Shown here: positions 1-10,105 of the stretch, in pieces
Layout: the number at the start of each line of letters is the position of its first letter
Numbering within the stretch: the stretch's first letter is position 1
Assembly: GCF_020709055.1 (NCBI RefSeq)
Contig: NZ_JAJFCK010000063.1
Coordinates: 1-10,105 of the forward strand
DNA: 10,105 bases
Direction of reading: 5' to 3'
Source: Ruminococcus callidus
Lineage (GTDB): Bacteria > Bacillota > Clostridia > Oscillospirales > Ruminococcaceae
Program-made: the position numbers and the translations under genes
The notes under the pieces: model-generated
What the model was told of the DNA's origin: nothing
The model's input: only the letters and a program-made list of their open reading frames with translations
Database searches by the model: none

Positions 1-189
1 AGGGCACGTGCCCTCTAAGTCGCTGTCCGCAGACAGCGAAATTCCCTGCGCCATGCTTTTGGCGCACGGAGAAGGTGGGTGAGAAAAGCGACAGCTTTTC
101 GAGGGCGGAGCGAACAAGACCGCTCCGCCCTGTGTCCCGTCTGCTGTGCTCTGATTTTGGAAACATTCCGGTGGAATGTTTCCAACGGG
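1..189 (+). repeat. Multi-hairpin repeat, family A, copy A1
   Basis: About 190 bp built from six consecutive hairpins and non-coding in appearance. Stems seen: palindrome 1-14; CGCTGTC/GACAGCG at 21-27 and 32-38; a TGCGCC/GGCGCA stem; AAAAGC/GCTTTT; GGGCGGAGCG/CGCTCCGCCC; and a 13-bp stem at 157-169/173-185 ending in a T run. The same series recurs at 3462-3655 (same orientation) and, inverted and cut by the window end, at 10013-10105. Base changes between copies fall in loops or are compensated across stems (T24-A35 here is C-G in A2; A165-T177 here is G-C in A2), which suggests the folded form is maintained. The left end may extend beyond the window. Function unknown. Confidence 0.8.
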
Positions 190-196
190 TTTTTTT
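157..196 (+). terminator. Intrinsic terminator-like hairpin at the end of repeat A1
   Basis: A perfect 13-bp stem (157-169 with 173-185, loop GGT) is followed by CGGG and seven T residues (190-196). It would stop rightward transcription. No rightward gene is visible upstream, and the hairpin is an integral part of the family A repeat; copy A2 lacks the T run. It may therefore be terminator-like by coincidence. Confidence 0.5.
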
Positions 197-218
197 ATAA
201 CAAAAAGATAGAGGAATA

Positions 219-404
219 AGGCTCCCCTGAAAGGGGTGATTCCCCATGGAATGGGGAAATGTCACGAAGTGACAAAAGGGACCGCTCGGTAAGAGTTGGC
301 AGTGCGAAGCACTGACTGAGGGGTCTTTACACATTACGCAAAAGATTTCACTAGAGCACCCCTCCGAGCGGCTTCGCCGCCCACCTCCCCTTTCAGGGGA
401 GGCC
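219..404 (+). mobile_element. MITE-like palindromic repeat, family B, copy B1 (non-coding)
   Basis: A 186-bp element with terminal inverted repeats: TCCCCTGAAAGGGG near its left end and CCCCTTTCAGGGGA at its right end. Inside are hairpins TTCCCCAT/ATGGGGAA (240-247/251-258), TGTCAC-GAA-GTGACA (260-274), CAGTGC-GAA-GCACTG (300-314) and GCGGC-TTC-GCCGC. A shorter copy with the same ends and same orientation lies at 9821-9955. Relative to that copy, B1 carries about 58 extra bases (roughly 237-295) holding two of the hairpins. No ORF or transposase is present, so it would be non-autonomous. No clear target-site duplication was seen. An alternative is a REP/BIME-like element rather than a transposon derivative. 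Confidence 0.65.
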
Positions 405-423
405 GATTTTCTTGTTCTTTCCC

Positions 424-452
424 TTTATATAAAACCTGCGGACACGGCACAA
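424..452 (-). promoter_or_regulatory. Possible leftward sigma-A-type promoter
   Basis: Read on the minus strand, TTGTGC (447-452) and TATAAA (424-429) are separated by exactly 17 bases. The -10 is good (5 of 6) and the -35 is weak (3 of 6). It would transcribe into repeat B1 and any gene left of the window. It overlaps a GGACACGG palindrome, so chance is a real alternative. Confidence 0.22.
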
Positions 453-459
453 CCTGTCC
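440..459 (+). repeat. GGACACGG palindrome, diverged copy
   Basis: GGACACGGCACAACCTGTCC followed by CTACA. It is one of four related 20-bp inverted repeats in the window (others at 3342-3361, 9769-9788 and 9966-9985). The right arm is imperfect here. The reverse complement of the 9966 copy differs by only one base, so these two form a subtype. Confidence 0.6.
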
Positions 460-500
460 CTACAATCAGCACAAGGACACATCACATCCCGCCAACCCAA

Positions 501-516
501 TGTTTCACGTGAAACA
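501..516. promoter_or_regulatory. parS site 1 (ParB/Spo0J binding), downstream of gyrA
   Basis: TGTTTCACGTGAAACA is an exact match to the 16-bp palindromic parS consensus known from Bacillus subtilis Spo0J and conserved across most bacterial phyla. It lies 74 bp beyond the gyrA stop codon in non-coding DNA. ParB nucleates here, spreads as a CTP-dependent clamp and loads SMC, helping to organise and segregate the newly copied origin. Confidence 0.95.
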
Positions 517-535
517 ATTTCGCCCGGATACAGCA

Positions 536-589
536 ACAGCGGCAGTCGCCCGCCGCTGTCCGGAACGGGAGCTTCTCCCCATCGTTCCG
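536..589 (-). terminator. Tandem hairpins after gyrA, possible terminator without a U-tract
   Basis: Two stems follow the gyrA stop on the transcribed strand: CGGAACG/CGTTCCG (561-567/583-589) and ACAGCGGC/GCCGCTGT (536-543/552-559). Neither is followed by a U run, so this is not a canonical intrinsic terminator. The hairpins may stabilise the 3' end or act with Rho. Confidence 0.35.
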
Positions 590-590
590 A

Positions 591-3242
591 TTATTCTGTG
601 CTGTTCTCCGGCTTCGGCGGGATCGCCTCCGGCTGTACGCTCTGTGCTTCTGCCGGTGCTGCGGACTCTACCAGCGCTGCATTTGCGTCTGCTTCCGGTG
701 TTTCGTCCTGCGCAGCCTCGGTGCGGGTGAACGCAACCACCCTTTGTCCCTCATTGACACGCATGACACGCACGCCCTTGGCAACACGTCCCATCAGGCG
801 AATCTGGTCGCAGGGGGTGCGGATGATAACGCCGTCGCTGGAAATGAACATCAGGTCGTCGCTCTCGTCCACCACCTTGATGCCGCAGACGTCGCCGTGC
901 TCTGCGTCCACCTTATAGTTGGTCAGACCCAGACCGCCACGGGACTGCATCCGGTACTCGTCCAGCGCCGTCCGTCTGCCGTAGCCGTTTTCTGTCACGG
1001 TCAGCAGGGAAGCACCCTTCCGCTCTCTCGCCATGGAAACCACGCTGTCGTCCCCACGGAGGGTGATTGCCTTGACACCGTGTGCCGAACGGGACATGGG
1101 ACGCACGTCCGTTTCGTCAATGCGGATCGCCATGCCCTTTCGGGTGGCGGCAAACAGCCGGTTGGAGCCGTTGGTCAGGCGCACCGCTGCGATCTCATCG
1201 CCCTCGTCCAGACCAATGGCAATGAGTCCGTTCTTACGGACATTCTTATAGGCGGAGAGTGCCGTGCGCTTGATCTTGCCGGCACGGGTGATCATCACTA
1301 CATATTTGCCCTCGTCGAAGTCCGGCGTGGTGAGAACGGCAGCGATCTTCTCGCCGGCGCTCAGAGGCAGGAGGTTGATAATATTCGTTCCTCTGGCGTT
1401 CTTGGAGCCCTCCGGCAGCTCATAGCACTTCAGCTTATACATCACGCCCAGATTACTGATAAACAGGATGTTGGCGTGGGAGGAACTAATCATCAGCTCG
1501 CTGACGAAGTCCTCCTCCCGCTGCTTCATGCCGGTGACACCACGTCCGCCACGGCGCTGGCTCTTATAGGCATCCACGGAGATGCGCTTGATATAGCCGC
1601 TGTCGGTGTAGGTGACCACGCAGTCCTCCACGGGGATCAGATCCTCGATGTCCACTTCGCCCTCCACCGTTTCGATCTGTGTCCGGCGGGCATCGCCGAA
1701 CTTCCGGCGAATCTCCTGCAAGTCGTCCTCGATGATCTGGTACACCCGGCTGCGGTCGCCCAGAATGTCGATGAGGTCGGAGATCTTCTGCACCAGTCCG
1801 TACAGCTCGTCGGTGACCTTCTGGCGCTCCATGCCGGTGAGTGCGCCCAGACGCATCTGCACAATGGCATCCGCCTGCTCATCGGTCAGCCCCACCTTGT
1901 GTTCCAGATGGTAGGTGTCCACATCGTACTGGCTGCGATCCAGCACGGCGGACATATCCACATCGGCAAAGCGTGCTTTCAGGCGCTCCTTGCCCTCCGG
2001 AATGGTCTTGCTGCTCCGCAGGATGGCGATGACCTCGTCAATGTGGTCGATGGCGACCACGAAGCCCTGGAGAATGTGGGCACGCTTCTTTGCCTTTTCC
2101 AGATCGAATCTGGTGCGGTTGGTGATGACCTCCACCTGAAATTGCAGGTACTGTTCCAGCATCTGTTTCAGGCTCAGGGTCTTCGGCTCGCCGTTCACCA
2201 GCGCCAGCATATTGACGCTGACGGTGTCCTGAAGCTGGGTGTAGGAGAACAGCTTATTCAGGACGATCTGCTCGTTGGCATCCTTTTTCAGTTCCACCAC
2301 GATGCGCATCCCCTCACGGCTGGACTCATCCTGAATGTGATAGATGCCCTCGATGCGCTTGTCCTTGGAAAGGCTGGCGATATTTTCAATCAGGCGTGCC
2401 TTGTTCACCATATAGGGGATCTCGGTGATGATGATCGACTGGCGGCCCCGCACCTTTTCGAAGTGAGTCTGTCCCCGCAGGGTGATCTTGCCTCGTCCGG
2501 TGGCGTATGCCGCACGGATGCCGCTTCTGCCCATGATGATACCGCCGGTGGGGAAGTCCGGCCCCTGAATGCACGCCATCAGTTCGTCCATGGTGCAGTC
2601 CGGATTCTGGATCAGCACGTGAATGCCGTCGATGACCTCGCCCAGATTGTGGGGCGGAATGTTGGTCGCCATGCCGACAGCAATACCGATGGAGCCGTTG
2701 ACCAGAATGTTGGGGAAACGGGAGGGGAGCACCTCCGGTTCTTTCAGACGGTCGTCATAGTTGGGGATGAACGGCACGGTTTCCTTGTGAATGTCCGTCA
2801 GCATCTCCAGCGCAATCTTGGACATTCTCGCCTCAGTGTATCGGTAAGCAGCAGGCGGGTCGCCGTCCACCGAACCGAAGTTACCCTGACCGTCCACCAG
2901 CATATACCGCATGGAGAAGTTCTGTGCCAGACGCACCAGCGCATCGTAAACAGAAGCATCGCCGTGGGGGTGATAGCTACCCAGCACCGCACCGACGGTG
3001 TCGGCGCACTTGTGGTATGCCTTATCGGGGGTCAGTCCCTTTTCGAACATGGTGTAGAGAATGCGGCGGTGCACCGGCTTCAGACCGTCCCGCACATCCG
3101 GCAGGGCACGGGCGACGATGACCGACATCGCATATTGCAGGAACGAATCCTGCATCTCTCTGCCAATTTCGATGGGGGTAATTTTTTGTTTTCCGTTGGT
3201 AAAGAAATTTTCTTTTTCCATTGAAGTATTATTATCCATCAT
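591..3242 (-). CDS. gyrA: DNA gyrase subunit A
   Basis: 883 residues. This is the DNA-breaking and rejoining subunit of the A2B2 type II topoisomerase that introduces negative supercoils. The winged-helix/tower region carries the catalytic tyrosine Y135 with R134 beside it (AAYRYTE, 131-137). The quinolone-determining segment is [10 protein letters not shown] (91-100). A C-terminal six-bladed pinwheel begins near 535 and carries a perfect GyrA box QRRGGRG (562-568), which separates GyrA from ParC. The tail from about 841 is acidic and Ala/Pro-rich. I chose ATG 3242: AGGA at 3251-3254 sits 8 bases upstream. ATG 3239 is a close alternative, and the open frame extending to 3581 only crosses repeats and parS. 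Residue A96 replaces the Ser common at the E. coli S83 position. It is separated from gyrB by an extra gene and a 459-bp gap, so it probably has its own promoter, though I could not identify one. Confidence 0.98.
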
Positions 3243-3250
3243 TCTATATT

Positions 3251-3254
3251 TCCT
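3251..3254 (-). promoter_or_regulatory. gyrA ribosome binding site
   Basis: AGGA on the minus strand, 8 bases before ATG 3242 and 11 before ATG 3239. It decides the gyrA start within a frame that stays open for another 113 codons upstream. Confidence 0.6.
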
Positions 3255-3259
3255 ATCAC

Positions 3260-3274
3260 GGCGGAGCTTCCGCC
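3260..3274 (-). promoter_or_regulatory. Hairpin just upstream of the gyrA Shine-Dalgarno
   Basis: A perfect 6-bp stem with a 3-base loop (GGCGGA/TCCGCC), five bases upstream of the AGGA motif in the gyrA leader. gyrB also has a hairpin directly before its ribosome binding site (6211-6235). It could influence translation initiation or mRNA stability. There is no T run, so it is not a terminator. Confidence 0.4.
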
Positions 3275-3311
3275 TGTTTCCCTTTTGGGGGTGTTGTGTC
3301 GTATGGTTCAG

Positions 3312-3327
3312 TGTTTCACGTGAAACA
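3312..3327. promoter_or_regulatory. parS site 2 (ParB/Spo0J binding), gyrA leader
   Basis: A second exact TGTTTCACGTGAAACA, 69 bp upstream of the gyrA start codon. Bound ParB here could also affect gyrA transcription, since the site lies where the leader or promoter should be; that is inference. Confidence 0.95.
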
Positions 3328-3341
3328 TGAGGGGTAACAGC

Positions 3342-3361
3342 GGACACGGCACGCCGTGTCC
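3342..3361 (+). repeat. GGACACGG palindrome, near-perfect copy
   Basis: GGACACGGC and GCCGTGTCC are separated by AC, giving a 9-bp stem, followed by CTACA. It has the same orientation as the 440 copy and the opposite orientation to the copies right of oriC. It lies 14 bp from parS site 2. Confidence 0.65.
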
Positions 3362-3421
3362 CTACAGCAGGCACAAAAGCCATCGTGCAGAAACAAAACG
3401 AACCGCATTCGTGTGATCCGG

Positions 3422-3449
3422 TCAGGCTGCTCCAGCTGAGCACAGCTGG
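3422..3449. repeat. Hairpin sharing 20 bp with the terminator beside oriC
   Basis: TCAGGCTGCTCCAGCTGAGC (3422-3441) is repeated exactly at 9669-9688. Here it folds as CCAGCTG/CAGCTGG (3432-3438/3443-3449), but lacks the complete second arm and the T run present in the oriC copy. It appears to be a degraded copy of that terminator module. Confidence 0.5.
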
Positions 3450-3461
3450 CGAGGTGTTCTC

Positions 3462-3655
3462 AGAGGGCGAGAAGCCCTCTGAGTCGCCGTCCGCAGACGG
3501 CGAAACTCCCTGCGCCGTGCTTCTGGCGCACGGGGAAGGTGGGTGAGAAAAGCGGCAGCTTTTCGAGGGCGGAGCGAACAAGACCGCTCCGCCCTGTGTC
3601 CCGCTTGCAGCACTGCGGTCTTGGAAACGTTCCGGCGGAACGTTTCCAGCGGGAT
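3462..3655 (+). repeat. Multi-hairpin repeat, family A, copy A2
   Basis: A full copy of the six-hairpin element in the same orientation as A1. Stems: AGAGGGC/GCCCTCT (3462-3468/3474-3480), CGCCGTC/GACGGCG (3485-3491/3496-3502), TGCGCC/GGCGCA, AAAAGC/GCTTTT, GGGCGGAGCG/CGCTCCGCCC, and TTGGAAACGTTCC with GGAACGTTTCCA (3621-3633/3637-3648). The C3488-G3499 and G3629-C3641 pairs replace T-A and A-T in A1. It lies between parS sites 2 and 3, antisense to the direction of the gyr genes. Leftward frames crossing it are not considered genes. Confidence 0.8.
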
Positions 3656-3661
3656 TTCACT

Positions 3662-3677
3662 TTGCCGAACTCGGCAA
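3662..3677 (-). promoter_or_regulatory. Hairpin downstream of the gyrB operon
   Basis: TTGCCGA/TCGGCAA, a 7-bp stem with a 2-base loop, 24 bp after the stop of the YcxB-like gene and beyond parS site 3. It is the only candidate 3'-end structure for the gyrB operon and has no U-tract, so termination here is uncertain. Confidence 0.3.
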
Positions 3678-3684
3678 GCGCCAC

Positions 3685-3700
3685 TGTTTCACGTGAAACA
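3685..3700. promoter_or_regulatory. parS site 3 (ParB/Spo0J binding), abutting a stop codon
   Basis: A third exact TGTTTCACGTGAAACA. Only one base separates it from the TGA stop of the YcxB-like gene (3702-3704). It is 373 bp from site 2 and 3184 bp from site 1 (start to start). Confidence 0.95.
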
Positions 3701-3701
3701 A

Positions 3702-4235
3702 TCATGCTTCCGGTTCCGGTTCCTCCGGCAGCTGGGGCGCAGGGGTTTCCGGCGCCGTTTTCGGCAGGATGTAGAACATCTTCCTGCCATCGCACACCAG
3801 ATAGAACCGGTCGAACGCCTGCACATAGGCGCTTGCCAGCATGATGCGGGATTCGGGGATGCGCTCGCTCTCCTCCTCACTCTGCCGGATGCGGATGCGC
3901 AGCACATTTCCGTCGCAGCAGGCGGTGTATTCCGTGCCCTCCAGTTCCCGCACTGCCTCCAGCACCATCCGGCGCTGCTTTCTGGGGTTGTACCACAGCA
4001 TAAAAATGGCTGCCAGACACAGCACCAGCAGGAAGTAGGCGAGGCGGTTGGAGGGGTCATTGACGGCGGAAATGACAAAGCTCACAAAGAGCACGGCAAA
4101 GAGCGCCATCATCACATAGCTGCGCCGGAGGACGTACTTTTTCTGAAAGGCGGTGAACCCGTCCCGATAAAATTCCCGTGGAATGGTGTAGGGCGCAGAC
4201 CACGGAAAGGCGGGGAGCGTCTGAGTATCTGCCAT
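3702..4235 (-). CDS. Small membrane protein, YcxB-like
   Basis: 177 residues. Hydrophobic stretches at about 41-58 and 66-82 make two likely transmembrane helices joined by a short polar turn. A soluble beta-rich part (about 100-159) follows, ending in FYILPK, and then a Pro/Glu tail (160-177). A two-helix hairpin followed by a domain ending in a 'LPK' motif resembles the YcxB-like family, whose function is unknown; this is recognition from shape, not a search. The start at 4235 has AGGAGG at 4243-4248, overlapping the gyrB stop region, with 12 bases between the gyrB stop and this ATG, so translation is probably coupled to gyrB. Why a membrane protein sits in the gyrase operon is not evident. 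Its stop lies one base from parS site 3. Confidence 0.85.
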   Translation of the reverse strand: MADTQTLPAFPWSAPYTIPREFYRDGFTAFQKKYVLRRSYVMMALFAVLFVSFVISAVNDPSNRLAYFLLVLCLAAIFMLWYNPRKQRRMVLEAVRELEGTEYTACCDGNVLRIRIRQSEEESERIPESRIMLASAYVQAFDRFYLVCDGRKMFYILPKTAPETPAPQLPEEPEPEA

Positions 4236-4247
4236 TGTCCGCCCTCC

Positions 4248-6235
<1,988 letters not shown>

Positions 6236-6264
6236 GCTTCCCGAAACGGGTGTATGCGTATTTC

Positions 6265-6426
6265 AGAGCTCGTGTTCATAGGCGTCTATTTCCGTCTTTT
6301 CGGCAAATTTTGTTGCATACTGCGTGAAAAATTCTTGCCATACGAAAGTATGCCTGCAAATTTTTGCCTTGTCTGCAAAAAAATTTGCTCGAAAATCCGC
6401 ATATATTTCCTATGAACACAAGCTCT
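6265..6426. repeat. 162-bp imperfect palindrome between recF and gyrB
   Basis: Both halves pair about one centre (6345.5). The outer arms 6265-6282 and 6409-6426 match at 17 of 18 positions. After an internal loop, pairing resumes with CAAATTTT against an A-rich strand (6304-6311/6380-6387) and GAAAAATT against AATTTTT (near 6326-6333). It closes at a C(GAAA)G apex (6343-6348). As RNA this would be a long, mostly paired hairpin with a GNRA tetraloop. It carries no ORF. It could be a MITE-like insertion, a processing signal in the gyrB leader, or a structured RNA. In B. subtilis the small gene remB occupies this gap between recF and gyrB; here no such gene is seen. Confidence 0.75.
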
Positions 6427-6430
6427 CAAA

Positions 6431-6460
6431 CGGCTCAATGATTGCGAGAGCCGCTTTTTT
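6431..6460 (+). terminator. Weak plus-strand terminator after the long palindrome
   Basis: CGGCTC/GAGCCG (6431-6436/6448-6453) with an 11-base loop, followed by C and six T residues (6455-6460). It would terminate rightward RNA coming out of the palindrome. On the minus strand, where recF ends upstream, the tail has only TTT, so it is a poor recF terminator. Confidence 0.4.
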
Positions 6461-6515
6461 GAAAATCGAGTTCTGTTTTTCGGCACCCTCCGACTTTTTC
6501 ACACCTCTGCACAGA

Positions 6516-6548
6516 CTTTCCACAGAGTTTTCAACAGTCTGTGGAAAA
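6516..6548. promoter_or_regulatory. Second DnaA-box cluster, recF-gyrB gap
   Basis: Three DnaA-box-like 9-mers within 33 bp just past the recF stop: CTTTCCACA (6516-6524), TTTTCAACA (6528-6536, one core mismatch) and the inverted TGTGGAAAA (6540-6548, reading TTTTCCACA on the minus strand). The same box types fill the main cluster at 9105-9607, about 2.6 kb away. This could be a DnaA-titrating or gyrB-regulating site, or a secondary origin element. Confidence 0.6.
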
Positions 6549-6571
6549 CTAAAATTCACGCAGATGCGCAG

Positions 6572-7714
6572 TTATTTTTCCGCCATGTCCGCCAGCCTGC
6601 CGTCTTTCAACAAAAACCGCCTTCCGCCCTCCGGGGAAAGTACGGATTCCGGATGGCAGGTGGTGACGAAAACCTGCATCTCCTGCACGATGGTGGACAC
6701 GACCGCCTGCCGTCTGGCATCCAGTTCGCCCATGACATCGTCCAGCAGCACAATGGGGGATTCCCGCCGCCGCTGGCTGTAGATCTGCGCCTGCGCCAGC
6801 TTCAGGGCGAGGGCAAGACTCTTTTTCTGTCCCTGCGACCCGAATTCCCTTGCCGGTCTGCCGTCAATGCACAGCAGCAGGTCATCCCGGTGCACGCCGG
6901 CACCGGTGTGCCCCAGAAACAGATCAGACTGCCGGCACTGCCGCATCTTCTCCAGATACTGCGCCGCCAGCTCCGGCGAGGACTTTTCCGGCAGGTGTTC
7001 CTGGGCATCCCGTCCGTAAATGCTGGAGGCATAGTGGAGGGAAATGCGCTCTCTGCCGCCGGCGATCTCCCCGTACAGGGGAACGCAGACCTCCGACAGC
7101 CGGCGCACATAGGCGGCACGGCGGACGGCAATTTCCGCCCCCAGCCGGCACAGCTGGCTGTCCCAGACATCCAGCATGGCGTACGCCTGCTCCGGCGGAA
7201 GCTTCTGCTTCAGAACGGCGTTGCGCTGCTGCAAAACCAGCTGATACCGGCGCACCAGCGCCAGCACCGGTGCGGAGAGCTGGGCGCTGCACAGATCCAG
7301 AAACGACCGCCGCCGTTCCGGCCCGCCGCCCACCAGCGACAGGTCCTCCGGCGTAAACACCACGCAGTGGAACACGGAGAACAGACTGCCGCTGCCCCGC
7401 TGGGGCACATCGTTGCACCAGAATTTTTTCTCCGGCGCACCGCTGCCCTTTGCCATGGCAAGGCGGACAGACTGCTGCCGTCTAGCATCCTGAAACTTTG
7501 CCTCCACCCGCAGCGTATCGCCGGAAAAGGGGAGATAATCCCGCTCGTGAGTGCCGCGGAAGCTGCGGCAGCCGGTGAGCGCCCAGATGGCTTCCAGCAG
7601 GTTGGTCTTGCCCTGTGCGTTCTCGCCCAGGATCAGATTATAAGAGGCATCCGGCTCCAGTGCGATCTCACAGAGATTTTTGAAGCCGTCCGCCTCCAGA
7701 CGGGTGATCCTCAT
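6572..7714 (-). CDS. recF: DNA replication and repair protein RecF
   Basis: 380 residues, a typical length. This SMC-like ATPase binds DNA at gaps and, with RecO and RecR, helps RecA load during recombinational repair and replication restart. Visible: Walker A GENAQGKT (30-37), an ABC signature-like stretch [16 protein letters not shown] (292-307) and Walker [11 protein letters not shown] (323-332). The start ATG overlaps the stop of the S4-domain gene in an ATGA (7711-7714), so translation is coupled to it. The internal segment [15 protein letters not shown] (118-132) is also a RecF hallmark. Neighbours dnaN and the S4 gene form the conserved origin operon. The ending MAEK is followed by TAA at 6572-6574. 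Confidence 0.97.
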
Positions 7715-7938
7715 GCCTGACCCGTCACGTGTACCAGAAAGCGATCCACTTCCACGGTATCGCCGGGGCGGATCTTCTTGCCACGCATGGTGCAGACCTC
7801 GCCGTTTACCCGGACAGCGCCCTGCTGCACCAGTTCCTTGGCGAATCCGCCGGTATCACAGAGGCCGGCGAACTTCAGCAGAGAGTCCAGTTTGATATAC
7901 TCGGTCTGAATGGTGACTTCCATTGTCTCTTGTTTCAT
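7711..7938 (-). CDS. yaaA: Small S4-domain RNA-binding protein (YaaA/RlbA type)
   Basis: 75 residues made almost wholly of an S4 fold: [17 protein letters not shown] (15-31), then [11 protein letters not shown] (38-48) and the RPGDTVEV strand (57-64). In B. subtilis the gene at this position (yaaA, also named rlbA) is linked to ribosome assembly; this assignment is by position and fold. The symbol should not be confused with the unrelated E. coli YaaA. The start at 7938 is preceded by AGGAGGG (7946-7952) at 7-base spacing; the ribosome binding site begins right after the dnaN stop (7954-7956). The Met at residue 6 is an unlikely alternative. Its end overlaps recF by four bases. Confidence 0.92.
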
Positions 7939-7953
7939 GGGATATCCCTCCTA

Positions 7954-9060
7954 TCACTGGCGCAGCTGAATGGGCATCAGCAGGAAAATAAAGCTCTCGC
8001 CCTGCGGCGGCACCAGCTTTGCCACACGGTTTCCGCCGGTGAGCTGAATGCGGATCTGGTCGCAGTCGGCAGCACGCACGGCCTCCAGCAGGAAGCGGTT
8101 GTCAAAGCCGATGGTGACATCCGGCCCGCTGATCTGCGCCGGGATCCGGTCGTTGATCTCGCCGATGCCCGTCTTGCACCACACTTCCAGAAAGCCGCCG
8201 GAGAACTTGCAGCGCACCGGCGCATTATATTTGCCGCTGATGAGCAGAGAGCAGCGCTCCAGACAGCGGGTGAGTTCGCTGGTATCCATGGTGATCTCGG
8301 TTTCGAACGCCGTGGGGATGCTGCTGCGGTAGTTGTGGAATTCGCCCTCCAGCAGGCGGGAAAAGACGGTGTAGCCGTTGAATTCAAAGACCACATAGCG
8401 GCGGTCGGCGGAGATGGTGCAAAGCTCGTCCGCCTCATCCCGCAGCATATTGGCAACCTCCAGCAGGGTGCGCTTGGGCACGACAAAGCGGTATGCCTCG
8501 GCGCTGGAGATGGGCTCCTGCCGGACTGCCAGCCGATAGCCGTCGATGGCTGCCACACAGAGCGAATCGCTGGTGACCTCGAAAAGTTCGCCGGTGAGCA
8601 CCGGCTTTGCCTCGCTGACGGATGCGGCGTAGCTGGTCTGGCGGATCATGGAGCTGAGCACCGGCTGTTCGATCTGCATGCCGGCGTTGAGATCCAGACT
8701 GGGGAGGGTGGGGTATTCCTCCGCCGACATGGCGGAGATCTGGAACTGCGTCTCCTCGGAGAAAAGGCGCACCAGATAGTTGTCATCCACTTCCATGGTC
8801 ACGGTATCGCCGGAAAACCGGCGGACTGCCTCGCTGAGCAGACGGGGGAGAATGACAAATTCGCCCACATCATCGGATTCCACATCAATGCTGCGCTGGA
8901 TGCCGAATTCCAGATCATAGCCGGTCAGCTCCAGATTGTCGTGATCCAGCCGGAGTTTCAACCGTTCCAGTGCGGGAATTGTGGATTTCTGCGACACACC
9001 TTTTGCCACGTGGGTGATGGCGGTGTAAAATGATTGGCGGTTACAAGTGAATTTTAACAT
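7954..9060 (-). CDS. dnaN: DNA polymerase III beta sliding clamp
   Basis: 368 residues, the standard three-domain clamp monomer; two form a ring around DNA that tethers the replicative polymerase. Recognisable marks: LTGELFEV (155-162), AIDGYRLA (171-178, usually ATDGHRLA), SRLLEGEFHNY (234-244) and the end LLMPIQL (360-366, usually MPMRL). Start at 9060: AAAGGA at 9071-9076 lies 10 bases upstream on the minus strand. It is the first gene left of oriC and probably heads a dnaN-S4-recF operon. In many Firmicutes dnaA lies on the other side of this DnaA-box region; here no dnaA occurs in the 1045 bp upstream within the window. A promoter was not identified with confidence. Confidence 0.97.
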   Translation of the reverse strand: MLKFTCNRQSFYTAITHVAKGVSQKSTIPALERLKLRLDHDNLELTGYDLEFGIQRSIDVESDDVGEFVILPRLLSEAVRRFSGDTVTMEVDDNYLVRLFSEETQFQISAMSAEEYPTLPSLDLNAGMQIEQPVLSSMIRQTSYAASVSEAKPVLTGELFEVTSDSLCVAAIDGYRLAVRQEPISSAEAYRFVVPKRTLLEVANMLRDEADELCTISADRRYVVFEFNGYTVFSRLLEGEFHNYRSSIPTAFETEITMDTSELTRCLERCSLLISGKYNAPVRCKFSGGFLEVWCKTGIGEINDRIPAQISGPDVTIGFDNRFLLEAVRAADCDQIRIQLTGGNRVAKLVPPQGESFIFLLMPIQLRQ

Positions 9061-9104
9061 GGTCGATCCATCCTTTTGTCAGACAAATTTGCGCTCTGAG
9101 AACG

Positions 9105-9607
9105 CTTTCCACAGCAAGTGTCCTGTGGAAACGGGGTTTTTATTAGAAATGCAGCGAAGCTGCAGAAAATAGAAATCAATAGAATGAAAAAGTTAGTAGC
9201 AGTTATAGAGGGACAGGAAAAGTGGAAAGCCGTATTTTTGCCGGAATCTGTGGAGATTTTTCTTCCACGAACCCTTTGTGGAGAAATCGTGGAGAAGTGG
9301 AGAGATTTTTTGCGGGTGGAATGGTGGAAAGATTGTGGAGTGGAAACGAAAAACTTGTGGAGAAATCCGTGGAAAATCCGGCAGATGCCGGCAGCGGTTT
9401 CCACAGCCTGTGGAAACGCCTTTGCACAGCCCTCCACAGGAGATTCCACAGCGGCAGAAGACGCATCCGGGAAATCTCTTGCGGCGGCGAAATTTTTTCT
9501 CCACATTGGTTTTCCACAGCTTGTGGAAAACGGTGTGGAAAACCGGAAATTTTCTGTGGAGAGGCGGTGGAAAGCCAGGATTTTCAAAGAAATCCCACGT
9601 TTCCACA
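9105..9607. other. Chromosomal replication origin: DnaA-box cluster (oriC)
   Basis: Sixteen boxes with a TCCACA core on one strand or the other. Plus orientation: 9105-9113, 9397-9405, 9430-9438, 9442-9450, 9497-9505, 9510-9518, 9599-9607. Minus orientation: 9124-9132, 9249-9257, 9277-9285, 9334-9342, 9356-9364, 9409-9417, 9522-9530, 9534-9542, 9555-9563. The best matches (TTTTCCACA or complement) are 9510, 9522 and 9534. Pairs 9397/9409 and 9510/9522 form head-to-head palindromes, and further GTGGAAA half-matches fill the gaps. The region has no plausible gene and sits next to dnaN, the usual Firmicutes oriC position. Open reading frames here have repetitive peptides caused by the boxes themselves. 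Confidence 0.92.
9137..9208. other. Candidate DNA unwinding element with DnaA-trio-like triplets
   Basis: The stretch between the main box field and dnaN is the least GC-rich part of the origin (many A/T runs from 9137 to 9193). On the minus strand, reading toward dnaN, triplets CTA-TAA-CTG-CTA-CTA (9208-9194) resemble DnaA-trios, which in B. subtilis lie between DnaA boxes and the unwinding element in the same orientation relative to dnaN. It also contains a hairpin TGCAGC-GAA-GCTGCA (9150-9164). Confidence 0.45.
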
Positions 9608-9672
9608 GGAAACGCCAGACAGAAAAAAGCGGGAGAGAAAAAGAAAGCGTTGCGGAATCGTTTTCCCATCAG

Positions 9673-9707
9673 GCTGCTCCAGCTGAGCTCGACTGGAGCA
9701 GCTTTTT
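9673..9707 (+). terminator. Strong plus-strand intrinsic terminator beside oriC
   Basis: GCTGCTCCAG (9673-9682) pairs perfectly with CTGGAGCAGC (9693-9702), followed by TTTTT (9703-9707). On the minus strand no T run follows, so it acts on rightward transcription. No rightward gene is visible before it, only oriC. It could end a short RNA made through oriC or insulate the region to its right. Confidence 0.75.
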
Positions 9708-9768
9708 CGGGCACACGGATGCGGTGCGTTTTGTCCCTGCTTTTATGATTTCGCAGCACCCTCTGTAG

Positions 9769-9788
9769 GGACACGGCGTGCCGTGTCC
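9769..9788 (-). repeat. GGACACGG palindrome, inverted copy
   Basis: GGACACGGC and GCCGTGTCC separated by GT (9-bp stem), preceded by TGTAG. The flanks match the 3342 copy only when reverse complemented, so this copy is inverted. Confidence 0.6.
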
Positions 9789-9820
9789 GCAGATTCAATG
9801 TTATAAAATGAGAGGGCTTT

Positions 9821-9955
9821 AGGCTCCCCTGAAAGGGGAGCTGGCAGTGCGTAGCACTGACTGAGGGGTCATTCGTGAAATTTGAAACAGAAACAAAAGA
9901 TTTCACAAGAACCCCTCCGAGCGGCTTTGCCGCCCACCTCCCCTTTCAGGGGAGG
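9821..9955 (+). mobile_element. MITE-like palindromic repeat, family B, copy B2 (non-coding)
   Basis: 135 bp with the same termini as B1: TCCCCTGAAAGGGG at the left and CCCCTTTCAGGGGA at the right. It contains CAGTGC-GTA-GCACTG (9845-9859), then CTGAGGGGTC, and GCGGC-TTT-GCCGC near the right end. The loops differ from B1 (GTA for GAA, TTT for TTC) while the stems are kept. It lacks the roughly 58-bp internal segment of B1. No ORF and no clear target-site duplication. Confidence 0.65.
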
Positions 9956-9965
9956 CATGAATTAG

Positions 9966-9985
9966 GGACAGATTGTGCCGTGTCC
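9966..9985 (-). repeat. GGACACGG palindrome, diverged inverted copy
   Basis: Reads GGACAGATTGTGCCGTGTCC; its reverse complement differs from the 440 copy by one base. It lies between repeats B2 and A3. Confidence 0.55.
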
Positions 9986-10012
9986 GGTGTTTTTGTAGCA
10001 AGGAAAATTCCG

Positions 10013-10105
10013 TTGGAAACGTTCCACCGGAACGTTTCCAAGGTCGCAGTGCTGCAAGCGGGACACAGGGCGGAGCGGTCTTGTTCGCTCCGCCCTCGAA
10101 AAGCT
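10013..10105 (-). repeat. Multi-hairpin repeat, family A, copy A3 (cut by window end)
   Basis: The reverse complement matches the last two hairpins of A1 and A2: the 13-bp TTGGAAACGTTCC stem (10013-10041) and GGGCGGAGCG/CGCTCCGCCC. It is nearly identical to A2 over this part and in the opposite orientation. The remaining hairpins would lie beyond the window. Confidence 0.75.

Follow-up and report, generated by a model that had tools for sequence, protein, structure and literature searches.

Three copies of a single palindrome surround gyrA in this DNA, which raises the question of whether they are chromosomal parS sites and, if so, whether their placement serves gyrase itself or reflects the neighborhood of the replication origin. 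Throughout, the window denotes the whole stretch analyzed, 10,105 bases in length. A scan of all of these bases found TGTTTCACGTGAAACA with zero mismatches at 501-516, 3312-3327, and 3685-3700, and no further site with up to three mismatches. Each copy is intergenic by the gene calls used, and none is assigned a strand. The first (501..516) follows the gyrA stop codon at a distance of 74 bp, the second (3312..3327) precedes the gyrA start codon (3239) by 72 bp, and 1 bp separates the third (3685..3700) from the stop of a 177-aa open reading frame. The initial annotation, which had placed three exact non-coding copies after gyrA, in its leader, and after the gyrB operon, was accurate. It was also right that chance does not account for them. 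In 200 shuffles the 16-mer was matched at up to three mismatches 0.04 times on average, at most once and never three times, and base composition predicts ~1e-6 exact matches per window, which together rule out a chance origin. Mechanically called frames running over the sites (for example, a 996-aa frame opening at TTG) represent longer gyrA starts or other frames and were taken as spurious; within the 882-aa product, the gyrA family match starts at residue 20.

The gene order on the minus strand is dnaN-rlbA-recF-gyrB-orf177-gyrA, that of an oriC-side locus. DNA gyrase subunit A (gyrA, 591..3239, 882 aa) is matched by TIGR01063 at 1118 bits (cut-off 877) and by PF00521 and PF03989, and is separated from gyrB (4248..6194; PF00204, PF00986, PF01751, PF02518) by the 177-aa protein, which has no assigned function (3702..4235). 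The open reading frame at 6572..7714 was called recF from its RecF/RecN/SMC N-terminal domain (PF02463) and its place in the locus. At higher coordinates come an S4-domain gene of the rlbA/yaaA type (7711..7938; PF13275, S4_2) and dnaN (7954..9060; PF00712, PF02767, PF02768), all on the minus strand. Matches to TTTTCCACA with at most one mismatch number 19 in the window as opposed to 2.1 expected, and 12 of the 19 fall within 9105..9607 upstream of dnaN, a DnaA-box-like cluster without strand that is most likely oriC. Measured from this putative origin, the three sites are ~5.4-9.1 kb away. No dnaA was seen among the open reading frames of the window; on contig C169 of R. callidus, dnaA (PF00308, PF08299) adjoins dnaN. 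The same gene order is found in relatives as far as their contigs reach, with orf177 undetected in a few, and scans of the window for Rfam families and tRNAs gave no matches.

Several observations identify the 16-mer as parS. The parS reported for both B. subtilis and M. tuberculosis is a perfect palindrome identical to the window sites at 16/16 positions (part of PMC2346475), and the same 16-mer appears in an excerpt of another report as the parS consensus used for gut bacteria (PMC10197239). Chromosomal parS are 16-bp palindromes of the form TGTTNCACGTGAAACA, of which the window holds three exact copies, and lie near oriC, as these do at a dnaN-recF-gyrB-gyrA locus with a predicted origin. 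A ParB-family gene scored over the curated cut-off in 18/18 relative genomes, in a family broad enough to match 10 of 14 named control genomes as well, E. coli included. In each of the 18, the best ParB has the arginine and the glycine that recognize parS (detected by motif in 16 and separately in two), residues that were located by eye on the positions given in PMC7383237 and whose meaning for parS-type as opposed to Noc-type proteins follows the portion of that paper drawn on here. By extension from these relatives, the window's own genome presumably encodes a ParB too. Sites matching TGTTYCACGTGRAACA are present in all 18 genomes, at 2 to 14 each, while a backwards-read control word was found in none.

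ParB is not the only member of its family in these bacteria, and the sites could instead be bound by Noc or be the operator of another regulator. A motif search recognized a paralogue with the Noc-type glutamine, lysine, and arginine in 11 relatives among the 18 (G001-G004, G006, G007, G014-G018). The R. callidus copy, however, scored 290 bits, under the NCBIfam Noc cut-off of 315. Judged by the residues described in PMC7383237, such a protein would read the Noc site and not parS. The window sites, for their part, are exact parS and do not follow the Noc consensus, and a search of the window for TTTCCCGGGAAA found none. The Noc-binding consensus is ATTTCCCGGGAAAT. Binding by Noc or another regulator is extremely unlikely.

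A further possibility is that the palindrome works at the RNA level, as a hairpin or terminator of gyrA transcripts. The 16-mer can form a 6-bp stem, and the three gyrA-strand stretches that contain it fold better than their shuffles (z of -2.24, -3.78, and -4.06), partly through other stems. Elsewhere in R. callidus, one parS (L112:18946) sits at the tip of a perfect, terminator-like palindrome with T residues after it. However, all 13 gyrase-locus sites of the window, L001, L002, and L003 are identical at 16/16 positions, with no compensatory change, and 11 terminator-like sites called within 1-4300 include none that covers a parS. An intrinsic terminator, a G+C-rich stem directly followed by a run of T, was not found at any of the three sites. 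We consider an RNA element very unlikely. Separately, the site at 501..516 is situated beyond a strong minus-strand hairpin of the gyrA 3' region, a hairpin that the terminator scan did not call.

To place the sites among relatives, GyrA was searched for in genome contigs, and 80 loci were kept from 377 relatives. The GyrA nearest to that of the window is from Ruminococcus callidus ATCC 27760 (L001, 88% identity), followed by L002-L006 at 84-87%. Exact parS occurs in 5/80 loci (L001-L003, L075, L080), and six more (L008-L013) have variant parS only, mostly TGTTCCACGTGGAACA; the other 69 have no parS at up to two mismatches. Many of the 80 loci end early at a contig boundary. Counted from the gyrA start (-) or stop (+), parS begins at -461, -88, and +75 in the window, -234, -82, and +104 in R. 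callidus, -365, -126, +93, and +150 in L002, and -48 and +72 in L003, which has another site in the recF-gyrB gap. Exact parS thus flanks gyrA on both sides in R. callidus, L002, and L003, as in the window. The site at 3312..3327 has a similarly placed counterpart in all three, that at 3685..3700 in L001 and L002. In L075 and L080, parS is at least 7.7 kb downstream of gyrA. Among related genomes, the arrangement recurs in R. callidus, L002, and L003 but is absent in the sister species L004-L006 (GyrA 84-86% identical), whose gyrA loci of 14.6-22.5 kb have no parS at up to two mismatches.

The gaps around gyrA in the four parS-bearing species were then compared, using the whole upstream gap and the first 102-300 nt on the downstream side. 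The window, L001, L002, and L003 have no 10- or 12-mers in common other than those inside parS or overlapping it, the overlapping words having all but one base within parS, which indicates that parS was kept while the surrounding gap sequence was replaced. In the window, a ~190-bp repeat, which also occurs at other places in related genomes, accounts for part of this replacement. This repeat lies between the two upstream parS, and a copy at 10-193 is near the third, an arrangement that could suggest that the sites were spread by a dispersed repeat. Yet the repeat does not include parS, and that insert is missing between the gyrA parS of R. callidus, L002, and L003. Copying by a repeat, like simple chance, can be set aside with near certainty. 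A tree built from GyrA+GyrB of the window plus 21 of the 80 loci joined the window with L001 and L002 with L003 (split support of 100 for each) and set these four apart from L004-L006 with a support of 61, which is too low to distinguish a single gain of gyrA-side parS from a loss in the sister species.

Genome-wide counts show where the remaining sites are. Of the eight parS in R. callidus, three surround gyrA, one lies just beyond dnaN, one is in the noc-parA gap, one follows parB, and two are on contig C113; noc, parA, and parB are named from family matches in R. callidus and from synteny. Six of the eight are on contigs that also hold dnaA/dnaN, parB, or gyrase genes. C113 could not be placed near oriC: its proteins had no match in 140 kb of G004 and 80 kb of G006 around oriC, and orthologues of two of them are off the gyrA contig wherever that contig is known, except in G018, where one is ~81 kb from gyrA. 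G002 has six parS (four around gyrA, one in the recF-gyrB gap, one in the noc-parA gap), and G003 has three, all at the gyrase locus, with an extra one-mismatch site in the noc-parA gap. Every parS of G004 (five), G005 (three), and G006 (two) is on the dnaA/parB side of oriC, and in G004 their distances from the gap between dnaA and dnaN span ~7 to 13 kb. Across G002-G006, every contig with an exact parS also holds gyrase, dnaA, or parB genes.

A wider survey drew 39 genomes from the order. Exact parS is present in 22 of them (R. callidus included) and absent from 17, and so is not universal in the order. In 15 of the other 21 parS-bearing genomes, gyrA and parS share a contig, and the nearest gyrA-parS distances, obtained by subtracting coordinates by hand, are 0.2, 3.9, 4.3, 5.5, 8.1, 12.7, 13.0, 13.5 (G031, assuming that its single contig is circular), 13.6, 15.7, 16.0, 16.2, 21.0, 31.2, and 51.1 kb. 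gyrA is commonly near parS because both are near oriC. Only one of the 15 (G038) has parS within 1 kb of gyrA, 86 bp past its stop, and among the loci examined close two-sided bracketing of gyrA by exact parS is confined to the R. callidus group. No report of parS bracketing gyrA in Ruminococcus was found among the titles and passages covered, which came largely from non-subscription literature, and the titles listed for R. callidus together with parS were unrelated. Taken together, the sequence comparisons make it very probable that the 16-mers of the window are chromosomal parS, part of the origin-proximal cluster of a gut Ruminococcus of the R. callidus group, whose placement is specific to the lineage and is not a gyrase-specific device. 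Origin-proximal parS of this kind is ordinary.

Three known systems come closest to this case. As in B. subtilis and other bacteria with ParABS/Spo0J, the same 16-bp sequence is present in several copies near oriC, and the ParB of the window's relatives has parS-type residues; unlike there, all three window sites fall in the gaps around gyrA, and ParB is known from the relatives. P. aeruginosa likewise has parS (parS1-4) in its dnaA-dnaN-recF-gyrB region, and an excess of ParB lowers gyrB, but parS1/2 are inside recF, whereas the window sites are all intergenic and flank gyrA (sections of PMC5521831); the P. aeruginosa gyrA, PA3168, is away from the parS region (part of PMC9927451). The parS-rich origin islands of Streptomyces also hold gyrA and gyrB, while its chromosome differs in being linear, with a mean of 22.8 parS and a bias to one side of oriC (excerpts of PMC8743542).

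The initial annotation had raised the possibility that the sites couple gyrase to segregation. In one form, ParB bound at the flanking parS, chiefly the one 72 bp before gyrA, would regulate gyrA transcription or local supercoiling, linking gyrase supply to segregation, and this we judge very unlikely. Similarly improbable is the broader proposal that parS on both sides makes gyrA a ParB-enclosed unit in which ParB/SMC loading tunes gyrase supply or supercoiling to origin segregation. Some evidence does point this way. In each of four species, gyrA is preceded by a parS that begins 48-126 bp from its start and followed by another at 72-104 bp from its end. In P. aeruginosa, the sections cited describe an about two-fold drop in gyrB mRNA upon ParB excess and repression by ParB of promoters by parS3/parS4 (PMC5521831). 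Gyrase subunits are listed among candidate ParB partners from pull-downs in part of PMC9927451, and a gidB promoter of M. bovis BCG has its -10 box overlapped by a putative parS (part of PMC2346475). Against a necessary link, the sister species L004-L006 have no gyrA-side parS. A promoter scan of 4.3 kb, by consensus only, gave three sites as compared to 1.7 expected, none of them over a parS, and B. subtilis genes beside parS are described as unaffected by the loss of Spo0J in part of a review (PMC7022226). The precedent for coupling is mixed between species. Should coupling be true, the sisters that lack gyrA-side parS would provide a natural comparison.

Under the reading we favor, that of an origin-proximal parS cluster, CTPase clamp dimers of ParB (Spo0J) would load at each of the three parS, slide onto the neighboring DNA, and bring in ParA and SMC, and the oriC-dnaN-recF-gyrB-gyrA segment would probably form part of the partition complex. 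This mechanism is modeled on ParB-CTP clamps that load at parS, slide to adjacent DNA, and recruit SMC, as described in the portion of PMC7333895 relied on here. Loading, spreading over gyrA, and SMC recruitment in the window are what we infer from that precedent. With three loading sites around a 2.6-kb gene, gyrA is likely covered by ParB, and the suggestion that it sits inside a ParB domain remains reasonable. The locus also offers a clear case of parS turnover between related species with the same gene order: four of them carry the sites on the gyrase side of oriC, whereas in three sisters they occur only on the dnaA/parB side. The case bears on what sets the number and position of parS, and it shows no new mechanism.

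A Pfam search with the protein encoded between gyrB and gyrA found nothing over the cut-off, with a weak match to YcxB in two of five members, and an open reading frame resembling orf177 is present in 73 of the 80 gyrA loci.

In a neighboring clade (gyrA loci L008-L013), a variant of the parS site, TGTTCCACGTGGAACA, is in use. Copies of TGTTCCACGTGGAACA are positioned downstream of gyrA and number as many as eight per locus. In five of the six members, the best parB match was found on the same contig and on the same side of gyrA as these sites, and a second ParB-like protein in those five genomes scored only 70-88 bits. In a distant genome (G058), two parS sites (C9:51473-51517) closely adjoin a second GyrA/ParC-type gene (51671-53716).

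The related genomes G001-G004 and G006 each encode a ParB paralogue that carries Noc-type residues. The consensus Noc-binding site (NBS) is ATTTCCCGGGAAAT. Despite the paralogue, this consensus has one exact match across the six genomes G001-G006, and the R. callidus genome contains no match to it at one or fewer mismatches.

Both parS sites on the R. callidus contig C113 are associated with terminator-like features. At L112:18946-18961, the parS 16-mer forms the apex of a perfect palindrome that extends a further 13 bp on each side and is followed by T residues, an arrangement that places parS within an intrinsic-terminator-like hairpin. A terminator-like hairpin is also present 3' of the same gene in the related genome G004, where it lacks parS. 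The second site, at L112:13103, adjoins a terminator-like T run.

The window also contains several other features. A fast-evolving ORF of ∼177 amino acids (3702-4235) separates gyrB from gyrA. Similar ORFs were found at 73 of the 80 gyrA loci, and the members tested against Pfam matched no family over the cut-off. An intergenic repeat of ∼190 bp occurs at 10-193, 3474-3657, and, inverted, 10000-10105, with more copies or parts in several genomes, such as G001, G008, G010, and G012. Finally, a second, small cluster of DnaA-box-like sites is located in the recF-gyrB gap (6495-6548).
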